DNA from: an uncultured Bacteroidales bacterium
Lineage (GTDB): Bacteria; Bacteroidota; Bacteroidia; Bacteroidales; FEN-979
Direction: 5' to 3'
Assembly (NCBI GenBank): GCA_903875045.1
Contig: CAIQUS010000035.1
Coordinates: 1-64,000 of the forward strand
DNA: 64,000 bases
The notes under the pieces were generated by a model, which was given only the letters and a program-made list of their open reading frames with translations, did no database searches and had not been told where the DNA came from. Every line of letters starts with the position of its first letter. The first letter of the stretch is position 1. Both the position numbers and the translations under genes were made by a program. Shown piece after piece: positions 1 through 64,000 of this stretch.

Positions 1-100
1 CCCTTTTTTATGTGTTCATAAAACATTGATCCAGAATTTTTAAAACTACCATACTCTCAATTCGTTGTAAGTCGATTTTACCCTTTAAAACACCAACCTC

Positions 101-3100
101 ATGAACAATCTAAATTCAGTTAGGACTATTTTGAAATCCTTCACAAATCATAAAGGATTGCATTCGGAAGTATCATTAGCCAAAAAAGCTGCATTCGTTC
201 TCCTTTTGGTGGTTTTTCTTTTTAAGACCAATGTGGGCAATGGTCAAGAGTGGTTAGAATCGGTATCAAAAGCAAACCCTAAAAACTTTTACGAAATTCA
301 AAAAGCGTTTAATGACTACTGGAAAGATAAAACACCGCAAAAAGGTGTTGGGTACAAGCAATTCAGACGGTGGGAATGGTACTGGGAGCAACGGGTTGAT
401 AAAGCTGGGAATTTTCCGAAAAACGATTGTGTCATTAAAGAATGGGAATCTTATTCAAAATCCCACCGGGAGCAACTTAATGACAATAGTTTCTCTTCGG
501 CAAATTGGACATCATTAGGCCCTAATATTACCCCTGGTGGATATCATGGATTAGGGCGGGTGAACTGTATCGCTTTTCATCCGACAAATATTAATACGTT
601 TTGGATCGGGACACCTTCTGGCGGAATATGGAAGACGACCAATTTTGGACAAACCTGGACGACAAACTCAGATAACCTACCTGTTCTTGGTGTCACAGAT
701 ATTGCAGTTGACTACTCTAATCCCAATACCCTGTACATAGCAACTGGTGATGGTGATGGTGGTTCATTATCGTATTGTACTAACTCTCCAAATGGCGATA
801 CCAAAAGCATAGGTATTTTGAAATCGACAGATGGAGGCAATACATGGGCAACAACCGGGATGAATTGGGATGTTACAAATGCTAAACTGATCCGCAGGTT
901 AATCATCCATCCTTCCAATCCGAATATTTTGTTGGCGGCAACAACCGATGGAATTTACCGAACCAACAATGCAGGTGTTTCATGGACAAACCAAAAGCCA
1001 GGTTATTTTATGGATATTGAATTTAAGCCTGGTAACCCAAATTATGTTTATGCTGCATTCTACGATTTAGTAAGTGGTGGCGCACAAATATTCAGATCAA
1101 CAGATGGAGGTATAAATTGGATTTCGGTAATAAGTCTCAGCGGAGTAATAAGAATTAATCTTGCAGTAACAGCAAATTCTCCATCTTTAGTGGAAGCACT
1201 TTGTGTTAATACCGATGGCGGCTTAAAAGGATTATGGCGCTCAAATGATAGTGGTGCATCCTTTTCACAGTACTATTCAGCTTCAAATTGCAGCTACAAC
1301 ATGCTTAATGCATATTTCCCACCTGATAATTCGTGTACTGGACAAGGTAGTTATGATCTCGCTTATCAAATAAACCCTAATAATTTAAATGAAATATGGC
1401 TTGGTGGAGTTAACACCTATAAAAGTATCAATGGAGGAACAAATTGGTATTTGATAAATTATTGGACCGAGAACAACTTTTCTGTACCTGTTGTTCATGC
1501 TGATAAGCATTTTTTTGCTTTTCATCCGCTAAATCCGAATTATTTCTTCGAGTGTAACGACGGTGGCTTATACTATACAAGCAATGGAGGCACTACCTGG
1601 AATGACATCAGCAATGGATTGCAGATTAGTCAGATATATCGTATAGGTTCCTCAGTAACTAATCCAGGATATGTTATATGCGGAATGCAGGATAATGGAA
1701 CAAGGGAATTATTTTCTGGCAATTGGTATGAAGCAACAGGTGGCGATGGAATGGAGTGTGCAATAGATCCAACAAATTATAATTATGAATATGCAAGTTA
1801 TGTTAATGGGGAGATTTACAGGACACTTACTGGATCTTGGAGCAATTCAACTATTATTTCCAATAATTTACCAGGTGGTCAACAAATCGGTGCCTGGGTA
1901 ACACCTTATATGCTTGACCCCAACACGCCAACAATAATATATGCCGGATATTCTGATGTTTATAAGTCAATGAACCAGGGGAACAGCTGGGTTAAAATGT
2001 CAACTAATTTGACCGGAGGTCCAGGGTATCCGTTAAGGTCCCTTACAATTGCACCAAATAATTCACAATTTGTATATACAGCAAAATTCTCTGAGATTTA
2101 TAAATCTACAAATGCTGGTTCCACCTGGTCAATAATCACATCAAATTTGCCAACCCTCTATGCCAGTATTACATATATTGCCGTTTCCCCAACAGATGCC
2201 AATACTGTTTATGTCTCATTATCAAAATATAGTGGAGGGAATAAGGTCTATAAGTCAACAAACGGTGGAGGTAGTTGGACAAACATATCCGGAACCTTGC
2301 CAAATTTGCCGGTAAACTGTATTGTTTATGAAAACAACAGCAATGAAGGCCTTTATATAGGCACTGATGTGGGGGTGTATTATAAAAATGCGACCATGTC
2401 CGACTGGATTTATTATAACACCGGTCTTCCAAATGTGGTTGTTACCGAACTTGAAATTCATTATTCTACCGGAAAAATACGTGCTGCAACCTATGGGAGA
2501 GGTTTATGGGAATCGAATCTCTACCTTTCCACCTACCAAATTACAACTAGTTCAAACCCGGTAAGTGGTGGCACAACGTCGGGTGGAGGAAGTTTTACCT
2601 CTGGGCAGCAAACCACTGTCATTGCAAATTCAAATACTGGTTATGCTTTTACAAATTGGACTGAAAATGGCATTGTAGTTTCAACGAATTCAAGTTACAC
2701 CTTTACTGTTACGGCCAATCGAAACCTTGTTGCCAATTTTTCATTGTCACAGTTTGTTATCACTACCTCATCAAATCCAACCTCTGGTGGGACTACGTTT
2801 GGCGGGGGAACTTATCCAAATGGCACCTCAATCACGGTATCGGCAAATTCAAATACAGGATGGAATTTTCTTAACTGGACTGAGAACGGAAATGTAGTAT
2901 CAACCAACTCAAGTTACTCATTTACCGTAAGCACAAACAGAAACTTGGTTGCAAATTTTTCACAGACACAGTCTGTTATTAATACGTCTGCAAACCCAAT
3001 AACAGGAGGAACCACTTATGGTGGTGGAAGTTATCCAAACGGCACCGCGATCACGGTATCGGCAAATGCAAATACAGGATGGAGTTTTCTTAATTGGACG

Positions 3101-3682
3101 GAAAATGGGAATGTGGTCTCAACAAATTTAAACTATACATTTACTGTGACTGCCAGCAGAAACCTGGTTGCAAATTTTTCACAGTCAATATATGTCATTA
3201 CAACCTCTTCCAATCCGGGTGCAGGTGGAAATACGAATGGCGGAGGGAACTATCCTTCTGGCTCCTCTATCACGGTAACCACAACTCAAAACACAGGATG
3301 GAAATTTATTAATTGGACTGAAAACAGTATGGTTGTTTCATCCAACCTTAATTACAATTTTGTCGTTTCCTCCAATCGCTCACTGGTTGCAAATTTTGAA
3401 AACATCATAGGCGTTTCAGAATTATACTCGAAAAAGATCAAAGTATACCCAAATCCGTCAACCGGTTTTATAACACTAGAGATTGAAAAAACCGCTCATG
3501 ATTCAATGAAAGAAATAAAAATTCTCAATTTTCTCGGTCAGACTGTGTGGAATAAGAAATCGGATAAAATAAATCCATACGAACAAATTGACCTTCGGAA
3601 TAACCCGGCAGGTGTATACACCCTGGTGACTGAGGGGGGAAACGGGGATTCTTTCTATTATAAAATTATCATTCACAAATAA
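101..3682 (+). CDS. T9SS-secreted beta-propeller (BNR/VPS10-like) protein with InlB-type repeats
   Basis: Large protein (1193 aa) predicted to be exported and attached to the cell surface by the type IX secretion system. A hydrophobic export signal lies at about residues 28-48, ending near NGQ; the 27 residues before it are unusually many, so a later non-ATG start is possible. Residues ~130-800 carry repeated Asp-box/BNR blades (STDGGNTW, STDGGINW, SNDSGASF, STNAGSTW, STNGGGSW), the fold seen in sialidases and sortilin/VPS10 proteins. I see no sialidase catalytic set, so binding is as likely as hydrolysis. Residues ~812-1101 are four ~72-residue divergent InlB B-repeats, each closing with NLVANF. 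Residues ~1114-1193 are a T9SS type A sorting domain (VYPNPSTG, then GVYTL). The substrate is unknown. It stands alone; the next gene is on the other strand. Confidence 0.85.
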   Translation: MNNLNSVRTILKSFTNHKGLHSEVSLAKKAAFVLLLVVFLFKTNVGNGQEWLESVSKANPKNFYEIQKAFNDYWKDKTPQKGVGYKQFRRWEWYWEQRVDKAGNFPKNDCVIKEWESYSKSHREQLNDNSFSSANWTSLGPNITPGGYHGLGRVNCIAFHPTNINTFWIGTPSGGIWKTTNFGQTWTTNSDNLPVLGVTDIAVDYSNPNTLYIATGDGDGGSLSYCTNSPNGDTKSIGILKSTDGGNTWATTGMNWDVTNAKLIRRLIIHPSNPNILLAATTDGIYRTNNAGVSWTNQKPGYFMDIEFKPGNPNYVYAAFYDLVSGGAQIFRSTDGGINWISVISLSGVIRINLAVTANSPSLVEALCVNTDGGLKGLWRSNDSGASFSQYYSASNCSYNMLNAYFPPDNSCTGQGSYDLAYQINPNNLNEIWLGGVNTYKSINGGTNWYLINYWTENNFSVPVVHADKHFFAFHPLNPNYFFECNDGGLYYTSNGGTTWNDISNGLQISQIYRIGSSVTNPGYVICGMQDNGTRELFSGNWYEATGGDGMECAIDPTNYNYEYASYVNGEIYRTLTGSWSNSTIISNNLPGGQQIGAWVTPYMLDPNTPTIIYAGYSDVYKSMNQGNSWVKMSTNLTGGPGYPLRSLTIAPNNSQFVYTAKFSEIYKSTNAGSTWSIITSNLPTLYASITYIAVSPTDANTVYVSLSKYSGGNKVYKSTNGGGSWTNISGTLPNLPVNCIVYENNSNEGLYIGTDVGVYYKNATMSDWIYYNTGLPNVVVTELEIHYSTGKIRAATYGRGLWESNLYLSTYQITTSSNPVSGGTTSGGGSFTSGQQTTVIANSNTGYAFTNWTENGIVVSTNSSYTFTVTANRNLVANFSLSQFVITTSSNPTSGGTTFGGGTYPNGTSITVSANSNTGWNFLNWTENGNVVSTNSSYSFTVSTNRNLVANFSQTQSVINTSANPITGGTTYGGGSYPNGTAITVSANANTGWSFLNWTENGNVVSTNLNYTFTVTASRNLVANFSQSIYVITTSSNPGAGGNTNGGGNYPSGSSITVTTTQNTGWKFINWTENSMVVSSNLNYNFVVSSNRSLVANFENIIGVSELYSKKIKVYPNPSTGFITLEIEKTAHDSMKEIKILNFLGQTVWNKKSDKINPYEQIDLRNNPAGVYTLVTEGGNGDSFYYKIIIHK

Positions 3683-3686
3683 GCCA

Positions 3687-3968
3687 TTACGATGAAGTTC
3701 CATTCCTCTCATGCCGGTAATTCTCAGAATTACCGAGCAGTTGCTCGACATGAAACACTTCGTTACAATCGTCAAAGGAAAAGCCATTGCCAAACAGATA
3801 CCATTTTTCGCGCTGGGGCATGGTAAGTTTTTTTATGCTCGGAAATGCCGACAAGGGTGCAATAATGATTCTTCCATCCTTAAAAGTCACCTTTATCTTT
3901 CCTTTTATGTCAAAAGAGAGCGACTTTATCTTTGGAATCACGTCAAAAAAACCTTCAATTGTATTCAT
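3687..3968 (-). CDS. DUF2442 family protein
   Basis: Small 93-residue protein matching the DUF2442 pattern: a VTFKDGR strand, then PLSAFPSIKKLT and a W-x-L-F-G-N-G segment. DUF2442 proteins usually sit beside a DUF4160 gene and the pair is sometimes described as toxin-antitoxin-like; I see no DUF4160-like sequence in the ~65 bp upstream before the terminator, so this copy looks unpaired. The C-terminal ~15 residues (NYRHERNGTSS) are polar and probably not part of the domain. Function is unknown. It reads convergently toward the end of the large propeller gene, leaving 4 bp between the two stops. Confidence 0.7.
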   Translation of the reverse strand: MNTIEGFFDVIPKIKSLSFDIKGKIKVTFKDGRIIIAPLSAFPSIKKLTMPQREKWYLFGNGFSFDDCNEVFHVEQLLGNSENYRHERNGTSS

Positions 3969-4034
3969 AGTTGGCTTACAGCTTTTAACATTGATCCCGG
4001 ACCGGTTAGGGGCAAATCCGGGGGCGTGTTGAAT

Positions 4035-4065
4035 AAAAAAAGGTTTCAGAAACTCTGAAACCTTT
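4035..4065 (-). terminator. Rho-independent terminator after tRNA-Arg
   Basis: A perfect 12-bp inverted repeat (arms 4039-4050 and 4054-4065, sequence AAAGGTTTCAGA and its complement) with a 3-nt loop. On the minus strand it is followed by a run of T (complement of the A run at 4035-4040). It lies directly downstream of the tRNA gene, which fits termination of the tRNA transcript. The DUF2442 gene beyond it would then need its own promoter. Confidence 0.85.
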
Positions 4066-4073
4066 GATTTTAC

Positions 4074-4150
4074 TGGTGATCCCGGCGCGACTCGAACGCG
4101 CGACCCACAGCTTAGAAGGCTGTTGCTCTATCCAACTGAGCTACGGAACC
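4074..4150 (-). tRNA. tRNA-Arg (anticodon TCT)
   Basis: The minus strand folds as a complete cloverleaf: acceptor arm GGTTCCG paired with CGGGATC (two G-U wobbles), D stem GCTC/GAGC, anticodon stem ACAGC/GCTGT with loop CTTCTAA giving anticodon TCT (reads AGA/AGG), five-base variable loop, and T arm GCGCG-TTCGAGT-CGCGC. The discriminator is A and the CCA end is encoded (4074-4076). A strong hairpin terminator follows 9 bp downstream. Confidence 0.97.
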
Positions 4151-4283
4151 AGTGTAAATGCCCATCGACATTCCGGGCGCAAAGATAGCCGTTTTTCAAT
4201 TTGAAGTTGACAGGAGAATGAAAAAAAGTATCTCCGGTGAAAAGTAAAATTCAGATTTGCCTGGAATTGGTTTGCATAATTTT

Positions 4284-4291
4284 TAAATTTG
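4284..4291 (+). promoter_or_regulatory. Bacteroidota-type -7 promoter box (TAAATTTG)
   Basis: TAAATTTG matches the Bacteroidota sigma-factor -7 consensus TAnnTTTG and lies 18 bp before the ATG of the FISUMP gene. A TTTG that could be the -33 element is present at 4256-4259, but the spacing (24 bp) is longer than the usual 19-21, so only the -7 part is persuasive. Confidence 0.5.
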
Positions 4292-4309
4292 GCAAATAAT
4301 TGAAATAAA

Positions 4310-5488
4310 ATGACCGGCAAAATATTTTTTCTCCTCACGTTCCTGCTGATGACAGTCGATGCTCATTGCCAGGTCGCCATCAATACCGATGGCACCGGCC
4401 CGCACCATTCAGCGATCCTCGATGTGAAATCTGTAAGCAAGGGACTTTTACCCCCTCGCATGACCAGCGAAGAACGGAATGCCATTGTGACTCCCGCCGA
4501 TGGACTTATTGTATTTTGCACCGACTGTGGGCCGGCAGGGACAGGGTCGGTTTCGGTATTCATGGCAGGTGCATGGTATCTTCTCGGTGCATGCCTGGAA
4601 CCTTTAACGCCTTCATCAGGCAACCATGTTGCACTTGTAAATCTGATTGTCTGGAATTGGAATTCAGTTACCGGAGCATCCGGCTATAAATGGAATACCC
4701 TGAAGGACTATTCTTCTGCGATTGACATGGGCCTGGCCACAACGAAAACCGAAACCGGCCTTGCTCCCAATACTGCCTATACACGATATGTCTGGGCATA
4801 TAATGCTTGTGGAAACTCTGCGCCGGTTACCCTCAACCAGGCAACTACCAGCTCATCTTCATGTGGACAGCCAATGATGGACAGTCGTGATGGTAAAATC
4901 TACAACACAGTATTGATAGGAGCACAATGCTGGATGGCCGCGAACCTGAATGCAGGGGTCAAAATTGCCGGGACAACAGATCAAACAAACAATGGTATCG
5001 TTGAAAAGTACTGCTATTTAAACGATGAAGCCAATTGCAATGTTTATGGCGGCTTATACCGGTGGAATGAAATGATGGATTACACAACATCGAGTAATTC
5101 CAATCCGAGTGAGCGTCAGGGGATTTGCCCAACCGGCTGGCATGTGCCTTCGGATGATGAATGGTGTCAGTTGGAAACCTTCGTGGAACCAACAGCACTC
5201 TGCCATGCATCCACGGTGGCAGGATGTAAAGTCAGGGAGGCCGGTACAAGTCATTGGGCAAGTCCGAACAGTTGTGCCAGCAACCTCACAGGGTTTACTG
5301 CACTTCCTGCCGGTCATGAAGATTTTGGATCATTCAGCGGGTTAAATACCTTTGCGAAACTATGGACTTCCCTGGACTATTATGAGGATGGGGCGCTATG
5401 CCGGTTCCTGGAATACAACACGCCTGGTTTGACCACCGGATATGCTTCAAAATCGAATGCGTCATCACTCCGGTGTGTGATGGACTGA
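4310..5488 (+). CDS. Exported FISUMP-domain protein
   Basis: 392-residue exported protein. An N-terminal signal peptide ends at HCQ (about residue 21). Residues ~22-85 are a module found on many Bacteroidota surface proteins (VAINTDG, SAILDVKS, LLPPRMT); the same module occurs at 35739 and 36664 in this window. Residues ~100-180 look like a fibronectin-III-like insert (VWNWNSVTGASGYKW, then GLAPNTAYTRYVWAYN). Residues ~190-392 are a FISUMP domain (Fibrobacter succinogenes major paralogous domain, TIGR02145): MDSRDGKIYNTVLIG, QCWMAANLN, CPTGWHVPSDDEW and a final SLRCVMD. The domain is abundant on outer-surface proteins but has no established activity. No T9SS sorting domain is visible at the C-terminus. 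Confidence 0.85.
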   Translation: MTGKIFFLLTFLLMTVDAHCQVAINTDGTGPHHSAILDVKSVSKGLLPPRMTSEERNAIVTPADGLIVFCTDCGPAGTGSVSVFMAGAWYLLGACLEPLTPSSGNHVALVNLIVWNWNSVTGASGYKWNTLKDYSSAIDMGLATTKTETGLAPNTAYTRYVWAYNACGNSAPVTLNQATTSSSSCGQPMMDSRDGKIYNTVLIGAQCWMAANLNAGVKIAGTTDQTNNGIVEKYCYLNDEANCNVYGGLYRWNEMMDYTTSSNSNPSERQGICPTGWHVPSDDEWCQLETFVEPTALCHASTVAGCKVREAGTSHWASPNSCASNLTGFTALPAGHEDFGSFSGLNTFAKLWTSLDYYEDGALCRFLEYNTPGLTTGYASKSNASSLRCVMD

Positions 5489-5643
5489 CCCAGTATTACA
5501 CCTGGTAATTTGTTATCTCAACAATCTGACTTTTACCGTACTAACGCCCATTTTAAGTACGAAATACAACCTGCAAAGTACAAACGAAAGTGGGAAGTAC
5601 AAATTTCGAAGGAAGAACAACGGCTTGCTAATCCCAAACTTAG

Positions 5644-5671
5644 TCCTTCGTCCTTCGTCCTTCGTCCTTCG
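5644..5671. repeat. 7-bp tandem repeat (TCCTTCG x4)
   Basis: Four perfect copies of TCCTTCG between two convergent genes (4310-5488 and 5739-6677). The rest of the 250-bp gap (5489-5738) holds spaced direct repeats of AAGTAC around 5554, 5577 and 5595 and no gene; the short ORFs that cross it on both strands are products of the repeats. It is one of a set of intergenic short tandem repeats in this window. Confidence 0.9.
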
Positions 5672-5738
5672 TACCTGGTATTTCGCGTTGTACCGCACTA
5701 AATGTGAGAAGTCACGGCCCTGGCGATAATCTTGAACA

Positions 5739-6677
5739 TTACTGGCAGTACTTTGCTATTTCCTTCACCGCTTCGGTATTCCCTAAATCAGCTGATTTGT
5801 TGAAATCATGACATCCCAATGCGGTTTCTCCTGAATTAAACCATGCCAATCCCCGGTAATAGTAGGCATCACTGTCCTGGGCGTTGATCTTTATGGCCTC
5901 ATCCAAATCTGAAATTGCTCCTTTAAAATCGTTGAGATAGCCCTTTGCAAGGCCTCTGTTAAAATAAGCACCTGGATATGCCGGATCAATTTTTATCACC
6001 TTGGTGAATTCGGCCACTGCACCTCTGAATTCTAAAAGGCCCATTTTTGCAATGCCTCTGTTGATCGTTATATCTGCAGGCATTGGATCATTGCCCGAAA
6101 CCCCTAAGGTTGCGCTGGCTTTATTATAGTCTTCAATTGCTCCATTGTAATCCTTAAGTTCATTTTTGATCATGCCTCTGTTGTAATATCCATTGGCAAA
6201 CTTCGGATTTATTTTCAAGGCTTTATTCAGGTCATCGAGTGCTCCTTTAAAATCCTTTAAATCGCATTTTGCCAGACTTCTGTTTGAATAAACTTCAATA
6301 ATTCTTGGACTATTTTGTAGTAATTCAATTGCCTTGCCATAGTCAGCAATTGCTCCATGGTAATCTTTAAGTTCGACCCTTAAAATGCCTCTGTTATAAT
6401 ATGGTTTGGCAAAACCAGGATCAAGGGCAATTGCACGGTTATAGTCTGCCAAGGCTCCTTCATAATCTTTAAGCGCACTCTTCGCATTCCCTCTTTTGTT
6501 TACTGCCTCAATATAGGTGGAATCAATCGCCAAAGCTCTGGTGTAGTCATCAATTGCACCTTTGAGGTCATTTCTGTCAGCCTTTGCTTGTCCGCTATCG
6601 GTATATCTCTGCGCGGTTTGACCGAAGCCGGCGAAGGTTAATAACAATGCTGTCAGGATATAGAATAGTTTTTTCAT
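5739..6677 (-). CDS. Exported tetratricopeptide-repeat protein
   Basis: 312-residue protein with a signal peptide (MKKLFYILTALLLTFAGFGQ) followed by about eight consecutive TPR units of 34-38 residues from residue ~24 to the end. Unit signatures include KGAIDDYTRALAIDSTY, EGALADYNRAIALDP, HGAIADYGKAIEL, KGALDDLNKALKINP, RGAVAEFTKVIKIDP and KGAISDLDEAIKIN. TPR arrays form a superhelix that binds partner proteins; no enzymatic domain is present, so it is probably a periplasmic or outer-membrane scaffold. It is divergent from the GldM-like gene at 6858, so the 180-bp gap carries both promoters. The partner is unknown. Confidence 0.88.
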   Translation of the reverse strand: MKKLFYILTALLLTFAGFGQTAQRYTDSGQAKADRNDLKGAIDDYTRALAIDSTYIEAVNKRGNAKSALKDYEGALADYNRAIALDPGFAKPYYNRGILRVELKDYHGAIADYGKAIELLQNSPRIIEVYSNRSLAKCDLKDFKGALDDLNKALKINPKFANGYYNRGMIKNELKDYNGAIEDYNKASATLGVSGNDPMPADITINRGIAKMGLLEFRGAVAEFTKVIKIDPAYPGAYFNRGLAKGYLNDFKGAISDLDEAIKINAQDSDAYYYRGLAWFNSGETALGCHDFNKSADLGNTEAVKEIAKYCQ

Positions 6678-6709
6678 TTTCGATAGGGGGTATCAGAATA
6701 TTGGTTTTG

Positions 6710-6717
6710 CAAATATA
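6710..6717 (-). promoter_or_regulatory. -7 promoter box (TATATTTG) for the TPR gene
   Basis: Read on the minus strand, the sequence is TATATTTG, matching TAnnTTTG, 32 bp upstream of the ATG of the TPR gene. No clear TTTG -33 element is seen at the expected distance. Confidence 0.45.
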
Positions 6718-6802
6718 AACTTTCCTGACAACACCTTTCAGAACGGCAACAGGATTATCATTGAAAGATTGCCAATGGAGCACCAAGTTGTTGTTTATTG
6801 TT

Positions 6803-6810
6803 TAATTTTG
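6803..6810 (+). promoter_or_regulatory. -7 promoter box (TAATTTTG) for the GldM-like gene
   Basis: TAATTTTG matches TAnnTTTG and lies 47 bp before the ATG at 6858. Its position inside the longer open frame that begins at 6798 supports placing the real start downstream, at the signal-peptide methionine. The -33 element is not clear. Confidence 0.45.
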
Positions 6811-6857
6811 TATACGTTTCAAACCATATTTTATCTAAACAATTAAATCTTGAAATT

Positions 6858-7529
6858 ATGAAAACATTTTCAAAAATGATCGTGGTGCTTTTATGCACCT
6901 TTTTCAATCTTCACGGTTTTACTCAAACTGAAAGTATGGCCGTGGTTGCAGCCGACAAAATGAATGTTCTTTATGCGGGAATTGACAATCCTGTTTCCAT
7001 TGCAGTTCCCGGAATACCAAGTGATAAAATAAAGGTTGCCATCACCGATGGGACCATCACCGGCAGTAATGGCAAATATATTGTCAAACCCGGAAGGGGT
7101 ACTGCAGCAACGATTGAAGTGACTGCCGAGTTGAACCCGGGAGAAATTACCAAAGCCGGCAGTTACGTTTTCAGGGTTAAACAGATCCCTGTGCCGACAA
7201 TATATGTGGGAAAAAAGGAAAATGAAACTTATTATCTTACCAAAGAGATGTTACTATCAAATCCGGAAGTTAACATCTCCTTTGACTTGCCCATCGACAT
7301 CAATTATACCATTGTTTCCTATACTGTTGGTTGTCCGGTTAAAGGAGATTGGTATGTAGTAAGAGTAACCGGCAGTAAATTTTCGGATGAAGTAATCAAG
7401 CACATAAATACCATGGAAACAGGAGGATTAATAAGCATTACGAACATCAAAATTAAAGGGCCTGGCGGAGAAAGGGAAATTGACAAACCAATTTTAATTA
7501 GAATTGCTGAAGAGAAAAAGCCCGATTGA
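6858..7529 (+). CDS. Stand-alone GldM C-terminal-domain exported protein
   Basis: 223-residue exported protein. I start it at 6858 because MKTFSKMIVVLLCTFFNLHG is a clear signal peptide; the frame is open for 20 codons upstream but that stretch contains a promoter-like box. The mature part resembles the C-terminal domains of GldM, the inner-membrane-anchored component of the T9SS/gliding motor: AADKMNVLYAGIDNPVSI and VPG near the start, a Gly-rich turn (PGRGTAATIEV), YVFRVKQIPVPTIYVG in the middle and IKGPGGEREI near the end. It lacks the GldM transmembrane helix and long periplasmic stalk (real GldM is about 500 aa). It could bind T9SS parts or be a free adaptor domain; no gld/por genes are nearby. 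Confidence 0.7.
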   Translation: MKTFSKMIVVLLCTFFNLHGFTQTESMAVVAADKMNVLYAGIDNPVSIAVPGIPSDKIKVAITDGTITGSNGKYIVKPGRGTAATIEVTAELNPGEITKAGSYVFRVKQIPVPTIYVGKKENETYYLTKEMLLSNPEVNISFDLPIDINYTIVSYTVGCPVKGDWYVVRVTGSKFSDEVIKHINTMETGGLISITNIKIKGPGGEREIDKPILIRIAEEKKPD

Positions 7530-7574
7530 CCTTCATTGCCTTCATTGTTTTCATTGCTTGCATTGTTTTAATTG
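7530..7574. repeat. 9-bp tandem repeat between gldM-like gene and parC
   Basis: Five imperfect 9-bp units all ending in ATTG (CCTTCATTG, CCTTCATTG, TTTTCATTG, CTTGCATTG, TTTTAATTG) fill the gap right after the stop codon at 7529 and end 15 bp before the parC ATG. The leader of parC is therefore mostly repeat. Confidence 0.85.
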
Positions 7575-7589
7575 TTAATTGTTTTATAA

Positions 7590-10442
7590 ATGTCCACGGA
7601 CGAAACCACCAACGGCGACAACCCTGAACTTGAATCGGGAAATTTAAAGGAGACGGTCCATCTTTCGGAGATGTACCAGAGCTGGTTCCTCGATTACGCC
7701 TCCTATGTCATCCTGGAACGTGCTGTTCCTGAGATTACCGATGGACTGAAACCGGTTCAGCGTCGTATCCTCCATGCCATGAAAGAGTTGGACGATGGCC
7801 GGTACAACAAGGTCGCCAACATCATCGGCCATACCATGAAATATCATCCCCACGGGGATGCTTCCATTGGTGATGCCCTGGTGCAACTGGGTCAGAAGGA
7901 TCTGCTGATCGATTGCCAGGGAAACTGGGGAAACATTCTTACCGGCGACAGCGCTGCAGCCCCAAGGTATATTGAAGCACGCCCGTCGAAATTTGCCCAT
8001 GAGGTGCTGTTTAATGCAAAAACCACCACCTGGCAGGCATCCTACGATGGCCGGAACAAGGAACCCGTTTCATTGCCGGCGAAGTTTCCATTGCTGCTTG
8101 CCCAGGGAGTTGAGGGGATTGCCGTAGGGCTGGCTTCAAAAATTCTTCCACACAATTTCAATGAACTGCTTGATGCCTCCATTAAAATTCTTCAGGACAA
8201 GGAATTCGAACTCTTTCCCGATTTCCTCACCGGAGGAATGGTGGATGTGTCGCGGTACAACGATGGGTTGAGGGGAGGAAAGATCAGGTTAAGGGCAAAA
8301 ATCATCCTGGAAGATAAGAAAACATTAGTCATTCGCGAAATTCCCTATGGCACCACCACCGGTTCCATCATCGAATCCATCCTTACCGCCAATGAAAAAG
8401 GCAAAATCAAGATTCGAAAAATCGATGACAATACCGCTGCAGATGTCGAAATCCTGATTCATCTCGCGGCAGGGGTTTCACCGGATACCACCATGGATGC
8501 ATTGTATGCTTTCACCGAATGTGAGGTTTCCATCTCCCCGAATGCCTGCGTGATTGAGAAGGGCAAACCACGCTTCATGGGTGTTTCAGAAATCCTCAGG
8601 GTGAATACACAGCGTACTGTTGATTTGCTGAAGCTGGAACTGGATATCCGTAAGCAGGAACTTCTTGATCAGCTGCATTTTATTTCCCTGGAAAAAATAT
8701 TCATAGAAAATGAGGTTTACGAGGGCATCAAAAAGTGTAAAACAACCGATGAAATTGACCGTGCAATTTTCAGCGGGTTAAAACCATTTGCACACCAGAT
8801 CATCCGGCCTGTTTCGGAGGAGGATGTGCACAGACTGCGGAAGATTCCCATTGAAAGGATTTCACGTTACAACGCTGCGAAGGCCGATGAAGCCATGGCA
8901 GGGGTGAAGCTGGAAATGGAGGACGTTGACAATCATCTTGCCCATCTGATTGATTATGCCATTGAGTATTTCAGGCAGATTCGTAAAAAATATGGCAAAA
9001 ACCGCGACCGCCATACAGAGATCCGCAGTTTCGATAACATCGAGGCTGCCAAGGTTGCAGCAGCCAATGAAAAACTTTATGTAAACCGTGAAGAGGGTTT
9101 TGCAGGCACCAGTCTCAAAAAAGATGAATTTGTTTGCGATTGCTCCGACATCGATGATATCATTGTTTTTCGCGATGATGGTACCTTTATCATCGTAAAG
9201 GTTGCCAGCAAGATATTTGTCGGGAAAAATGTCATTCACATCGCGGTGTTTAATAAAAATGACAGCCGGACTGTTTACAACCTGATTTACCGTGATGGTA
9301 AAAACGGCAAGATCATGGTAAAGCGTTTCAGCGTTTTGGGAGTAACCCGCGACAAGGAGTACGCGGCAACAAAGGGCACGCCTGGTTCGAAGGTGCTCTA
9401 TTTTACAGCCAATCCGAACGGGGAGGCCGAGGGCATCCGCGTGGAACTGAAACCCAAGCCGCGCTTAAAGAAAACCTTTTTTGATTTCAACTTTGCCGAA
9501 GTCACCATCAAGGGACGAAATTCGATGGGCAACACCCTCACCAAATTTGCTGTCCGGAAAATTGAGCAGCGTCAGGAGGGAATCTCGACACTGGGTTCAT
9601 TGAACATCTGGTATGATGAAACCGTACAGCGTCTCAATACCGATGAGCGGGGTGTGCTGCTTGGTGCATTTTCCGGAACCGACCGCATCATCATCCTGAT
9701 GAAATCGGGGCAATACCGCCTCACCTCATTCGACCTTTCTTCGCACTTTGATGAGGATATGATCCTGCTTGAAAAATACAATCCTGAGAAGATCTATTCA
9801 GTTGTTTATCAGGAGCATGAAACGAAACAATTCTATCTCAAGCGGTTCAGGGCGGAGCTCTCTGATAAAAAAGTTGAATTTGTGGAGAGTCCCGATAAAC
9901 TCGTTCTGTTTTCTGGCGATCCCTGCCCGCGCCTGGAAATGTTTTTCGACATGAAACAGAAAACGAAAGGTGTCGAACAGGAAGAGATTATCGTACATGA
10001 ATTCATTGGTGTAAAGGGGTATAAGGCAAAAGGCAAACGGTTATCGGTACACGCAGTGAAGAAGGTATTGTGGCTCGAACCGCTACCCGTTGAAGATGTT
10101 CAAGTTACTGAAGATGATCATCCTGACGAAAATCCGGCCCCGTTTCCTTTTCGGGTCGATTCAATCGTTGAGGAAACTAAGGAGACGGTTGCCAGTGAAC
10201 TTCCACCGGATCAGGAAAACGATGGTGAAGAAATACCAGCACCTGAATTTCCTCTTGTACAGCAAAGCCTCTTACCCATCGGCCTGATGGCAGAAGATGA
10301 GCCTGGAATACAACAGGAACCAACCACCAGTATATCAGGCTCCAAAAAAACTGCCCGAAAAAAGAAAGCCCAGGGTTCTGCCGATTCGGGAAAGGAGTCC
10401 GGGGAAACCGGTATGGCCGGTCAGATGGAACTGCCATTGTAA
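7590..10442 (+). CDS. parC: DNA topoisomerase IV subunit A (ParC/GyrA family)
   Basis: 950-residue breakage-reunion subunit of a type IIA topoisomerase, which with ParE decatenates and relaxes DNA. The N-terminal winged-helix/tower core is clear: YASYVILERAVPEITDGLKP, RRILHAM and the active-site loop AAAPRYIEAR with catalytic Tyr127. Residues ~530-840 form the C-terminal DNA-wrapping beta-pinwheel, which is irregular and lacks a recognisable GyrA-box, so ParC is favoured over GyrA. The last ~90 residues are an acidic, low-complexity tail ending in a Lys-rich patch (KKTARKKK). No parE is in the window; the gene sits alone between a repeat-filled leader and the PAS cluster. Confidence in the family is very high, in ParC versus GyrA somewhat lower. 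Confidence 0.92.
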   Translation: MSTDETTNGDNPELESGNLKETVHLSEMYQSWFLDYASYVILERAVPEITDGLKPVQRRILHAMKELDDGRYNKVANIIGHTMKYHPHGDASIGDALVQLGQKDLLIDCQGNWGNILTGDSAAAPRYIEARPSKFAHEVLFNAKTTTWQASYDGRNKEPVSLPAKFPLLLAQGVEGIAVGLASKILPHNFNELLDASIKILQDKEFELFPDFLTGGMVDVSRYNDGLRGGKIRLRAKIILEDKKTLVIREIPYGTTTGSIIESILTANEKGKIKIRKIDDNTAADVEILIHLAAGVSPDTTMDALYAFTECEVSISPNACVIEKGKPRFMGVSEILRVNTQRTVDLLKLELDIRKQELLDQLHFISLEKIFIENEVYEGIKKCKTTDEIDRAIFSGLKPFAHQIIRPVSEEDVHRLRKIPIERISRYNAAKADEAMAGVKLEMEDVDNHLAHLIDYAIEYFRQIRKKYGKNRDRHTEIRSFDNIEAAKVAAANEKLYVNREEGFAGTSLKKDEFVCDCSDIDDIIVFRDDGTFIIVKVASKIFVGKNVIHIAVFNKNDSRTVYNLIYRDGKNGKIMVKRFSVLGVTRDKEYAATKGTPGSKVLYFTANPNGEAEGIRVELKPKPRLKKTFFDFNFAEVTIKGRNSMGNTLTKFAVRKIEQRQEGISTLGSLNIWYDETVQRLNTDERGVLLGAFSGTDRIIILMKSGQYRLTSFDLSSHFDEDMILLEKYNPEKIYSVVYQEHETKQFYLKRFRAELSDKKVEFVESPDKLVLFSGDPCPRLEMFFDMKQKTKGVEQEEIIVHEFIGVKGYKAKGKRLSVHAVKKVLWLEPLPVEDVQVTEDDHPDENPAPFPFRVDSIVEETKETVASELPPDQENDGEEIPAPEFPLVQQSLLPIGLMAEDEPGIQQEPTTSISGSKKTARKKKAQGSADSGKESGETGMAGQMELPL

Positions 10443-10524
10443 ATGGTTTTTCCTCTTTCAGGCTGGAATCCTGCCACCCTTTGCTGATCACTTTTAACTT
10501 TTGCATGATGAAAAACCGAATGAT

Positions 10525-11877
10525 ATGATTTCACCAGGAGAAAAAGAGATGGCTGGCGATCCGGCAAGGAAAACCAGTAACATTGAGATGATGCACAACC
10601 ATGAACACTCACATGCCACACTCAGTGACAGTGAAGAGCTTTACAGAAATATGGTTGATCTGATCCCTGACGGGATACTGGTTCATAGCGACGGGCAAAT
10701 TGTTTTTGCCAATTCATCTGCTGCCAGAATAATTGGTGTCTTAAAACCCGATGATCTGATAGGCAAGTCTATTCTTGACTATATACACCCGGATTCCCGT
10801 CAAACTGTCATCCAGATGGTTAAATCGTCCTTACAGGATAATACACGGACACCTGTATATGAGGAGGTACTTGTCCAGGTAAGCGGGACCAGCATAAATG
10901 TTGATGCAGTTGCCATTCCCATCAATTATAAGGGCGTTCGCTCCATGCTTGTGGTATATACCGATATAACGGCCAGAAAGAATAAGGAACGGTTGATGAT
11001 GGAAAACCTTGCCATCGGTGAGTTTGCACTGAACCATTCTATGAACGAGCTGATCGTCTTTACCCTCGGAAAAATTGAAGAATTAACAGGCAGCATGACC
11101 GGATTTTTTCAGGTTTTTGAGGATGATGGAGCGACAATATCCCTGCAAATATGGTCAGACAATACATTGAAACACCACAGGGAAGGGTTGCCGCAATTAC
11201 GTGCCAGCCTGATCAGGGAGCTGACAGTTCCCGTCATAAGGGGTGATAAAACCGTTGCATTGATGGGCGTGGGCAATAAACCGGCAGACTATGATCAGAA
11301 TGATATGGAAATTGCCGTACAACTTACCAATCTTGCCTGGGAATTTATTATCAGCAAGAGATTGGAAGAGGCACTCCTTAAAAGTGAGCAGTATGCCCGG
11401 GCATTGCTGGATGCCATTCCCGACCTGATTTTTCGCCTCGACCGAGACGGAACTTATCTTGACTATAAAGCGGCAAAAGAAGACCTTCATAACCAGTCTG
11501 CATCCATCATCGGAAAAAATAACAGGGAACTGACACCTCCGGATTTTGCCAGGTTTATTGAGACCAAAATCCAATCGACCCTCGATCATCAGAAAATGGA
11601 AATATTTGAATACCAGCTGATGATTCCTGACAGGGGACTTCGGGATTTTGAAGCTCGCATGGTGCCCAGTGGAACCGGTGAGGTCACTGCCATTACACGG
11701 GATATTACCGACCGGAAGAAAATCGAAGGAGCACTTAAAAAGAAAATCGCTGAACTTGAATGGTTCAATCAGATGATGATCGGCAGGGAATTGAAAATGA
11801 TTGATCTGAAGAATGAGATTAATATATTGGCAAACAAACTCGGAGAGGAAGACAGATACGTAATCCATAGTAAATAA
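10525..11877 (+). CDS. PAS-GAF-PAS sensor protein without kinase domain
   Basis: About 450-residue soluble sensor. I start it at ATG 10525; a TTG at 10501 in the same frame is an alternative. Order: PAS (~30-140, with GILVHSDGQIVFANSSAARI and closing YTDITARK), a GAF-like domain (~150-280), a second PAS (~285-395, closing TRDITDRKK), then a helical tail. There is no transmembrane segment and no HisKA, HATPase, GGDEF or output domain. The tail (FNQMMIGRELKMIDLK) is nearly the same as the tails of the next two proteins, so it probably passes signals through a shared partner, perhaps the histidine kinase at 16356. Nine bp separate it from the next gene, suggesting one operon. Confidence 0.82.
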   Translation: MISPGEKEMAGDPARKTSNIEMMHNHEHSHATLSDSEELYRNMVDLIPDGILVHSDGQIVFANSSAARIIGVLKPDDLIGKSILDYIHPDSRQTVIQMVKSSLQDNTRTPVYEEVLVQVSGTSINVDAVAIPINYKGVRSMLVVYTDITARKNKERLMMENLAIGEFALNHSMNELIVFTLGKIEELTGSMTGFFQVFEDDGATISLQIWSDNTLKHHREGLPQLRASLIRELTVPVIRGDKTVALMGVGNKPADYDQNDMEIAVQLTNLAWEFIISKRLEEALLKSEQYARALLDAIPDLIFRLDRDGTYLDYKAAKEDLHNQSASIIGKNNRELTPPDFARFIETKIQSTLDHQKMEIFEYQLMIPDRGLRDFEARMVPSGTGEVTAITRDITDRKKIEGALKKKIAELEWFNQMMIGRELKMIDLKNEINILANKLGEEDRYVIHSK

Positions 11878-11885
11878 AACATAAT

Positions 11886-12983
11886 ATGATCATCGTCCAA
11901 TTACTTTTCAATCTGGCCATTCTGGTTTCGGTAAGTGTTCTGTCGGGATTCATCGATAACCGTTATAAGCGTGACACAAAAGTTGGAGTGGTATTGCAGG
12001 GGCTGCTGTTTGGACTCGTTGCCCTTGTTGGGATGTTAGATCCCTTTGTACTGGCCCCAGGGATTATTTTTGATGGCAGGAGTGTTGTACTCAGTTTGTG
12101 CGCTCTTTTTTTTGGTCCGGTGGCCGGCATTATTTCGGCTGCCATAGCGTTGACCTATCGGATTTATATTGGCGGGGGAGGCGTTTACATGGGTTCCTCC
12201 GTAATCATTGCTTCAACCTTGATCGGTGTACTTTTTCATCGTCATAAAAAAATAGCCCGGACCGGATTCAATACAATTTTTCTGTATGGGATCGGATTGA
12301 TCGTTCACGTGGTCATGTTCATTCTCATATTTGCGATCCCTTCACCCATGCGGGTTATTACATTTAAAACATTGGCATTCAGTATTCTTGGGATTTATCC
12401 ATTGGCAACGGTCCTGATCGGAAAAATTCTGAAGGATCAGTTCGACAGTTCAGGCCGGAAAGCTGCTGAAACGGCCCTTCAGGAAAGTGAGAATAAATTT
12501 TCACTCTTCATGAATCATCTGCCTGCTTTCGCATTTATCAAGGATATTGACTATAAAACAATTTATGTCAACAAAAAAATCGATGATACACTCGGTGCCT
12601 CGGCATGGATTGGTTTGAAACCATCAGAGTTTTTTCCGGGCGAATTCGGTGCCAGGCTGATGGCTGATGACCGCCTTGCCATGGAGTCAGGATTTTTGAA
12701 AACAGAAGAAATTGTAAAGGATATGCACGGTGAAGTGCATATTTATGAAATACAGAAATTTATAATACCCCGCGAAGGCAGGGATTCTTTACTTGGTGGA
12801 ATAGCCATCGATATTACTGAACGGAAACGTGCTGAGGAAGCACTGGAGAATACAGCCACTGAACTTAAGCGGTTTAATGGACTGATGGTTGGACGGGAGC
12901 TTAAAATGATTGAACTGAAGAAAGAGATCAACGATTTACTTGTTCAGTCGGGACGTGAAGTAAAATATATGATATATGAATAG
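11886..12983 (+). CDS. LytS-type 5TM receptor fused to PAS, no kinase
   Basis: 365-residue membrane sensor. Residues ~1-190 are a LytS/YhcK-type five-transmembrane receptor domain (5TMR_LYT): hydrophobic helices with the signature segments DGRSVVLSLCALFFGPVAG and YRIYIGGGGVYMG. In known members this domain senses a small ligand or membrane state and drives a kinase or cyclase. Here it is followed by one PAS domain (~195-315, closing IDITERKRAEEA) and the same helical tail as its neighbours (FNGLMVGRELKMIELK). No kinase or other output is present. The 3' end overlaps the start of the next gene by 8 bp, so translation of the two is probably coupled. Confidence 0.85.
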   Translation: MIIVQLLFNLAILVSVSVLSGFIDNRYKRDTKVGVVLQGLLFGLVALVGMLDPFVLAPGIIFDGRSVVLSLCALFFGPVAGIISAAIALTYRIYIGGGGVYMGSSVIIASTLIGVLFHRHKKIARTGFNTIFLYGIGLIVHVVMFILIFAIPSPMRVITFKTLAFSILGIYPLATVLIGKILKDQFDSSGRKAAETALQESENKFSLFMNHLPAFAFIKDIDYKTIYVNKKIDDTLGASAWIGLKPSEFFPGEFGARLMADDRLAMESGFLKTEEIVKDMHGEVHIYEIQKFIIPREGRDSLLGGIAIDITERKRAEEALENTATELKRFNGLMVGRELKMIELKKEINDLLVQSGREVKYMIYE

Positions 12984-15900
12984 CCCTGGATTCTATTTTG
13001 CCTTGTTCATCTGTTTTATGATGACTCACGGCACCTTTGCCCAGCAATACTTCGTGAAGACGTACACTATTGAAAACGGATTGCCAACCCGATCGGTGAG
13101 CGATGTTTGCCAGGACACCAATGGCACGATGTGGTTTGCTACCTACAGCGGGATTTCATCGTTTGATGGATTTAGCTTTACAAATTACAGCGATGAGCAG
13201 GGGCTTCCTCTCCAGCATTATACCAGAGTAAAAATGGATGCCCTCGGAAAAATATGGGCAGTTCCTTGTGGAATGGCCGACACGATCGCATACTTCGAGT
13301 ATGGAATCTGGAAAAAAATTGCCCCCGCATCAGACAATGGAGGGTTGGAGGTTTCTTCATTTGATTTACTTGTCCGTGAGGGGCAAACCGTACTTTGTGT
13401 CGGAAGTGGTGAGGGTTTGGAAATCTATCAAAACGGACAATGGCATCACCTGGATGTTTCAACAAATCCCAAACTGAAGGCAACTTTTTCTGTTATTGCC
13501 GAACATGGAAAATTTTATGTGCTGACCAGGATGGGTATATACATGGTTTATCAGGAAAAGACCGGCTGGATTGTTAAAGAATTCCTGAAATCTCAAGACG
13601 CACCGATCCTCGCCTTCAAATTTGAAAATCCGGGTAAGCCTGATGAAAAATTATGGATGATCAATGCGCACCAGTTGACCTTTTTACAAAACGGGAAGAT
13701 AAATCATTTTTCAGATGATTTTTTTCTGCTCGACCCCAATAGTTTAGGTCGCGCATTTTTAAACATGGATCATCGGGGGAATATTTTCTTCGGTAACAAC
13801 CTGGCAAAATATTTTGTCAACCAGGGAAGTGGTCAAAGTGCCCCTTTGATGGTCAGCAATGGGTTTTCTTCCGATGGTGCCTCATCTGTATTTATCGACA
13901 GAGAAGAAAATGTGTGGTTTTCAGATACACGCGGAGTCGATAAAATAAGTAATCTTTTTTTACGGAATTATTTTGAATCCAATGGGTTACATGACAATGA
14001 AGTAACAGCTATCCTTGAATTGGCTGATGGAAGAATGGTATTCGGTCATAATAAAGGATTAACGATTTTTGATCATGGTATAATTCAAAAAGTCGGGTTC
14101 CCTTCTTCAGAAAATATTCAGGCGAGGGTGATGGATTTGATGCAGGATGATCAGGGGAATATGTGGATCGCCGCCGGCAGGATGGGAGTTGGTAAGATGA
14201 CGAAAGATGGCAAGTTTAAATGGTACAATTTGGATTCAACGTTCCACGCTGTTACGGTTCTTCAGGATGCCAAGGGTAAAATATGGGTTGGCTCCAATCA
14301 GGAACTTTTTTATCTGAAAAACGAAAAATTGGTTCCTTATGAACACAATCATAACATCAGAAGCCCGTTCCGGAAATTATTTTCGAATACAAACGGAGAG
14401 ATAATTGGCAGTGGACTGTACGGTTTTTTTATCCTATCCGGGGATAATGTGAAAATAGTCCCGATGGAAGATGCCATAAAATCAAAAAGCACCTACTTTT
14501 ATTACCGCAGCAATTCAGGTACTGAGTATGTGGGAACAACCAACGGGCTCTGTGTCCTTGACAATGGCAGGATCAGAAAGTTTAATCAGAATGGGATCAG
14601 GATTGAAAGCCCGGTTTATTTTATATTCGAGGACGGGAAACATAATTTATGGGTCGGATCAAACAATGGTCTGTATAAATGGGATGGTAAAAATAGTCTT
14701 GAAACCTTTAGTTTGCAAAATGGGCTTGCGGGGAGTGAGACGAACCGCTCAGCGGGAATGGTTGATTCTCAGGGAAACATCTGGATAGGGACAGACAAGG
14801 GACTCTCCTGTATTTTAAATGGATATATTGAAACCAAACCCACCATCCCTTTGGTACGGCTTGTAAGCATTGAAGATAATAAAAGTGTATTCCATTCATT
14901 TGTTGATAATTGCTCCATTGGGTTTAACGACAATACCCTGTTTTTCCATTTCAGAGGCATCTCCTTCGTGAACGAAGATTTAATTACCTATCGTTATAAA
15001 CTTGACGGATTCGACAGCGATTGGCAATTGGTGAATCAATCGAATCTTGGTAAAGTTAAATATGCCGGCTTGGAACCAGGTAAATATCAGTTCAGTGTAC
15101 AGGCAAGGAATGGCTCGGGTGCCTGGTCGGAAGTTGCAAAATCGGGTATGATCACCATTCGCACACCTTTATACCGGGAATGGTGGTTTCATTTGCTGTT
15201 GTTTATAGGGATCAGTTTGATTATTTTTGGTGTGATTAAAATTTTGCTTCAGCGTAAGTATTATCATAAACTTGAAAAGGAGATTGCCGAAAGGAAGAGC
15301 AGCCAGCTGGAAACGATGCAAACGCTGCAATCACTGCATGCCAGTGAATTGAAATACAGGGATTTGATAGAATTTGCCGTGGATGGGTTTCTCATGGGGA
15401 CCAAAGATGGCAAGATCATCGGTGCGAATTCTTACATGCAGAACCTGACTGGCAGAGGAGCCGAAGGTTTAATAGGCCTTCATATCTCCCAACTTTTTGG
15501 CAATGATCATTTAAACAATTTTCCACTGAGGTTTGATCTGCTCGAGCAGGGTGAGGTAGTGGTAAGCCATCGCAACATTCAACGGCCCGACGGGACATTG
15601 ATACCGGTGGAAATGCATACTAAAATGATGCCCGACGGAACATACCAATCGATTTTTCATGACATAACAAACCGCTTGAAGTCTGAGGAGGAACTGAGAG
15701 AAAGCCGTGAACTGCACAAGCTTATCAGCGATAAAATGACAGATGTGGTTTGGCTGATGGATCTGACAGGAAAAAGCACCTTTGTCTCTCCATCTATCGA
15801 ACATTTCACCGGATTCACGGTCGACGAATATATGCAGCAAACCATCACCAACCGGTTTACCCCCGGGTCAGTGGCTGTTGCAAAGCAACTCTTTGGCAAT

Positions 15901-16242
15901 GAGCTGCCCAAACTGACAGCGCATCCGGAAAAATTACATGGTTACAGCAACACACAACGAATGGAATATATTTGTAAGACTGGCGGGACCAAATGGGGTG
16001 AATTGCTGATGACACCCTATTTTGGTGCCAGTGGTGAATGGCTGGGAATTCACGGGGTAACAAGGGATATCACCGATCGCAAGCTTGCTGAAGAGGCATT
16101 CCGAAATAAAGCTTTGGAGCTTGAAAGGTTTAACAGCCTCATGATCGGCCGGGAGATAAAGATGATCGAACTGAAAAAGGAGATCAATGAATTACTGGTT
16201 AAAGCAAATGAACCGGAAAAATACACTGTCCATGAGATTTGA
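12976..16242 (+). CDS. Two-component-type propeller sensor (Reg_prop, Y_Y_Y, TM, PAS-PAS), no kinase
   Basis: 1088-residue membrane sensor. A signal peptide ends near FAQQ (residue ~24). Residues ~25-640 are periplasmic Reg_prop propeller repeats (IENGLPTRSVSDVCQDTNG, MWFATYSGISSFDG, NMWIAAG, NIWIGTDKGLS), followed by a Y_Y_Y domain (~655-715; YRYKLDGFDSDW, YQFSVQARNG), one transmembrane helix (~735-757) and two cytoplasmic PAS domains (~790-905 and ~910-1040). This is the sensor half of the hybrid two-component systems Bacteroidota use for polysaccharide sensing, but the usual kinase, receiver and AraC parts are absent. It ends instead in the helical tail shared with the two upstream proteins (FNSLMIGREIKMIELK). 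It overlaps the previous gene by 8 bp. Confidence 0.88.
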   Translation: MNSPGFYFALFICFMMTHGTFAQQYFVKTYTIENGLPTRSVSDVCQDTNGTMWFATYSGISSFDGFSFTNYSDEQGLPLQHYTRVKMDALGKIWAVPCGMADTIAYFEYGIWKKIAPASDNGGLEVSSFDLLVREGQTVLCVGSGEGLEIYQNGQWHHLDVSTNPKLKATFSVIAEHGKFYVLTRMGIYMVYQEKTGWIVKEFLKSQDAPILAFKFENPGKPDEKLWMINAHQLTFLQNGKINHFSDDFFLLDPNSLGRAFLNMDHRGNIFFGNNLAKYFVNQGSGQSAPLMVSNGFSSDGASSVFIDREENVWFSDTRGVDKISNLFLRNYFESNGLHDNEVTAILELADGRMVFGHNKGLTIFDHGIIQKVGFPSSENIQARVMDLMQDDQGNMWIAAGRMGVGKMTKDGKFKWYNLDSTFHAVTVLQDAKGKIWVGSNQELFYLKNEKLVPYEHNHNIRSPFRKLFSNTNGEIIGSGLYGFFILSGDNVKIVPMEDAIKSKSTYFYYRSNSGTEYVGTTNGLCVLDNGRIRKFNQNGIRIESPVYFIFEDGKHNLWVGSNNGLYKWDGKNSLETFSLQNGLAGSETNRSAGMVDSQGNIWIGTDKGLSCILNGYIETKPTIPLVRLVSIEDNKSVFHSFVDNCSIGFNDNTLFFHFRGISFVNEDLITYRYKLDGFDSDWQLVNQSNLGKVKYAGLEPGKYQFSVQARNGSGAWSEVAKSGMITIRTPLYREWWFHLLLFIGISLIIFGVIKILLQRKYYHKLEKEIAERKSSQLETMQTLQSLHASELKYRDLIEFAVDGFLMGTKDGKIIGANSYMQNLTGRGAEGLIGLHISQLFGNDHLNNFPLRFDLLEQGEVVVSHRNIQRPDGTLIPVEMHTKMMPDGTYQSIFHDITNRLKSEEELRESRELHKLISDKMTDVVWLMDLTGKSTFVSPSIEHFTGFTVDEYMQQTITNRFTPGSVAVAKQLFGNELPKLTAHPEKLHGYSNTQRMEYICKTGGTKWGELLMTPYFGASGEWLGIHGVTRDITDRKLAEEAFRNKALELERFNSLMIGREIKMIELKKEINELLVKANEPEKYTVHEI

Positions 16243-16284
16243 GGAAACAATCGATAAATGGACACAAAAACGGTATTTTTCGTG

Positions 16285-16292
16285 TAACTTTG
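16285..16292 (+). promoter_or_regulatory. -7 promoter box (TAACTTTG) before the histidine kinase gene
   Basis: TAACTTTG fits TAnnTTTG and lies 63 bp before ATG 16356. It suggests that the kinase and response-regulator genes can be transcribed separately from the PAS cluster, and that the open frame upstream of 16356 is leader rather than protein. A short CACC-N7-GGTG palindrome just downstream (around 16294-16308) could be an operator, but this is weak. Confidence 0.45.
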
Positions 16293-16355
16293 TCACCCTG
16301 TCACGGTGTGTTGCGTTGGCTGTGTGACGCTTTCAATTTGTCAATAGTAATAGTT

Positions 16356-18551
16356 ATGGTCAAAATCCTTGCAATCGATAATAACAGCGACAATCTGGTT
16401 GTACTCCATGCTATACTCACCTCCTCTTTTCCTGATATTGTCTATAGCTCCGCCAACTCAGGGTTGACGGGCATTGATAAGGCCAGGTCGGAACAACCTG
16501 ACTTGATCCTGCTTGATCTTTTCATGCCTGAAGTGGATGGGTTTGAGACCTGCCGGCTGATCAAAGGGGATCCTGCCCTGCAACGCATACCTGTTATTAT
16601 TTTAACTGCCGAAAAAACAGATGCATCCAGCCGGATCCGGGCACTACAAATGGGGGCCGATTCATTTTTGTCCAAGCCGATCGTTGAGGCGGAGTTGATT
16701 GCGTTGGTCTCGACGATGATCAGGATAAAAAAGTCCGAGGATATGATTCGCAAGGAGAAGCAATTACTGGAACTCGCGGTGGAAGAGAGAACCAATGCCC
16801 TTCAATTGCAGCTGGAGGAATTGAAAAGGACTGACCTGGAACTCAAAAAATCTTATGAGGATCTTGAAACAACCAAGCGGGCAACCTTAAACCTGATGGA
16901 GGACCTGAAGGCGGAAGTTGATCAGCGAAAGCGCTCGGAGGAGACATTAAAGGAGAGCCAGAAAAAAATCATGGAACTTTCAATCCTGTTCCGTTCCATC
17001 AGCGACAACATGACCGGCATGCTTTGGGCCAAAGACATGGAAAAGAGGTTCATCTTTGCAAATAAATCGGTTTGTGAAAATCTGTTGATGGCAAAAGACA
17101 CAGAAGAACCTGTTGGAAAGGGTGATATGTTTTTTGCCGTCAGGCAACGTGAATTACACCCCGATAATCCTCAGTGGTTTACTTTCGGTGAGCTTTGCAT
17201 TGATTCTGATCAGATTGTGCTCAGTTCAGGCAAACCCGCACAATTTGATGAATTTGGCAATGTCAACGGCAAATTTCTTTTTCTTGATGTACGAAAATCA
17301 CCCTTGTACGACAGCAATGGCCAGATGATCGGAACAGTTGGCAGTGCCCAGGATATTACCACTGAGCGTGAAATAACAAAACAACTGGCACTGAGTGAGC
17401 AACAAATTTCTACCCTTGTTAGTAACCTGCCAGGGATGGTTTACCGCCGTTTGAACCACCGCGATTCTTCCATGTTGTTTGTCAGTGACGGGTGCTTGTC
17501 TTTAACCGGATACCAGCCGGAGGATTTTGTCGACCGTAAATCTGTGGTATTCAATAATATTATAGTCGAAGAGTATAGGCAAACTGTTTGGGATTCATGG
17601 CAGAATGCACTGGCAAAAGGTGAAATGTACGAAGGTGAATACCCGATAATTACTGCAACCGGAGAGGTGAAATGGGTTTGGGAACGGGGTCGGGGGATTT
17701 TCGGGGATGGGGGAGAAGAACCATATCTTGAGGGTTACATTGAAGATATTTCCGATCGCCGGGCTGCTCAGGAAGCCATCAAAAAACTAAATGCCGAACT
17801 GGAACAACGTGTGCTGGAGCGCACAGCGCAATTGGAAGCATCAAACCAGAGCCTGGCAGCATCAAACAAGGAGTTGGAGGCCTTTTCCTATTCTGTTTCC
17901 CACGACTTAAGGGCACCATTGCGGGCGATCGATGGGTTTACACGTATCCTTTTTGAAGATTATCTGCCCTTGTTTGATGAAGAAGGAAAGCGCGTGTGTT
18001 CGGTAATCAAGGAAAATGCAATCCGAATGGGTCAGCTCATCGATGATCTTCTTGCATTGTCGCGTCTCAACCGGACCGACATGATACTCAACATGATCAA
18101 TATGGATAATCTCACAAGGATTATCTTTTCTGAAATTACAAGCCCGGAGGAAAAGCAACGGATAAACTTTACGCTGTCTGAAATTCATCCTGCTTTGGGC
18201 GACCATGTGCTCGTCAGGCAGGTGTTGGTTAACTTGCTTGGCAATGCTGTAAAGTTTTCATCTAATCGGGAAAAGTCTGAAATTACTGTTTCATCCGAAA
18301 AGAAAAATGACATGGTGGTTTACTGTGTCAGCGACAATGGGGCAGGCTTCGATATGAAATATTCTGATAAACTGTTCGGGGCCTTTCAGCGTCTTCACAG
18401 TGTGAAAGAGTTCGATGGGACCGGGATCGGGTTGGCCATTGTTCAGCGGATCATTCACAGGCATGGCGGACAAGTATCGGCATACGGAGAGGTTGGCAAA
18501 GGTGCCTCATTCTATTTTTCACTACCTTTGAAAGCTGAAAGCAAGGAATAA
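16356..18551 (+). CDS. REC-PAS-PAS hybrid sensor histidine kinase
   Basis: 731-residue soluble kinase. I start it at ATG 16356, where the receiver fold begins (MVKILAIDNNSDN); the upstream in-frame TTG would add 39 non-domain residues. Order: N-terminal receiver with phospho-acceptor Asp54 (ILLDLFMPEVDG), a coiled coil (~125-210), PAS (~215-345), PAS with PAC (~350-470), a second coiled coil, phytochrome-type HisKA with phospho-His516 (YSVSHDLRAPLRAIDGF) and HATPase with N box NLLGNAVKFS, G1 DNGAGF and G2 GTGIGLA. It is a complete, apparently active kinase whose own input can be set by phosphorylation of its REC domain. It is encoded just before a matching Rcp-type regulator and just after three kinase-less sensors. 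Confidence 0.92.
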   Translation: MVKILAIDNNSDNLVVLHAILTSSFPDIVYSSANSGLTGIDKARSEQPDLILLDLFMPEVDGFETCRLIKGDPALQRIPVIILTAEKTDASSRIRALQMGADSFLSKPIVEAELIALVSTMIRIKKSEDMIRKEKQLLELAVEERTNALQLQLEELKRTDLELKKSYEDLETTKRATLNLMEDLKAEVDQRKRSEETLKESQKKIMELSILFRSISDNMTGMLWAKDMEKRFIFANKSVCENLLMAKDTEEPVGKGDMFFAVRQRELHPDNPQWFTFGELCIDSDQIVLSSGKPAQFDEFGNVNGKFLFLDVRKSPLYDSNGQMIGTVGSAQDITTEREITKQLALSEQQISTLVSNLPGMVYRRLNHRDSSMLFVSDGCLSLTGYQPEDFVDRKSVVFNNIIVEEYRQTVWDSWQNALAKGEMYEGEYPIITATGEVKWVWERGRGIFGDGGEEPYLEGYIEDISDRRAAQEAIKKLNAELEQRVLERTAQLEASNQSLAASNKELEAFSYSVSHDLRAPLRAIDGFTRILFEDYLPLFDEEGKRVCSVIKENAIRMGQLIDDLLALSRLNRTDMILNMINMDNLTRIIFSEITSPEEKQRINFTLSEIHPALGDHVLVRQVLVNLLGNAVKFSSNREKSEITVSSEKKNDMVVYCVSDNGAGFDMKYSDKLFGAFQRLHSVKEFDGTGIGLAIVQRIIHRHGGQVSAYGEVGKGASFYFSLPLKAESKE

Positions 18552-18572
18552 ACCAGTATTATCCCTTTACCA

Positions 18573-19040
18573 ATGAGTACAAATGCTATGAAAATATTTG
18601 ATCCTGTTGATATATTGATTGTGGAGGATAATTCAAGCGATGCCGAATTGACCATCAGGGCGTTGAAGAAAAGCAACCTCGCAAACCATATATTTGTTGC
18701 GGAAAACGGAGAAGAAGCACTCGATTTCATTTTCAGTCGCGGACACTTTTCGGAACGTGATAAATCAAAAACACTCAAGGTTATTTTCCTTGATCTGAAA
18801 CTCCCGAAAATCAGCGGTTTAGAGGTTCTCAAAGCAGTTAAGGCCAATGAATCGACCAGGATGCTTCCGGTGGTTATCATCACCTCCTCCAAAGAAGATC
18901 CGGATATCAAAGAAGCTTATGCACTGGGCGCAAACAGTTATGTCGTAAAACCTGTTGATTTTGAATCATTTATTCATGCAATTAACACTACCGGACTATA
19001 CTGGTTGCTGATAAATATTCCACCAAATGTGAATGGATAA
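18573..19040 (+). CDS. Rcp1-like single-domain response regulator
   Basis: 155-residue stand-alone receiver of the Rcp1 type that commonly partners phytochrome-like kinases: IVEDNSSDAELTIRAL at the N-terminus (acidic pocket), phospho-acceptor Asp74 in FLDLKLPKISG, conserved Thr/Ser in VIITSS and Lys in VVKPVDF. No DNA-binding or enzymatic output domain follows, so it would act by protein contact or as a phosphotransfer step. It starts 21 bp after the histidine kinase gene and is probably co-transcribed with it; the HisKA type of that kinase fits this pairing. Confidence 0.92.
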   Translation: MSTNAMKIFDPVDILIVEDNSSDAELTIRALKKSNLANHIFVAENGEEALDFIFSRGHFSERDKSKTLKVIFLDLKLPKISGLEVLKAVKANESTRMLPVVIITSSKEDPDIKEAYALGANSYVVKPVDFESFIHAINTTGLYWLLINIPPNVNG

Positions 19041-19049
19041 CCGACTTGT

Positions 19050-20288
19050 ATGACTATGACCGACAATAAAGTATTGAAAATCACAGAGCACGTTAGCTGG
19101 GTTGGGGTTCTTGATCACGACATCGTAACTTTTGATGTGGTGATGGAGACCAAAGAAGGAACCACCTACAACTCCTATTTTATTGATGCTGCAAAAAAAA
19201 CCGTGGTTGAAACGGTTAAGGAGAAATTCTGGGATACCTATCTCACGAAACTCACCTCTGTGGTAAACCCCGAAGAAATTGAATACATCGTTCTGAACCA
19301 CACGGAACCAGATCATTCGGGCTGTTTATCCCGGCTGCTTGAAATTGCTCCCCGGGCAAAGGTGGTCGGCAGTGGCAACGCCATCCGTTACCTGAGGGAT
19401 TTGCTTGGCTTTGAATTTCCGCATCTGATAGTCAAAGATGGACAAACCCTCGACCTTGGCAATAAAACCCTGCAGTTTGTGGCGGCAGCAAATCTGCACT
19501 GGCCCGATTCGATTATGACTTACCTGCAGGAGGATAAACTGTTATTCACCTGTGATATTTTTGGTGAACATTATTGCCATGATGGGATATTTGATGATGC
19601 TGTCGGCGATTTTGACCAATCCTTCCGGTACTATTTTGATGTCATCATGAAGCCTTACAGCCGGTTTATGTTGCAGGCCATCGAAAGGATAAAACCACTC
19701 GACATATCTGCTATTTTGCCAGGTCACGGGGTCATATTGCGGAAGTTCTGGAGGAAATATGTAAACCTTTCCGAGCATTATGCGCACGAAGCGTTGAACG
19801 GACAAAAACCCAACCGTGTTTTCCTGGGATATGTATCCGCCTACCAGAATACCGGAATCATTGCAGGCATGATCGCCAGGGGAATTAAAGAAGCCGGTAA
19901 CTTAGAGGTTGATTTTTGTGACATCGAAAAGATGTCACCCGATATGATCGAACAAAAAATCAGCCAGGCCTCTGCCATTGTCCTGGGATGCCCGACTTTT
20001 AGCCAGAACATCCTGTTGCCCATCTATCAGGTGTTTGCCCTGATCAATCCGATCCGTGACCGGAATAAACTGGCGGCGGCATTCGGCTCTTATGGATGGA
20101 GCGGGGAGGGGGCGAAAATCATGACCTCTGCCATGAGTAATCTGAAACTCAAAGTGATCGATGAAGGGTTGATGGTCAAATTTACTCCCCACAGTGAAAT
20201 GCAGGAGAAATGCGTGGACTATGGCAGGAAATTCGGCAGGCAAATGCTTGCCGGAATCAAGGAGGTTTCGGCTCAAAATGAACAATAA
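19050..20288 (+). CDS. Flavodiiron protein (FprA/NorV-type oxygen or NO reductase)
   Basis: 412-residue A-type flavoprotein. The N-terminal metallo-beta-lactamase-like domain (~1-250) has the diiron ligands of the family: His84, Glu86, Asp88 and His89 in HTEPDH, with later His in NLHWPDS and LPGHG. The C-terminal flavodoxin domain (~258-400) binds FMN (GYVSAYQNTG, VLGCPTFSQN, FGSYGWSG). These cytoplasmic enzymes reduce O2 to water or NO to N2O and protect anaerobes; the electron donor (rubredoxin or similar) is not encoded nearby. It begins 10 bp after the response regulator gene, so the two may share a transcript. A role in oxygen or NO defence of an anaerobe or microaerophile is well supported; the preferred substrate cannot be read from sequence. 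Confidence 0.93.
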   Translation: MTMTDNKVLKITEHVSWVGVLDHDIVTFDVVMETKEGTTYNSYFIDAAKKTVVETVKEKFWDTYLTKLTSVVNPEEIEYIVLNHTEPDHSGCLSRLLEIAPRAKVVGSGNAIRYLRDLLGFEFPHLIVKDGQTLDLGNKTLQFVAAANLHWPDSIMTYLQEDKLLFTCDIFGEHYCHDGIFDDAVGDFDQSFRYYFDVIMKPYSRFMLQAIERIKPLDISAILPGHGVILRKFWRKYVNLSEHYAHEALNGQKPNRVFLGYVSAYQNTGIIAGMIARGIKEAGNLEVDFCDIEKMSPDMIEQKISQASAIVLGCPTFSQNILLPIYQVFALINPIRDRNKLAAAFGSYGWSGEGAKIMTSAMSNLKLKVIDEGLMVKFTPHSEMQEKCVDYGRKFGRQMLAGIKEVSAQNEQ

Positions 20289-20331
20289 ATTTGCAATTTT
20301 ACAGTTTAATTTCTTTTAAAGTAAACCACTT

Positions 20332-21183
20332 TTGGCGAAGTTTAACAGATATTCCTCCTTTTTCGGACTGCTCGTCCTCTCAGGGCTGTTTACTTTGACC
20401 TCATGCCTGCCCGAACGCAAAGTGGCAAAAACCTTTATCGAGTCGCAAAATATGATCAGTTTACTGGTCAACCCACCCGGGTTTATCTATAAATATAATC
20501 ATAAAGGCGAGGCGATTGAAGGATTTGATTCACTTTCGGCACAACAGCAGGATTCTGCCCTTTGGGGGCAAAGCAAGTATATCCAGTTTATCAATGACAG
20601 TGTGCTTCTTGAAAACTATATGAACACATTCATTGATGAGTTGCGTTTGCTCGGGTTTAATGTTTACCTCAACAGTACCATCGATTCATTTATAACAGAA
20701 AAACATCAATCGTACATCGTTGACATAGCCCAGTTGCAACTGGATGAGTATTATTATCCATTGCGCGATGAAGATGCGTTTCTCGATACCATTTATTATA
20801 AACAATTCAATCTGAACGCGGTCGACTTCAGTTGCTGGTTTGATTTGAGTAAGGCAGGCAGCGAAAATCCCAGGAAAACCTTGCTGTATGGCACGAATAC
20901 AGCCTACGATACCTTTGATGGCCGCTTTTTCAATGATCCGTTTTCGGGCATGGTGAGATATAAATATACCATCGATTCATTGAAAACCAAGGATGTGTAT
21001 GAGATGGGAACCTACCTGGGGAAAAAGCACGCCGGATATCTGTATGATTTCTTTATGAACCAGTACATTGCGAAACACCTGCCTGAAGGAATCAAAATGG
21101 AGGATTATTACCACTATAACCGCCCCAGGAAAAGTATTGTATCCGCTTACGAAGACCGTTTTGAAATCCTCGGAACAAAATAA
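20332..21183 (+). CDS. Conserved-looking lipoprotein of unknown function
   Basis: 283-residue predicted lipoprotein. The signal segment has a lipobox-like end (LFTLTSC, Cys at residue ~25), so the mature protein would be anchored in the outer or inner membrane. No ATG is available before the signal, so the start is TTG at 20332. The mature part is rich in Tyr, Asp and Phe and shows no domain I recognise; it has repeated aromatic motifs such as YYPLRDEDAFLDTIYYKQF. It lies between the flavodiiron gene and the convergent tsaD. The role is unknown. Confidence 0.7.
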   Translation: MAKFNRYSSFFGLLVLSGLFTLTSCLPERKVAKTFIESQNMISLLVNPPGFIYKYNHKGEAIEGFDSLSAQQQDSALWGQSKYIQFINDSVLLENYMNTFIDELRLLGFNVYLNSTIDSFITEKHQSYIVDIAQLQLDEYYYPLRDEDAFLDTIYYKQFNLNAVDFSCWFDLSKAGSENPRKTLLYGTNTAYDTFDGRFFNDPFSGMVRYKYTIDSLKTKDVYEMGTYLGKKHAGYLYDFFMNQYIAKHLPEGIKMEDYYHYNRPRKSIVSAYEDRFEILGTK

Positions 21184-21187
21184 TCCC

Positions 21188-21227
21188 GTCCACTCGCCCA
21201 CTTGTCCACTCGTCCACTCGTCCACCC
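21188..21227. repeat. 8-bp tandem repeat (GTCCACTC x5)
   Basis: Five 8-bp units (GTCCACTC, GCCCACTT, GTCCACTC, GTCCACTC, GTCCACCC) fill almost the whole 46-bp gap between the stop codons of the convergent lipoprotein and tsaD genes. Confidence 0.9.
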
Positions 21228-21229
21228 TT

Positions 21230-22267
21230 TTACCCCTGCGCCCTTGCATACGCCGTAACCCCCTGGCTTCCAAAATCACCTTTCAGAAATTTAAAATATC
21301 CCGCAACCGCGATCATGGCTGCATTGTCGGTGGAGTATTGCAGTGGCGGAATGAAGATATTCCATCCACGCTGATCGCGGGCCTGCTCAAGCGCCTTACG
21401 AAGCCCTGAATTAGCCGAAACCCCGCCGGCAATGGCCACATCAGCCCATCCCCGGGTTTCAGCTTCTCTTTTCTGTTCCATCGCCAGGGCCAGTTTCGAC
21501 ATGAGCATCTCTACAATAGTGGCCTGGATGGAAGCGCAAAGGTCATTCTTGTGTTTTTCTATGAAATCGGGATCTTTTTTCAGTTCATCGCGCAAAAAAT
21601 AAAGGAAGGAGGTTTTTAATCCGCTGAAACTGAAATTAAGCCCGGGAATATTGGGCTTTGAAAATGTAAAACGTTTCGGATCACCAAGTTGTGCTAGTTT
21701 GTCGATCATCGGTCCACCAGGATATGGTAAACCCATTATTTTGGCTGATTTGTCAAAGGCTTCACCTGCAGCATCGTCAATGGTTTGACCGATGATTTCC
21801 ATGTCGAAATAATCACGTATCCATACGAATTGTGTATGTCCGCCGGAAACCGTCAGACATAAAAACGGAAATGCCGGGACAGGATTTGTGCGATCCTCAT
21901 TTCTGATAAAATGGCTCAGGATATGCGCTTGCAGATGATCCACCACAATAAGCGGGATATTCAACCCAAGCGAAAGGGCTTTGGCAAACGATGTACCGAC
22001 AAGGAGTGATCCAAGGAGTCCCGGTCCTTGCGTAAATGCAATGGCAGAAAGTTGATTTTTACCTATATTTGCCTTTTGTATGGCTGTTTCAATAACAGGG
22101 ACAATATTTTGCTGATGGGCGCGTGAAGCCAGTTCGGGGACAACACCCCCGAAATTTCTGTGAACATCCTGATTGGCAGTTATATTTGAAAGAATAACGT
22201 CATCCCTGATAATGGCCGCAGATGTGTCGTCACACGAAGATTCGATGCCTAGAATATAGTGTTGCAT
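21230..22267 (-). CDS. tsaD: tRNA N6-threonylcarbamoyladenosine transferase TsaD
   Basis: 345-residue essential enzyme that transfers the threonylcarbamoyl group to A37 of tRNAs reading ANN codons, working with TsaB and TsaE. Signature segments are all present: ILGIESSCDDTS at the N-terminus, metal-binding HLQAHILSH, and the ASKHA nucleotide-binding motifs SGGHTQ, DDAAGEAFDK and GGVSANSGLR. I start it at MQHYILGIESS (22267); the frame extends seven codons upstream, but the family starts here. Length is normal. tsaB and tsaE are not in the window. It is divergent from the TamB-like gene. Confidence 0.97.
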   Translation of the reverse strand: MQHYILGIESSCDDTSAAIIRDDVILSNITANQDVHRNFGGVVPELASRAHQQNIVPVIETAIQKANIGKNQLSAIAFTQGPGLLGSLLVGTSFAKALSLGLNIPLIVVDHLQAHILSHFIRNEDRTNPVPAFPFLCLTVSGGHTQFVWIRDYFDMEIIGQTIDDAAGEAFDKSAKIMGLPYPGGPMIDKLAQLGDPKRFTFSKPNIPGLNFSFSGLKTSFLYFLRDELKKDPDFIEKHKNDLCASIQATIVEMLMSKLALAMEQKREAETRGWADVAIAGGVSANSGLRKALEQARDQRGWNIFIPPLQYSTDNAAMIAVAGYFKFLKGDFGSQGVTAYARAQG

Positions 22268-22276
22268 AAGTAAACG

Positions 22277-22284
22277 CAAAATTA
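22277..22284 (-). promoter_or_regulatory. -7 promoter box (TAATTTTG) for tsaD
   Basis: On the minus strand the sequence reads TAATTTTG, matching TAnnTTTG, 9 bp upstream of the tsaD ATG. This implies a very short leader. A possible -33 TTTG lies 15 bp further upstream, closer than usual. Confidence 0.4.
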
Positions 22285-22307
22285 CCATAAAAACAGGATC
22301 AAAAATA

Positions 22308-25300
22308 TTGCTTTATTTTATCACAGTGATTTTATCATTGCTGATGACGCTTTACCTGGTTTTCAGAAGCGATGCGGTTCAAACACTGCTGGTTCGTTTG
22401 GCTGCCGATCATTTCTCAAAGGAACTGAAAACGGAAATCAGGATCAGGGGGTTCAATATCTCCCTGAAAAATGGCCTGATGATTGAAGATATTACTGTTC
22501 TCGATCTTCATAAGGAAATTGTTTTTTCAGCGCTTAAGCTTGGAGTGAAACCGGGGTTGATGTCATTTAAAACACGTAAGCTCAACATCAGCAAGGTGTT
22601 TATTGAAAAAGGGAACGTGCAGTTGCTCATCCATCCCGGCGACAGTGTATTGAATTTTCAATTCATCATTGATTATTTTGCATCGAAGGATACCGGAAAA
22701 AAAACAGATACCACTGCCGCAGTCCCCTGGCATATTTCAATTTCATCGGTTAACCTGTCGGATACACGCTTTCATTACCAGGATAAGAATGAAATCCCTG
22801 TTCCTTCAGGGATGGATTATGCCAACATTGATGCCTCAGGAATAAACCTGGAGATTGCCGATGTGACATTTGAAGGGGATTCCATCTGCGCGAACATAAA
22901 GAATCTTGCCGCCCGAGAAAGGAGCGGAATCGTGCTTCACAGCCTCAGTGGTGAATTCAGGGTTGGCCCTAAATTTTTAAAGGCACATCACCTTAAAATC
23001 CTGACCGACCATTCTCAGTTATCACTTAATTTTGATTTTTTGTATGACCACTGGGGGGCTTACAACGATTTTCTGACGGAGGTAGTCATTCATGCCGATA
23101 TAGAACCTTCCGACCTTGACCTTCAGGATATCGGCTATTTTGCATCGGAGCTTTCGGTGATGAAAGACAAGATCCGGCTTTCTGGCAACATCAGGGGTAC
23201 CGTGAGTAATTTCAAAGCACGCGATCTGAAATTTGCTTTTGGCAAGAATACCCTTTTTCATGGGGACATCAGCGCCCTGGGCTTGCCGGATGTGGAGGAA
23301 ACATTCATTGATTTTAATGTTAAAACGATGAATACCACCAAGGAGGATATCGAAGCTTTGCTAATTCCGGGCGATCTGCGTCATCTTGAATTGCCTGCCA
23401 TATTATCCAATCTGGAGGTTGTGGGCCTCAAAGGCACTTTCACCGGTTTTTACAACGATTTTGTGGCCAACATCAGGGTAAATACAAACATCGGGAATGT
23501 GACAGCCGATCTGGCATTGAAAAAACCGAAGAACGGTCAGAAGATTGGTTATACCGGACAATTGAGTGTTGGCAGGTTTGATGTAGGAAAACTGACCGGA
23601 AATAAAGATATTGTTGGCAAAGTTACCTTCCGGGCAGATCTGAACGGCAAAGGGTTTAGCCTGAATGACGCCAATCTTTCCATGAATGTTCAGATCGATT
23701 CTGCGTTCCTGAATGACTATAATTATACGGGAGTGAATGTGACGGGTTCACTGGTTGATAAAAAATTCAATGGGATCCTGCGGGTGGATGATCCTAATCT
23801 CAGCCTTGATTTCAAGGGATTGATTGACTTGAGTGATTCCATACCGGATTTTGATTTTTCGGCTCAAATTCACCGGGCCCAATTATTTGACCTGAACCTT
23901 TTAAAACGTGATTCGGTTGAAAATCTCTCAACCAACCTGAAAGTGAACTTTAAGGGAAGTAACCTTGACAACATCGACGGGTCAATCAAAATCGATAAGA
24001 GTGTCTATTCTGAGGGCAATAAGCAGATTACCATGGATAATCTTTCATTGCTGACAAGGCAGGATACTGCATCGGGAAAAAGTTACCATCTGCAATCTGA
24101 TTTCGTCGATGCAGATATAACCGGCGATTTTTCATTTCAGGCACTTATTCCATCTTTGAGTACCTTCATCCAAAATTATCTGGCTTCATTCAGCCTGAAT
24201 GATTCATTGATTGCTTTAAGCCTCCACCAATCGAACCAGAAAATGAATTACGAGGTAAGGTTTAAGCAGTCGGATGAGATTACCAATGTTTTTTTGCCGT
24301 TCCTCAGGATTGCCCCCAATTCAATCTTCAATGGTTATTACAATGAAGAAAAGGGAACAATTGTGATGAAGGGTAAATCGCCGGCGATTTATATCAACAA
24401 CATCGAGCTGTCCGATTGGTACCTTGATGCAGAAAATAAGTTTGATGATCTTTCGATCCGGTCAGGCTCGGCACATGTTTACCTGAAAAAGGCCACTAAA
24501 AAAGATTCCCTGGAAGTCAAGGTTGACTCATTTCAGCTTATTTCCAATATCAGGCACGACAGCATACAATACAGGGTAACATGGATGGCCTACGCAAAGC
24601 CAAGCGAATTCGCCGGTTTTGCGAGTTTCAGGCAAAGTCCGGTGATAGAATTGAAATTCAGGCAATTCAATGTCTTTTTAAATGAAAAATACTGGACTGT
24701 CGACCCGGCAAACATGGTCAAGGTTGATACATCCTCGGTCAAAGTATCGAATCTCTCCTTTTTCTCGGGCGACCAGTACCTGAAAATAAATGGCGATCTG
24801 TCCGTTTCCTCCCGGGATACACTGAATGTTGCTTTTAATAAGGTGGATATCTCTAAAATCGATCAGTTGCTGGGCAGTAACGTGGTCGACGTTGACGGAT
24901 GGCTGAGCGGTAACTTCAAAATCGCAAAACCTTACACAGATATTATCATCATGTCGGATCTGCGTATCCTGAAGTTTAAATTCAATAAAGAGTTGCTCGG
25001 AGATGCCACTTTTAAAGTGAAATTTGATGCAGCAGCTGCGCAATTTGATGTGTTGTCGCAAATTTATTATACAGGGAATGTGGGAACCAACATGCCATTT
25101 TCTCTCAAGGGAAGTTATTATATGGATAAAAAAAATCCGCATTTTGATTTTGACCTTTCATTGAAAAACCTCAATCTGAAAATGCTTGGACCCTTTGTCT
25201 CTGATTTTATGACCGGAGTGAATGGCCTTGCCTCCGGAGATGTGAAAATTAAAGGAACCCTCGACCATCCCGATATCAGGGGACAACTAAAAATGATGCG

Positions 25301-26741
25301 TACTGAATTTAAAATCAACTATCTGAACGTGCCATACTCTTTTGCAGATGTGGTAACGATCGATACCAACGCATTTATTTTCGACAAGATTACCCTGTAC
25401 GATTCACTGGGCCATAAATCGGTTTTGAATGGGAAAATAACCCATCGGAATTTTAACGACCTCAGGCTGGATTTACATGTGGATATGGATGATTTTGCTG
25501 CATTCAGCAATACCCGTGCACAAAACAGTATTTTTTACGGGAATGCCCGGGCTTCGGGCACAGCGAGCATTACCGGTCCCACCGATAATATTAAAATCAC
25601 GGTAAAGGCCACAAACGGGGGCAAAACGCACGTGGTAATTCCTATCGACCTTACACAGTCGGTCGGACAAGCCGATTATATCATTTTTGTAGATCCTGAA
25701 GCCGATTCATTGGAAAAATTAGTGGAAAAGTACCAGGTTAATCCAACCGGGTTGTCCCTTGATCTCGGCTTGCGAATTAACCAGGATGCCGAAGTGGAAG
25801 TTTTCCTGCCCGACCAGTTGGGAAATCTGAAGGCTTCCGGTACCGGGAACCTGCTGATGAGCATGACACCTTCAACTCCGTTCACCCTCTCAGGCATATA
25901 CACATTGTCAAAGGGTTCTTTTCTCTTCCAGTTTAAAAATCTGCTGCGATTGCCTATGTCGATCCAGGGAGGAAGTACAATCAGCTGGACAGGCGATGCG
26001 GCTGATGCAAATATTGCCATGAGTGCTGTATACAAAACAAAAGTTCCGATGAAGGGAATTACAACCAATACTGAGGAGGAGGGGCTCCGTATTCCGGTCG
26101 AATGTGTGATAAGGCTCAAAGGGAAACTGTTGAATCCCGATATCTCTTTTGCCATCAACCTGCCAAATGTTGAAGAGAGCATAAAAAACGAAGTCTATTC
26201 AGCCATCGATACAAACAATGCGACGGTGGTTACCGAGCAAACAATTTATCTGATGGTGATGAATCAGTTCAAACCGGTTGTGGCAAATTCAACTGCCGGG
26301 GTAGATGTGAGTGCCACTTCTATGTCGCTTGTTACCAACCAGATCAACAGTATGCTGTCGCAGATCAGTTCAAATGTGAATGTGAATATGAACTACAAAC
26401 CGGGAACGAGTACCACCCAACAGGAATTTGACGTGGGTGTCTCTACCCAGTTGTTTGATGACCGGTTGCTGATTGAGGGCACGTTTGGCATGAATTCGTA
26501 TAACAGTTCATCAGCCCAGCAGTCTAGTACCATTGTTGGTGATATCAATGTAGAGTACATCCTTACAAAAAACAGGCGCTGGAGGGCACGTGCATTTAAC
26601 CGGACAAACACCCTCAACACCCTGAATAACAATGCACCTTATACCCAGGGAGTCGGGATAAAATTTCAGCGTGATTTTACAAACTTTGGTGAACTCTTTA
26701 AATTTGTCAGGAAAGAAAAAACTGCCAAACCACAGAACTGA
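22308..26741 (+). CDS. TamB-like translocation/assembly module protein (DUF490)
   Basis: 1477-residue protein anchored by one N-terminal transmembrane helix (ITVILSLLMTLYLVF). The long middle is made of repeating beta-strand segments typical of the TamB/AsmA-type lipid-channel fold, and the C-terminal ~450 residues match the TamB domain (GNLLMSMTPSTPFTLSG, YTLSKGSFLFQF, then a C-terminal region with VNVNMNYKPG and FDDRLLIEGTFG). TamB-family proteins bridge the inner and outer membranes and are implicated in phospholipid transport and outer-membrane protein assembly. The start is probably TTG 22308; ATG 22344 would cut into the anchor. No tamA/BamA gene is adjacent. It is divergent from tsaD. 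Confidence 0.88.
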   Translation: MLYFITVILSLLMTLYLVFRSDAVQTLLVRLAADHFSKELKTEIRIRGFNISLKNGLMIEDITVLDLHKEIVFSALKLGVKPGLMSFKTRKLNISKVFIEKGNVQLLIHPGDSVLNFQFIIDYFASKDTGKKTDTTAAVPWHISISSVNLSDTRFHYQDKNEIPVPSGMDYANIDASGINLEIADVTFEGDSICANIKNLAARERSGIVLHSLSGEFRVGPKFLKAHHLKILTDHSQLSLNFDFLYDHWGAYNDFLTEVVIHADIEPSDLDLQDIGYFASELSVMKDKIRLSGNIRGTVSNFKARDLKFAFGKNTLFHGDISALGLPDVEETFIDFNVKTMNTTKEDIEALLIPGDLRHLELPAILSNLEVVGLKGTFTGFYNDFVANIRVNTNIGNVTADLALKKPKNGQKIGYTGQLSVGRFDVGKLTGNKDIVGKVTFRADLNGKGFSLNDANLSMNVQIDSAFLNDYNYTGVNVTGSLVDKKFNGILRVDDPNLSLDFKGLIDLSDSIPDFDFSAQIHRAQLFDLNLLKRDSVENLSTNLKVNFKGSNLDNIDGSIKIDKSVYSEGNKQITMDNLSLLTRQDTASGKSYHLQSDFVDADITGDFSFQALIPSLSTFIQNYLASFSLNDSLIALSLHQSNQKMNYEVRFKQSDEITNVFLPFLRIAPNSIFNGYYNEEKGTIVMKGKSPAIYINNIELSDWYLDAENKFDDLSIRSGSAHVYLKKATKKDSLEVKVDSFQLISNIRHDSIQYRVTWMAYAKPSEFAGFASFRQSPVIELKFRQFNVFLNEKYWTVDPANMVKVDTSSVKVSNLSFFSGDQYLKINGDLSVSSRDTLNVAFNKVDISKIDQLLGSNVVDVDGWLSGNFKIAKPYTDIIIMSDLRILKFKFNKELLGDATFKVKFDAAAAQFDVLSQIYYTGNVGTNMPFSLKGSYYMDKKNPHFDFDLSLKNLNLKMLGPFVSDFMTGVNGLASGDVKIKGTLDHPDIRGQLKMMRTEFKINYLNVPYSFADVVTIDTNAFIFDKITLYDSLGHKSVLNGKITHRNFNDLRLDLHVDMDDFAAFSNTRAQNSIFYGNARASGTASITGPTDNIKITVKATNGGKTHVVIPIDLTQSVGQADYIIFVDPEADSLEKLVEKYQVNPTGLSLDLGLRINQDAEVEVFLPDQLGNLKASGTGNLLMSMTPSTPFTLSGIYTLSKGSFLFQFKNLLRLPMSIQGGSTISWTGDAADANIAMSAVYKTKVPMKGITTNTEEEGLRIPVECVIRLKGKLLNPDISFAINLPNVEESIKNEVYSAIDTNNATVVTEQTIYLMVMNQFKPVVANSTAGVDVSATSMSLVTNQINSMLSQISSNVNVNMNYKPGTSTTQQEFDVGVSTQLFDDRLLIEGTFGMNSYNSSSAQQSSTIVGDINVEYILTKNRRWRARAFNRTNTLNTLNNNAPYTQGVGIKFQRDFTNFGELFKFVRKEKTAKPQN

Positions 26742-26795
26742 TCAATTAAGCCGTATTTGCAGGTGAAATTTTGGTAAAAATCAAAAACAATTCAG

Positions 26796-28082
26796 ATGAA
26801 AAAGATATTCCTTTTTTTATGTGCTATTGGCTGGATAACATCGCCAATGTATTCACAGATCATTGTTAATCAGGCCGACATGCCTTCCCCCGGTGATTCA
26901 TTGAGGGTGAGTATCACGAACGTAGTTCCTGCCGGTTACGCAAAAACCGCCATGGATACTGCCTGGAACTATGCTGCACTCGAGGCTTTAAGCCAACGGG
27001 TTGATACTTTTGTTAACGCAACAGCCACACCAACGGGCTACCAGCTCTTCTTCGTGCTTTTAGGCGGAGCCAACCTTGCCTCACCCAAAGGGAGCAGCCC
27101 GATTCCCGGGATACCTGTATCACAGGGCTATTCCTTTTTTAAAAACAGTTCAACTTCTTTCAGCGATCTGGGTGCAGCCTATACCATCCAGGGACTGCCC
27201 TTGCCGGCAAAATATGATATCCCTGATAAACTGTACCAGTTTCCTATAACCCCCGGATTAACATGGTCGTCAACTTCCAACTTTGCAATAACTGTTCCGG
27301 GTGTGGTTTCATACAGCACGCACCGGATCCGCACAAACCTTGCAGATGGCTGGGGAAACCTTACCACTCCGTTCGGAACTTTTCAAACATTGCGTGTTAA
27401 ATCAACCCTTGCCATCCACGACAGCATTTATATCGATTCGCTGGCAGCCGGATTTCCGTTCAACCGCAACATCATCGAATACAAATGGCTGGCCAAAGGC
27501 AAAGGGATACCTTTGCTGCAGATCACCGAAGAAGGAAATCTGGTAACGGCTACCTGGCGTGATATATACCGGATGTCGGCACAACCACTTACAGTCTCGC
27601 TTGGGCCTGATACTGCTGTGTTGAAAGGAACAGTCCTTACGCTTCATGCAACAGTGACCGGAGGAACACCACCCTACCAGATATTCTGGAATACCCTCGA
27701 TAGCGGGAACACCATCACCGTGACCGTTCAGGATATTCAAACGTATACTGTGTTGGTTTTAGATGCATTGCAGAATTTCGGTACGGCACAAAAAATCGTT
27801 TCCATCAGGTATCCGCCGGGAGTTGAAGAACACAGATCAGATAACCTGCAGGTATATCCGAACCCCACAAGAGGGAATATACACTTCACTCTTTCAGAAA
27901 ATACCGGCACTGCGGAAATACAGATATATAGCTCACAAGGCAAATTAATCAACTCAAAAAGCGTTGATGCCACCGCCGCAGAGGTCAATGCCGACCTGAC
28001 CGCTCTGAATGACGGAATCTACTATGTCAGGATTCTGACAGAAACCCAAACATATACCACCAAAATCCAAATCCTCCATTAA
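26796..28082 (+). CDS. T9SS type A sorting-domain protein
   Basis: 428-residue exported protein. The signal peptide ends near MYSQ (residue ~20). Residues ~20-265 are a beta-rich domain with no family I recognise. Residues ~270-340 look like a PKD/Ig-like SprB-type domain (VSLGPDTAVLKGTVLTLHA, GGTPPYQIFWNT). Residues ~350-428 are a T9SS type A sorting domain (LQVYPNPTRGNIHF, then LNDGIYYVRI). It should be exported through T9SS and attached to the surface or released. It follows the TamB-like gene by 54 bp and may be in the same transcript. The function of the N-terminal domain is unknown. Confidence 0.85.
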   Translation: MKKIFLFLCAIGWITSPMYSQIIVNQADMPSPGDSLRVSITNVVPAGYAKTAMDTAWNYAALEALSQRVDTFVNATATPTGYQLFFVLLGGANLASPKGSSPIPGIPVSQGYSFFKNSSTSFSDLGAAYTIQGLPLPAKYDIPDKLYQFPITPGLTWSSTSNFAITVPGVVSYSTHRIRTNLADGWGNLTTPFGTFQTLRVKSTLAIHDSIYIDSLAAGFPFNRNIIEYKWLAKGKGIPLLQITEEGNLVTATWRDIYRMSAQPLTVSLGPDTAVLKGTVLTLHATVTGGTPPYQIFWNTLDSGNTITVTVQDIQTYTVLVLDALQNFGTAQKIVSIRYPPGVEEHRSDNLQVYPNPTRGNIHFTLSENTGTAEIQIYSSQGKLINSKSVDATAAEVNADLTALNDGIYYVRILTETQTYTTKIQILH

Positions 28083-28107
28083 CCCATCATCTAATCATCA
28101 AATTTTC

Positions 28108-28195
28108 ACATCATCACATTATCACATCATCACATTATCACATCATCACATCATCACATCATCACATCACCACATCATCACATCATCACATCATC
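28108..28195. repeat. 8-bp tandem repeat (ACATCATC x11) upstream of addA-like gene
   Basis: Eleven uninterrupted 8-bp units, eight of them exactly ACATCATC and three with one substitution (ACATTATC twice, ACATCACC once). They lie between the stop of the T9SS cargo gene and the GTG start of the addA-like gene, ending 11 bp before that start. The gap of 124 bp holds nothing else. Confidence 0.95.
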
Positions 28196-28206
28196 AAATT
28201 AGTAAA

Positions 28207-31200
28207 GTGTCCTTCACCACCTATCAATCCTCCGCCGGCTCAGGAAAAACCTTCACCCTCGTAAAAGAGTACGTGAAGATCATCCTCCTTGAACCTTCTG
28301 ATTTCCGGCATGTTCTGGCCATCACCTTTACCAATAAGGCTGCCAATGAAATGAAGGAACGTGTGTTGAAAGCCCTTGAGCAACTGTCGAAAGGGGATCA
28401 CTCGGAAGATCAGATGGTCAGGGGAACTCTGGTACCTCTGCTGATGGCCGAGACCGGGCTGACATCGCATGAGATTTCCCTGAATGCGACAAAGGCGCTT
28501 GAAATGATCCTGCACAACTATGCAGATTTTGCCATTGGCACCATCGACAGCTTTTCGCATAAGCTGATCCGCACTTTTGCCCATGATTTTGGGTTACCCG
28601 TTAACTTTAATGTGGAGTTGGATGCAGATGAGTTGCTCTCGACGGCCGTTGACCTGTTGCTCGACAGGGTAGGCGATGATGATGCCCTGACCGCACTCCT
28701 GGTTAAGTTTCTCGAAACACGCATGGACGAAGACAAGGGGTGGAATATTGATTTAATCCTGACAGGATTTGCCAGATTATTGCTTGATGAGGAAGGACAA
28801 GGCAGGATCGGCAGGTTGAAAAACGTGTCGCTTGAAAGTTTTCGGATAATTTCCGAAAATCTTTATGCAAGCATCCGGAAATTTGAAGGAAGTATCCGGG
28901 AAATAGCGAAAGAAGGTGCTGCACATTTAAAAAATGGTCAATTTTCATCTGCCGACTTTTTTCAGGGGGAGCGAGGTATCTGGAAATATTTCACAAACCT
29001 CGCGGAAGGCAGGATGGACAAACTGGACCCCAATTCATTTGTGATCGCAACAGTTGAAGAAGATAAATGGTTTTCCGGAAAAGCATCATCAGCAGCGCGT
29101 GAGGCGATCACAACCGTTAAACCGGCACTGCTCGATTTGTATGAAAAACTTCGCCAAAAAATTGATCAGCACAAACCTGACTATGCTCTCCGGAAATTGC
29201 TTGCCAAAACCATTTATCCACTGGCGGTGCTGAATGAAATTGAGAAAATGCTCAACGATTTCAAGCACAGGAACAACCTTGTCCATATTTCAGAGTTTAA
29301 TGCACGCATTGCGGGTATTGTCATGAATGAGCCTGTCCCGTTTATTTATGAACGGCTGGGTGAAAAGTATCAGCATATTCTTATTGATGAATTTCAGGAT
29401 ACCTCTGCACTGCAATGGATGAATTTTATTCCACTCATCGAAAATTCCCTGGCCGGTGGTTTTTTTAACCTCGTGGTTGGCGATGGAAAACAGGCGATTT
29501 ACCGGTGGAGAGGGGGAGAAGTCGAACAGTTTAATGCCCTGCCTGCCATTGCCGGAAGTGACCGGAATCCGATTTTAAAGCAACGGCAGCAGGTTTTACA
29601 ACGCCATTTTGAAAAAGTCACCCTGGATCAGAATTACCGGTCAAAATCTGAAATTGTTGAATTTAACAATCGCTTTTTCAGAACGATTGCCGACGGCGTG
29701 CTCACCGCTGGCAAGGAGAAAATATTTGAAGGCCTCGAGCAACAATACAATCCGCAAAAAACCGGTGGGTATGTCAGCCTTGAATTTCTGGAACAGGATG
29801 ATGAAGAGCTGAATTATCATGAGAAAACACTGAAAAGGATCCATTCGGTCATATCTGAGGCCCAAAGGGATAATTTCAACCTTCGCGATATGGCTGTCCT
29901 GTGCCGGAGCAATAAAAATGCCAGCGCCATTGCCCGGTTCCTGATTGAACAAGGCGTGGATGTGGTTTCTGCAGAATCACTGCTCCTTTCCAATTCACCA
30001 AAAGTCAGGTTCCTGATTGCCTATCTGAAATTTTTATTTGAACCCAGGAATGACATTGTGATTGCGGAGATCAGGCAGTTTCTTCGGCATGCAGAAATCG
30101 TAACAGATTCGAAATGGGAGCAGGGACGCGATGAATTTTCCGTGTTGCCTGTATATGACTTGTGCGAAGCGCTTATCCGCTATTATCAGTTAAACTCAAC
30201 GTTGGATCCTTATCTGCAGTTTTTTCTTGATGCGGTATTGAAGTTTACGGTAAAAATTTCGACCGGTGCCTCGGAATTTCTTGACTGGTGGGATAAAAAC
30301 AGCGCTAAACTCTCCATCATTGTCCCGGAAGAGTTGAATGCAGTGAGGGTGATGACGATCCATAAGGCCAAAGGGCTGGAGTTTCCGCTGGTTATTCTTC
30401 CCTTCGCGCAGGAAACCCGGAAAAATACAAAAAGCTACCTTTGGGTCGATCTGGAGCCCGATGTGGCTTCGGGGCTTGAAACGGCCATTCTACAGAGTGA
30501 TAAGGAGATGGAATCGACGGTGTATCAGAATTTGTTTGTGGATGAACGCCAAAAATCGATGCTCGATCTGCTGAACCTGCTTTATGTGTCGATGACACGG
30601 CCGGAGGAAAGGTTGTACATACTGACGAAATTCCCACCAAAGAAGCAGGATGAGATTAGTTCTCTGCCGGGATTCTTCCAGCTTTTCCTGCAAAATGAAA
30701 ATATCTGGGTCGAAGGCCAGTCACAGTATGAATTTGGTTTGTCTTCCGGTCATGTTGAAAAGGCTGCCAGGCATACAACAGAGACAATCACCCGGCATAA
30801 GGTGATCAGTACCGATTGGCGCGATAAAATCAAAATCCGCATGCGGGCACCACAAATGTGGGATATGGAAAACCCGGTTCAGCAATCGCAATGGGGTAAC
30901 CGGATACATACTTTGCTGTCGTGGATAACCACCGGTACGGATGTACCTTTGGTACTCGATAAAGGTTTATTAACAGGGCTTATCTCCAATGCGGAGCGCG
31001 AAAATGTTGAAAAGATACTTTGGTCAATTCTTTCTGAGCCAATGCTCACACGGCTTTTCAGCGATCAGGTCAGGGTAAAAACGGAAGCGGAGATCCTGTT
31101 GCCCGAAGGATCGTTTTACCGGCCCGACCGCATTGTGTTTGACAACAACCAGGTAACCATTCTGGATTATAAGAGCGGGAAGCCCCATGTAAACCATGGT

Positions 31201-31305
31201 GAGCAACTTAAAAAATATGCCGGCTATATTGCTGAAATGGGTTATTCAAATATTCGCCGGGCATTGGTTTACCTGGAGCCAAAGGTAAAGGTGGTGGAAG
31301 TATAA
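28207..31305 (+). CDS. addA: AddA-like UvrD/Rep-family helicase-nuclease
   Basis: 1032-residue superfamily 1 helicase with a C-terminal nuclease, the AddA/RecB-type subunit that processes double-strand breaks for recombination. Walker A is SAGSGKT (Lys14), Walker B/motif II is IDEFQDTSALQW (Asp394-Glu395), motif III/IV-like GDGKQAIYRWRGGE, motif V MTIHKAKGLEFP and motif VI LYVSMTRPEERLYI. The C-terminal ~70 residues have a PD-(D/E)XK signature (YRPDRIVF, ILDYKSGK). The start is GTG 28207, directly after an 88-bp octamer repeat. The partner AddB-like gene is not adjacent but lies at 40379. The family call is firm; AddA versus another UvrD/RecB-like name rests on the nuclease motif and the AddB-like partner. 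Confidence 0.88.
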   Translation: MSFTTYQSSAGSGKTFTLVKEYVKIILLEPSDFRHVLAITFTNKAANEMKERVLKALEQLSKGDHSEDQMVRGTLVPLLMAETGLTSHEISLNATKALEMILHNYADFAIGTIDSFSHKLIRTFAHDFGLPVNFNVELDADELLSTAVDLLLDRVGDDDALTALLVKFLETRMDEDKGWNIDLILTGFARLLLDEEGQGRIGRLKNVSLESFRIISENLYASIRKFEGSIREIAKEGAAHLKNGQFSSADFFQGERGIWKYFTNLAEGRMDKLDPNSFVIATVEEDKWFSGKASSAAREAITTVKPALLDLYEKLRQKIDQHKPDYALRKLLAKTIYPLAVLNEIEKMLNDFKHRNNLVHISEFNARIAGIVMNEPVPFIYERLGEKYQHILIDEFQDTSALQWMNFIPLIENSLAGGFFNLVVGDGKQAIYRWRGGEVEQFNALPAIAGSDRNPILKQRQQVLQRHFEKVTLDQNYRSKSEIVEFNNRFFRTIADGVLTAGKEKIFEGLEQQYNPQKTGGYVSLEFLEQDDEELNYHEKTLKRIHSVISEAQRDNFNLRDMAVLCRSNKNASAIARFLIEQGVDVVSAESLLLSNSPKVRFLIAYLKFLFEPRNDIVIAEIRQFLRHAEIVTDSKWEQGRDEFSVLPVYDLCEALIRYYQLNSTLDPYLQFFLDAVLKFTVKISTGASEFLDWWDKNSAKLSIIVPEELNAVRVMTIHKAKGLEFPLVILPFAQETRKNTKSYLWVDLEPDVASGLETAILQSDKEMESTVYQNLFVDERQKSMLDLLNLLYVSMTRPEERLYILTKFPPKKQDEISSLPGFFQLFLQNENIWVEGQSQYEFGLSSGHVEKAARHTTETITRHKVISTDWRDKIKIRMRAPQMWDMENPVQQSQWGNRIHTLLSWITTGTDVPLVLDKGLLTGLISNAERENVEKILWSILSEPMLTRLFSDQVRVKTEAEILLPEGSFYRPDRIVFDNNQVTILDYKSGKPHVNHGEQLKKYAGYIAEMGYSNIRRALVYLEPKVKVVEV

Positions 31306-31318
31306 TACGAATCGCAGA

Positions 31319-32860
31319 ATGAAAACTATTGAACAAAATATAATTCAATTATTCAGGTCATGGAGTGGAACTGAACCTCAGTCGATCGTGAAATTGCCTG
31401 GGTCAGGTTCTTATCGGAGTTATTACAGACTGGCATCAGATCATATCACCGTTTTGGGTGCACATAATGACGATGTTCGTGAAAATGAAGCATTTATTTC
31501 GTTCACAAACCATTTTCGCAACGAAGGGCTGCCAGTACCTGAGATACTGGCCAACGATATTGCCAACCGGATTTACCTCATTTCCGACCTGGGAGATACT
31601 ACTTTGTACCAACTGCTTACCGAAAGAAAGGCTGCAATGAATCCCGGGATCCATGATGTGCCTCAGGCGGATGCAGCGGTTCAGTTTCCTCCGGACGTGC
31701 TGGAAATCTATAAAAAGGCAATCGGGTTTTTGCCGGCGTTCCAGGTCAAAGCAGGAAAAAAACTGGATTACAACGTTTGTTACCCGCGTGGCGCCTTTGA
31801 CCGGCAGTCGATGATGTGGGACCTAAACTACTTTAAATACTATTTTCTGAAATTGGCTAAGATCCCATTTGATGAGCAGGCATTGGAGGATGATTTTAAA
31901 AGCCTTTGTGATATTTTACTGCAAACGGATGATGATTTTTTTCTTTACCGTGATTTTCAGTCACGCAACATCATGGTCGTTGATGGTGAACCCTGGTTTA
32001 TTGATTATCAGGGAGGCAGGAGAGGAGCATTGCAATATGATGTTGCATCCTTGCTGACTGATGGAAAGGCTGATCTGCCTATGACTGTCAGAAAGGAGCT
32101 GTTAGACTTTTACCTGACCAAACTCAGTGAACTCCATCCGGTTGACGGTGAAAAGTTTATGAAAATCTATCATGGGTTTGCCTTGATTCGCATTCTGCAG
32201 GCATTGGGAGCTTATGGTTTCAGAGGATATTATGAAAATAAGCCCCATTTTCTTCAAAGTATTCCCTTTGCGTTGTCCAATCTTCGTTACATGCGCCTGA
32301 ACCGCCAGATCGGTTTTGGTCTCAAAACCCTGATGGATGTCATTGATATGATGATTGATGATTCAGCTATGTTAAAGTTAAATTTCGTTAAACATAATGA
32401 TCATATTGATTACCAAAGTGATAAACTAAAATTAATAGTAGATTCTGAAAATATTGAAAAGGGACTAACCATAACCATTCACAGTTTCTCTTATAAAAAT
32501 TCACTTCCTGTGGATGAAACAGGAAATGGGGGCGGCTTCATTTTTGATTGCCGTGCGTTGCCAAACCCCGGAAGATATGAGGAGTTTAAACAACTCAACG
32601 GCAAGGACCAGCCCGTGATTGACTATTTAACAAAAGAACCTGAGGTTGACTGTTTTCTGGCCCTGGTTTATTCGATGATCGACCAAAGCGTAAAAACCTA
32701 CCTCGACCGTAAATTCAGTCATCTGATGGTCTCATTTGGCTGTACAGGCGGGCAGCACCGGTCAGTTTACTGCGCCGAAAAACTGGCAGACCATCTGAAA
32801 AACAACCACCCACTCAAAATAAACCTCATCCACCTCGTCCAATCCCATCTTAACCCTTAA
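31319..32860 (+). CDS. AmgK-like sugar kinase fused to RapZ C-terminal domain
   Basis: 513-residue fusion. Residues ~1-340 are an aminoglycoside-phosphotransferase-type kinase. The catalytic loop reads YRDFQSRNIM and the metal-binding loop FIDYQGG, a form like AmgK, which phosphorylates N-acetylmuramic acid at C1 in peptidoglycan recycling. Residues ~355-513 match the C-terminal domain of RapZ: a SYKNSLP segment, FDCRALPNPGRY, GKDQPVIDYL and FGCTGGQHRSVYCAEKLADH. In E. coli that domain binds glucosamine-6-phosphate. The N-terminal P-loop domain of RapZ is replaced here by the kinase, and the basic RNA-binding C-terminal tail of E. coli RapZ is absent (it ends HLVQSHLNP). The next gene is murU-like, which supports the salvage role. 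Feedback by an amino-sugar phosphate is my inference. Confidence 0.85.
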   Translation: MKTIEQNIIQLFRSWSGTEPQSIVKLPGSGSYRSYYRLASDHITVLGAHNDDVRENEAFISFTNHFRNEGLPVPEILANDIANRIYLISDLGDTTLYQLLTERKAAMNPGIHDVPQADAAVQFPPDVLEIYKKAIGFLPAFQVKAGKKLDYNVCYPRGAFDRQSMMWDLNYFKYYFLKLAKIPFDEQALEDDFKSLCDILLQTDDDFFLYRDFQSRNIMVVDGEPWFIDYQGGRRGALQYDVASLLTDGKADLPMTVRKELLDFYLTKLSELHPVDGEKFMKIYHGFALIRILQALGAYGFRGYYENKPHFLQSIPFALSNLRYMRLNRQIGFGLKTLMDVIDMMIDDSAMLKLNFVKHNDHIDYQSDKLKLIVDSENIEKGLTITIHSFSYKNSLPVDETGNGGGFIFDCRALPNPGRYEEFKQLNGKDQPVIDYLTKEPEVDCFLALVYSMIDQSVKTYLDRKFSHLMVSFGCTGGQHRSVYCAEKLADHLKNNHPLKINLIHLVQSHLNP

Positions 32861-32886
32861 TCACTTAATTACTTAACCCTTAACCC
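32850..32886. repeat. 7-8-bp tandem repeat spanning a stop codon
   Basis: Units TTAACCC, TTAATCAC, TTAATTAC, TTAACCC, TTAACCC run through the stop codon of the kinase-RapZ gene (32858-32860) and end 9 bp before the ATG of the murU-like gene. The repeat therefore forms the whole intergenic region. Confidence 0.8.
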
Positions 32887-32895
32887 ATATTTTCG

Positions 32896-33591
32896 ATGAA
32901 AGCCATGATCCTCGCCGCAGGTCTCGGCACACGACTCAAACCATTTACCGATTTCCATCCCAAGGCGCTATTTGTCGTGGAGGGTAAAACCTTGCTTGAG
33001 CACGCAATCAATCATCTGAAAACAACTGAAATTAATGATGTAATTATCAATGTACATCATTTTGCTAATCAGATAATTGATTTTATTCATTTGCACAATA
33101 ACTTTGGGTTAAATATTTCGATTTCCGATGAAACCGGGGAGCTGCTTGAAACGGGTGGCGGATTAAAAAAGGCTGGCTGGTTTTTTCATAACTGCGACAG
33201 GGCCATCATCCGGAATGTTGATATTCTTTCTGATCTTGATATTGCTAAGATGGCGGATTCTCATCTGAGTTCAAATTCAATAGCCACCCTTGCGGTTCGT
33301 CCTCGTCAAACCTCACGGTACTTACTCTTTGATAACCAGATGAACCTCTGCGGCTGGGAAAACCAGAAAACTGGTGAAAGACGTTTAGCGAAAGCAACCC
33401 GGGAATTGACCAGCTATGCATTCAGCGGGATTCAAATCATTGATCCGATGATATTTCCACTGATCCAAGAGGAGGGGTCATTTTCATTGACAAATCTCTA
33501 CTTAAGGCTGGCAGAAACGCAAAAAATTACTGGCTATCTGGAAGAAGGGGATTTGTGGAGAGATGTTGGGACAATGACAAGTGACAAATGA
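32896..33591 (+). CDS. murU: MurU-like nucleotidyltransferase
   Basis: 231-residue sugar-1-phosphate nucleotidyltransferase. The N-terminus carries the family signature AAGLGTRLKPFTDFHPKAL (nucleotide-binding loop and catalytic Lys), and the middle has ETGGGLKKAG and an NVDILSDLD segment that supplies metal-binding Asp residues. Length and the single-domain form fit MurU, which makes UDP-MurNAc from MurNAc-1-phosphate. It follows the AmgK-like kinase gene by 35 bp, reproducing the amgK-murU pair of the anabolic MurNAc recycling route that bypasses de novo synthesis. Substrate choice (MurNAc-1-P against another sugar phosphate such as mannose-1-P) is inferred mostly from that pairing. Confidence 0.82.
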   Translation: MKAMILAAGLGTRLKPFTDFHPKALFVVEGKTLLEHAINHLKTTEINDVIINVHHFANQIIDFIHLHNNFGLNISISDETGELLETGGGLKKAGWFFHNCDRAIIRNVDILSDLDIAKMADSHLSSNSIATLAVRPRQTSRYLLFDNQMNLCGWENQKTGERRLAKATRELTSYAFSGIQIIDPMIFPLIQEEGSFSLTNLYLRLAETQKITGYLEEGDLWRDVGTMTSDK

Positions 33592-33612
33592 CAATTGACA
33601 AATGACGAGTGA
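33572..33612. repeat. 7-bp tandem repeat across the murU stop codon
   Basis: Units CAATGA, CAAGTGA, CAAATGA, CAATTGA, CAAATGA, CGAGTGA. The murU-like stop codon TGA (33589-33591) is part of one unit, so the last residues of the protein (TMTSDK) are encoded by repeat. Confidence 0.85.
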
Positions 33613-33627
33613 TTTGTCATTTTTTTC
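33596..33627 (+). terminator. Rho-independent terminator formed by the repeat
   Basis: Arms TGACAAAT (33596-33603) and ATTTGTCA (33612-33619) with an 8-nt loop, followed by a run of T. It lies just after the murU-like stop. The left arm is a unit of the 7-bp repeat, so repeat and terminator are one structure. The same bases overlap the end of the convergent reductase gene. Confidence 0.7.
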
Positions 33628-34669
33628 GGGCGGGGCAGAGTGCACCTGCCTCAAACCATCTGCATTTTGGTTTGCATTGATGGCATAGATTGATCTTTTC
33701 ATTGTTGAGCACATGGTTGACCCAATTGGGATCAGCCAGTTGTGGCCTGCCAAGCGCCGTGAAATCAGCATGATTGTTTTCGATAAGCCATGCTGCCCTT
33801 TCCTGGGTTTTTATCTCATTTACCACAATCACGGGGATACTGACAGTTGTTTTAATAACTGTTCCGCTGTATACGATCCAGTTGTAATCAAACCCTTTGG
33901 GAGGGCGTGGAAGGTTCAGCAAACTCCCTCCATGTGATACATGCAGCAAATCGACACCAGCTTTTTCAAGATGTTTGGCAATGATCGTCCCATCTTCCAG
34001 TGCAGGTGAATTTGCCCCCAAACGGTAGCCTATGATGAAATCTTCCCCACATCGTTGCCTGATCCCGTGAATGATATCAGTTGCCAATTTCAGATTTTTC
34101 TCCATATTCCCACCATACTCATCCGTCCGGTGGTTAAAAAGGCTTGACGCAAACTGGTTTAACAGGTATCCATGGGCACCATGCAATTCCACCCCTTGAA
34201 AACCAGCTTTTTTCGCTCTTTCTGCGGCATTGATAAATGCTTCTCTGATCTCAATAATTTCGGCCACAGTCAGCTCTGCCGATCTTGGATTTTTTTCATC
34301 CGCAGAGGGTGCTTTTGCTGTAGTTGAAACGTGTTCGTTGGTAAGCAGTCCGGCATGGTGAATCTGCAGCAGTGAAATGGCATTTTCCTTCTTTACGAGT
34401 GATGCGATGGTGCTCATTCCCGGGATATGGGCATCCGACCATATTCCCAGCTGGAATGGCGCAAGCCTGCCATCAGACAGCACAGCGGTAGCTTCGGTGA
34501 TGATGATCCCGGCTCCACCCGCAGCTGTTTGACGGTAATGGTCAACGTTTTTGGCAGTGACAATTCCATCTTCCAGCGCATACCCGAAACAAACTACCGG
34601 TGGAAAAACAATGCGGTTTTTAACAGGCAAACCTTTGAGGAGATATGGGGTGAAGAGGGGGTGGGGCAT
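33617..34669 (-). CDS. Old-yellow-enzyme-family NADH:flavin oxidoreductase
   Basis: 350-residue FMN-dependent TIM-barrel oxidoreductase of the OYE family: N-terminal PYLLKGLPVKNRIVFPP, the flavin/substrate pair HGAHGYLLNQF, then SSLFNHRTDEYGG, and GRPQLADPNW near the end. The C-terminus has CHQCKPKC followed by another Cys eight residues on (C-x2-C-x3-C-x8-C), resembling the [4Fe-4S] site of the 2,4-dienoyl-CoA reductase/trimethylamine dehydrogenase branch, but the protein stops there and lacks the second FAD/NADPH domain of those enzymes. The substrate is probably an alpha,beta-unsaturated carbonyl compound; it cannot be fixed from sequence. It is convergent with the murU-like gene. Confidence 0.88.
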   Translation of the reverse strand: MPHPLFTPYLLKGLPVKNRIVFPPVVCFGYALEDGIVTAKNVDHYRQTAAGGAGIIITEATAVLSDGRLAPFQLGIWSDAHIPGMSTIASLVKKENAISLLQIHHAGLLTNEHVSTTAKAPSADEKNPRSAELTVAEIIEIREAFINAAERAKKAGFQGVELHGAHGYLLNQFASSLFNHRTDEYGGNMEKNLKLATDIIHGIRQRCGEDFIIGYRLGANSPALEDGTIIAKHLEKAGVDLLHVSHGGSLLNLPRPPKGFDYNWIVYSGTVIKTTVSIPVIVVNEIKTQERAAWLIENNHADFTALGRPQLADPNWVNHVLNNEKINLCHQCKPKCRWFEAGALCPARKK

Positions 34670-34683
34670 GGGGAGGGGTAAGG

Positions 34684-34739
34684 ATTTACGATTTACGATT
34701 TACGATTTACGATTTACGATTTACGAATGACGAATGATG
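34684..34739. repeat. 7-bp tandem repeat (ATTTACG x6) upstream of the reductase gene
   Basis: Six perfect ATTTACG units followed by the variants AATGACG and AATGATG. It begins 15 bp upstream of the reductase ATG (minus strand), where its promoter would be expected. Confidence 0.93.
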
Positions 34740-35082
34740 GAAGTTAGCCGGACAAAGGTAAGAAATCGGGGAATGGGAGTATGTTTGATATAAAGCAGAT
34801 TTGATACTGATAAATGTCAGTCATTATCCTGTATTTTTTCCTCTCGAATGCGGATAAATTACCACTAAAGTCATGGTAAATTACTGTAACGTTGCTGTCG
34901 AAATCCTGAATGGATCTAATATATTTACAACAACTATAAGTTCCGGATAGTTGTTGGTGATTGTCCTCTCTGCCTTATCCCTTGTTCCCCTTCCTGTTAA
35001 ATACTTTCCAATGATTATCTGCAGAAATGCAGGGCGGTTTTATCGCAGTGGCCATCACCCTCGTTTTGATAAAATACAAGGT
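34740..35082. other. Gap of 343 bp without a convincing gene
   Basis: No gene can be supported here. An open frame beginning with TTG at 34951 continues into the decayed FISUMP gene, but its first 44 codons do not look like a signal peptide. A near-perfect inverted repeat, TAAATTACCA (34855-34864) and TGGTAAATTA (34874-34883) with a 9-bp spacer, could be an operator site. Confidence 0.5.
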
Positions 35083-35664
35083 GTGATACAATATTTTAGA
35101 TTCTTACTTTCCATTTTGGTGCTGGGTTGTATTTGTCAGAATCAATATGCGCAGGTTGCGATCAACACAGATCAAAGCACCTCCAGGGATACCGGAATAA
35201 ACAGGGATGGCCAACGTTGCGGTTCGGTGATTTATGGCGGGAAAACTTACAACCCGATGACCATTGGTACACAATGCCGGAGGACCGAAAAACTGAATAT
35301 CGGCACGGCGATCCTTTCAACTGAAGGGCAAACCAACAACGGTGCCATTGAGAAATATTGTTATGACAACAATTTTGCCAATTGTAATACCTATGGTGGC
35401 TTATTATATCAGTGGGCTGAATTAGTCCGGTATCTGAATGGAGCAACCAATACAACAAGCTGGAATCCTGTTCCATCCGGACCAATTAAAGGAATTTATC
35501 CCGGCGGATGGCACGTTTCGGCTGATGAGGAATGGACAGACCTTAAAAACTATCTGGGTGGACCCGATGTCGCCGGAGGAAATGAGAAAGAAACCGGGAC
35601 AAGAACACACAGGTATACCTTCTGGAATACTTCAAAACTACAGGATATTCATGCAGATGTATAA
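35083..35664 (+). pseudogene. Decayed FISUMP gene with internal deletion and frameshift
   Basis: Remnant of a FISUMP gene like the intact copy at 35739. A signal-like segment follows a GTG at 35083 (FLLSILVLGC ... QYAQ), then QVAINTDQ, but the usual SAxLDVKSxxxGxLPPRMT module is missing. The FISUMP core is damaged: QCWMAENMN has become QCRRTEKLN, with the conserved Trp and Met lost. KEAGT is followed by a deletion of the Gly/Trp-rich half. At the 3' end the DNA still resembles the intact gene's end, but in another reading frame (NYRIFMQMYK against NYRMSVRCLQN). It could still be translated as a short exported protein, but decay is the better reading. Confidence 0.65.
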
Positions 35665-35694
35665 ATGATTAAGTGAACTCTATCTTATATCCTT

Positions 35695-35729
35695 CAAATC
35701 AAATCAAATCAAATCAAATCAAATCAAAT
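35695..35729. repeat. 5-bp tandem repeat (CAAAT x7) in a leader
   Basis: Seven perfect CAAAT copies ending 9 bp before the ATG of the FISUMP gene at 35739, within the leader and ribosome-binding region. Changes in copy number would alter leader spacing. Confidence 0.95.
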
Positions 35730-35738
35730 ACCTCTCTT

Positions 35739-36644
35739 ATGAAAATAATTAACAAGTTTTTTCTTCTGATGGTATTCATACTGGCTGTTCCGGGTTTTAC
35801 CATTTTTGGCCAGGTTAGCGTTACCAATGATGGAAGTGCACCTGGAAATTCCGCTATGCTAGATGTAAAGTCCACGAACAAGGGATTTTTACCTCCACGG
35901 ATGACCACTTCCCAGCGCAATGCCATTGCAGCTCCTGAAGAAGGTCTGATGATTTTCAACATCACTACCGGATATATTGATTATTATTTTGGAGGATCAT
36001 GGAAATCATTGGCCGGTGTAAGCGAACCAGTGTTTCAGTGCGGGATGAAAGTGACCGATGTCCGTGATGGAAAATTGTATAATACGGTAAAAATAGGAAA
36101 CCAATGCTGGATGGCGGAAAACATGAATGTGGGAAACCGGCTTGACAGCACCGTTCTGCCAACAAACAACGGGATTATTGAAAAATTTTGTTTTCATGAT
36201 CTGGAGGCAAATTGTTCGGTTTATGGCGGGTTGTATACCTGGCATGAAATCATGCAATATTCCGAAACACCCGGAATTCAGGGAATTTGTCCGGCTGGCT
36301 GGCATATCCCTGCTGATGCTGAATTGACTGCACTGGTCGATTTTCTGGGAGGAACCGATGTGGCCGCCGATAAAATGAAAGAAGCCGGGACTGCCCACTG
36401 GCTGGCGCCAAACCTGGGAACCAATGAGAGTGGTTTTACAGGTTTGGGTACCGGAATGCAGGATTTTTATTGGGATTATTCCTACTGGGACCTGAATTTA
36501 TATACCTTCTTCTGGTCGTCAACCTTGTTTGACACGGCATCTGCTTATGGTTACTACCTGGGGGTCAATACCTATTCTACAGGTATTTTCAGAACATACA
36601 GCTGGAAAAATTACAGGATGTCTGTCAGATGTTTGCAGAATTAA
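35739..36644 (+). CDS. Exported FISUMP-domain protein
   Basis: 301-residue exported protein. I start it at 35739, where a good signal peptide begins (MKIINKFFLLMVFILAVPGF, cleaved near IFGQ); the frame is open upstream only through the CAAAT repeat. Residues ~25-95 are the N-terminal module shared with the proteins at 4310 and 36664 (SVTNDGSAPGNSAMLDVKS, FLPPRMT). Residues ~105-301 are an intact FISUMP domain: VTDVRDGKLYNTVKIGNQCW, CPAGWHIPADAE and a final MSVRCLQN. It is followed after 19 bp by the fibre-like gene, and probably heads an operon of three exported proteins. The surface role is unknown. Confidence 0.85.
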   Translation: MKIINKFFLLMVFILAVPGFTIFGQVSVTNDGSAPGNSAMLDVKSTNKGFLPPRMTTSQRNAIAAPEEGLMIFNITTGYIDYYFGGSWKSLAGVSEPVFQCGMKVTDVRDGKLYNTVKIGNQCWMAENMNVGNRLDSTVLPTNNGIIEKFCFHDLEANCSVYGGLYTWHEIMQYSETPGIQGICPAGWHIPADAELTALVDFLGGTDVAADKMKEAGTAHWLAPNLGTNESGFTGLGTGMQDFYWDYSYWDLNLYTFFWSSTLFDTASAYGYYLGVNTYSTGIFRTYSWKNYRMSVRCLQN

Positions 36645-36663
36645 TGTTTTTATAACTCTCCAC

Positions 36664-38379
36664 ATGAAGAATCAATTGCTGTTACTCAGTTTTGCCCTAA
36701 TTTTTGTTCTGATCACAGTTCAACTTTCTGCTCAGGTAGCAGTTAACACCGATGGCAATGGCCCGGATGCATCGGCCATGCTTGATGTCAAATCAACCGC
36801 CATGGGCATGCTGATTCCACGCATGACAATGGCTGAGCGAGATGCGATCGTCAGCCCGGCCACAGGGTTGATCCTGTTCCAAACCGACAATACAGGCGGT
36901 TTTTATTATAATTCAGGCACGCCGGAAGCCCCTTTGTGGATGCCTGTTGGCAGCACAAGTGGCTGGGGTACCACTGGAAACGGCGGCTTGACAACAGGCA
37001 TCAATTTTCTTGGAACCACCGATGATGTTCCGCTCATGTTCAAAGTCAACAACCAACTGGCCGGGAAAATCGAAAGTTTTAATACTGCACTGGGATTGAA
37101 TGCAATGTATGCCAATACAACTGGTTCAGGCAACATTGCCGTTGGAACCGGTGCATTGTACAACAATACCGTGCGGGGCAGTCTTGTTGCCATTGGCGAT
37201 TCCGCCATGTACGGCAATTTGTCGGGGCTGCAAAATACTGCAATCGGATCAAAGGCATTGTTTTCGAATACCGACGGGTCGTATAATACGGCGGCAGGCT
37301 ATAACGCAATGAAATACAATACTATAGGTTATGGCAATACGGCTTTCGGCGAAAGTGCTTTGTTGTCAAATACTTACGGTTTTCATAATACTGCAACTGG
37401 TACCAGTTCATTACGTAACAATTCAAGCGGAAAATATAATACCGCCAACGGGGTAGTTGCACTTTATGCCAATACAGAGGGTGAAGCGAATACCGCAACC
37501 GGGGCTTATGCCCTTTCTTCCAATCAGATAGGACTTTATAATACAGCCACCGGATTCAGATCACTGGAATTCAACAATGCAGGCGATTATAACACGGCAA
37601 ACGGGGTGGAGTCGCTGAATAAAAACACCATCGGATACCACAATACCGCAAGTGGCTGCGATGCCCTCTACCATAACACTGAAGGATATGGGAACAGTGC
37701 CATGGGGATGGAGACGATGATGGGAAACACGATGGGCAGCAACAATTCTGCATTTGGCATGCATGCACTCCGCCAAAACTCAAACGGTAATAACAATACC
37801 GCCTGCGGATACAAAGCAATCTATCATACAGGAGGAAGTGCCAATGTGGCCATCGGATCATATGCCGGTTATTACGAAACAGGAAGTAACAAACTCTATA
37901 TCGACAATTCAAGCAGGGGAAATCAGCAAAATGCCATGTCGATGGGTTTGATCTATGGCGAGTTCAATGCCGACCCGGCTTTTCAGAAGCTGGTTATCAA
38001 TGGTAATGTGGGTATTGGCACCGTGTATCCGACACATAAATTATCGGTGAATGGTGCCATCCGGGCAAAAGAGGTGGTGGTCAATACAGGATGGTCCGAC
38101 TTTGTATTTGAATCAGATTATAACCTGATGCCGCTGTATAACCTGGAAAAATATATTCTTCAAAACAAACATCTGCCTGATATTCCCGATGCTGCAGAGG
38201 TTGATAAAAACGGTGTCAGCCTTGGCGAAATGGATTCAAAACTGCTGCAAAAAATTGAAGAGTTATCCTTGTATGTCATTGCGCTGAATAAGAAGGTCGA
38301 CAATCTACAGAGCGAAAACAAAACATTGAAAGAGCAGATAAAAAAGGTTGTTAAAGAGCATTATATTCAGGAAAAATGA
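36664..38379 (+). CDS. Exported fibre-like protein with YadA-head-type repeats
   Basis: 571-residue exported protein. I start it at ATG 36664 because a signal peptide begins there (MKNQLLLLSFALIFVLITVQ); the longer frame overlaps the previous gene. Residues ~25-100 are the shared module (VAVNTDGNGPDASAMLDVKS). Residues ~140-430 hold some 12-14 repeats of about 24 residues of the form NTA-x-G-x3-L-x2-NT-x2-G, resembling trimeric-autotransporter (YadA/Hia head) or phage-tail-fibre beta-rolls. The end (VGIGTVYPTHKLSVNGAIRA, then a Leu-rich coiled coil) matches the C-terminal part of Bacteroidota tail-fibre-domain proteins. It is likely a trimeric surface fibre. It overlaps the metalloprotease gene by 4 bp (ATGA). 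Confidence 0.8.
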   Translation: MKNQLLLLSFALIFVLITVQLSAQVAVNTDGNGPDASAMLDVKSTAMGMLIPRMTMAERDAIVSPATGLILFQTDNTGGFYYNSGTPEAPLWMPVGSTSGWGTTGNGGLTTGINFLGTTDDVPLMFKVNNQLAGKIESFNTALGLNAMYANTTGSGNIAVGTGALYNNTVRGSLVAIGDSAMYGNLSGLQNTAIGSKALFSNTDGSYNTAAGYNAMKYNTIGYGNTAFGESALLSNTYGFHNTATGTSSLRNNSSGKYNTANGVVALYANTEGEANTATGAYALSSNQIGLYNTATGFRSLEFNNAGDYNTANGVESLNKNTIGYHNTASGCDALYHNTEGYGNSAMGMETMMGNTMGSNNSAFGMHALRQNSNGNNNTACGYKAIYHTGGSANVAIGSYAGYYETGSNKLYIDNSSRGNQQNAMSMGLIYGEFNADPAFQKLVINGNVGIGTVYPTHKLSVNGAIRAKEVVVNTGWSDFVFESDYNLMPLYNLEKYILQNKHLPDIPDAAEVDKNGVSLGEMDSKLLQKIEELSLYVIALNKKVDNLQSENKTLKEQIKKVVKEHYIQEK

Positions 38380-40304
38380 AAGCAAAACTGAACTTTATAA
38401 ACTGTTGCCTTTTTTTATGGCTGTCATTCCTTCCCCTGATTTCATCTGCGGCATATTTGAGAGACATACCCCAAACGATCACGCTGCCCGACCATTCAAT
38501 GATCAACTGCTTTGCCTCAGGGGATGAGTTTTTTAACTGGCTGCACGATGAAAACGGCTTTACCCTCATTTATGGGGATGATGGATTTTTGTATTATGCT
38601 GTCAAAACCGGAAACTTGCTGAAACCATCTGCGTACCGGGTAATGAGTGTCAATCCTGCATCTGTCGGCATTCAACCACATAATTTAATTTCAAATTCTG
38701 CATATCAGCAGATGAAGAAAAATGAACTGTCGATCGGTGTCCCTGAAAATTCACCCAAGGCACCTCATGCCGGTACTTTTTATAATCTTGCTGTTTTCAT
38801 CAGGTTCAGTGATGATAATGAATATACAGAACCTAAAACCTATTTTGATAATATGTTCAATGATGCCTCACCGAATGCCAATTCAATGCATAACTACTAC
38901 TATGAAGCATCCTACCAGTCACTGGGAATTTTTACCTCGTTATACCCTACATCCTCCGGAACCACTGTGGTTTCATTCCAGGACAGTCATCCGAGGAATT
39001 ACTTCAGACCCTACAATGCAACTTCCAACCCAACCGGATACCAGGGTGCTGAAAAGTGGGAGAGAGAACACGCCATGTTAAAAGCTGCCGTGAATTACAT
39101 AAGCGGCCAGGTCCCGGTCAATTTGAATATTGATCTTGACAATGACGGCAACGTTGATAATGTGTGTTTTATTTTAAAAGGGGCAACTGATCATTGGGGC
39201 AATATTTTGTGGCCTCACATGGCAACCCTGGGTGAGCCATGGGTTTATATACATGGAAAGCATGTGGTGGATTACAATGTGCAATTGCAGATTGATTTGC
39301 AGACAAACGGAACAGGTGTTTTGTGCCATGAAATGTTTCATACCATCGGAGCCCCGGATCTTTATCATTATGATCAGGCATTTGGAGGATTACAGCCGGT
39401 TGGCAAATGGGATCTCATGGATGTTACCACGAACCCTCCCCAACACATGTGTGCCTATCTGAAATATAAATATGGCCATTGGATGTTGCCTATGGATTTT
39501 ATTCCCCTTACCACAACCAATTACTATACCCTGAGTCCGCTGAATTTGATAAATGGATATCATTGCTTCAGAATAAATTCGCCATATTCTGTCAATGAAT
39601 TTTTTGTGGTGGAATACCGGAAAAAAACAGGGGTTTTTGAATCATCCCTACCCGGTGAAGGGTTGATCGTTTACAGAATCAACACAAATTATTTCGGTAA
39701 CGGAGGATACGATGGGACGACGGGCTTCGATGAAGTTTATGCTTACAGGCCTGGCGGGTCAACTACCATAAACGGATTTCCTGACAACGCGAATTACAGC
39801 CACCTGGTTGGCCGGACGGAAATGAATTGCGCAACAAATCCAATCCCTTACCTGGTACACGGAGAACCCGGAGGTTTGGATATCCGCGAAATAACAGATA
39901 ACAATGGTTCACTGACATTTTTACTGTTGTATAATGTGCCTGCGAACATTGTGTTGAATCAGCCGGATACCTGGGGCCTGTTTGCTGCAACCAATGAAAT
40001 AGGTCTTCAGGATGGTTTTGATACAGGCCCTTCCAACTCATTCAGAACCATTATTGATGAATGTCCGGTAACAAACCGTTCGCCTTTAATGGTACAGGCA
40101 CCCAGCCTCTATGAAATACAAATCCTGAACAATTCAAACCGTTGGATCAGTTCATATACCGTCTCCTCTGCTACCGACATTGATATTGACAACATCAGGA
40201 ATACACCGGATGATAAAGGCCATTTCCTTTCCATGGGCAATTACAAATATGTTATTTCAAAGGAAGGTACTGAGATCGTCAAAGGAACGATGGTAGTTAA
40301 ATAA
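38376..40304 (+). CDS. Secreted M6-family metalloprotease
   Basis: 642-residue exported zinc peptidase of the M6 (immune inhibitor A) family. A signal peptide ends near ISSA (residue ~25), followed by a propeptide typical of the family (GDEFFNWLHDENGFTLIYGD). The catalytic motif is HEMFH (His318, Glu319, His322) with the downstream GAPDLYHYD third-ligand region. The C-terminal part is beta-rich and ends with a GNYKYVISKEG segment; no T9SS sorting domain is visible, so it may leave the cell by another route or be periplasmic. Its ATG overlaps the stop of the fibre gene, so translation is coupled, and it may process a product of the same operon. A strong hairpin follows directly. Confidence 0.88.
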   Translation: MKAKLNFINCCLFLWLSFLPLISSAAYLRDIPQTITLPDHSMINCFASGDEFFNWLHDENGFTLIYGDDGFLYYAVKTGNLLKPSAYRVMSVNPASVGIQPHNLISNSAYQQMKKNELSIGVPENSPKAPHAGTFYNLAVFIRFSDDNEYTEPKTYFDNMFNDASPNANSMHNYYYEASYQSLGIFTSLYPTSSGTTVVSFQDSHPRNYFRPYNATSNPTGYQGAEKWEREHAMLKAAVNYISGQVPVNLNIDLDNDGNVDNVCFILKGATDHWGNILWPHMATLGEPWVYIHGKHVVDYNVQLQIDLQTNGTGVLCHEMFHTIGAPDLYHYDQAFGGLQPVGKWDLMDVTTNPPQHMCAYLKYKYGHWMLPMDFIPLTTTNYYTLSPLNLINGYHCFRINSPYSVNEFFVVEYRKKTGVFESSLPGEGLIVYRINTNYFGNGGYDGTTGFDEVYAYRPGGSTTINGFPDNANYSHLVGRTEMNCATNPIPYLVHGEPGGLDIREITDNNGSLTFLLLYNVPANIVLNQPDTWGLFAATNEIGLQDGFDTGPSNSFRTIIDECPVTNRSPLMVQAPSLYEIQILNNSNRWISSYTVSSATDIDIDNIRNTPDDKGHFLSMGNYKYVISKEGTEIVKGTMVVK

Positions 40305-40335
40305 ACCTTCCAGGTTTTTAAAACCCGGAAGGTTT
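40303..40335. terminator. Intergenic hairpin after the M6 protease gene
   Basis: Arms at 40303-40317 (AAACCTTCCAGGTTT) and 40321-40335 pair over 15 positions with one mismatch and a 3-nt loop. It begins inside the stop codon of the M6 gene. There is no strong T run after it, so it may stabilise the mRNA 3' end or act as a terminator with help. Confidence 0.6.
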
Positions 40336-40349
40336 GAAATTATATTCCC

Positions 40350-40357
40350 TACTTTTG
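40350..40357 (+). promoter_or_regulatory. -7 promoter box (TACTTTTG) for the addB-like gene
   Basis: TACTTTTG matches TAnnTTTG 21 bp before the ATG at 40379. A TTTG is present at 40333-40336, but the 13-bp spacing is short. It fits separate transcription of addB after the hairpin. Confidence 0.45.
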
Positions 40358-40378
40358 TCAGCACAATACCGTTGACCG

Positions 40379-43240
40379 ATGCTCCCATTCCTCCAAAAAA
40401 CCGCACAGTACCTCATTGCTACATTTAACAATGACCTTGATGATCTCTGTATTGTGCTGCCGAACCGGCGTGGCGGCCTGTTCCTGCGGAAATACCTGGC
40501 TGCGGAGGTGGGAAAAGTTACCTGGGCGCCAACTGTTTTTTCCATTGAGGATTTTATCACCGAAATCAGCGGACTGCAGGAAGTTGAAAATTTACACCTG
40601 CTTTTTGAGCTTTATGAGGTTCACCGCGAAATAGAAGGTGCGAATGCACAGTCTTTTGATGAGTTTTTGCGTTGGGCACCTCAGTTGCTCAGCGATTTTA
40701 ATGAAACAGACCGCTACCTGGCCGATGCAAAGGAATTATTTACCACCCTCACCGAAACAAGAGCCATCAGCCTGTGGAATGTCGATGGGCAGCCCCTGAC
40801 CGAATTTGAGAAAAAGTATCTTCAGTTTTATCAGTCGCTTTATGTTTACTATGAAAAACTGACAACCAGGCTCCTGGCTAAAAACCATGCATACCAGGGA
40901 CTTAGTTTCAAACAGGCTGCCGCAAATATTGAATCCAGAAAGCATGACCTGCCCTGGCGCCATATCATTTTTGCCGGGTTCAATGCCCTGACAAAAGCCG
41001 AAGTGCAAATTATCGGTACCTTGCGCAATGAGGGAAAGGCAACCCTGCTCTGGGATGCCGACCATTACTATTTCGACAACAGGCAACAGGAAGCCGGTGA
41101 TTTTTTACGTGACTGGGTTCGCAAATGGCCGGTGAAGGAACCCCGCTGGATATCAGATGATTTTGCAGATTCACAAAAACAGATTGAGATTATCGGTTCC
41201 CCCGACCCGGTTGGGCAGGTTAAATATTGCGGGCAGTTGCTTGAAGAATTGGCGAAAACCGGACATGCCAATGAAAAGACTGCCGTCGTATTGCTGGATG
41301 AAGGGTTACTGCTCCCCTTGCTGAATTCCATTCCTGAAAACGTTGATGCGCTGAACATCACGGCTGGCCTTCCCCTGAAGCAAACGCCCCTGGACAGTCT
41401 CTTTGAATCAGTATTCCAGCTTCATCTCCACGCGGCCCAGTTTACATGGCTCGTTTCCAAAGGGATCAAAAAATACTATTATAAAGACGTATTAAAACTT
41501 CTTCAACACCCTTACATCCACCGGATGGCACACGGAACACTGGGCGGGAACAGGTTTGTATTTGATGAAACCATTGATAAAATCAGGCTGGGTCACCAGA
41601 TTTTTGTCGGTTTGGAAGATATTGTCACACCTGGTGCCGACCTGTTTTCTGCCAATCTTACCTTTTTGGATTCCATGTTTGCACCCTGGGAAAAACCTGA
41701 TGATGCCCTGACCTGTTTCAAAGCCATCATAGAAACCCTCCGGTTAAGTAATGTGACATCCATGGAGATGGAGTATCTGTTTGCTTTTTCAAAAATTGTG
41801 CATCAGATCAGTAATCTCCTGTGTGATTTTTCGCCGGGGTTGACAATCCCGTCGCTCTGTGAATTATTTAAACAAGTGATTGCCAGTACCAGCCTCCCAT
41901 TTTATGGCGAACCGCTCAAAGGGGTTCAACTGATGGGCATGCTCGAAACAAGGACACTTGATTTTGAAAACCTCATCATTCTTTCATGCAATGAAGATCT
42001 TTTACCCAGTGGTAAAATCAACTCATCATTTATTCCATTCGACATTAAGGAAAGTTTTGAACTGCCTACCTACCGGCATAAGGATTCCGTGTATGCTTAC
42101 CATTTTTACCGGCTGATCCAACGGGCAGAGCATGTGTGGATATTATACAATACCGAACCGGATCAGTTGGGAGGCGGCGACAGAAGCCGGTTTTTACGGC
42201 AAATCGCCAGTGAATTATCATCTTATAACCCCCGGATCACCATCAGGGCATCGGTTTTAACCACACCAATCCTCAAAGGGGAATTCGTACCTGTAATTGA
42301 ATTTCCCAAAACAGGAGAAACCCTGGCTTCCCTGGAGGAAAAGGCAGTCAAAGGTTTTTCTGCGACTTCGTTGAATTTATACCGTAATTGTGCTTTGAAA
42401 TTTTATTACGCTGAAATAGCGGGTATCAAAGAGCCCGAGGATGTGGATGACACCATTGATCCGGCAACGCTGGGAAGTGCCGTGCATGAAACACTCAATA
42501 AACTGTACAAACCGTTTCTTGATCAACCATTGTCCAAAGGGAACCTTTTGGCTATGTTGCAGGAATCGGATCGGGCGGTGGATAAAGCTTTTGAGAAAAA
42601 ATTTAAAGGTTCCGACATCACTTACGGTAAAAATCTTTTGCTGGTCAGTGTGGCAAAATTGATGGTCAAACGGTTCTTACAATACGAAGCGGAGCAATTG
42701 GAAGAACTTGTCAAATCGGGAAAGAGTTGCACCGTTGCATATCTTGAACAATTGGTTGAAACATCTTTGCTAATCCATTCAGATGAAAAGAAATATACAA
42801 TTCGGCTGAAAGGATTTATCGATCGTGTTGATAAGATGAATGGCTGGTGGAAAATCATCGACTATAAAACCGGAACCACCGAACCAAAGCAGGTGAAGGT
42901 GAAAGATTGGAACGACTTGTATGGAAATCCCGATCTGAATATTGGTTTTCAATTGCTCATGTATGGCTATCTGCTGCAATGCCGTTTTCACGATCCGATC
43001 ACATCCAGTGCAGGGATCATTTCACTCAAAAAGATCAATGCCGGGTTCACTGCAGTATCGGTGCCTGGTGAAGAACCCGGGAAATTATCTGGAATTCTCA
43101 ATGAAACTTCCATGAAACGTTTTGAGGAGATAACAGTGGCTCTTTTAACTGACGTGTATGATCTTTCCAAATCATTTTCCCAAACCACCGATCTGAAAAT
43201 TTGTGAACGGTGTCCTTACATCAATCTTTGCGGACGTTAA
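40379..43240 (+). CDS. addB: AddB-like Fe-S nuclease / inactivated helicase
   Basis: 953-residue PD-(D/E)XK nuclease of the AddB type, partner of AddA in double-strand-break processing. The N-terminal ~600 residues resemble a helicase fold without an intact Walker A loop (LPNRRGGLFLRKYLA where the P-loop would be). The C-terminal nuclease domain has GSAVHETL, then GFIDRVDKM and IIDYKTG, with the catalytic Asp and Lys. Four cysteines in the AddB/Dna2 arrangement (one in LYRNCALKFYY, three in CERCPYINLC at the very end) should bind a [4Fe-4S] cluster. The addA-like gene lies 9 kb upstream rather than beside it. The end overlaps the convergent Memo-AMMECR1 gene by 20 bp. Confidence 0.88.
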   Translation: MLPFLQKTAQYLIATFNNDLDDLCIVLPNRRGGLFLRKYLAAEVGKVTWAPTVFSIEDFITEISGLQEVENLHLLFELYEVHREIEGANAQSFDEFLRWAPQLLSDFNETDRYLADAKELFTTLTETRAISLWNVDGQPLTEFEKKYLQFYQSLYVYYEKLTTRLLAKNHAYQGLSFKQAAANIESRKHDLPWRHIIFAGFNALTKAEVQIIGTLRNEGKATLLWDADHYYFDNRQQEAGDFLRDWVRKWPVKEPRWISDDFADSQKQIEIIGSPDPVGQVKYCGQLLEELAKTGHANEKTAVVLLDEGLLLPLLNSIPENVDALNITAGLPLKQTPLDSLFESVFQLHLHAAQFTWLVSKGIKKYYYKDVLKLLQHPYIHRMAHGTLGGNRFVFDETIDKIRLGHQIFVGLEDIVTPGADLFSANLTFLDSMFAPWEKPDDALTCFKAIIETLRLSNVTSMEMEYLFAFSKIVHQISNLLCDFSPGLTIPSLCELFKQVIASTSLPFYGEPLKGVQLMGMLETRTLDFENLIILSCNEDLLPSGKINSSFIPFDIKESFELPTYRHKDSVYAYHFYRLIQRAEHVWILYNTEPDQLGGGDRSRFLRQIASELSSYNPRITIRASVLTTPILKGEFVPVIEFPKTGETLASLEEKAVKGFSATSLNLYRNCALKFYYAEIAGIKEPEDVDDTIDPATLGSAVHETLNKLYKPFLDQPLSKGNLLAMLQESDRAVDKAFEKKFKGSDITYGKNLLLVSVAKLMVKRFLQYEAEQLEELVKSGKSCTVAYLEQLVETSLLIHSDEKKYTIRLKGFIDRVDKMNGWWKIIDYKTGTTEPKQVKVKDWNDLYGNPDLNIGFQLLMYGYLLQCRFHDPITSSAGIISLKKINAGFTAVSVPGEEPGKLSGILNETSMKRFEEITVALLTDVYDLSKSFSQTTDLKICERCPYINLCGR

Positions 43241-44729
43241 GCTCCTGCTCAGAAAACACGCAGGCTTCATAGATAAACAGTTCGGCATCTTTCCATCCCG
43301 TCCAGCCGATTCCTGCCTTGTCACGGGCACAATGGCCAAGAAATTGTTCAAGGTTCCAGCCGGTTTCAGTGGCCACCTGAGGCAAAAATGTTCCGGAAGC
43401 ATAACCCTTTTTTATGTAAATTCCATGTTTTCCCAGGATGATCTCATCGGTCGATTTGATTTTTTTCAAAGGAGAGAGTACCGAAATTTCAATGTCGAGT
43501 TGTTCAACCTCGCCGGGTTTGACTGGTTCAAACCTGGTATCCTCAGAGGATGAGGCCACTGCCATTTCCCTGACAAGTTTATACAATGGGATGTTCGCCG
43601 AAAAACGACCGATGCAACCGCGCAAAGCATCATCCTTTTTTAATGTCACAAATGCTCCGGCCTGAGTTTTTAGTTGTTTGCTGTATATAGCGGGATTGCC
43701 ATCAGAAACATGCTTGCCGCATGCATTATTTTCGATGGTATTTCTCGCAATTTTTAAAAGGGTGATTTTTTCATCACGGGTAAATTCAAAACCTGATACC
43801 GGTTTTGTTACCGCCAGTGACCAATACCCTACTACCTGGGTTTTATCTCCGAATTTCGAATCCCCTGAATTCATATACTGAACAGGGGTGATCTTTATTT
43901 CAGGATCATCTTCGGTGAGATGGAGCATCACCAATATCGATGTCCATCCGCAAAGGTTTGTTGCAAGGTTTGCCACATTTTTATTCCGGTAACCGTTCAA
44001 AACCGCCATCAGGCTGTCGGGAGAGCCGGAAACAATTCCATCGCAGGTTGCTTTGTCGGCCAGTTTTGCATCGGCATAAGATGGATAATGTGAAAAATCA
44101 GTGCTGAAAACAAACAGGTTACGTTCATTGAACCAAGGTTGCAACACCCTGGCAATTTTTTCACAAGTCTCTTCCGACTGGGTGCCGAGCACAATGGGTA
44201 CAAGTTTGAAATCTTTTTTTAAATGGTACTGAAGAAGTGGAACCTGAACCTCCAGACTATGCTCATTGCGGTCAGCTTCGGGGTTAAAAACAAACTCCGG
44301 GTTTTTACTGATAAGCTGATTGGCCAGTTCCATATTTACTTTTACTTTTCCAAGTGGAGTAAGGTAATCACCTTTGTTGTAGATGGAAGCACCCGGAAAT
44401 GTGACCTGGTGGCTCGAAGCGATCACAAACACGTTGTCAAATTGTTTTTCAGGATCAACCTGATTAAAACCGCTGGCTGCCACTTTCCCTGAAAAAACAT
44501 AACCGGCATGCGGACAAACAATGGCAATTGCATTTTCTGTCGTTCGTGCCCTGGCATCCGAAAAAAGGTTTGCAAGAACCGCATTGAGTTCTTTGGCATC
44601 AGCCGGGTAAAATCGTCCGGCTGCGGCGGGTTTCCGGTCCATACGGTCTGGGGAGCCCTGGCCAGGACTGCCCTGGCTGAAGTTGAAAAATAATCCCATA
44701 ATCAAGAGGGTTCTGAAATAGCAAGGCAT
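43221..44729 (-). CDS. Fused Memo-AMMECR1 protein (AmmeMemoRadiSam B+A)
   Basis: 502-residue fusion. Residues ~30-310 are a Memo-like domain (AAAGRFYP, CPHAGYVFSG, ASSHQV, FSTDFSHY), related to extradiol dioxygenases and normally the separate B protein. Residues ~315-495 are an AMMECR1 domain (TLKKDDALRGCIGRF, then ARDKAGIGW), the A protein. With the radical SAM protein at 47198 it makes an AmmeMemoRadiSam set, a conserved trio of unknown chemistry. The N-terminus (MPCYFRTLLIMGLFFNFSQG) looks like an export signal, which is unexpected; starting at MDRKPAAAGRFYP would give a cytoplasmic protein. It is divergent from the spermidine-synthase-like gene (42-bp gap). Confidence 0.88.
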   Translation of the reverse strand: MPCYFRTLLIMGLFFNFSQGSPGQGSPDRMDRKPAAAGRFYPADAKELNAVLANLFSDARARTTENAIAIVCPHAGYVFSGKVAASGFNQVDPEKQFDNVFVIASSHQVTFPGASIYNKGDYLTPLGKVKVNMELANQLISKNPEFVFNPEADRNEHSLEVQVPLLQYHLKKDFKLVPIVLGTQSEETCEKIARVLQPWFNERNLFVFSTDFSHYPSYADAKLADKATCDGIVSGSPDSLMAVLNGYRNKNVANLATNLCGWTSILVMLHLTEDDPEIKITPVQYMNSGDSKFGDKTQVVGYWSLAVTKPVSGFEFTRDEKITLLKIARNTIENNACGKHVSDGNPAIYSKQLKTQAGAFVTLKKDDALRGCIGRFSANIPLYKLVREMAVASSSEDTRFEPVKPGEVEQLDIEISVLSPLKKIKSTDEIILGKHGIYIKKGYASGTFLPQVATETGWNLEQFLGHCARDKAGIGWTGWKDAELFIYEACVFSEQELNVRKD

Positions 44730-44738
44730 TGTTTTTCT

Positions 44739-44746
44739 TAACTTTG
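44739..44746 (+). promoter_or_regulatory. -7 promoter box (TAACTTTG) for the spermidine-synthase-like gene
   Basis: TAACTTTG fits TAnnTTTG and lies 25 bp before the ATG at 44772, in the 42-bp divergent gap. The minus-strand promoter for the Memo-AMMECR1 gene must overlap it or lie inside the 5' end of this gene. Confidence 0.45.
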
Positions 44747-44771
44747 AATAATTTCCACGTAAAGATACAAC

Positions 44772-46913
44772 ATGTATCCCAAAAATGCAATACGCCTGGC
44801 TCTTTTCGCATTGGGTTTCCTTGCCATCGGGACTCAGATATATCTGATGCGTGAATTCATGATGGTTTTCAATGACAATGAGCTGATTCTCGGGCTTGTC
44901 CTGTCAACCTGGATGCTGATCACCGGAATTGGTTCCTATCTTGGAAGGTTCAGCTCTTTTGTACAAAGAAACGGCAGGCAACTGCTTTTTCTCATGTTGC
45001 TGGCAGGCGTATTGCCATCATTGATGATTCCCACGCTTGATATGCTGAAAATTGCCATGGTTCCTTACGGCAGTATGGCTGATCTGTGGCAGGTTGCCGT
45101 GGCATGCATAGCGGTGCAATTGCCCTTTTGTCTGTTGAATGGTTTTCTTTTTTCATGGTTGAGCCTCTCCTCAACGGACAATTCCCCTGGCGGATCATAT
45201 TCCCTGGAATCCCTTGGCAGTATGGCATCCGGCGCAATCATCAATTTTGTATTTCTTTGGTTCCTGGGTACGTTTCAGGGCCTGCTGATACTTGCCGGCA
45301 TTTATCTTCTACTGGTTGTAGGCTTTACCTGTTTAGTCGGAAAACAAAAACATGCCTGGTTGGTACTTCTTATTTCCCTGGCTTACATTACGTTTTTAGG
45401 AATGGTCGATTTCAGGACGATGACTGAAAATAAACTATACCCGTCGCAGCAGGTTATTTCAAACGCTGAAACCCCTTTTGGCCAGGTGGTGGTTACAAAA
45501 AGCGGGAGTCAACTCAATTTTTACGAAAACGGAATGCTGTTGTTTTCTTCCGGCAATGAGATCAGCAATGAAGAAAATGTTCATTATGCCATGGTTCAGC
45601 ATCCAAATCCGAAGAGGATCCTTTTGATTTCGGGTGGATTTTCGGGAACCTTGACAGAAATTCTGAAATACAAGCCGGATGATGTTGATTATACAGAGTT
45701 GAATCCATCATTGATTGCTGTTGCCGAGCGATTTACCCGCCAAACGGATGATCCCTCCGTCAGCGTGCAGGCAACGGACGCCCGCAGATTTATCCGGAAT
45801 ACGTCAAATAGCTATGATGTGGTACTTGTCAATCTTCCAGCGCCTGCCACACTCCAGTTGAACCGTTATTATTCGACGGAATTTATGGAGGAAGTGAAGA
45901 GAAAAATGAGACCAGGCGCGGTCATCGCATTCAGCCTCCCCGCAGGAGGAGACTATGTTAGTGTAAAAGCAGGCAATCTGAATGCTGTCCTTTGGAACAC
46001 GTTGAAAAAATCCTTTACCGGTGTGCTGATCATTCCGGGCGGACGAAATTATTTCCTGGCTTCCGATGCACCCCTTTCACTTGATATTGCAGATTTGATA
46101 GAATCGAAGCAAATCCAGACGGTTTTTGTCAACAAGTATTATCTTGACACAAAGCAAATGAAAGATCGATCAGGATACATTACAAAAAATATAACCCTCA
46201 ACACCTCCATGACCGGGATCATCAACCGTGATTTTTCGCCGGTTGCTTCATGGTACCATCATTCCTGGTGGTTAAGCCATTTTCAGACCACCCTGGCTTT
46301 CATCCTGCTTGGTTTTATTGTGATCCTTGTTTTTCTGTTAACTACGCTGAACCCTTTGAGCGCAGGACTTTTTGCAGGTGGCTTTACCCTGGCCTCAACT
46401 GAAATCATTCTCATTTTCGGGTTACAGATCCTCTGTGGTTATCTTTTCCAGGCCATTGGTGCAATCATCATGCTCTTTATGCTTGGGCTTGCTGCAGGAT
46501 CCGGCACGGATTTTAAAATTCAATCTGCGAAAATCCTTGGTTGGTACCGGTGGCTCCAGGTTTTGCTTGGCTTTTGTGCCTTGTTTACACCGCTATTTCT
46601 TCTATGGATGAACTACGGCGAAATGGGCGACTGGCTGATAAATTTGGTAGTCGCCATCATCGCATTCACCCTTGCATTCATCGTCGGCATGGAATACCGC
46701 ATGGCTGCCCTGTTGTCAGACAAAAAGTTGCAACAAGCCATTCCGGGGAATTATTCTGCTGAAATGTTCGGTTCAGCTGCAGGTGCATTCGCTGTAACCT
46801 TATTCCTGATCCCTTCCCTGGGGATGGTGAATACAGGTATCTTTCTTGCAGTAATGAATATTGCGACCGCTTTCTCCCTGTTCCTCCATCGTATTGATTC
46901 ACCTAAGATTTGA
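44772..46913 (+). CDS. Spermidine-synthase-like multispanning membrane protein
   Basis: 713-residue membrane protein with a central spermidine-synthase-like SAM-binding domain. About six or seven transmembrane helices precede it (to residue ~210) and about seven follow it (~500-705). The central domain has LLISGGFSGTLTEILKY, an acidic YTELNPSLI strand and ATDARRFI. In true spermidine synthases the proton-accepting Asp lies in a D-x-x-DP-type loop; here that position reads LVNLPAPATLQLNRYY, with no Asp, so polyamine synthesis is doubtful. Such proteins are annotated as fused MFS/spermidine synthase and are poorly understood. It sits between the Memo-AMMECR1 and radical SAM genes, which hints at a shared process. 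Confidence 0.8.
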   Translation: MYPKNAIRLALFALGFLAIGTQIYLMREFMMVFNDNELILGLVLSTWMLITGIGSYLGRFSSFVQRNGRQLLFLMLLAGVLPSLMIPTLDMLKIAMVPYGSMADLWQVAVACIAVQLPFCLLNGFLFSWLSLSSTDNSPGGSYSLESLGSMASGAIINFVFLWFLGTFQGLLILAGIYLLLVVGFTCLVGKQKHAWLVLLISLAYITFLGMVDFRTMTENKLYPSQQVISNAETPFGQVVVTKSGSQLNFYENGMLLFSSGNEISNEENVHYAMVQHPNPKRILLISGGFSGTLTEILKYKPDDVDYTELNPSLIAVAERFTRQTDDPSVSVQATDARRFIRNTSNSYDVVLVNLPAPATLQLNRYYSTEFMEEVKRKMRPGAVIAFSLPAGGDYVSVKAGNLNAVLWNTLKKSFTGVLIIPGGRNYFLASDAPLSLDIADLIESKQIQTVFVNKYYLDTKQMKDRSGYITKNITLNTSMTGIINRDFSPVASWYHHSWWLSHFQTTLAFILLGFIVILVFLLTTLNPLSAGLFAGGFTLASTEIILIFGLQILCGYLFQAIGAIIMLFMLGLAAGSGTDFKIQSAKILGWYRWLQVLLGFCALFTPLFLLWMNYGEMGDWLINLVVAIIAFTLAFIVGMEYRMAALLSDKKLQQAIPGNYSAEMFGSAAGAFAVTLFLIPSLGMVNTGIFLAVMNIATAFSLFLHRIDSPKI

Positions 46914-46951
46914 AATATTGACGCCACTCCGATAAGTCTGCTAACAAATAA

Positions 46952-47040
46952 TGTAACCGCGGAGGGCCGCAGAGTTTTTTCGCAGAGTTTCGCAAAGTTA
47001 TAATTATCTATGAGTTACCTCTGCGGCTCTTTGCGGTTTC
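46952..47040. repeat. Long imperfect inverted repeat
   Basis: Left arm around 46952-46972 (AACCGCGGAGGGCCGCAGAG) and right arm around 47020-47040 are about 85 percent complementary, with a ~47-bp loop. The right side also has CTTTGCGGTTT twice, 20 bp apart. It lies after the membrane-protein gene and before the radical SAM gene. It could act as a terminator or mRNA stabiliser; the same long-loop design recurs at 52005. Confidence 0.65.
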
Positions 47041-47145
47041 TTTGTGTTCTTTGCGGTTTAATAATTTTTTAAATGGTGATTTGATGAATAAACAACTTTT
47101 CGGAGTGGACTCAATATTTCAAATTCAGCATACCTTTTTATTATG

Positions 47146-47153
47146 TAAATTTG
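47146..47153 (+). promoter_or_regulatory. -7 promoter box (TAAATTTG) before the radical SAM gene
   Basis: TAAATTTG matches TAnnTTTG and lies 45 bp upstream of TTG 47198. Because it falls downstream of the only in-frame upstream ATG (47084), it argues that translation starts at the later TTG. Confidence 0.45.
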
Positions 47154-47197
47154 CCTTGCCAGCGCCCAAAGGTGCTTTGGCAGAAATTTTGAAACCA

Positions 47198-48355
47198 TTG
47201 AAGAAGATATCAAAACGTCAGTTTTTTCGTTCAGGCCTGGTTGGTATGGGAGCAATGGTGGCCGGATTACACGCACTTGACGGGTTGGCAAATACAATGC
47301 TCAGTATGGAAACTGCAAATAATTCTCCTTTGGGGGGTCTTGGAAAATTCAGCAAAGAATCACCATATTCTGTTGCCACGCCAAAAGGGATCAAATGCCA
47401 GATTTGCCCGAATAACTGCATCCTGAAGGAGGGACTCGACAGCATCTGCCGCACCCACGTGGTAAAAGACGGAAAACTCTACACCATTGCTTATGGCAAT
47501 CCTTGTTCGGTTCATAACGATCCCATTGAAAAGAAACCGCTTTTTCATTTTCTGCCGGCTACTTCCAGCTTTTCGATTGGTACGGCCGGATGTAATTTTG
47601 CCTGTCTCAACTGTCAGAACTGGGAAATTTCCCAGCAAAGTCCGAAAGATACCCGCAACATCGACTTGTTTCCTGATAAAGTAGTCGAAGAAGCGTTGAA
47701 AAACGGATGCAAGTCAATTGCTTATACCTACTCGGAACCCATTGCCTTTTATGAATATGCCTTCGACACGGCAAAACTTGCACGTACCCGGGGAATCAAA
47801 AATCTGCTCATTTCCAATGGGTTTATCAATGACAGGCCGCTCCGTGATTTAATCAGGTACATCGATGCTGCCAATATAAACCTGAAATCCTTCAGCGACG
47901 AGACCTATGCAAAGCTGAATGGAGGAAGTCTGCAGCCTGTCCTGAATACGCTGAAAGTATTAAAATCAGAAGGGATTTGGCTGGAGATCACGAATCTCAT
48001 CGTTCCCGGCTGGACAGATGATTTGAGTATGATCAATGACATGTGCGAATGGCTTGTTGTGAATGGATTTGAAGATAATCCTTTGCATTTCAGTCGGTTT
48101 CATCCATTGCATAAGCTTACAAGCCTGCCTTATACACCTCTTGAAACCCTCGACAAGGCACGCAATATTGCGCTGAAAAAAGGAATCCATTATGTTTACA
48201 TTGGCAATGTGCCAGGAACCACAGCCGAAAACACCTATTGCCCCACCTGTAAAAAGATCGTGATTGAACGGCGCGGTTTTACCATCCTTGCAAAAAACCT
48301 CCTGAATGATAAATGTAAATTCTGTAACACAAAAATTGCAGGGGTTTGGGGTTAG
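47198..48355 (+). CDS. AmmeMemoRadiSam system radical SAM enzyme
   Basis: About 385-residue radical SAM protein. The iron-sulfur motif is CNFACLNC (C-x3-C-x2-C), preceded by KCQICPNNCILKEG, a Cys-rich segment typical of this AmmeMemoRadiSam/PflA-like family, and it ends with a Cys-rich tail (TYCPTCKKIVIER, DKCKFCNTK). I start it at TTG 47198: the sequence then opens KKISKRQFFRSGLVGMGAM, a Tat-like signal with KR in place of RR, and a promoter box lies just upstream. ATG 47084 is the alternative. The substrate is unknown. Partners are the Memo-AMMECR1 fusion at 43221 and possibly the membrane protein between them. Convergent with the EEP gene. Confidence 0.87.
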   Translation: MKKISKRQFFRSGLVGMGAMVAGLHALDGLANTMLSMETANNSPLGGLGKFSKESPYSVATPKGIKCQICPNNCILKEGLDSICRTHVVKDGKLYTIAYGNPCSVHNDPIEKKPLFHFLPATSSFSIGTAGCNFACLNCQNWEISQQSPKDTRNIDLFPDKVVEEALKNGCKSIAYTYSEPIAFYEYAFDTAKLARTRGIKNLLISNGFINDRPLRDLIRYIDAANINLKSFSDETYAKLNGGSLQPVLNTLKVLKSEGIWLEITNLIVPGWTDDLSMINDMCEWLVVNGFEDNPLHFSRFHPLHKLTSLPYTPLETLDKARNIALKKGIHYVYIGNVPGTTAENTYCPTCKKIVIERRGFTILAKNLLNDKCKFCNTKIAGVWG

Positions 48356-48382
48356 CCTGCACCTCGGGAAATACCATAGATA

Positions 48383-49480
48383 TTATCTCCCTCTCCGTAT
48401 TAACTCCAGCCTTATCGGCAGATGATCAGAAAACCCGCCATGATATCTGGGCCCGGAATAGGTCCGGTTTAACTTTTCACCGAAATAGGTATTGTCTTCC
48501 TCCATTAAAAAGGAGGATCGGCAAATCCTCACCTGGTCAATCCCGGCTTTCAGCCCCGAATGTCCGCTCATTAATGCACCGGAAACCACAAACTGATCGA
48601 AGGTACTCCATTGGTCTCTGTATTTTAACGTGCCTTCCTTTCTTATTTTATTTCTGATTCCCATGAGGTTGTATAAGGTGGTATCATGCATCGGTATGGA
48701 TTCGGTCCGGGCCATCAGAACCTGTTTCAGGCTTTCATTTTCTGGCTCATCATTGAAATCGCCCATAACCACTATGTGTGCAAAGGGCTGTGTTTGCTGA
48801 ATGGAATCAATGAGTTGGCGCAATACCGAGGCAACATAATTCCGTCGCGGCTGGGATCCCAGATACCCTCCACGCCTCGAAGGCCAGTGGTTTACGAATA
48901 TTGAAAGGGTGTCGCGGTTAAACAGGACCCCTTTTACCAGCAGAATTTCCCTTGTTTGTGCCAGGGTGTCAAATGGGAAACGGATGCTGATGTTGCGACT
49001 GGCGATCACTTTATATATTTCGGGCCGGTACAGCAAGGCTACATCGACACCTCTCAGATCAGGTGATTCGTAGTGAATGAATTTGTATTTCCATGGTTTT
49101 AAAGGTGTTTCATAAATGAGCTTATTCAGAACATACCTGTTTTCAACTTCGCACAATCCCACGATAGCAGGGGGCGCCCATTCCCCGATGGCCATCAGGG
49201 TTTTTGCCGTATAATTGAGCTTTCTGCTGAATTTTGTCCAGTTCCAGTGCTTTGCACCGGTTGAGGTGAATTCGTCGTCCAGTTTTGTGGTGTCATCGTA
49301 GGGATCATACAAATTCTCCACATTCCAAAAAACAATCCTGACAATTTGACTTTTTATTTGTAAAGAATCTAAATTGGCACGATTTTCGCTGTTTTCTGAC
49401 CCTTGATGTCCGGAAAGTAAATTTGGTGCCTTTTCCGGAGTGAACAAGATTAAAAGCGTGATAATGAGAATTGTTTTCAT
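48383..49480 (-). CDS. Exported endonuclease/exonuclease/phosphatase-family protein
   Basis: 365-residue metal-dependent phosphoesterase of the EEP (DNase I-like) fold. Motifs: FWNVENLYD (metal/Asn), LCEVENR (catalytic Glu), VVMGDFNDEP (Asp/Asn) and FSDHLPI (catalytic His pair). I start it at 49480, where a signal peptide begins (MKTILIITLLILF); the frame extends seven codons upstream. An exported EEP protein is most likely a nuclease or phosphatase acting on extracellular DNA or phosphorylated compounds, for phosphate scavenging. The substrate cannot be told. It is divergent from htrA across a ~220-bp AT-rich leader. Confidence 0.85.
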   Translation of the reverse strand: MKTILIITLLILFTPEKAPNLLSGHQGSENSENRANLDSLQIKSQIVRIVFWNVENLYDPYDDTTKLDDEFTSTGAKHWNWTKFSRKLNYTAKTLMAIGEWAPPAIVGLCEVENRYVLNKLIYETPLKPWKYKFIHYESPDLRGVDVALLYRPEIYKVIASRNISIRFPFDTLAQTREILLVKGVLFNRDTLSIFVNHWPSRRGGYLGSQPRRNYVASVLRQLIDSIQQTQPFAHIVVMGDFNDEPENESLKQVLMARTESIPMHDTTLYNLMGIRNKIRKEGTLKYRDQWSTFDQFVVSGALMSGHSGLKAGIDQVRICRSSFLMEEDNTYFGEKLNRTYSGPRYHGGFSDHLPIRLELIRRGR

Positions 49481-49703
49481 AATATTTCGAATCAGATGCA
49501 ACTTTTAACTGTTTTTATTGTCTATTAATAGGAAAACAGACAAAAGGTGATATGTAAACTAACAATTGTTATTAACTTTTTTTTAACAGGAGATTAACAG
49601 AAATTAACAAAGAAGGTGAAAATATCAGAAGTGTTGCACCGTTTTTAATCGGAATACATTTAAAAACCAATAAAACCGACTGTAACAAAAAAACAGAAGC
49701 CCT

Positions 49704-51140
49704 ATGAAAAGAATAGCAGGAATTTTTTTAATTGCATTGTTAGGAGGAGCTGTTTCGCTGGGACTTTATACAGCCTTTGAAAAGAAGCAGCATTTTTTCA
49801 GTTCCCGTCCTGAAGGCATACCCATCAGGCAGGTTAGTTATAACCCAAGCGCTGCTTTTGATGCACCCGATTTCGAAGCTGCTGCTGCAATTTCGGTTCA
49901 CGCAGTAGTGCATATCAAGTCGGAATTTCAGAAGAAGAGCCTGGTATATGATGATTTTTTTGAATTTTTCAATTTTGGAGGCCGCCCGCAGCCCCGTGAA
50001 TACAGTACCCCTTACAGTGCAATGGGGTCGGGAGTGATTGTGGCACAGGATGGTTACATTGTTACCAACAACCATGTTGTGCAGGAGGCTACTGATGTGA
50101 CCGTTACGCTGAATGACAAACGTGTTTATAAGGCTGCCATTGTAGCCACTGACCCAAGTACCGACCTGGCGCTGATAAAAATTGAAGAGCAGGCGTTGCC
50201 CTTTTTAACCTACGGAAATTCCGATGATGTTAAAATAGGGGAGTGGGTGCTTGCTGTGGGAAATCCTTTCAATCTTACATCCACGGTTACTGCCGGAATT
50301 GTAAGTGCAAAGGCACGCAACATTAACATTCTTGGTTCACAGGGCGCCATTGAATCGTTTATTCAAACAGACGCAGCTGTTAATTCGGGCAACAGTGGCG
50401 GGGCATTGGTGAATACACGCGGGGAACTGATCGGGATCAACGCGGCAATTGCATCCGGAACTGGTTATTATACCGGTTATAGTTTTGCGATTCCGGTGAA
50501 CATTGTAAAAAAGGTGGTTGGTGATTTCATGAAATTCGGTAAAATCCAACGGGCCTATCTTGGTGTGTACTATCGTGAGATAGATGATCAGTTTGCAAAA
50601 GAAAAGGGTTTCACCGATCTGAGGGGAATCTATATTGACGATGTGGTTGAAGGTGGCCCGGCTGCCCTTGGTGGCGTAAAAAGCGGGGATGTCATCATCC
50701 GCATAGACAACAATCCTGTTAACGGCAAGGCCGAATTGATGGAAATGATTGGCCAGAAAAATCCGGGAGATAAAGTCACCGTGATCGTTCACCGCGAAGG
50801 GAAAGAATATGAACTTGCACTAACCATGCAAAGTGAAGATTCAAAGACAGTAGCTGAGAAAGAGCGTAAAGTAATTATCCAGGGTGCCACTTTTGAGGCG
50901 CTCTCTGCAAACGAAAAAGCCAAATTGAATGTTGATTATGGCTTTAAAATCACTTCACTGGCAAACGGCAAACTCAGAAATGCAGGAATCAGTGCAGGCT
51001 TTATATTGTTATCAGTTGATCGCAAACCTTTGCGTACAACCCAGGATTTAAGGGAAACGCTTACAAACCGCCAGGGTGGTGTTCTTATCGAAGGTCTCTA
51101 CCCGAATGGTTTGCGGGCATATTATGGAATTGGATTATGA
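49704..51140 (+). CDS. HtrA/DegP-family periplasmic serine protease
   Basis: 478-residue Do-type protease that degrades or refolds damaged envelope proteins. An N-terminal membrane/signal segment ([20 protein letters not shown]) is followed by a trypsin-like domain with catalytic His124 (TNNHVVQ), Asp154 ([10 protein letters not shown]) and Ser231 ([11 protein letters not shown]), then two PDZ domains (~285-375, [10 protein letters not shown]; ~390-475, with [12 protein letters not shown]). The long leader (49502-49703) contains repeated TTAAC stretches. Its stop overlaps the rpoD start by 4 bp (ATGA), an arrangement I believe recurs in Bacteroidota, so the protease and the primary sigma factor are translationally coupled. 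Confidence 0.94.
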
Positions 51141-51997
51141 GACAATTAAAAATATCAAAATCGATCACCAATCGTGAAACCGCATCTCTCGACAGATACC
51201 TCTCCGATATAGCCAAAGAGGAGTTAGTCACTGCCGATGAGGAGGTTATTCTTGCACAGCGTATCCGGCATGGAGACCAGGCCGCACTTGAAAAGTTATG
51301 CAAAGCCAACCTCAGGTTTGTTGTTTCAGTGGCAAAGCAATATCAAAACCAGGGACTCTCCCTGCCTGATTTAATCAATGAGGGGAATGTGGGGCTGATC
51401 AAAGCTGCGCGCCGTTTTGATGAAACGCGTGGTTTTAAGTTCATATCGTATGCAGTGTGGTGGATTCGTCAGTCAATTTTACAATCACTGGCCGAACAAT
51501 CACGTATTGTTCGACTGCCGCTGAACCAGGTGGGTTCACTTAGTAAAATGTCGAAAGCGAATACCAAACTGGAACAGCGGTTTGAACGGCCACCTTCCAA
51601 CAAGGAGCTTGCGATTGAGTTGGAAATACCGGAACATAAAGTGGCGGAGACCCTCCGAATATCTACCCGGATCGTTTCCATGGATGCACCCATTGATCAG
51701 GACGAGGAGGTCAGGTTGGTCGATGTATTTGTAACTGATGCGCCCGGAACTGATGAAAACCTCATCCGTGAGTCGCTGGCATTGGAAGTGCAACGATCAC
51801 TTTCAACACTTGCAGAAAAGGAGCGGGAGATCATTAACATGTTTTACGGCATCGGGGTTCCTCACAGTTATACACTTGATGAAATAGGTTCCATGTTCGA
51901 CCTCACACGCGAAAGAGTGAGGCAGATCAAGGAAAAGGCACTCCGCCGGCTGAAACACTCTTCACGAAGCAAGTTGTTGAAGTCCTATATGGGATAA
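51137..51997 (+). CDS. rpoD: Primary RNA polymerase sigma factor (RpoD/SigA)
   Basis: 286-residue sigma-70 factor with the compact form usual for the Bacteroidota primary sigma: it lacks the long acidic region 1.1 of E. coli RpoD. Region 1.2 ([18 protein letters not shown]), region 2 ([18 protein letters not shown], then [13 protein letters not shown] for promoter melting and -7 recognition), region 3 and region 4.2 helix-turn-helix ([19 protein letters not shown]) are all intact. This sigma should recognise the TAnnTTTG boxes seen in the window. The gene overlaps htrA by 4 bp and is followed by a large terminator-like hairpin. Confidence 0.95.
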
Positions 51998-52004
51998 AAA
52001 TAAG

Positions 52005-52093
52005 AACCACTTAGGCACTAAGTTCACAAAGAACCACTTAGAAAAATTTCTTAGTGACCCTGAGTGTGCTGAGTGCCTTAGTGGTTTTTTTTT
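52005..52093 (+). terminator. Long-stem terminator-like hairpin after rpoD
   Basis: Left arm 52005-52020 (AACCACTTAGGCACTA) pairs with 52071-52086 at 14 of 16 positions; inside it a second hairpin (CACTTAGAAA with TTTCTTAGTG, one mismatch) is nested. A run of T follows (52085-52093). It begins 8 bp after the rpoD stop. Function as a rho-independent terminator is likely. Confidence 0.75.
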
Positions 52094-52160
52094 ATTAACA
52101 GTCTGTTGAAAAAGAATTGGAAAAAAGCAGCGTGGTTCATTTTTGATTCAAATTAATTTG

Positions 52161-52168
52161 TAATTTTG
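52161..52168 (+). promoter_or_regulatory. -7 promoter box (TAATTTTG) for the haem-uptake locus
   Basis: TAATTTTG fits TAnnTTTG, 25 bp before ATG 52194. A TTTG lies at 52142-52145 (15-bp spacer). I do not see a Fur-box palindrome near it. Confidence 0.45.
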
Positions 52169-52193
52169 CCACCTGTTAATCATTTATCAACTA

Positions 52194-52562
52194 ATGATCC
52201 ATCGCCGAAGAAGTAATATTGTCCTTTTTCTCTGCCTGCAGGCAATGGCTGTCGCCATCATCTGCCTTGGATCCCTGATCAATTTTCATCAATATAAAAT
52301 TTGGGGAAAACCACTTATCCCGAATTTTGTAGGCTATAAGCGTGATATTGAAAAATATTCTAAAACATTATCTTTTTCAAAATCCGGTCACGATAAGCAA
52401 TATTTACAAACCGGTTTTCACGGCCATGACTGTGATTTCCCCAGTGAAATCCTCCGCATAACAAGCGGTTCAGGATGTTTGATTTCTTTTTCACTTGACC
52501 AAAAGTCGCTGGTTTCATCCCGGATTTCCCCTTCCGGTCTGCGCGGTCCCCCTATTTCCTGA
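52194..52562 (+). CDS. Small membrane-anchored protein at the head of the haem/TonB locus
   Basis: 122-residue protein I do not recognise. It has a short basic N-terminus, one hydrophobic helix (IVLFLCLQAMAVAIICLGSL) that is either an anchor or uncleaved signal, and a polar periplasmic part with a His/Cys cluster (GFHGHDCDF) and a further Cys. It ends SGLRGPPIS. Small periplasmic proteins with a His/Cys patch and an Arg-x-Pro-Pro-type end occur next to metal and TonB transport genes (for example DUF2946-type), so a metal-related accessory role is possible, but this is a weak inference. It has its own promoter box and is 221 bp before the first HmuY-like gene, with an octamer repeat between. 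Confidence 0.6.
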   Translation: MIHRRRSNIVLFLCLQAMAVAIICLGSLINFHQYKIWGKPLIPNFVGYKRDIEKYSKTLSFSKSGHDKQYLQTGFHGHDCDFPSEILRITSGSGCLISFSLDQKSLVSSRISPSGLRGPPIS

Positions 52563-52653
52563 ACTTTAACAGGTAAAGAGTGAAGCCATCGGGTGTTGAA
52601 TTTTCAAGCTCCCGCAGATAAGCAGGTATATTTAGGAATCAATTTCCCTCACC

Positions 52654-52749
52654 ACCCTCTCACCCGTTTACCCGTTCACCCGTTCACCCGTTTACCCGTT
52701 TACCTGTTTACCCGTTTACCTGTTTACCCGTTTACCTGTTTACCCGTTT
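52654..52749. repeat. 8-bp tandem repeat (ACCCGTTT-type, 11-12 copies)
   Basis: Eleven 8-bp units from 52662 to 52749 (ACCCGTTT six times, ACCCGTTC twice, ACCTGTTT three times) preceded by one degenerate unit (ACCCTCTC). It ends 33 bp before the HmuY-like ATG at 52783. The short ORF that crosses it is repeat, not a gene. Confidence 0.95.
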
Positions 52750-52782
52750 ACCAAACCAACTTTCACCAAATCTATGTTTCCC

Positions 52783-53781
52783 ATGAAAAAGTTTTTTTCC
52801 GTTGCTTTTGTCAGTATCATTCTGTTAAGTGTCTTTTCCTGTAAAAAGGAGGAACAAACTGTAAACGATCCTCCAAGTACAAAAAAATCAGATTCCATCA
52901 GCATGTCGGCAGGGTATGCCAATGAGGTTTATTACAGCATGAAAAACGGTATTGTTCTGACAGCACCGCGTGCAACCTGGGATATTGCTTTCCGCACCAT
53001 GAAACGCAGTTCCTCCATACTGATTAATGATGGAGCAGGTGTTGTGCTTTATTCTTACCCCAAAGCGGATACTTCGGGCTGGGCCAATGTAGATACCACT
53101 GGTTTATCATCCTGGAAACCAATGTTCAACGACCCGACTGATTGGGAAAACGGCGCTTTTTCGCGCAATGCCACAGGCCATCCCGATTATGGCTGGTGTA
53201 AATACAATGATGTTACGCACAACCTTTATGGTGATTCATTATTTGTGATCAAGTTGCGTGATGGAAGTTTTAAAAAACTATGGATGGTGAAAAAGCTCGC
53301 CTCAGCAGACATTTTTGTTTTCCGGTATGCCAACCTTGATGGAACCGGCGAGCAAAATGTAACTGAAAATATCAGTTCCTTAACCGCCACCGATTTTTCA
53401 GGTTATTCACTTCTGACAAATGCCCGTGTTTCTTTTGAACCGGTGAAGAGCAGTTGGGACATTCTGTTTACAAAATACATGTCGGTTCAGCCTGATGGCA
53501 CCCCATATCTCGTTACCGGTGTGTTAAGCAACGACAGTGTCAGCACAAAAAAGTTTCATCCGGTATTGCTCACTTACAGTGATTATGGCCCCGGATTATG
53601 GGATTCAACACGCTCATCGATCGGTTGGAACTGGAAGGTGTTTAATATGACCAACTTCACGTATAATGTGGTTGATTCAACGGTTTATTTTGTTAAATCA
53701 GCGAAGGGCAGTGTCAGAAAATTATATTTTACCGGTTTTTCCGGCAGTACAACCGGTGTTGTGAAGTTTAACCTTGAATAA
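52783..53781 (+). CDS. HmuY-family haem-binding lipoprotein
   Basis: 332-residue outer-membrane lipoprotein of the HmuY family, which captures haem or a related ligand and passes it to a TonB receptor (HmuR-like). I start it at 52783 (MKKFFSVAFVSIILLSVFSC, lipobox Cys at ~20); ATG 52774 is three codons upstream. The two HmuY half-domains each have the W-D-I motif: RATWDIAFRT and KSSWDILFTKYM, with PYLVTGVL following the second. The next genes (CTD-like ORF, TonB receptor, second HmuY-like protein) are tightly packed and mutually coupled. Which ligand is bound cannot be read; possible axial ligands (His, Met) are not confirmed by alignment. Confidence 0.85.
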   Translation: MKKFFSVAFVSIILLSVFSCKKEEQTVNDPPSTKKSDSISMSAGYANEVYYSMKNGIVLTAPRATWDIAFRTMKRSSSILINDGAGVVLYSYPKADTSGWANVDTTGLSSWKPMFNDPTDWENGAFSRNATGHPDYGWCKYNDVTHNLYGDSLFVIKLRDGSFKKLWMVKKLASADIFVFRYANLDGTGEQNVTENISSLTATDFSGYSLLTNARVSFEPVKSSWDILFTKYMSVQPDGTPYLVTGVLSNDSVSTKKFHPVLLTYSDYGPGLWDSTRSSIGWNWKVFNMTNFTYNVVDSTVYFVKSAKGSVRKLYFTGFSGSTTGVVKFNLE

Positions 53782-53792
53782 CAGCATTATCA

Positions 53793-54059
53793 ATGATTGT
53801 TATGAACAGCACCCGTTTTTTTCAACTGAATTCATTAAAGAATATGACCGGTACATCCGGAACAGATATTACGTTTACGTTTACTTTTACAGATCTGACA
53901 GGCCGACAACTCCGTGCAGATCGTCCGCAGCTTAAAGCTGACAGGCTCAATGCCAGTACCAATGATGTAACCGGGGTGCAACCCGGTAATTACTTTGTAA
54001 ACCTTTCAACCGCAGCAGTTGAAACAGTGACCAACGTATTTACATCCTTCCTGGCGTGA
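53793..54059 (+). CDS. Short ORF resembling a detached T9SS sorting domain
   Basis: 88-residue ORF between the first HmuY-like gene and the TonB receptor gene. Residues ~30-85 resemble the C-terminal half of a T9SS type A sorting domain: FTDLTGRQLR, then DVTGVQPGNYFVNLSTA, as in many cargo proteins, but the VYPNP opening is missing and there is no signal peptide or cargo domain. Its stop codon overlaps the receptor ATG (TGATG), so it is likely translated in order to couple the receptor. It could be a decayed C-terminal domain once fused to the HmuY-like protein (whose stop is 12 bp upstream) or a real small protein. Whether it functions is unknown. Confidence 0.5.
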   Translation: MIVMNSTRFFQLNSLKNMTGTSGTDITFTFTFTDLTGRQLRADRPQLKADRLNASTNDVTGVQPGNYFVNLSTAAVETVTNVFTSFLA

Positions 54060-56284
54060 TGAAGAGTTTATTCAGTGTAGTGATCGGACTTTTTAGTCTT
54101 TTGGCCGTAGCCACTGGTTACGGCCAAAAGGCTTTTATTAAGGTAATTGACCAAAAAAGCCATGAACCTGTTCCCTTCGCACACGTGTGCTTCGAAGGTT
54201 TGAAATCCGGTTCGCCAAAATACAGCCTCACTTCCCTTGACGGAACTGTTGCAAATGAGATTTTAGAAATTTCAAAGATTGCGGTCAGCTATATGGGTTA
54301 TTCAACCTATATTGATACCATCAGTCCGGGACAAAATGTGAATGTTCAGTTGCAACCTCTGGTATTAAATATGGATGAGGTTGTTGTGACCGGACAGTAC
54401 CGGCCCGAACGTGCCGATAAATCCATTTATAAAGTGGAAGTGATCAATTCCCGGCAAATAGAGCAGAAAGCAGCAAATAATATGGCTGATCTGCTGAAAG
54501 ACCAGTCAAACATGAGTGTTTCCCAGGACGGTGTTCTTGGTACAAGCCTCAGAATGATGGGGATGTCGGGGGCAAATGTCAAATTTCTTCAGGATGGTGT
54601 TCCATTGATTGGTCGGATGAATGGGAACTTTGACCTCAACCAGATTAATTTAAATAATACCGATCATGTTGAAGTGATTGAAGGACCGATGTCGGTCATT
54701 TACGGCAGCAATGCCCTTGCAGGGGTGATCAATATCATTACCAAGGAAAACCGGTCTTCGCTTCTCAACACCACTGCAAATGCTTATACGGAATCGGTTG
54801 GAGTGTTCAATTTTGATGGTTCTGTATCCTTTAATAAAAAAAAGCACGGATTTGCGCTTGATGGCGGACGCAATTTCTTTGGCGGTTTTGAAGCCCCGGG
54901 AGATGCCTCGCGCGATCTGACATTTAAACCCAGGCGTCAATATTTTTTTGATGGATATTATATCTTTTCAACTGAAAGATTGAAAATTAAATTTTCCGGT
55001 GATTATTTCAATGAATTACTCCTTGATAAAGGGCCATTGCTGGGTCCCTATTACGAAACAGCATTCGATAACCATTTCACCACTGTGCGTTATTCCGCAA
55101 GGGCGGATGCATCTATAACCCTCCCTAAAAATCAATTCATCAGCCTGCTCGGCTCCCTGTCCATGTATGACCGGATACGAGAGACATATTTTAAAGATCT
55201 AACCACGTTGACAGAATACCCTGTACAGCAGTCGTGGGCCCAGGATACCACCCTGATCAGGTCGATTGTGGCACGTGGTACCTTTGCAAAAAGCAACCCT
55301 GACAACAAATTCAATTATCAAACCGGATTTGATATCAATGATGAAACAGGAACCGGTAAAAAAATTGATGGCAATACCCAGGAGATCGGTGATTATGCGG
55401 CATTCATTTCAGTGACTTATAACCCTTTGAAAATTATATCATTGCAACCGGGTGTGCGATTCATTTATAATACAAAATACGATGCCCCTGTCGTTTATGC
55501 ACTTAGTGCAAAATGGACCATCCTGAATGGTTTGAATTTGAGGTTTTCATATTCACGCGGATTCAGAACCCCCGACATCAAGGAGCTTTACCTCGTATTT
55601 GTCGATGTGAATCATAATGTAAAAGGCAATGCTGACCTTCTTGCTGAGAAATCAAATAATTTCAACCTGAACCTTAATTTTGCAAAGGAGGCGCAAAAGG
55701 TAGCATGGTCATTTGATCTGAGTGGATTTTATAATTTTATTGAAAACAAAATTGAACTGGCACAAACCGGAACCACGCTTGAATACCGTTATGAGAATGT
55801 GAGCAGGTACAAAACTGCCGGTGTGAATGGCAGTTGTTCATATTCCTTATATCCATCCTTTAAAATGCAGCTGGGATTCTCAGAGACCGGTGTTACCGGA
55901 AGTCCGGCTGAGGGCGTAGGATACGAAACATTTAAGTGGTCGCCCGAAATCACATTCAGCCCGTCTTATCGTTTTATTAAACAGGATCTGACATTTTCAT
56001 TGTATTATAAATATTCAGGTTCTGCGCCCCAGCTGATCTACGATGAAAAGAAATTGCTCTGGCAATGGGTTGATCCTTATAATATGATGGATTTCACTGC
56101 CAGTAAAGGATTTTGGAACAACCGGATACGATTGTCAGCCGGGGTTAAGAATATTTTCAACACCATTATCGTTCCCACCACCGGCAGCCAGGGAGGAACC
56201 CACTCTGGGGGCAATGGCAGAAACATTGCGTGGGGAAGGACGGCCTTTCTGAAATTATCATTTCAATTCAATAAATACAAATGA
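54059..56284 (+). CDS. TonB-dependent outer-membrane receptor (HmuR-like)
   Basis: 741-residue outer-membrane receptor. The signal peptide ends near GYGQ (residue ~23); a carboxypeptidase-like regulatory domain follows (~24-100, IKVIDQKSHEPVPFAHVCFE), then the TonB plug (~110-230: MDEVVVTGQY TonB-box region, FLQDGVPLIG, GPMSVIYGSNALAGVINIIT) and the 22-strand barrel to the C-terminus. The segment FRTPDIKELYL matches the FRAP-like motif of haem receptors. The start is ATG 54059; the GTG three bases upstream is less likely. It should import haem or another ligand delivered by the HmuY-like lipoproteins, powered by TonB-ExbBD, which are not in the window. Its stop overlaps the next start (ATGA). 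Confidence 0.93.
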   Translation: MKSLFSVVIGLFSLLAVATGYGQKAFIKVIDQKSHEPVPFAHVCFEGLKSGSPKYSLTSLDGTVANEILEISKIAVSYMGYSTYIDTISPGQNVNVQLQPLVLNMDEVVVTGQYRPERADKSIYKVEVINSRQIEQKAANNMADLLKDQSNMSVSQDGVLGTSLRMMGMSGANVKFLQDGVPLIGRMNGNFDLNQINLNNTDHVEVIEGPMSVIYGSNALAGVINIITKENRSSLLNTTANAYTESVGVFNFDGSVSFNKKKHGFALDGGRNFFGGFEAPGDASRDLTFKPRRQYFFDGYYIFSTERLKIKFSGDYFNELLLDKGPLLGPYYETAFDNHFTTVRYSARADASITLPKNQFISLLGSLSMYDRIRETYFKDLTTLTEYPVQQSWAQDTTLIRSIVARGTFAKSNPDNKFNYQTGFDINDETGTGKKIDGNTQEIGDYAAFISVTYNPLKIISLQPGVRFIYNTKYDAPVVYALSAKWTILNGLNLRFSYSRGFRTPDIKELYLVFVDVNHNVKGNADLLAEKSNNFNLNLNFAKEAQKVAWSFDLSGFYNFIENKIELAQTGTTLEYRYENVSRYKTAGVNGSCSYSLYPSFKMQLGFSETGVTGSPAEGVGYETFKWSPEITFSPSYRFIKQDLTFSLYYKYSGSAPQLIYDEKKLLWQWVDPYNMMDFTASKGFWNNRIRLSAGVKNIFNTIIVPTTGSQGGTHSGGNGRNIAWGRTAFLKLSFQFNKYK

Positions 56285-57285
56285 TGCGATCCGTCACTGT
56301 TTTGTTCATCGTAATGGTTGCACTCACCGTCCAATCCTGCTTTAAAGAGGATGATATGGTTGTTCCGCATCCCAAACATGATGTAAAAACCGATACGATC
56401 CCCATGACTGAAAACTACCTGAACCAGGTTTATTTCAGTCTTGATTCAGGCAGGACAGTAAGTATCAAAGTGAAAACAACCTTTGACCTTGGATTTGAAT
56501 GTACCCGGACTGGCTGGCATGTCATACTCAATACCAGTAATTTCATGAAGGTGGCCGATCTGGGCCTGGTTCCTTTCGGACAGCCATACGACACAACCGG
56601 AGTAAAGCTGAATTTTGACAAATCGGACGGAAACCTTGATTCAACGGCTATTGGCCAATGGTTTAACCTGTCGGGCAATGATACCATCTCCAATAATCAC
56701 GTTTATGCGGTTAGCCGTGGCCTTGATGAACTTGGCAATCCGCTTGGGTTGTATCAGGTGATTTTCGATAGTCTTAAAAACGATAAATTTTACTTCAGGT
56801 ATGCGCCTCTTAAAGGAGGAGCTGCCTCAAATGGCCTTGTTGCAAAGGAACCGGGGGTTAATTTTATCTTTTTTAGTTTGAAAACGGGTAGCGTAGTCCC
56901 GGTGGAACCTCTCAAGGAAACCTATGACATGCTTTTTACCCAATATACAACCCTGCTGTTTACAGATCAGGGCATTCCCTATCCCTACCTTGTAACCGGT
57001 GTTTTATTGAACCGCAATCAGGTAGAGGTTGCTGTGGATTCAACCGCTGATTTTTTTGGAATTACAGCGGATAAGGCATTGACCATGAACTACTCGAAAG
57101 GATTGGATGCCATTGGCTATGATTGGAAATTCTACAGCTTTACCACCGGAGTTTATACCATACGACCGAATCTCAACTATGTAATTCACAGTGTTTCCGG
57201 GGTGTATTTTAAACTCCGGTTTGTCGGGTATTATAATAAGGATGGTTTGAAGGGATACCCGGTGATAGAGTTTCAGAAGTTATAA
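56281..57285 (+). CDS. Second HmuY-family lipoprotein
   Basis: 334-residue lipoprotein (signal MMRSVTVLFIVMVALTVQSC, lipobox Cys at 20) with the same two-lobed HmuY plan as the protein at 52783: the first lobe has TTFDLGFE in place of ATWDIAF, and the second has KETYDMLFTQYTTL with PYLVTGVLL, so the Trp of each W-D-I motif is replaced by Phe or Tyr. It overlaps the receptor gene by 4 bp. Two HmuY-like proteins around a single receptor suggest either two ligands or a capture-and-hand-over pair. This one is more diverged from the HmuY pattern, and its ligand is unknown. Confidence 0.78.
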   Translation: MMRSVTVLFIVMVALTVQSCFKEDDMVVPHPKHDVKTDTIPMTENYLNQVYFSLDSGRTVSIKVKTTFDLGFECTRTGWHVILNTSNFMKVADLGLVPFGQPYDTTGVKLNFDKSDGNLDSTAIGQWFNLSGNDTISNNHVYAVSRGLDELGNPLGLYQVIFDSLKNDKFYFRYAPLKGGAASNGLVAKEPGVNFIFFSLKTGSVVPVEPLKETYDMLFTQYTTLLFTDQGIPYPYLVTGVLLNRNQVEVAVDSTADFFGITADKALTMNYSKGLDAIGYDWKFYSFTTGVYTIRPNLNYVIHSVSGVYFKLRFVGYYNKDGLKGYPVIEFQKL

Positions 57286-57445
57286 TTATCTGATATTTCA
57301 GCTGGTTTTCAACTCCTTTGCTTCAGTTCATTTCTCCCCTGTTTCCAATTGTTGATCCATCTCAGTGATAAATATCTGATTGATATGGAAAAACTTCCCG
57401 GTTTGTTCGGAAGGTTGAGACATCGATTTTTATTATCTTCGCTTC

Positions 57446-57910
57446 ATGGAAAATATCATTAAAAAATATACGAATGGTGAAGTAACGGTTGTGTGGCAGC
57501 CGCGAAAATGTATCCATTCAAAGATCTGCTGGGAAAAGACCACAGGTTTACCCCAGGTGTTTAACATGGATGCAAGGCCGTGGATCAATATGGAGGGTGC
57601 CTCCACAAGCCGGATCATTGAGCAGGTTAAAAAGTGTCCGACGGAGGCTTTGACTTTTTATATGAATGAAGTAGAAAACACTGATTGTGAAGATGAAACC
57701 GGAATTGAACCGGAGAAGGAGCACGAGTGTGAAACCATTGTTCAGGTCATGAAAAACGGCCCATTGATGGTTTACGGGAACATTACCGTGAAAGATGCAG
57801 GCGGCAACGAAACCAAAAGGAAAAATGTAACACCATTTTGCCGGTGTGGCGCTTCAAAGGCTCACCCGTATTGCGATGGAAGTCACAACGATATTAATTT
57901 TATCGGATAA
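57446..57910 (+). CDS. Two-cluster Fe-S protein (Fer4_19 plus CDGSH domain)
   Basis: 154-residue cytoplasmic protein with two iron-sulfur domains. The N-terminal Fer4_19-type half has Cys22, Cys28 and Cys64 (KCIHSKICWE, VKKCPTEAL); the C-terminal half is a CDGSH (mitoNEET-type) domain with Cys132, Cys134, Cys143 and His147 (CRCGASKAHPYCDGSH), which binds a [2Fe-2S] cluster through three Cys and one His. Such proteins are thought to act in electron transfer or Fe-S handling. It lies between the haem-uptake genes and the efflux operon, 33 bp before the TolC gene, so it may be co-transcribed with the pump. Confidence 0.9.
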   Translation: MENIIKKYTNGEVTVVWQPRKCIHSKICWEKTTGLPQVFNMDARPWINMEGASTSRIIEQVKKCPTEALTFYMNEVENTDCEDETGIEPEKEHECETIVQVMKNGPLMVYGNITVKDAGGNETKRKNVTPFCRCGASKAHPYCDGSHNDINFIG

Positions 57911-57942
57911 ATTTTGGAGGAGTCGTTTTAATATCAGATGAA

Positions 57943-59310
57943 ATGTGTCGAACAAAGTTGAAAACTTCATTTGTAACCTTTTTGTTACTGGGATTTTGCT
58001 TTACCGGCTCTCTCAAATCACAGGATTATCTTGCAAAGTACATTGCCGAGGGACTTGCCAATAACCTGGTCATGAAGCAAAAGGGGATAGGTTTGCAACA
58101 GAGTTTGCTGGCACTCAAGGAGGCCAGGAGCTGGTTTTATCCTTCGGCAGATTTTACAGGTGACTATACCCTGGCAGCGGGAGGGCGTTCGATCGCCTTT
58201 CCGGCAGGGGACTTGCTCAACCCTGTTTATTCAACACTAAACCAGTTAACCGCTTCCAATAAATTTCCGCAGATTGAAAATGCTGAGATTCAACTCATGC
58301 CAAATAATTTTTATGATGCGAGGGTAAGGCTTGCCTATCCTTTGCTGAATACAGACAGGCACTATAATTACCAGATTAAAAAACAGGGCATCCGCATGGC
58401 GGAATATGAGATAGAGACTTACCGCCAGGAATTGACCCGCGATATTGAAACTTCCTATTACAACTATTGTCTTGCAGTTGATGCCACCAAGATCTATGAA
58501 AGTGCCCTTGTGCTGGTACGCCGGAACCTCCAGGTGAACGAATCGCTTTTACGAAATGGCAAAGGTTTGGCAGCCAGCGTACTTCGGGCGGAGAGTGAAA
58601 CTGAAGTGATCATTTCGCGGCTTCGCGAAGCGGTCAATCAGAAACAAAATGCCCGATCATGGTTCAACTTTCTCCTTAACAGGTCTTTGAATGATTCTGT
58701 GGTTTATGATTCACTTCCCTTTCCACCGGATCTGACACAGGCAGTTACCAACACCCCGGTAACTGCAAACCGAAGCGAACTGAAGCAGCTTGGCACAGCC
58801 ACCCTGATGAGACAATCGGAACTCAGCATGAATCAGCGCTATGCAATTCCAAAAATCAATACCTTCGTTGACCTTGGTTCACAGGCATTCGACTGGCAAT
58901 TCGACCAGAAAAGCCGTTATATTCTTGCCGGTTTTCAGGTCACCATCCCCATTTTCAGCGGACTTCGCAACCGGATTAAAATTTCATCGGCCAAACTGGA
59001 ACTTGACGACCTGGCCATACGCAGTGAAAACACCAGCCGCCAATTCACTGTAGCCGCCGGTGTTGCCCGAAACAACCTCAATACGGCCATGGTCAACCTG
59101 AACTCTTCGGAGAAACAGTACAAAAGTGCCAGGGCATATTTCAGCCTGATTGAAAAAGGGTATGGTCAGGGTATTAACAGCCTTATTGAATTTATGGACG
59201 CCAGAAACCAGTTAACCGCTTCCGAAATACAGGTAAAGTTAAACAGATATAAGGTGTTATCGGCATATTCCGATCTTAAGCGTCAAACAGCCTCCTCTGT
59301 CATACAATAA
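57943..59310 (+). CDS. TolC-family outer-membrane efflux protein
   Basis: 455-residue outer-membrane channel of a tripartite pump. The signal region is MCRTKLKTSFVTFLLLGFCF (possible cleavage at LKSQ); the rest is the TolC duplication of alpha-helical hairpins (LALKEARSWFYPSADFTGDY, then GQGINSLIEFMDARNQLTAS). It forms the exit duct for the adaptor and RND pump encoded directly downstream (7 and 13 bp gaps), so the three are one operon. The order channel-adaptor-pump is usual in Bacteroidota. Confidence 0.93.
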   Translation: MCRTKLKTSFVTFLLLGFCFTGSLKSQDYLAKYIAEGLANNLVMKQKGIGLQQSLLALKEARSWFYPSADFTGDYTLAAGGRSIAFPAGDLLNPVYSTLNQLTASNKFPQIENAEIQLMPNNFYDARVRLAYPLLNTDRHYNYQIKKQGIRMAEYEIETYRQELTRDIETSYYNYCLAVDATKIYESALVLVRRNLQVNESLLRNGKGLAASVLRAESETEVIISRLREAVNQKQNARSWFNFLLNRSLNDSVVYDSLPFPPDLTQAVTNTPVTANRSELKQLGTATLMRQSELSMNQRYAIPKINTFVDLGSQAFDWQFDQKSRYILAGFQVTIPIFSGLRNRIKISSAKLELDDLAIRSENTSRQFTVAAGVARNNLNTAMVNLNSSEKQYKSARAYFSLIEKGYGQGINSLIEFMDARNQLTASEIQVKLNRYKVLSAYSDLKRQTASSVIQ

Positions 59311-59317
59311 TAAAAAT

Positions 59318-60361
59318 ATGAAAATCAATTATATATATCTTTTTCTGTTCCCGATCATCCTTTACGGTTGCAAACAATCTACCGGTGACATGGCAAAGAC
59401 TGAAGATGTGCCGGTTCCGGTAAAAGTAATTGGGGTTCAACAGCAGATGGTATACGAACCCATTTATGCTTCCGGGAATTTTACCACTGATGATGAAACT
59501 GTCCGCTCTTTTAAAACCGGGGGAATTGTTCAACGTCTCTTTGTCAGGGAGGGTGATGCAGTAAAGAAGGGACAGCTACTTGCATCACTGGACCTTACAG
59601 AAATTTCTTCACAGGTAACCCAGGCAACGCTGGCATACGAAAAAGCGCAGCGCGATTATCAAAGAGTAACGAACCTTTACCACGACAGCGTGGTGACTTT
59701 GGAGCAGTTTCAAAATGCGGGTACCGGCCTCGATATAGCCCGTGAACAACTTACGGCAGCCCGGTTCAACAGGACCTTTTCAGAGATCCGCGCAACAGAA
59801 GATGGATTTATACTGAAGAAATTCGTCAATGATGGACAAGTGGTGGGACCGGGTACTCCCGTATTCCAGACAAACGGGGCCGGAGACGGGAACTGGATCC
59901 TTCGGGTGGCTGTAAGTGACGGACAATGGAACAACCTTGAAACAGGCGATTCTGCAGTGATTACCACCGACCTGCCCGATCTTGGTGAATTAGGCGCCCT
60001 GGTTTCCAGGAAGTCGGAGGGGGTTGACCCTGTCACAGGCACATTTACAATTGACATCAAACCAAATCGAAACCTTATACAAAAGGTGGCTTCAGGGATG
60101 TTCGGCAAAGTAACCATTACTCCTGCTCACGGTAGAAAACTCTGGTCCATTCCTTATGATGCCCTTCTCGACGGGGATGGAAACAAAGGATATGTTTTTG
60201 TGACTTGCGATCGTCGAAAGGCGACCAGGATCAAAGTTTCCATTGCAGGGATCACCCGCGACAAGGTATTGATTGATAAGGGTTTTGAAAAATGCAACAC
60301 CTTGATCATCAGCGGAAACGCTTACCTTTCCGATCAGTCTCTCATTACCATTATTCCCTGA
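59318..60361 (+). CDS. RND efflux periplasmic adaptor lipoprotein (HlyD/AcrA type)
   Basis: 347-residue membrane-fusion protein. A lipoprotein signal ends at LYGC (Cys at residue 18). The barrel-sandwich/lipoyl halves (GGIVQRLFVREGDAVKKGQL and EDGFILKKFVNDGQVVGPGT), an alpha-hairpin (~95-150) and a beta-barrel (~190-270) are in the usual order, and a membrane-proximal domain ends the protein. It links the RND pump to the TolC channel. The substrate is not indicated; no metal-binding His/Met clusters suggesting a Cus/Czc function are seen. Confidence 0.93.
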   Translation: MKINYIYLFLFPIILYGCKQSTGDMAKTEDVPVPVKVIGVQQQMVYEPIYASGNFTTDDETVRSFKTGGIVQRLFVREGDAVKKGQLLASLDLTEISSQVTQATLAYEKAQRDYQRVTNLYHDSVVTLEQFQNAGTGLDIAREQLTAARFNRTFSEIRATEDGFILKKFVNDGQVVGPGTPVFQTNGAGDGNWILRVAVSDGQWNNLETGDSAVITTDLPDLGELGALVSRKSEGVDPVTGTFTIDIKPNRNLIQKVASGMFGKVTITPAHGRKLWSIPYDALLDGDGNKGYVFVTCDRRKATRIKVSIAGITRDKVLIDKGFEKCNTLIISGNAYLSDQSLITIIP

Positions 60362-60374
60362 ACCGTTTCGTTAA

Positions 60375-63300
60375 ATGAAAATTTCCGAGTTAGCCATAAA
60401 AAATTCCCAGTTCACTTTTGTGATGTTTCTCATGGTGGTTGTGCTTGGTATCACGACAATTTTAAATATGCCGCGGTCGGAAGATCCGGAACTGAAATTT
60501 GACCAATTCCCTGTTGTAGTTGTTTATCCCGGTACAAGTCCGAAGGACATGGAAGAGCTGGTGGTCGATCCGATAGAAAAGAAGGTTTACGGGCTTGAAG
60601 ATGTTAAGCGGATTAAGAGCAGTATTGGCGATGGTTTCGCCATGATCAACGTAGAGTATAATTACCGGAGCGATCTGGATGAGAAATATCAGGAACTGGT
60701 TCGTGAGGTGAATGCAATGCGTAAGGAACTTCCCCAGGAAATTGTGAGCATTGATGTGCCGAAGTACACCCCGTCAAGTGTCAATGTGATTCAGGTGGCG
60801 CTGGTGTCAGAAAATGCGCCATCCGAAAAGCTCAGGAAAGCAGCAGAAAACCTGCAGGAAGAACTCGAGAAAATTCCATCCTTGAAAAATGTTGAGATCC
60901 ACGGGCTTGACGAGCAATTGGTCAGGGTTGAACTTCATCCTGAGAAAATGGCGCGGATGAACCTGCCCGTGAATGCTGTATTCGGAGCAATTCAGAGTGA
61001 ATTATCAGCCATCCCGGGAGGGAGCATTGAGGCCGGCAATAAAACCTACAATGTAAAAACCAGCGGAAAGTTCAGGAATGCCGAAGAGATAAAGAATACA
61101 ATCGTTTACTCCTTTAACGGACGCAATATTTTTTTACGGGACATTGCCGATGTTTACCAGGATCTGGCGACTGAAGATTATCAGACCAGGCTTAACGGAC
61201 ATCGTTGTGTATTTGTGGTTGCAGCGCAAAAACCGAATGAAAACATTTCGGCCACCCAGAAGGCATATCAACCGGTTTTAGCCCGTTTTAAAGCCAGCCT
61301 TCCAGCGAACATCGATCTGGTTCAGAATTTCGATCAGGCCGATAACGTGAACAATCGGCTTTCCGGACTGGGGAAAGATTTTCTTTTTGCCATCCTCCTG
61401 GTTGCGATCACTTTGCTGCCACTCGGGTTTCGTTCTTCACTGGTGGTGATGATCTCCATTCCGTTATCGCTGGCCATTGGCATTATTATGCTTAATCTCA
61501 CAGGGTTTACCCTTACTCAACTCAGTATTGTCGGGTTGGTTGTCGCTCTCGGACTGCTTGTGGATGACAGCATAGTGGTGATAGAAAATATCGAGCGCTG
61601 GATGCTGCAGGGATACAATCGCAAAGAGGCCGTTTTGAAGGCGACCAACCAGATCGGGCTTGCAGTAACGGGGTGCACCGTCACCCTGATCATCGCATTT
61701 TTACCCCTGGCATTCCTGCCCGAAGCTTCCGGGGATTTTATCAGGGGACTTCCCATGTCGGTCATCATGAGTGTGCTTGCTTCGATGTTGGTTTCACTCA
61801 CCATCATCCCGTTACTGGCAGGCCGCATCCTGAAAGAACACAAGGGGGCTTCTGAGGGAAATATTTTCATGCGCGGCATGAAGCGTTTACTGTTCAGTGG
61901 CCTTTATGCCAGAACACTTGAGCGTGCACTGGCCAAACCATGGCTGACCATTGCCATTGCAGGTTTGCTCTTTGCCGGATCCCTTGCGCTCTTTGGTGTT
62001 ACAGGATTCAGTCTGTTTCCGGCATCGGAGAAACCCCAATTTCTCATTCGCATTGTTACCCCGCTTCAGTCGGGACTTGCTTACACTGATTCTGTTACCC
62101 GGGATATTGAGAAGCAACTTGGGCGAATGCCCGATGTGAAGTATTTTGCTTCCAATATCGGTAAAGGAAATCCACAGGTATATTATAATGTCATCCAGGC
62201 CAATCTCAGGACCGATTTTGCTGAAATATTTGTCCAGCTGGATCAGCACACGCCTGCAAAAAAGAAACTGGAGATCATAGAAGCCCTTCGGAAAAAATGG
62301 ACCCCATATCCTGGTGCACGTGTGGAGGTAAAGAATTTTGAACAGGGCCCCCCGGTGCTGGCACCTGTCGAAATCAGGCTGTTCGGCGAAAACCTCGACA
62401 CACTTCGCCACCTGGCCGGTCAGGTTGAACAATTGTTGAAAAACACACAGGGTACCATGTATGTCAATAATCCGGTGAGCAACCTGAAAACTGATCTGGT
62501 GGTAACGGTGAACAAAGATAAAGCGCTTCAACTGGGTATTCCAACGGTGAACATCGGTCGGACAGTCAGGATGGCTGTTGCGGGTATTAAGGCCGGTAAG
62601 TTTACGGATGACGCGGGTACAAGCTTTGATATCCTGGTGGGCACTCCGCGTGAAGGAAAGCCGCGGCTTGATGTTTTTGATAACCTCTATGTGAACAGCA
62701 ATTCCGGAATCGCTGTTCCGCTGCAGCAACTGGCTTCCATCAAACTGCAAACATCCCCGCTAACCATCAACCATTATAATAAAGTCCGGACCGTTTCAGT
62801 CACAGCCTTTGTTCAAAAGGGTTTTCTGAATGATCAGGTCAACACAGAGGTGATCAGTAAAATGGATAAATTTATCATGCCTTCAGGCTACACTTTTTCG
62901 ATGGGTGGCGAGTTCGAGAGTCGTAATGAGTCCTTCGCCGGATTTGGAGGAATCATCATTGTTTCGTTCTTCCTTTTCATTGCTGTGCTGATTTTGCTTT
63001 TCAAATCATTCCGGAACACTCTGATCGTGCTTTCCGTGATCCCGCTGGGGCTGGTAGGCGCCATGATTGCTTTGTGGATAACTGGTAATTCGGTGTCGTT
63101 TGTGGCCATCGTAGGTTTGATTGCCCTGGCCGGGATCGAGGTGAAGAACACCATTCTGCTGGTTGATTTCACCAATCAGATGAGGAGAGAAGGAGCCCAA
63201 ATGGAACATGCCATCAGAAGCGCCTCGGAGATCCGGTTTCTGCCGATCATACTGACCTCGCTCACGGCGATTGGAGGGTTGATGCCGATTGCCATCTCTA

Positions 63301-63419
63301 CCAACCCGCTTATCTCACCACTTGCCATTGTGATTATTGGCGGTCTCATCAGTTCCACACTGTTGTCGCGCATAGTCACTCCGGTGATTTATAAACTCAT
63401 GCCTCCCAAATTGGGTTAA
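60375..63419 (+). CDS. RND-family inner-membrane efflux pump (HAE1/AcrB type)
   Basis: 1014-residue proton-driven pump with 12 predicted transmembrane helices and two large periplasmic loops. TM4 has the proton-relay Asp pair (LLVDDSIVVIENIERWM, about residues 396-397), and TM10 has a charged match (GLIALAGIEVKNTILLVDF), as in HAE1-type drug and organic-molecule exporters. The opening MKISELAIKNSQFTFVMFL is typical. It is the last gene of the TolC-adaptor-RND operon. The substrate could be a lipid, drug or waste product; it is not a classical heavy-metal (CzcA) pump by motif. A palindromic repeat array starts 36 bp after its stop. Confidence 0.94.
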   Translation: MKISELAIKNSQFTFVMFLMVVVLGITTILNMPRSEDPELKFDQFPVVVVYPGTSPKDMEELVVDPIEKKVYGLEDVKRIKSSIGDGFAMINVEYNYRSDLDEKYQELVREVNAMRKELPQEIVSIDVPKYTPSSVNVIQVALVSENAPSEKLRKAAENLQEELEKIPSLKNVEIHGLDEQLVRVELHPEKMARMNLPVNAVFGAIQSELSAIPGGSIEAGNKTYNVKTSGKFRNAEEIKNTIVYSFNGRNIFLRDIADVYQDLATEDYQTRLNGHRCVFVVAAQKPNENISATQKAYQPVLARFKASLPANIDLVQNFDQADNVNNRLSGLGKDFLFAILLVAITLLPLGFRSSLVVMISIPLSLAIGIIMLNLTGFTLTQLSIVGLVVALGLLVDDSIVVIENIERWMLQGYNRKEAVLKATNQIGLAVTGCTVTLIIAFLPLAFLPEASGDFIRGLPMSVIMSVLASMLVSLTIIPLLAGRILKEHKGASEGNIFMRGMKRLLFSGLYARTLERALAKPWLTIAIAGLLFAGSLALFGVTGFSLFPASEKPQFLIRIVTPLQSGLAYTDSVTRDIEKQLGRMPDVKYFASNIGKGNPQVYYNVIQANLRTDFAEIFVQLDQHTPAKKKLEIIEALRKKWTPYPGARVEVKNFEQGPPVLAPVEIRLFGENLDTLRHLAGQVEQLLKNTQGTMYVNNPVSNLKTDLVVTVNKDKALQLGIPTVNIGRTVRMAVAGIKAGKFTDDAGTSFDILVGTPREGKPRLDVFDNLYVNSNSGIAVPLQQLASIKLQTSPLTINHYNKVRTVSVTAFVQKGFLNDQVNTEVISKMDKFIMPSGYTFSMGGEFESRNESFAGFGGIIIVSFFLFIAVLILLFKSFRNTLIVLSVIPLGLVGAMIALWITGNSVSFVAIVGLIALAGIEVKNTILLVDFTNQMRREGAQMEHAIRSASEIRFLPIILTSLTAIGGLMPIAISTNPLISPLAIVIIGGLISSTLLSRIVTPVIYKLMPPKLG

Positions 63420-63455
63420 ACTCCCATAGTTGTTGTTTCGGTGGTTATAGTTGAT

Positions 63456-63828
63456 GCCCTACGGGCTAAGAGATGACGGGTTTCTGCTTTTTTTATGGAC
63501 GTTAAAGCCCTACGGGCCAGGGGGTGACAGGTTTCTGCTTTTTTTATGGACGTTAAAGCCCTACGGGCTAGGGGGTGACAGGTTTCTGCTTTTTTTATGG
63601 ACGTTAAAGCCCTACGGGCTAGGGGGTGCAGGTTTTTGTCCTTCTTTTATTGGTATTAAAGCCCTACGGGCTAGGGGGTGACAGGATTTTGTCCTTCTTT
63701 TATTGGTATTAAAGCCCTACGGGCCAGGGGGTGCAGGTTTTTGTCCTGCTTTTATTGGTATTAAAGCCCTACGGGCTAGGGGATGCAGATTTTCGCTGTT
63801 TTTTTTGATATGAAAGCCCTGTGGGCTA
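63456..63828. repeat. Tandem array of ~51-bp units with the palindrome AGCCCTACGGGCT
   Basis: Eight units begin at 63456, 63507, 63558, 63609, 63661, 63714, 63766 and 63816, i.e. periods of 51, 51, 51, 52, 53, 52 and 50 bp. Each opens with GCCCTACGGG and contains a perfect 5-bp hairpin (AGCCC-TAC-GGGCT). The linkers are similar to each other, which is unlike CRISPR spacers; the first three linkers form one group and the next three another. Located downstream of the RND pump gene. The 76-codon ORF over the first four units is an artefact of a period divisible by three. Confidence 0.93.
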
Positions 63829-64000
63829 TTTTGGTGAAATTGACATGGATAGGATAATTTGCATTATTCTTTGTTTGAGGTTTATGACGGTGGAAATTAA
63901 TAAGGTTTAACACAGTTTTTTTCATTGTTGTGAAAATTGTGATTACCTTCGGGCTGGTTTCCGGACGCAACCTCCATGGATCTGGTTTCATATTCAGAGA
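63829..64000. other. End of window without a recognised gene
   Basis: The last 172 bp are AT-rich and hold no convincing ORF on either strand. They may be the promoter region of a gene that begins outside the window. Confidence 0.5.

Follow-up and report, generated by a model that had tools for sequence, protein, structure and literature searches.

In a window of 64,000 nucleotides from an uncultured Bacteroidales bacterium (the whole stretch of DNA that was analysed), one open reading frame joins an AmgK-like APH sugar kinase to the C-terminal domain of RapZ (RapZ_C), and the next gene is MurU-like, as an earlier note on this DNA had stated. Across the phylum the kinase stands in for MurQ, and RapZ_C follows kinases expected to make the 6-phosphate of MurNAc (AnmK or MurK-like kinases), a distribution which suggests that the domain handles a 6-phosphorylated wall sugar. 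Our preferred reading, to which we give somewhat less than an even chance, is that RapZ_C is a predicted MurNAc-6-P phosphatase fused to AmgK; a possible role as ligand sensor ranks close behind. The anatomy of the locus, established directly, is the following.

31319..32860, + strand: fusion protein, AmgK-like sugar kinase plus RapZ C-terminal domain, 513 aa (ORF, Pfam, structure model)
31472..32128, + strand: APH/AmgK-like kinase domain, residues 52-270 (PF01636, 42.1 bits, cut-off 23.2)
31946..31969, + strand: kinase catalytic loop YRDFQSRN, residues 210-217, with D212 and N217 (alignment)
32000..32011, + strand: kinase motif IDYQ, residues 228-231 (alignment), which we take to be metal-binding, as in APH kinases
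32375..32464, + strand: interdomain linker, residues 353-382 (model, alignment)
32465..32824, + strand: RapZ_C, residues 383-502 (PF22740, 116.1 bits, cut-off 27)
32522..32536, + strand: GNGGG insertion, residues 402-406 (alignment)
32564..32575, + strand: NPGR, residues 416-419, with Gly at E. coli His190 and Arg/Lys at Trp191
32741..32764, + strand: CX5R(S) loop CTGGQHRS forming the phosphate pocket, residues 475-482 (alignment)
32896..33591, + strand: MurU-like nucleotidyltransferase, 231 aa, 35 bases downstream of the fusion (NCBIfam, PDB matches)

The structure model of the whole fusion has a mean pLDDT of 90.5, and a structure search matched it to 3csv over the kinase part and to RapZ chains. 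All motifs that had been picked out before (YRDFQSRN, FIDYQGG, ALPNPGRY and GCTGGQHRSVY) are present in the translation. Alignment of 84 fusions revealed that R211, D212, R216 and N217 of the catalytic loop, as well as I228, D229 and Q231 of the second kinase motif, are unchanged in 84/84. By Pfam, structure match and alignment alike, the fusion has an APH-type kinase fold with the catalytic D and N. The NCBIfam AmgK models cover the protein only to residue 323 and score 53.6 bits (cut-off 500) and 41.2 bits (cut-off 550), below the equivalog score. The linker is modelled with a pLDDT below 50 at residues 355-380, varies between 4 and 36 aa across the aligned fusions and is weakly conserved (mean majority share 0.21). 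RapZ_C is the most conserved part of the 84 aligned fusions, above the kinase lobes, and its isolated model has a pLDDT of 91.3. A genome search recovered a single RapZ_C copy in the window's own genome, the fused one. A chance join of kinase and RapZ_C can be excluded, because 106 further fused proteins were aligned with the window protein (n = 107).

The second ORF carries an NTP_transferase domain and matches 4y7t and 8hhd in the PDB. Its best NCBIfam models are MurU, reached with 127.4 bits (cut-off 250) and 110.2 bits (cut-off 370), both below cut-off. We surveyed the loci of the best 80 of 355 relatives and found MurU adjacent in 78 of 79 assessable loci; it was the sole near-constant neighbour. 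A RecB-like relative lay in 29 of the 80 loci. The locus thus resembles AmgK-MurU of Pseudomonas and Caulobacter, with an APH-type kinase bearing the D..N and D.Q motifs, a MurU-like neighbour and the replacement of MurQ, and differs from it in that RapZ_C follows the kinase in the fusion and that fusion and MurU score below the curated cut-offs. An AmgK of Tannerella forsythia has been described in print, according to the portion of the literature consulted.

The genome profile was established directly in a sample of 296 genomes of the phylum. MurQ was called present at E <1e-50, which gives 210 genomes (203/296 at the curated cut-off); the strict value was chosen because weaker matches resemble other SIS-domain proteins. 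The kinase occurred in 84 of the 86 genomes lacking MurQ versus 16 of the 210 with MurQ. Outside one family of the sample (f18) the exchange was complete on one side, with the kinase in 21/21 MurQ-less genomes versus 16/210 with MurQ. This supports the MurNAc-salvage setting proposed earlier. The low scores against the curated AmgK and MurU models could also mean that the kinase-MurU pair acts on a sugar other than MurNAc, outside wall salvage. We regard this as very unlikely, given the near-perfect exchange with MurQ and the presence of NamZ next to the MurU-like gene in all five f18 loci read.

The pocket of the RapZ_C half is largely kept. In the motif GCTGGxHRS the residues C, T, G, G, H, R and S are unchanged in 107/107 fused and 9/9 separate rows, and the same CX5R(S) loop (C475-R481-S482, flanked by strand 97-104 and helix 110-125 in the numbering of the domain model) is unchanged in 8 canonical RapZ rows. 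D410 is likewise unchanged among the aligned fusions. Of five pocket residues of E. coli RapZ, four (T248, G249, H252 and R253) are kept in 107/107. The fifth, H190, is Gly in 107/107, at a position where canonical RapZ also varies (H/F/Y/N in the 8 canonical rows, then W/Y). Canonical NP[HFYN][WY] thus stands against NPG[RK] in the fusion, with R/K at the Trp191 position in 106/107. A ..GGG insertion sets apart the RapZ_C clade associated with AmgK; its first two letters vary, G404 is found in 82/84 and G405 and G406 in 84/84 aligned fusions, and neither the 8 canonical RapZ rows nor the 2 rows from Streptomyces plasmids have it. In a tree of 47 rows all 37 AmgK-associated RapZ_C rows formed one clade; only 9 of the 44 inner branches of this tree are well supported. 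Compared with E. coli RapZ, the fusion shares the fold of the C-terminal domain (TM 0.92 on 5o5s) and the pocket residues C/T/G/G/H/R/S, and differs by the absent N-terminal domain, the ..GGG insertion, Phe at R238 and the separate clade (support 100/100).

One Bacteroides fusion is annotated automatically as 'RNase adapter RapZ', and an RNA adapter like RapZ would be in line with K170 (kept as K/R in 105/107) and R184 (107/107). Of all readings considered, this is the one we give hardly any chance. As noted earlier, the fusion lacks the RapZ P-loop domain and the basic tail: the N-terminal P-loop domain PF03668 has no Pfam match in the fusion and none in the window's own genome, and its C-terminal tail is not basic by the alignment. 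R238 is replaced by Phe in 105/107, and His190 is lost throughout; the change of K251 to Gln in 101/107 is weaker evidence, because a canonical Enterococcus row also has Gln. Absence of the tail is usual outside enteric bacteria, and the basic tail defines enteric RapZ only, because this RNA-binding trait is restricted to Enterobacteriaceae according to the part of PMC7073468 consulted. The fusion scores 108.1 bits against the NCBIfam RapZ equivalog, below the cut-off of 244. The earlier claim that the domain works without RNA finds support in the tail and R238; only some of the RNA-contact residues are lost.

RapZ_C was found in 36 of the 296 genomes, fused in 27, split in 7 and apart from the kinase in 2, so that it is a separate gene in 9/36. 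The survey of Bacteroidota that had been suggested recovered the same fusion repeatedly, and full-length RapZ was over cut-off in 0/296 genomes, which supports a loss of stand-alone RapZ. A strong kinase was present in 36/36 RapZ_C genomes, and RapZ_C in 36 of 37 genomes with a strong kinase. A simple dependence of RapZ_C on AnmK was dropped: AnmK alone showed no association (26/36 versus 181/260, p 0.85, 296 genomes), and outside f18 the association was negative (p 0.001). Among the 100 genomes with the kinase, by contrast, an AnmK or MurK-like kinase was found in 36/36 with RapZ_C and 0/64 without. These 64 are one genome (G009) and 63 members of f18, and the independent contrasts are therefore few. 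The window's own genome has AnmK and lacks a strong MurQ; all 13 genomes with this combination, spread over 7 families, carry RapZ_C.

The MurK-like class was set post hoc, after the AnmK-less exceptions had been seen, and the tight profile requires it. While 26 of the 36 RapZ_C genomes have AnmK, the remaining 10 have a PF01869 protein over cut-off; these 10 were searched for BadF-type kinases, and the profile became tight only afterwards. All 10 places were read. Nine resemble the kinase of genome G116 and lie near an AmpG-like permease, which adjoins the MurK-like gene in eight and is one gene off in the ninth (G156). The nearest solved structure of the G116 and G267 proteins is a MurNAc/GlcNAc kinase. 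For the tenth protein (G230) three solved chains match about equally, one of them named putative MurNAc kinase; its gene lies beside MurQ and near NamZ, and the protein scored 35.6 bits in one search and was not over cut-off in another. A low-scoring MurK of this type could be overlooked in f18. PF01869 matches over cut-off occur in 18 f18 genomes and are judged to be of another kind; the bare Pfam cut-off, as applied to the 10, would give 18/64 instead of 0 without RapZ_C. Five of these 18 proteins were read and none matches the MurK-like queries, and three that were scanned are acyl-CoA dehydratase activases. Reading of the remaining places bore out both the MurK-like class and the exclusion in f18. 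The MurK-like kinase and the same permease are also found in kinase-less relatives (G051, G148), which marks them as a lineage trait. The best NCBIfam name for the MurK-like proteins is GlcNAc kinase (below cut-off), and MurNAc may therefore not be their substrate. In G216 the AnmK match is weak (1.2e-10), and this genome also has a MurK-like kinase.

The fusion would be the AmgK form of Bacteroidota and their kin. From homology and genome profile we infer substrates, chemistry and direction: the kinase half and MurU would convert MurNAc to MurNAc-1-P and on to UDP-MurNAc, bypassing MurQ. The RapZ_C half would form a distinct module that deals with MurNAc-6-phosphate, with a phosphatase as its likeliest identity; it would act after AnmK or a kinase of the MurK-like class, at the step that MupP carries out in Pseudomonas. 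Cys475 of the CX5R(S) loop would attack the 6-phosphate, which Arg481, His480 and amides of the loop would bind, and the released MurNAc would pass to the kinase half. A CX5R(S) loop between strand and helix, holding an oxyanion, is the signature of Cys phosphatases (PTP, LMW-PTP), and RapZ_C shares the C-x5-R-S loop in this setting. In a Foldseek search with the RapZ_C model, however, no CX5R phosphatase or chain of PTP or LMW-PTP fold was among the best 50 of 288 matches, and only RapZ chains reached E 0.001 or better among these. Canonical RapZ has the same loop, and the excerpts of the literature consulted describe it as a regulator and mention no phosphatase activity. Further points count against the preferred phosphatase: a phosphatase opposite MurK risks a futile cycle, MurQ is also present in 16/36 RapZ_C genomes, and free MurNAc may be available given NamZ in 35/36.

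MupP, the MurNAc-6-P phosphatase of Pseudomonas, was found by its profile with AmgK-MurU and against MurQ, as stated in the part of PMC5371407 consulted. The step proposed for RapZ_C and its profile are the same; MupP is a HAD enzyme, whereas RapZ_C has another, unrelated fold, with RapZ fold matches and no HAD family reported for the fusion by Pfam. A MupP-like HAD phosphatase as shared solution was rejected on the distribution of one Gph-like protein. This is one of five HAD_2 matches found in the window's own genome, and relatives of the Gph-like protein occurred in 12 of 48 genomes tested, among the 13 AnmK-positive, MurQ-less genomes only in the window's own. Within one open-access library, no paper joined RapZ with AmgK, with MurU or with a Bacteroidetes fusion; for RapZ and CX5R or tyrosine phosphatases, RapZ is not mentioned among the matches listed.

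RapZ_C might instead sense MurNAc-6-P, GlcNAc-6-P or GlcN-6-P, allosterically or in trans, and tune the kinase with neither catalysis nor RNA involved; we consider this possible at clearly less than even chances. GlcN6P binding and regulation are described for the E. coli RapZ C-terminal domain in the literature excerpts consulted, the pocket is kept apart from His190, and MurNAc-6-P sensing would yield an identical genome profile. The earlier note had named GlcN6P as ligand. This fits poorly with a domain that tracks kinases expected to make MurNAc-6-P, for which GlcN6P sensing gives no reason, nor with Gly in 107/107 at His190, a residue needed for activity of E. coli RapZ according to excerpts of that literature. 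GlcN6P itself is expected in practically every bacterium. The proposal of an allosteric sensor also lost ground: RapZ_C is better conserved than the kinase lobes, the linker is flexible and variable, the domain is a separate gene in a quarter of cases (9/36), and the pocket carries the Cys-phosphatase motif. Dimers of the RapZ C-terminal domain seen in crystals, as far as the excerpts go, and the near-constant MurU neighbour would suit a dimerising or MurU-docking scaffold that hands on MurNAc-1-P, with the pocket an inherited relic. This we find unlikely, since invariance in 107/107 is unexpected for a relic and RapZ_C lies apart from the kinase in two genomes.

Judging from the excerpts consulted, studies of the RapZ C-terminal domain have so far treated it as a GlcN6P sensor that binds RNA and whose chemistry is unexplained. 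According to these, its pocket in E. coli is a sulphate/malonate site, C247S abolishes RapZ activity, so that the cysteine is not replaceable by Ser, and GlcN6P crystals contain a likely transformed product. With a natural family in which the same pocket is tied to a kinase of wall salvage, it becomes directly testable whether RapZ_C is an enzyme. Some proteins named 'RNase adapter RapZ' are suggested to be sugar kinases (one case found), and RapZ_C is a candidate for a missing MurNAc-recycling step in Bacteroidota. In a broader form of the preferred reading, which we hold more tentatively, RapZ_C could be a Cys-dependent sugar-6-phosphatase, the missing MurNAc-6-P phosphatase of Bacteroidota and related phyla, joined to the very kinase for which it makes the substrate; E. 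coli RapZ could be built on a captured, perhaps partly active wall-salvage enzyme.

The reading frames, the Pfam stretches and the NCBIfam matches agree that the window encodes what the earlier note had described, an AmgK-like APH kinase fused to a RapZ C-terminal domain (RapZ_C, PF22740), with a MurU-like gene next to it:

31319-32860, forward strand: fusion ORF, 513 residues
32896-33591: MurU-like ORF, starting 35 bases after the fusion ORF

In the fusion protein, Pfam assigns residues 52-270 to the APH kinase (42.1 bits) and residues 383-502 to RapZ_C (116.1 bits). The AmgK, RapZ and MurU models of NCBIfam all matched, each under its curated cut-off. PDB sequence relatives of the fusion at E 1e-14 or better were RapZ chains and the APH-like 3csv, and those of the second ORF were nucleotidyltransferases, among them 8hhd, an entry named MurU. 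A full-length model built from 84 fusions had a mean pLDDT of 90.5, with residues 355-380 below 50; its best match was 3csv, with RapZ chains and further APH-like kinases ranking after it. A separate model of RapZ_C, built from 58 sequences, had a pLDDT of 91.3 and a TM-score of 0.92 on target 5o5s. A search of the window's genome found no RapZ_C beyond that of the fusion. A RecB-like helicase-nuclease gene (28207-31305) stops 13 bases short of the fusion; 29 of 80 loci contain a relative, which is not upstream in two of them. At 36529-38379 lies an ORF of 616 residues with many short NTA.G..AL repeats, which in our reading recalls the head region of trimeric surface adhesins.

Using one genome per species, we found 355 relatives and examined the best 80, most of them labelled Bacteroidota and the others Ignavibacteria, Calditrichota, KSB1, Marinimicrobia and Elusimicrobia. 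Among these 80, MurU lay downstream at a distance of up to 700 bases and in the same orientation in 78 of 79 assessable loci; L026 had a distant partial match only, and the record of L008 ends too early to score. L055, labelled Alphaproteobacteria, shares the order RecB-like gene, fusion, MurU with the Bacteroidales locus L053 and is probably a mislabelled bin. Within a sample of 296 genomes of the window's phylum, which the labels of its relatives point to as Bacteroidota, 36 carried RapZ_C: 27 as a fusion, seven in a run of three separate genes (kinase, RapZ_C, MurU), and two with RapZ_C apart from the kinase. In G271 the distance between them is 547 kb, and G180 has the two on different contigs. 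MurU was visible in 20 of the 26 fused loci besides the window, where about 1.4 kb of sequence was inspected. Full RapZ (PF03668) exceeded the cut-off in none of the 296. Three of 22 genomes reached via the loci, mostly from other groups, possess, besides the fusion, a canonical-type protein with another RapZ_C (Marinimicrobia, Elusimicrobia). Since both coexist there, the fusion is not simply a relocated RapZ. The canonical-type genes (L128:1003-1869, L129:1006-1869, L130:406-1869) adjoin a gene that we read as HPr-kinase-like. RapZ_C also occurs on plasmids of Streptomyces, with matches in 25 of 77 plasmid records; on two that were read, it is diverged and stands alone amid mostly hypothetical genes (L139:4001-4483, L140:3956-4396).

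Conservation was assessed in 107 fused rows (the window and 106 loci, of which L037 and L086 come from a single genome) and nine separate RapZ_C rows. In all of them the C, T, G, G, H, R and S of GCTGGxHRS are unvarying, and the position of E. coli His190 is Gly. The following residue is Arg or Lys in 106 of 107 fused rows. Among fused rows, K170 is retained as K/R in 105 and R184 in 107, while the R238 position is Phe in 105 and the K251 position Gln in 101. Eight canonical RapZ rows have H, F, Y or N at 190, Lys or Arg at 238 throughout, and Gln at 251 once. A ..GGG insertion and NPG[RK] are common to the AmgK-associated rows, which form a single clade (37 of 47 tree rows, support 100/100). 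The mean majority share was highest in RapZ_C (0.68); the kinase lobes reached 0.54 and 0.65, and the linker, whose length ranges from 4 to 36 residues, 0.21. One study confines the RNA-binding residues to Enterobacteriaceae and describes the pocket as widely conserved (PMC7073468), so the absence of the basic RNA-binding tail is not special to the fusion.

The kinase was present in 100 of the 296 genomes: 37 cases were strong, namely G009 and the 36 genomes with RapZ_C, and the 63 weaker ones all belong to family f18. AnmK occurred in 207 genomes and MurQ, scored at E < 1e-50, in 210 (203 at the curated cut-off). Of 86 MurQ-less genomes, 84 had the kinase, versus 16 of 210 with MurQ (Fisher 1.7e-54, kinship ignored); outside f18 the counts were 21 of 21 versus 16 of 210 (3.9e-20, kinship ignored). 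A published study reports the same exchange from Proteobacteria (PMC5371407). In the window's genome, AnmK and NamZ were found and a strong MurQ was not. In the five f18 loci read, NamZ adjoins the kinase and the MurU-like gene (in L149 the kinase was missed by automated gene picking and detected by a separate search), and these neighbourhoods are in keeping with MurNAc salvage. One f18 locus, which has no RapZ_C, runs amgK-murU-NamZ-symporter, the last gene encoding a sodium symporter (L145:3015-7610).

RapZ_C was present in all 13 genomes with AnmK and without MurQ (seven families). AnmK was not found in 10 of the 36 RapZ_C genomes and therefore cannot alone account for RapZ_C. In each of the ten a BadF-type protein (PF01869) scored above the Pfam cut-off, and we read all ten places. 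In nine (G019, G031, G116, G124, G140, G156, G188, G267, G294) a kinase like that of G116, here called MurK-like, lies by an AmpG-like permease, adjoining it in eight and with one gene between in G156. The G116 and G267 proteins are closest to a solved MurNAc/GlcNAc kinase; the top NCBIfam name for the MurK-like proteins scanned was GlcNAc kinase, under cut-off. The tenth protein (G230), which adjoins MurQ and has NamZ nearby, is about equally similar to three solved chains, one of them a putative MurNAc kinase by name. The kinase-permease pair (L155:1125-3341, L156:2207-4391) occurs in AnmK-less genomes and also in relatives lacking the AmgK kinase (G051, G148). L157:1926-6000 holds MurQ, a MurK-like kinase, a DUF5009/NagX-like membrane protein and NamZ in one run. 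The AnmK match of G216 is weak, and a MurK-like kinase with the permease is present there as well. G009 had no PF01869 match. Among the 63 f18 genomes with the AmgK-like kinase, 18 had PF01869 matches over cut-off (about 197-228 bits), the others weak or none; five of these proteins that were read showed no likeness to MurK-like queries, and the three of them scanned were acyl-CoA dehydratase activases. Thus a kinase expected to make MurNAc-6-phosphate was found in 36 of 36 RapZ_C genomes versus 0 of 64 other kinase genomes. In this contrast the MurK-like class was defined post hoc, and the genomes without RapZ_C are a single family plus G009.

C-x5-R-S, the pattern within GCTGGxHRS, is the signature of Cys-phosphatases. 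We tentatively favour RapZ_C as a MurNAc-6-phosphate phosphatase, because this motif and the pocket literature, the genome profile and the separability of the domain point that way and no Gph-like HAD shared across the genomes with AnmK and without MurQ was found (1 of 13). In published work, E. coli RapZ-CTD bound GlcN6P, the pocket contained malonate or sulphate, activity was lost in H190A, G249W, R253A and C247A/S, and the authors raised the question of a catalytic SH and reported a likely transformed GlcN6P product in the pocket (PMC5737377, PMC7073468, PMC9841335). Counting against a phosphatase, none appeared among the best 50 of 288 Foldseek matches of RapZ_C, canonical RapZ has the same loop, NamZ is present in 35 of the 36 RapZ_C genomes, and MurQ in 16. 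A sensor, as the earlier note had proposed for GlcN6P, is possible and somewhat less probable: one for MurNAc-6-phosphate would yield an identical genome profile, whereas one for GlcN6P would not be expected to.

One open-access literature collection contained no paper joining RapZ with AmgK or with MurU, and the existing annotation of one fusion from Bacteroides reads 'RNase adapter RapZ'. We regard the fusion as a form of AmgK and not as a RapZ, and its RapZ_C may act as a MurNAc-6-phosphate phosphatase.
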